From: an uncultured Pseudomonadota bacterium
GTDB taxonomy: Bacteria > Pseudomonadota > Gammaproteobacteria > Burkholderiales > Usitatibacteraceae
Length of the DNA stretch: 5,146 nt
NCBI GenBank assembly: GCA_946885905.1
Contig: CAMPHL010000217.1
Coordinates: forward strand, 1-5,146
Direction: 5' to 3'
Shown here piece after piece: positions 1-5,146 of the stretch. The translations under genes were made by a program, and so were the position numbers. Each line of letters begins with the position of its first letter. Position 1 is the stretch's first letter. The notes beneath the pieces are model-generated. The model had not been told where the DNA came from. It ran no database searches and saw nothing but the letters and a program-made list of their open reading frames with translations.

Positions 1-202
1 GGGCACGCCGCAGGCCACCGTCACGCGACTGACCACCGAGGTCTCGCGCGTCCTCGCGACCCCCGAGGTGCGCGAGCGCTTTTCCAAGCTCGGCATCGAG
101 CCGGTGGGATTGCCCCCCGTCGAGGCCGCCCGCTTCCTCGACGACGAGATCGCCAAGTGGGCGAAGGTCATCAAGGCCGCCAACATCAAGGCCGACCCCT
201 GA
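1..202 (+). CDS. Bug/TctC-family periplasmic solute-binding protein, C-terminal fragment
   Basis: This is the 3' end of a gene that begins before the window. Codons run in frame from base 2 to a TGA at 200-202, giving 66 residues that start GTPQATVTRL and end IKAANIKADP. The pattern is typical of the C-terminus of Bug/TctC (tripartite tricarboxylate transporter substrate-binding) proteins: a helix with VxRLxxEVxxVLxTPEVRERF, then LGIEPVG, then an FLDDEIAKWAKVIKAANIKAD-like end. Members of this family are exported to the periplasm, where they bind small solutes, often carboxylates. The ligand cannot be told from this fragment. The next gene, of the same superfamily, starts 22 bp downstream on the same strand, so the two are probably co-transcribed. 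Their C-termini differ clearly, so this is a divergent pair rather than a recent duplication. Confidence 0.85.
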   Translation, partial: GTPQATVTRLTTEVSRVLATPEVRERFSKLGIEPVGLPPVEAARFLDDEIAKWAKVIKAANIKADP

Positions 203-211
203 TCGGCCAAC

Positions 212-216
212 GGAGG
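212..216 (+). promoter_or_regulatory. Shine-Dalgarno for the complete Bug gene
   Basis: GGAGG lies 8 bases before the ATG at 225. This is a strong, well-spaced ribosome site in the short gap between the two Bug genes, and it supports the chosen start. Confidence 0.8.
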
Positions 217-224
217 AAGAATCG

Positions 225-1184
225 ATGAAGAAAACCACCGCCATGGCGGCCGCCGCGATCGCCATCCTGTCCGTCCTCGCCGAGCCCGCTCGCGCGCAGG
301 ACTATCCCTCGCGGCCGATCACCCTGATCGTCCCCTGGCCCGCGGGAGGATCGACCGACACGCACCTGCGCAAGCTCTCCGAGATCGCCTCCCGGCACCT
401 GGGGCAGCCGATCGTCATCGAGAACAAGCCCGGCGGCGGCGGGATGATCGGCCCTGCGGGCATGGCGAAGAATTCGGCGCCGGACGGCTACACCATCTCG
501 CAGCTCACCATCAACGCGCTGCGGCAGCCGCACATGCAGAAGGTCGACTGGGACCCCCTCAAGGACTTCACGTGGATCATCGGGGTTTCGGGCTACACGT
601 TCGGCATGGTGGTGAAGAGCGACTCGCCGATGAAATCCTTCGACGACGTGATCAAGTACGCGAAGGCGAACCCCGGCAAGTTCTCGTTCTCGTCCACCGG
701 CATCGGCACCTCGCCCCACCTGCTGGTCGAGCAGGTCGCGGACAAGGCGGGCGTGAAGCTGCTGCACGTGCCCTACAAGGGCAACGCCGATTCGACGCAG
801 GCCCTCATGGGCGGCCACGTCATGGCGCAGTCCGACGCCACCGGCTGGGGCAAGTTCGTCGACGCCGGCACCTTCCGGCTGCTCGTCACCTTCGGCGACC
901 AGCGCACACGCTGGGGAGCGCCGACCGCTAAGGAGCTGGGATACGACGTGGTCTCGTACTCTCCTTACGGAATTGCCGGCCCCAAGGGAATGGACCCACG
1001 GGTCGTGAAGACGCTGCACGACGCCTTCAAGAAGGCGATGGACGATCCCGAGCACAAGAAGGTCCTCGAGCAGCTCGACCAGGTGTACTGGTACAAGTCC
1101 ACCGCGGACTATCGAAAATGGGCCGAGGAGACCTACGTTTCGGAACATGCCCTGGTCCAGCGCCTGGGGCTGCTGGTGAAGTAA
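225..1184 (+). CDS. Bug/TctC-family tripartite tricarboxylate transporter substrate-binding protein
   Basis: A complete 319-residue protein, a usual length for the Bug/TctC family (Pfam TctC). Residues 1-24 form a Sec-type signal peptide: MKK, a hydrophobic core (about 6-19), and an A-R-A cleavage site before Gln25, leaving a mature periplasmic protein of about 295 residues. Family hallmarks follow: YPSRPITLIVPWPAGGSTD (27-45), whose GGSTD loop belongs to the ligand-binding lobe; GQPIVIENKPGGGG (60-73); APDGYT (85-90); a SSTGIGTSPHLLVE segment; and HVPYKG (181-186). The C-terminal end, with WAEETYVSEHALVQRLGLL, belongs to a different Bug subgroup from the upstream gene. The start is supported by GGAGG at 212-216 and by the signal peptide. 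Such proteins deliver small solutes to TctAB-type permeases or act as extracytoplasmic sensors. No TctA or TctB gene is in this window, and the ligand cannot be predicted. Confidence 0.93.
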   Translation: MKKTTAMAAAAIAILSVLAEPARAQDYPSRPITLIVPWPAGGSTDTHLRKLSEIASRHLGQPIVIENKPGGGGMIGPAGMAKNSAPDGYTISQLTINALRQPHMQKVDWDPLKDFTWIIGVSGYTFGMVVKSDSPMKSFDDVIKYAKANPGKFSFSSTGIGTSPHLLVEQVADKAGVKLLHVPYKGNADSTQALMGGHVMAQSDATGWGKFVDAGTFRLLVTFGDQRTRWGAPTAKELGYDVVSYSPYGIAGPKGMDPRVVKTLHDAFKKAMDDPEHKKVLEQLDQVYWYKSTADYRKWAEETYVSEHALVQRLGLLVK

Positions 1185-1185
1185 A

Positions 1186-1221
1186 AAAGGCCGGAAAATC
1201 ACCGGGAAACCACGGCCATTT
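1186..1221 (+). terminator. weak candidate terminator hairpin after the Bug gene
   Basis: AAAGGCCG (1186-1193) can pair with CGGCC plus TTT (1213-1217 and 1219-1221), with one bulged A at 1218 and a 19-base loop. It follows the Bug stop codon directly. The downstream T-run is only three bases and the loop is long, so this is at best a weak intrinsic terminator and could be chance. Confidence 0.3.
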
Positions 1222-1225
1222 CGCG

Positions 1226-1231
1226 TATAAT
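1226..1231 (+). promoter_or_regulatory. candidate -10 box for rhlE-pepN
   Basis: A perfect TATAAT sits in otherwise GC-rich DNA, in the only sizeable intergenic gap. No convincing -35 hexamer lies 15-19 bases upstream (the bases there are ACCGGGAAA-like), and there is no extended TG motif at -15. If used, transcription would begin near 1237-1239 and give a leader of about 155 bases before the rhlE start. It could need an activator or be a chance match. Confidence 0.4.
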
Positions 1232-1257
1232 GGGTTTCAGGGTCTGGCGGCGTCTCA

Positions 1258-1341
1258 CCCGGTTGACGCCCCGCCCGGTTCGCGGTCGAGTTCCCGTCCC
1301 CGAATTTCCATCTGGAGCCAACATTCGTCTGCCTGAACCGG
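1258..1341 (+). promoter_or_regulatory. leader repeats able to form an alternative pairing
   Basis: CCCGGTT occurs twice in the rhlE leader, at 1258-1264 and 1274-1280. The second copy gives CCGGTTC (1275-1281), which is exactly complementary to GAACCGG (1335-1341), a 7-bp helix. The first copy can offer 6 bp to the same target. The target overlaps the left arm of the stem that hides the rhlE Shine-Dalgarno sequence (1332-1338), so the two structures exclude each other. The pairing is seen in the sequence; a switching role is inference. Confidence 0.3.
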
Positions 1342-1388
1342 TTTCGAGGGCTTGTCCCTCGCGGGCCGATTCAATCTGTTCAGGAGAC
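1327..1388 (+). promoter_or_regulatory. leader stem-loop that sequesters the rhlE ribosome site
   Basis: GTCT (1327-1330) and CCTGAAC (1332-1338) are exactly complementary to AGAC (1385-1388) and GTTCAGG (1378-1384). Together they form an 11-bp stem with a single bulged G at 1331. Inside it, CGG (1339-1341) can pair with CCG (1366-1368), and CGAGGG (1345-1350) with CCCTCG (1356-1361) around a CTTGT loop. The right arm of the outer stem contains the whole AGGAG (1382-1386) of the helicase gene. Such an arrangement would block initiation until the stem is opened. It lies within a few bases of the start codon, and no T-run follows it, so a transcription terminator is unlikely. Confidence 0.55.
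1382..1386 (+). promoter_or_regulatory. Shine-Dalgarno that decides the rhlE start
   Basis: AGGAG lies 6 bases before the ATC at 1393. This spacing is why ATC 1393 is preferred over the other non-standard candidates (ATT 1369, CTG 1333, CTG 1420). The site lies wholly inside the right arm of the 1327-1388 stem. Confidence 0.55.
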
Positions 1389-1392
1389 TGAC

Positions 1393-2853
1393 ATCGGTAC
1401 GTCCTTCGAAAGCCTCGGGCTGATCCCCGAGCTGCTTCGCGCCGTCGCGGAGCAAGGCTACACAACCCCCACTCCCATCCAGGCGCAAGCCATCCCCGTC
1501 GTCCTCTCGGGCCGCGACCTGCTCGGCGCCGCCCAGACCGGCACCGGCAAGACCGCGGGCTTCACGCTTCCCCTGCTGCAGCGGCTCGCACCCATGGCGA
1601 CGAAGAGCTTTTCGCCCGCGCTGCATCCGGTGCGCTGCCTCATCCTCACGCCGACGCGCGAGCTCGCGATCCAGGTCCACGACAGCGTGAAGTCGTACGG
1701 CAAGCACGTCCCGCTGCGCTCGTTCTGCGTCTACGGCGGCGTGAACATCAACCCCCAGATCGAGGAGATGAAGCGCGGCGTCGAGATCCTCGTCGCCACG
1801 CCGGGCCGGCTGCTCGACCTGGTCGGCCAGAAGGCCGTGAACCTCGGCAAGGTGCAGATCCTGGTCCTGGACGAAGCCGACCGCATGCTCGACATGGGCT
1901 TCATCCCGGACATCAAGCGCATCATCGCGCTCATTCCGGCGATGCGGCAGACGCTGCTCTTCTCGGCCACGTTCTCCGACGAGATCCGCAAGCTCTCGGC
2001 GCAATTCCTGAAGGACCCGGCGACGGTCGAAGTGGCGCGCCGCAACACGCCGGCCGAGGCGGTGACCCAGTACGTCTACCACGTCGAGGCCAACCGCAAG
2101 CGAGAGCTCCTGTCGCACCTCGTACGCAGCAACGCGTGGGACCAGGTCCTGGTCTTCACGAAGACGAAGCACGGCGCGAACCGCCTCGCTTCGCAGCTCC
2201 AGCGCGACAAGATCAACGCCGACGCGATCCACGGCAACAAGAGCCAGAATGCGCGCATCCGCGCGCTCGAGGACTTCAAGGTCGGCAAGGTGAAGGTGCT
2301 CGTGGCGACGGACATCGCGGCGCGCGGCCTGGACATCGAGGAGTTGCCGCACGTAGTGAACTTCGACCTGCCCCACGTGGCCGAGGACTACGTGCACCGT
2401 ATCGGCCGCACCGGCCGCGCCGGCGCCACCGGTGAAGCGCTCTCGCTCGTGTGCGGCGAGGACCGCCCGCTGCTGGGGGCGATCGAGCGCCTAATCAACC
2501 GCAAGATCGACGTCCGCCACGCCGAAGGATTCGATGGACGCGCGCCGGCTCGCTCCGAGCCCGAACGCGCCCCGGCGGCTCCGGCAGCCCGCAGAGGCGA
2601 AGAGAAACGGCCGCGCAAGGGCGAGCGCCCTGCGCGGGGAAGCGAGGAAAAGCGCCGTGTGCGCTCCGACCGCGCGCCGCGACATCGCTCGGCGCCGCCG
2701 CCGCAGGTATCGGGCAACAGCGGCGGCATGGATTTCAGCAAGCCATACGAGCCCAGCCCCTCGGCCCTCGCGGCCGACAGTGAACCCGCGCAGGTGAAGC
2801 GCGGTCGCCAATCGCAGCCGATCCCGGCACTCTTCCGCAAGAAAGCCGCCTAA
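1393..2853 (+). CDS. rhlE: RhlE-type DEAD-box ATP-dependent RNA helicase
   Basis: A cytoplasmic RNA helicase of about 486 residues. All core motifs are present: an upstream aromatic (F5) and Q motif GYTTPTPIQ (22-30), motif I AQTGTGKT (47-54), Ia PTRELA (87-92), Ib TPGR, II DEAD (160-163), III SAT (191-193), [21 protein letters not shown] (305-314) and [10 protein letters not shown] (335-342). From about residue 383 a low-complexity tail rich in Arg, Lys, Glu, Pro and Ala ends in [11 protein letters not shown]; such basic tails in RhlE proteins are thought to bind RNA. Known roles of the family are rRNA maturation, ribosome assembly and mRNA turnover. The start is unusual. The frame is open from 1267 but has no ATG, GTG or TTG before Met68 at 1594, which would remove the Q motif and motif I. 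ATC at 1393, 6 bases after AGGAG, gives the family-like N-terminus (M)GTSFESLGL. The function is very secure; the exact start is moderate. pepN follows after 7 bp. Confidence 0.92.
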
Positions 2854-2855
2854 GG
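2851..2855 (+). promoter_or_regulatory. weak ribosome site for pepN overlapping the rhlE stop
   Basis: TAAGG joins the rhlE stop codon to a minimal AAGG, 5 bases before the pepN ATG. No stronger Shine-Dalgarno sequence is present, so pepN translation probably depends partly on ribosomes finishing rhlE. Confidence 0.35.
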
Positions 2856-2860
2856 CTCCC

Positions 2861-5146
2861 ATGCGCGACGCGACGCCGCAGACCATCCGGCTGCAGGACT
2901 ACACGCCGCCTGCGTTCCTGATCTCGACCGTCGAGCTCGACGTGGACATCCGGGAATCCCAGGCGACCGTGCGCTCGACGCTCAAGCTCACGCGAAACGC
3001 GGCACACCCGCAAGCCGGCGCGCCCCTGGTCCTCGACGGACGCGAGCTCGAACTGGTCTGGGTCGCGATGGACGGTCGGCAGCTCCAGCAGGGCGAGTAC
3101 CGCGTCGACGAGAACCACCTCGTGATCGAGCAGGCTCCCGACGCCTTCACCCTGCAGGCGGTCGTGCGCTTCGATCCCTGGAAGAACACCAAGCTCGAGG
3201 GGCTCTATGCGACCAAGTCGGGGCTCGTCACGCAGTGCGAAGCCGAGGGCTTCCGGCACATCACCTACTTCATCGATCGTCCCGACGTGATGGCCACCTA
3301 TGCCGTCACGCTCTGCGCGGCGAAGGCCCGCTTCCCCCGCCTGCTCGCCAATGGCAACCTCGTTGCGAACGGCGACGGGCAACCCGCGGGCTGGTTCCTG
3401 CCTTCGCAGCATGAAGGGCTGCACTGGGCGCGGTGGGAAGACCCGTTTCCCAAGCCCTGCTACCTCTTCGCGATGGTGGCCGCGCAGCTCGAGATGCTGG
3501 AGGACCACTTCACCACCCGCTCGGGCAAGCGCGCGCTGCTCCAGGTCTACGTCGAGCAGGACAAGCTCGACCAGGCCGGATTCGCGATGAACTGCCTCAA
3601 GCGCTGCATGGAATGGGACGAGCACGCCTTCGGGCTCGAGCTCGACCTCGAGCGCTTCATGATCGTGGCGGTCTCGGACTTCAACGCCGGCGCGATGGAG
3701 AACAAGGGGCTCAACATATTCAACACGAAGTACGTCCTCGCGCGGGCGGACACCGCCACCGACATGGACTACTTCGGCGTGGACCGCGTGGTCGCGCACG
3801 AGTACTTCCACAACTGGACCGGCAACCGGGTGACGTGCCGCGACTGGTTCCAGCTTTCCCTCAAGGAAGGCCTCACGGTCTATCGGGACCAGGAGTACAG
3901 CGCCGACGAGTACTCGCGCCCGGTCGTCCGGATCCAGGAGGTGCGAGGGCTGCGCGAGCGCCAGTTCCCCGAGGACGCGGGGCCCATGGCGCACCCGGTC
4001 CGGCCCGACTCGTACGTCGAGATCAACAACTTCTACACCAGCACCGTCTACGAGAAGGGCGCCGAGGTGGTGCGCATGTACGCGACGATCCTCGGCAAGG
4101 AAGGCTTCCGCCGCGGCATGGACCTGTACTTCCAGCACCATGACGGCAAGGCCGTGACCTGCGACGACTTCCGCGCGGCCATGGCGATCGCGAACGATGT
4201 GGACCTTTCGCAATTCGCGCGCTGGTATTCGCAGGCGGGCACGCCGGTGGTCGAGGCGAGCGGCTCGTACGACGCCCGCAAGCGCACCTACACGCTGCGC
4301 CTCAGGCAGAGCTGCCCGCCCACGCCCGGGCAGGAAACGAAACTGCCTTTCGTGATTCCCTTCGCCGTCGGGCTCGTCGACCAGGACGGCCGGGACATTG
4401 CGCTCAGGCTTGAAAGCGGACCCTCGTTCGGCAAGGGCACCTTCACCGGCTCCGAGACCATCGTGCTCGCCCTGCCCGAGGAAGAGCAGGATTTCGTGTT
4501 CGGCGGCGTCGATGAGCACCCCGTGCCCTCGCTGCTGCGCGGATTCTCCGCCCCGGTGCACGTTCGCTACAACTATTCCGACGCGGAGCTCACGCACCTG
4601 CTCGCCTACGACTCGGATGCGTTCAATCGCTGGGAGGCGGGGCAGGTGATGACCACGCGCGTGCTGCTTGCCGGCGTGGAGCAGCTGCGCAAGGGTCGGG
4701 AGATGGAGGTGCCGCTGGCCCTCGTCGAAGCGTATGGACGGCTCCTCACGCTGGGCTCGCGCGACCCCGCCTTCGCCGCGGAGTGCATGCAGCTTCCTTC
4801 CGAGAACTACCTCGCCGAATGCATGGAGGTCGCGGACCCGGCGCTCATCCACGAGGCGCGCACGCGCTTCATGCGCGACCTCGCGACGCGCTACCGCACG
4901 CGCTTCGAGGGTGCCTTCCGCCACTTCACGACGGTCGGGCCCTACTCGCCCGACGCCGCCGCGGCGGGACGCAGGGCCTTGCGCAATTCGGCGCTCACTT
5001 ACGTAGCCACCATCGACGACGCCACGGCCCGTGCGCTCGCCTTCCTCGAATATCGCCGTGCGGAGAACATGACCGACGCGATGGCCGCGCTCGCGTGCCT
5101 CGCGAACAGCGCCGGCGCCGAACGCGACCGCGCGCTCGCCATGTTC
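2861..5146 (+). CDS. pepN: aminopeptidase N (M1 family zinc metallopeptidase), 3' end missing
   Basis: 762 residues are read without a stop to the window end. E. coli PepN has about 870, so roughly 110-125 residues are missing. PepN is a cytoplasmic M1 zinc aminopeptidase that removes N-terminal residues from peptides late in protein breakdown. Visible are the N-terminal beta domain with QCEAEGFRHITYF (Q125 and E127, matching E. coli Q119 and E121), the catalytic domain with GAMEN (277-281), HEYFHNW with zinc ligands H313 and H317 and catalytic E314, the third zinc ligand E336 (LKEGLTV), and the transition-state Tyr397 in VYEKG. A beta domain (about 461-560) and the start of the helical C-terminal domain follow. 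Two differences stand out. Ala276 replaces E. coli Met260 just before GAMEN, and the loop between LANGN and HWARW (about 167-187) is some 10 residues longer. The ATG at 2861 yields a normal N-terminus; it lies 7 bp after the rhlE stop, implying one transcript. Confidence 0.96.
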   Translation, partial: MRDATPQTIRLQDYTPPAFLISTVELDVDIRESQATVRSTLKLTRNAAHPQAGAPLVLDGRELELVWVAMDGRQLQQGEYRVDENHLVIEQAPDAFTLQAVVRFDPWKNTKLEGLYATKSGLVTQCEAEGFRHITYFIDRPDVMATYAVTLCAAKARFPRLLANGNLVANGDGQPAGWFLPSQHEGLHWARWEDPFPKPCYLFAMVAAQLEMLEDHFTTRSGKRALLQVYVEQDKLDQAGFAMNCLKRCMEWDEHAFGLELDLERFMIVAVSDFNAGAMENKGLNIFNTKYVLARADTATDMDYFGVDRVVAHEYFHNWTGNRVTCRDWFQLSLKEGLTVYRDQEYSADEYSRPVVRIQEVRGLRERQFPEDAGPMAHPVRPDSYVEINNFYTSTVYEKGAEVVRMYATILGKEGFRRGMDLYFQHHDGKAVTCDDFRAAMAIANDVDLSQFARWYSQAGTPVVEASGSYDARKRTYTLRLRQSCPPTPGQETKLPFVIPFAVGLVDQDGRDIALRLESGPSFGKGTFTGSETIVLALPEEEQDFVFGGVDEHPVPSLLRGFSAPVHVRYNYSDAELTHLLAYDSDAFNRWEAGQVMTTRVLLAGVEQLRKGREMEVPLALVEAYGRLLTLGSRDPAFAAECMQLPSENYLAECMEVADPALIHEARTRFMRDLATRYRTRFEGAFRHFTTVGPYSPDAAAAGRRALRNSALTYVATIDDATARALAFLEYRRAENMTDAMAALACLANSAGAERDRALAMF

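Follow-up and report, generated by a model that had tools for sequence, protein, structure and literature searches.

The question raised by this locus is how translation of an RNA helicase gene, rhlE, is controlled when its ribosome binding site lies within the arm of a hairpin. The 5,146-nucleotide stretch of DNA analysed here (the window) carries rhlE between two genes named from their translations: an upstream gene (225-1184), presumably coding for a tripartite-tricarboxylate-type binding protein, and a downstream gene (2861-5146), which we take to be aminopeptidase N. The best homologue of the rhlE product is named DEAD/DEAH box helicase and comes from Usitatibacter sp., and those of the closest proteins that carry a name are annotated as DEAD/DEAH box helicase or as RhlE, which is in accordance with the initial annotation of the gene as an RNA helicase. 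The features of the locus are summarized in Table 1.

Table 1. Features of the rhlE locus, with positions counted from the first letter of the window
Feature	Position	Strand	Remarks
Putative -10 TATAAT	1226-1231	+	From sequence; inferred transcript start near 1238
P0, 5' hairpin GGCGTC/GACGCC, loop TCACCCGGTT	1249-1270	+	45 of 55 listed leaders aligned
CCGGTT in P0 loop, candidate anti-sequestor	1259-1264	+	Complement of AACCGG in the left arm of the sequestor
Second copy CCGGTTC	1275-1281	+	Complement of GAACCGG; paired in the alternative window MFE
Sequestor hairpin	1331-1386	+	P1 1332-1337/1379-1384; P2 CGGT/GCCG; P3 1345-1350/1356-1361
Shine-Dalgarno AGGAG	1382-1386	+	First three bases paired in P1
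Start codon ATC	1393-1395	+	6 nt past GGAG; Ile codon at the same place in many relatives
rhlE, DEAD-box RNA helicase	1393-2853	+	486 codons from ATC; best homologue 92% identical over 100%

The hairpin could be read directly in the window. The initial annotation had described an 11-bp stem formed by GTCT (1327-1330), a bulged G1331 and CCTGAAC (1332-1338) with GTTCAGGAGAC (1378-1388), an inner 6-bp hairpin CGAGGG/CCCTCG, and a Shine-Dalgarno (SD) sequence buried inside the right arm; all three are present, the inner hairpin corresponding to P3. The eleven pairs were retained in part: CCTGAA/TTCAGG, which is P1 and holds the SD, recurs in the alignments of relatives, whereas the outer GTCT/AGAC pairs lie outside the shared structure. 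P3 is the variable part of the hairpin. The initial description of the leader held for the stem, but it did not include P2, the ATC start or the upstream CCGGTT element.

Folding of 1320-1400 gave the sequestor as both the minimum free energy (MFE) and the centroid structure (-30.1 kcal/mol; z -2.45, with 3 of 200 shuffles folding as well), and ten relatives, each folded alone, gave the same structure with z values of -1.47 to -4.57. The stem is thereby recovered in this shorter stretch, but it is lost from the MFE of the 224-nt stretch 1237-1460, in which the left arm is held upstream by the second CCGGTTC copy. The probability of P1 in the window ranged from 0.00 to 1.00 and was strongly set by the ends chosen, so that single-sequence folding alone cannot settle the structure of the window. 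In 100 nt of context the mean P1 probability was 0.61, and 64% of the 123 leaders exceeded 0.5. The Rfam 15 covariance-model search of the window returned no match at E<=1, and that of six relatives returned four matches, which all scored far below the gathering threshold and lay outside the leader.

The distribution of the hairpin was analysed from a scan of named genomes, which gave a starting set of 80 loci. A pattern search of these loci together with the window (81 sources in all) picked up the hairpin in 13, and 11 of the 13 matches (L005 and L028 left out) formed the alignment A2, from which the covariance model R1 was built. On 20 chosen genomes R1 gave one strong match (E<=1.3e-11) in each of 11, ten of which were its own seeds. 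In the betaproteobacterial family of the genome of L039 (G001), 55 of 98 genomes matched R1 at E<=1e-3, at 56 places. A second model, R2, was built from 67 matches; at the same threshold it found the hairpin in 55 of 399 genomes of the order (56 places), nine of which had supplied sequence to R2. Of 369 genomes of the class, two matched R2, one being the query genome G001 itself. Positions 1331-1392 of the window scored 48.6 bits against R2, and the window is also in the seed of this model. The stricter filters drop weak members, and eight loci were added by eye (L142, L148, L151, L170, L173, L176, L182 and L187). In several genomes of the family the best rhlE was seen, by eye, to have no hairpin. 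The aligned matches precede an rhlE-like frame in 122 of 124 cases, counting two frames cut short (L135 and L233) that were admitted on little sequence; the exceptions are L286, which has no helicase frame, and L121, which meets the contig end. Arms devoid of conservation or covariation in relatives, the outcome that the initial annotation had set against its stem, were not what was found: the hairpin is kept before rhlE across the betaproteobacterial order.

The pairing was analysed in the alignments A4 (98 matches, 89 distinct rows) and A5 (26 matches). In A4, 93.4% of the cells were paired, compared to 83.6% after shuffling and at most 53.4% when slid; the alignments A3 to A5 were fitted to the structure, which flatters this support. 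All four pairs of P3 in A4 change on both sides, with 116 two-sided cells compared to 37.8 in the shuffled alignments, and A5 agrees with A4 on the structure. The SD-hiding P1 is nearly invariant and so has little covariation of its own: its fifth pair changes from A-U to G-C in 4 of the 89 distinct rows and is unpaired in 17, and its only other variation is a small number of G.U pairs. P2 showed one-sided variation only, with one to three rows unpaired per pair, and its U.G wobble is kept in 80 of 89 rows. The GGA of the SD is invariant in all 11 rows of A2. Covariation is strong in P3, but thin (4/89 rows) in P1, which lies in the arms where the initial annotation had proposed to look for compensatory changes. 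Taken together, the hairpin is real and conserved.

The near-invariance of the arms bears on two other readings of the locus. In the first, a dimeric regulator would bind the inverted repeat CCTGAAnCGG as a DNA operator close to the promoter, and folding of the RNA would be a by-product. Both arms are nearly invariant and do form an inverted repeat, and the CCGGTT element lies close to the putative -10; however, the distance between the arms varies while the intervening P3 keeps its covarying complementarity, and the right arm carries the SD 6-7 nt before an ATC, ATT or ATA (ATH) start. Because P3 covaries, the operator is considered improbable.

In the second, the leader would be an RNA thermometer whose hairpin melts with heat and frees the SD, as the initial annotation had suggested in its mention of a thermosensor. 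The SD does lie within a stem adjoining the start codon, and in 1238-1460 its predicted openness rises from 0.01 at 10 C to 0.50 at 55 C. With the 3' end at 1400, however, the probability of P1 at 55 C was 0.82 to 0.99 for 5' ends at 1238, 1290, 1310 and 1324, and at least 0.97 for the last three; longer stretches gave falling or mixed values. A 5' end at 1260, with the 3' end again at 1400, abolished P1, which was near absent at all temperatures. The stems of RNA thermometers are not known to be as nearly fixed in sequence as P1 and P2 are here. With P1 and P2 nearly invariant and P1 closed at 55 C in four of the five stretches ending at 1400, the thermosensor is disfavoured and considered very unlikely. 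The near-invariance of P1 and P2 and the wobble conserved in P2 suggest recognition rather than a thermometer. P2 is nearly invariant though it lies outside the SD, and it keeps its wobble, which points to a factor that may read the RNA.

The start codon of rhlE was then considered. In the window, the frame of rhlE has no ATG, GTG or TTG from the upstream stop up to position 1594. The ATG found there (codon 67) is the first canonical codon downstream of the ATC, and it comes after Walker A (codon 49). TSFESLGL, the conserved N-terminus, starts two codons past the ATC, and in many of the 120 database proteins listed the translation includes the leader, with an Ile directly ahead of [SGT]TSFESLGL. 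In many of these 120 entries the N-terminus is falsely extended by the translated leader, or the protein is truncated to a late start. A start-like codon was found 5-12 nt past the SD in 120 of 122 helicase frames (none in L119 and L134), and the starts of these 120 hairpin-bearing genes were ATT in 40, ATC in 35, ATA in 2, ATG in 23 and TTG in 20, near-copies being included in the counts. By sequence, a start other than ATG, GTG or TTG, as in infC and sigR, is thus present in the window (ATC) and in 77 of the 120 genes. The ATH codon lies 6 nt past GGAG in 60 genes and 7 nt in 17. On a tree of 111 N-terminal pieces, made by a quick method and with some very long branches, the ATH label needs seven changes, and the window falls in a well-supported set of seven rows, all with ATC. 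As a control, infC of the same family showed, by eye, an Ile codon at the start in 24 of the 28 loci shown, out of 30.

The ATC could be an artefact, with a canonical start used elsewhere. In-frame upstream ATG, GTG or TTG codons are absent before the stop in 43 of the 77 ATH genes and present in 34, and L271 has an ATG 6 nt before its ATC. The next downstream canonical codon lies past Walker A in 18 of 73 ATH genes, leaving 55 in which it does not. The start-picking script favoured a spacing of about 6 nt, and four loci (L096, L105, L111 and L112) offer two Ile codons. Against these points, the window has no upstream canonical codon and its first downstream one is beyond Walker A, and across genomes the Ile codon stays 6-7 nt from the SD, although loci differ in its reading frame with respect to the SD. 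The artefact is given a very low probability. The ATC or ATT start also means that rhlE is assigned a wrong start by gene callers in the hairpin-bearing betaproteobacterial group.

The hairpin and the ATH start are separable, as the hairpin occurs with ATG in 23 of 120 genes and one class of paralogues has the ATH start with no hairpin. Seven second RhlE paralogues lacking the hairpin (L192, L203, L205, L206, L208, L209 and L210) apparently start with ATC, ATT or ATA, and carry TATAAT (six) or TATACT (one) in their last 90 nt; the starts of all 20 second paralogues, read by eye, were ATC/ATT/ATA in 7, TTG in 9, ATG in 3 and GTG in 1. In another leader (L119/L227, the rhlE leader of G111), a hairpin-like stretch comes after the first SD, then a second AGGAG ahead of an ATC, and the start of this rhlE seems to have moved downstream.

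The region upstream of the hairpin was analysed for a promoter and for a partner of the left arm. Relatives carry -10-like hexamers ahead of the conserved element, and a consensus scanner gave no sigma-70 site in 1100-1600. If the TATAAT of the window is the -10, the left arm would lie inside the transcript. The P0 stem showed 36 two-sided cells in 45 leaders compared to 19.1 after shuffling, with only 70.7% of cells paired and three of its six pairs failing in 18 to 25 of the 45 rows; these leaders were chosen by the CCGGTT element itself (55 listed, 45 aligned). Automated detection of P0 from the stem score alone gave noise, and a context-based test of the stem gave a weak difference (3.92 vs 3.40, swap maximum 3.71). 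Between P0 and the sequestor, the linker (1271-1330 in the window; also L102, L107 and L212) was observed to carry a recurring TTCGnGG ... CCnCGAA, which could form a stem.

The CCGGTT hexamer occurs within 220 nt upstream in 94 of 123 leaders, compared to 9.4 expected and a maximum of 18 in 200 base-composition shuffles. When the element was picked by the pattern [CT]C[GA]GTN, which pre-fixes several bases, and by promoter context, not by the arm, it was present in 118 of 119 leaders (L006 has no promoter context). Element and arm pair fully, with G.U allowed, in 97 of the 118, compared to a mean of 87.8 and a maximum of 94 in 2000 shuffles; in the remaining 21, five of the six positions are paired in 19 leaders and four in 2. 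An exact Watson-Crick element accompanies 12 of the 18 variant arms (CCAGTC for GACTGG in 7, CCGGTC for GACCGG in 5), while the other six comprise one single T.G (L026), three paired via G.U and two missing one pair. The variant arms are clustered by descent, and with G.U allowed they fit the consensus CCGGTT equally well (5.89 pairs either way). The CCGG palindrome also confounds the length of the complement (longest run 5.96, compared to 4.91 shuffled and 5.63 for the reverse-complemented arm). As the consensus element fits the variant arms as well with G.U, an SD-freeing pairing of CCGGTT with the left arm is no more than plausible.

The energies of the two states were compared. The closed fold was the more stable of the two in 114 of 121 leaders, the median difference being 5.2 kcal/mol, with no pseudoknot included in the calculation of the open state. 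In the window an unconstrained third fold reached -60.3 kcal/mol, compared to -57.7 for the closed fold, a gain of 2.6 kcal/mol. Since mutually exclusive pairings are available, a small-molecule riboswitch may be envisaged, in which a ligand shifts the leader between two pairings. The leader, however, precedes a single type of gene and no metabolic gene, gave no Rfam match, and has a variable stretch between element and sequestor, which is only 26-36 nt long in 12 of 118 leaders; a riboswitch is rated as highly improbable.

The reading favoured here, with moderate confidence, is a conserved cis-acting rhlE leader that limits translation of the helicase by a closed hairpin, opened by an alternative pairing or by a protein, and by a start codon disfavoured by IF3. 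The P1-P2-P3 structure, itself conserved, would close over the SD in most leaders. Opening might occur by pairing of the left arm AACCGG with CCGGTT near the 5' end, or through a protein that recognizes the near-invariant P1/P2 region. As the element and the left arm are made before the right arm, the open pairing could form first and give the ribosome a time window. The available portions of two studies describe repression of non-canonical starts by IF3 (PMC5472188, PMC9410913). Even an open leader would be slow to initiate because its start codon is AUC, of the class that IF3 discriminates against, and RhlE output should for the same reason also track the level of free IF3, by analogy with infC and Streptomyces sigR. 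The output of rhlE is thus probably held down by two locks, the hidden ribosome site and the rare ATC/ATT start, and the likeliest outcome would be a tight, low synthesis of RhlE that is linked to the condition of the RNA and ribosome machinery.

The protein that reads the leader could be RhlE itself. The leader would then mimic an RhlE substrate, which RhlE either opens (positive loop) or clamps shut (negative loop). The near-invariant P1 and P2 with the conserved wobble suggest a reading protein, 122 of 124 aligned matches precede an rhlE-like frame, and the available portion of a report on the DEAD-box helicase CrhR offers a precedent (PMC3485376). The 20 second RhlE paralogues, however, show by eye no such hairpin in the 90 nt before the match, and self-regulation is a tentative possibility. 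A wider proposal, that this is a new class of regulatory leader in which the loop of a 5' hairpin competes for the sequestor arm and, with the AUU/AUC start, makes the helicase a read-out of RNA-unwinding capacity and initiation-factor balance, is speculative and rather unlikely. Under the favoured reading, that of a leader limiting rhlE translation, a helicase lineage with AUU/AUC-type starts and a conserved SD hairpin would extend IF3 control beyond IF3 itself and would give a direct means of learning how helicase levels are set in bacteria.

No report of such an rhlE leader or of non-AUG rhlE starts was found among the best literature matches, which come mostly from outside subscription journals. 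The autogenous leaders of ribosomal proteins likewise carry a conserved SD-sequestering hairpin suited to the bound protein; the rhlE leader differs from them in its target, and its regulator is here a candidate only. The ROSE and fourU RNA thermometers also hold the SD in a stem, but the stem of the rhlE leader is nearly invariant, and for four of the five stretches with their 3' end at 1400 its P1 is predicted to stay closed at 55 C. The product of pcnB is poly(A) polymerase, unlike the helicase encoded by rhlE, and we know of no comparable leader for it. E. coli pcnB resembles rhlE in coding for an enzyme of RNA metabolism, and it has an AUU start; according to the available text of one study, AUU is the start codon of just two E. 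coli genes, infC and pcnB (PMC9410913). In Synechocystis, expression of the DEAD-box helicase gene crhR depends on itself, as self-regulation of RhlE would require, but it acts via the stability of transcript and protein, and the accessible part of the source names neither an SD hairpin nor a rare start (PMC3485376). Streptomyces sigR, which has a GTC start repressed by IF3, resembles rhlE as a gene for a product other than an initiation factor that uses a rare start codon as control; it differs in phylum and codon, and a leader hairpin is not mentioned in the part of the report at hand (PMC5472188). A further likeness is to the infC leader, with its AUU/AUC start and autocontrol by IF3: both genes have a start other than ATG, GTG or TTG past a good SD, for which the available portions of two sources lead discrimination by IF3 to be expected (PMC5472188, PMC9410913). 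The rhlE leader differs from that of infC in that its product is a helicase with no direct IF3 loop, that an SD-sequestering hairpin is added, and that the start varies among lineages, being ATT/ATC in some and TTG or ATG in others.
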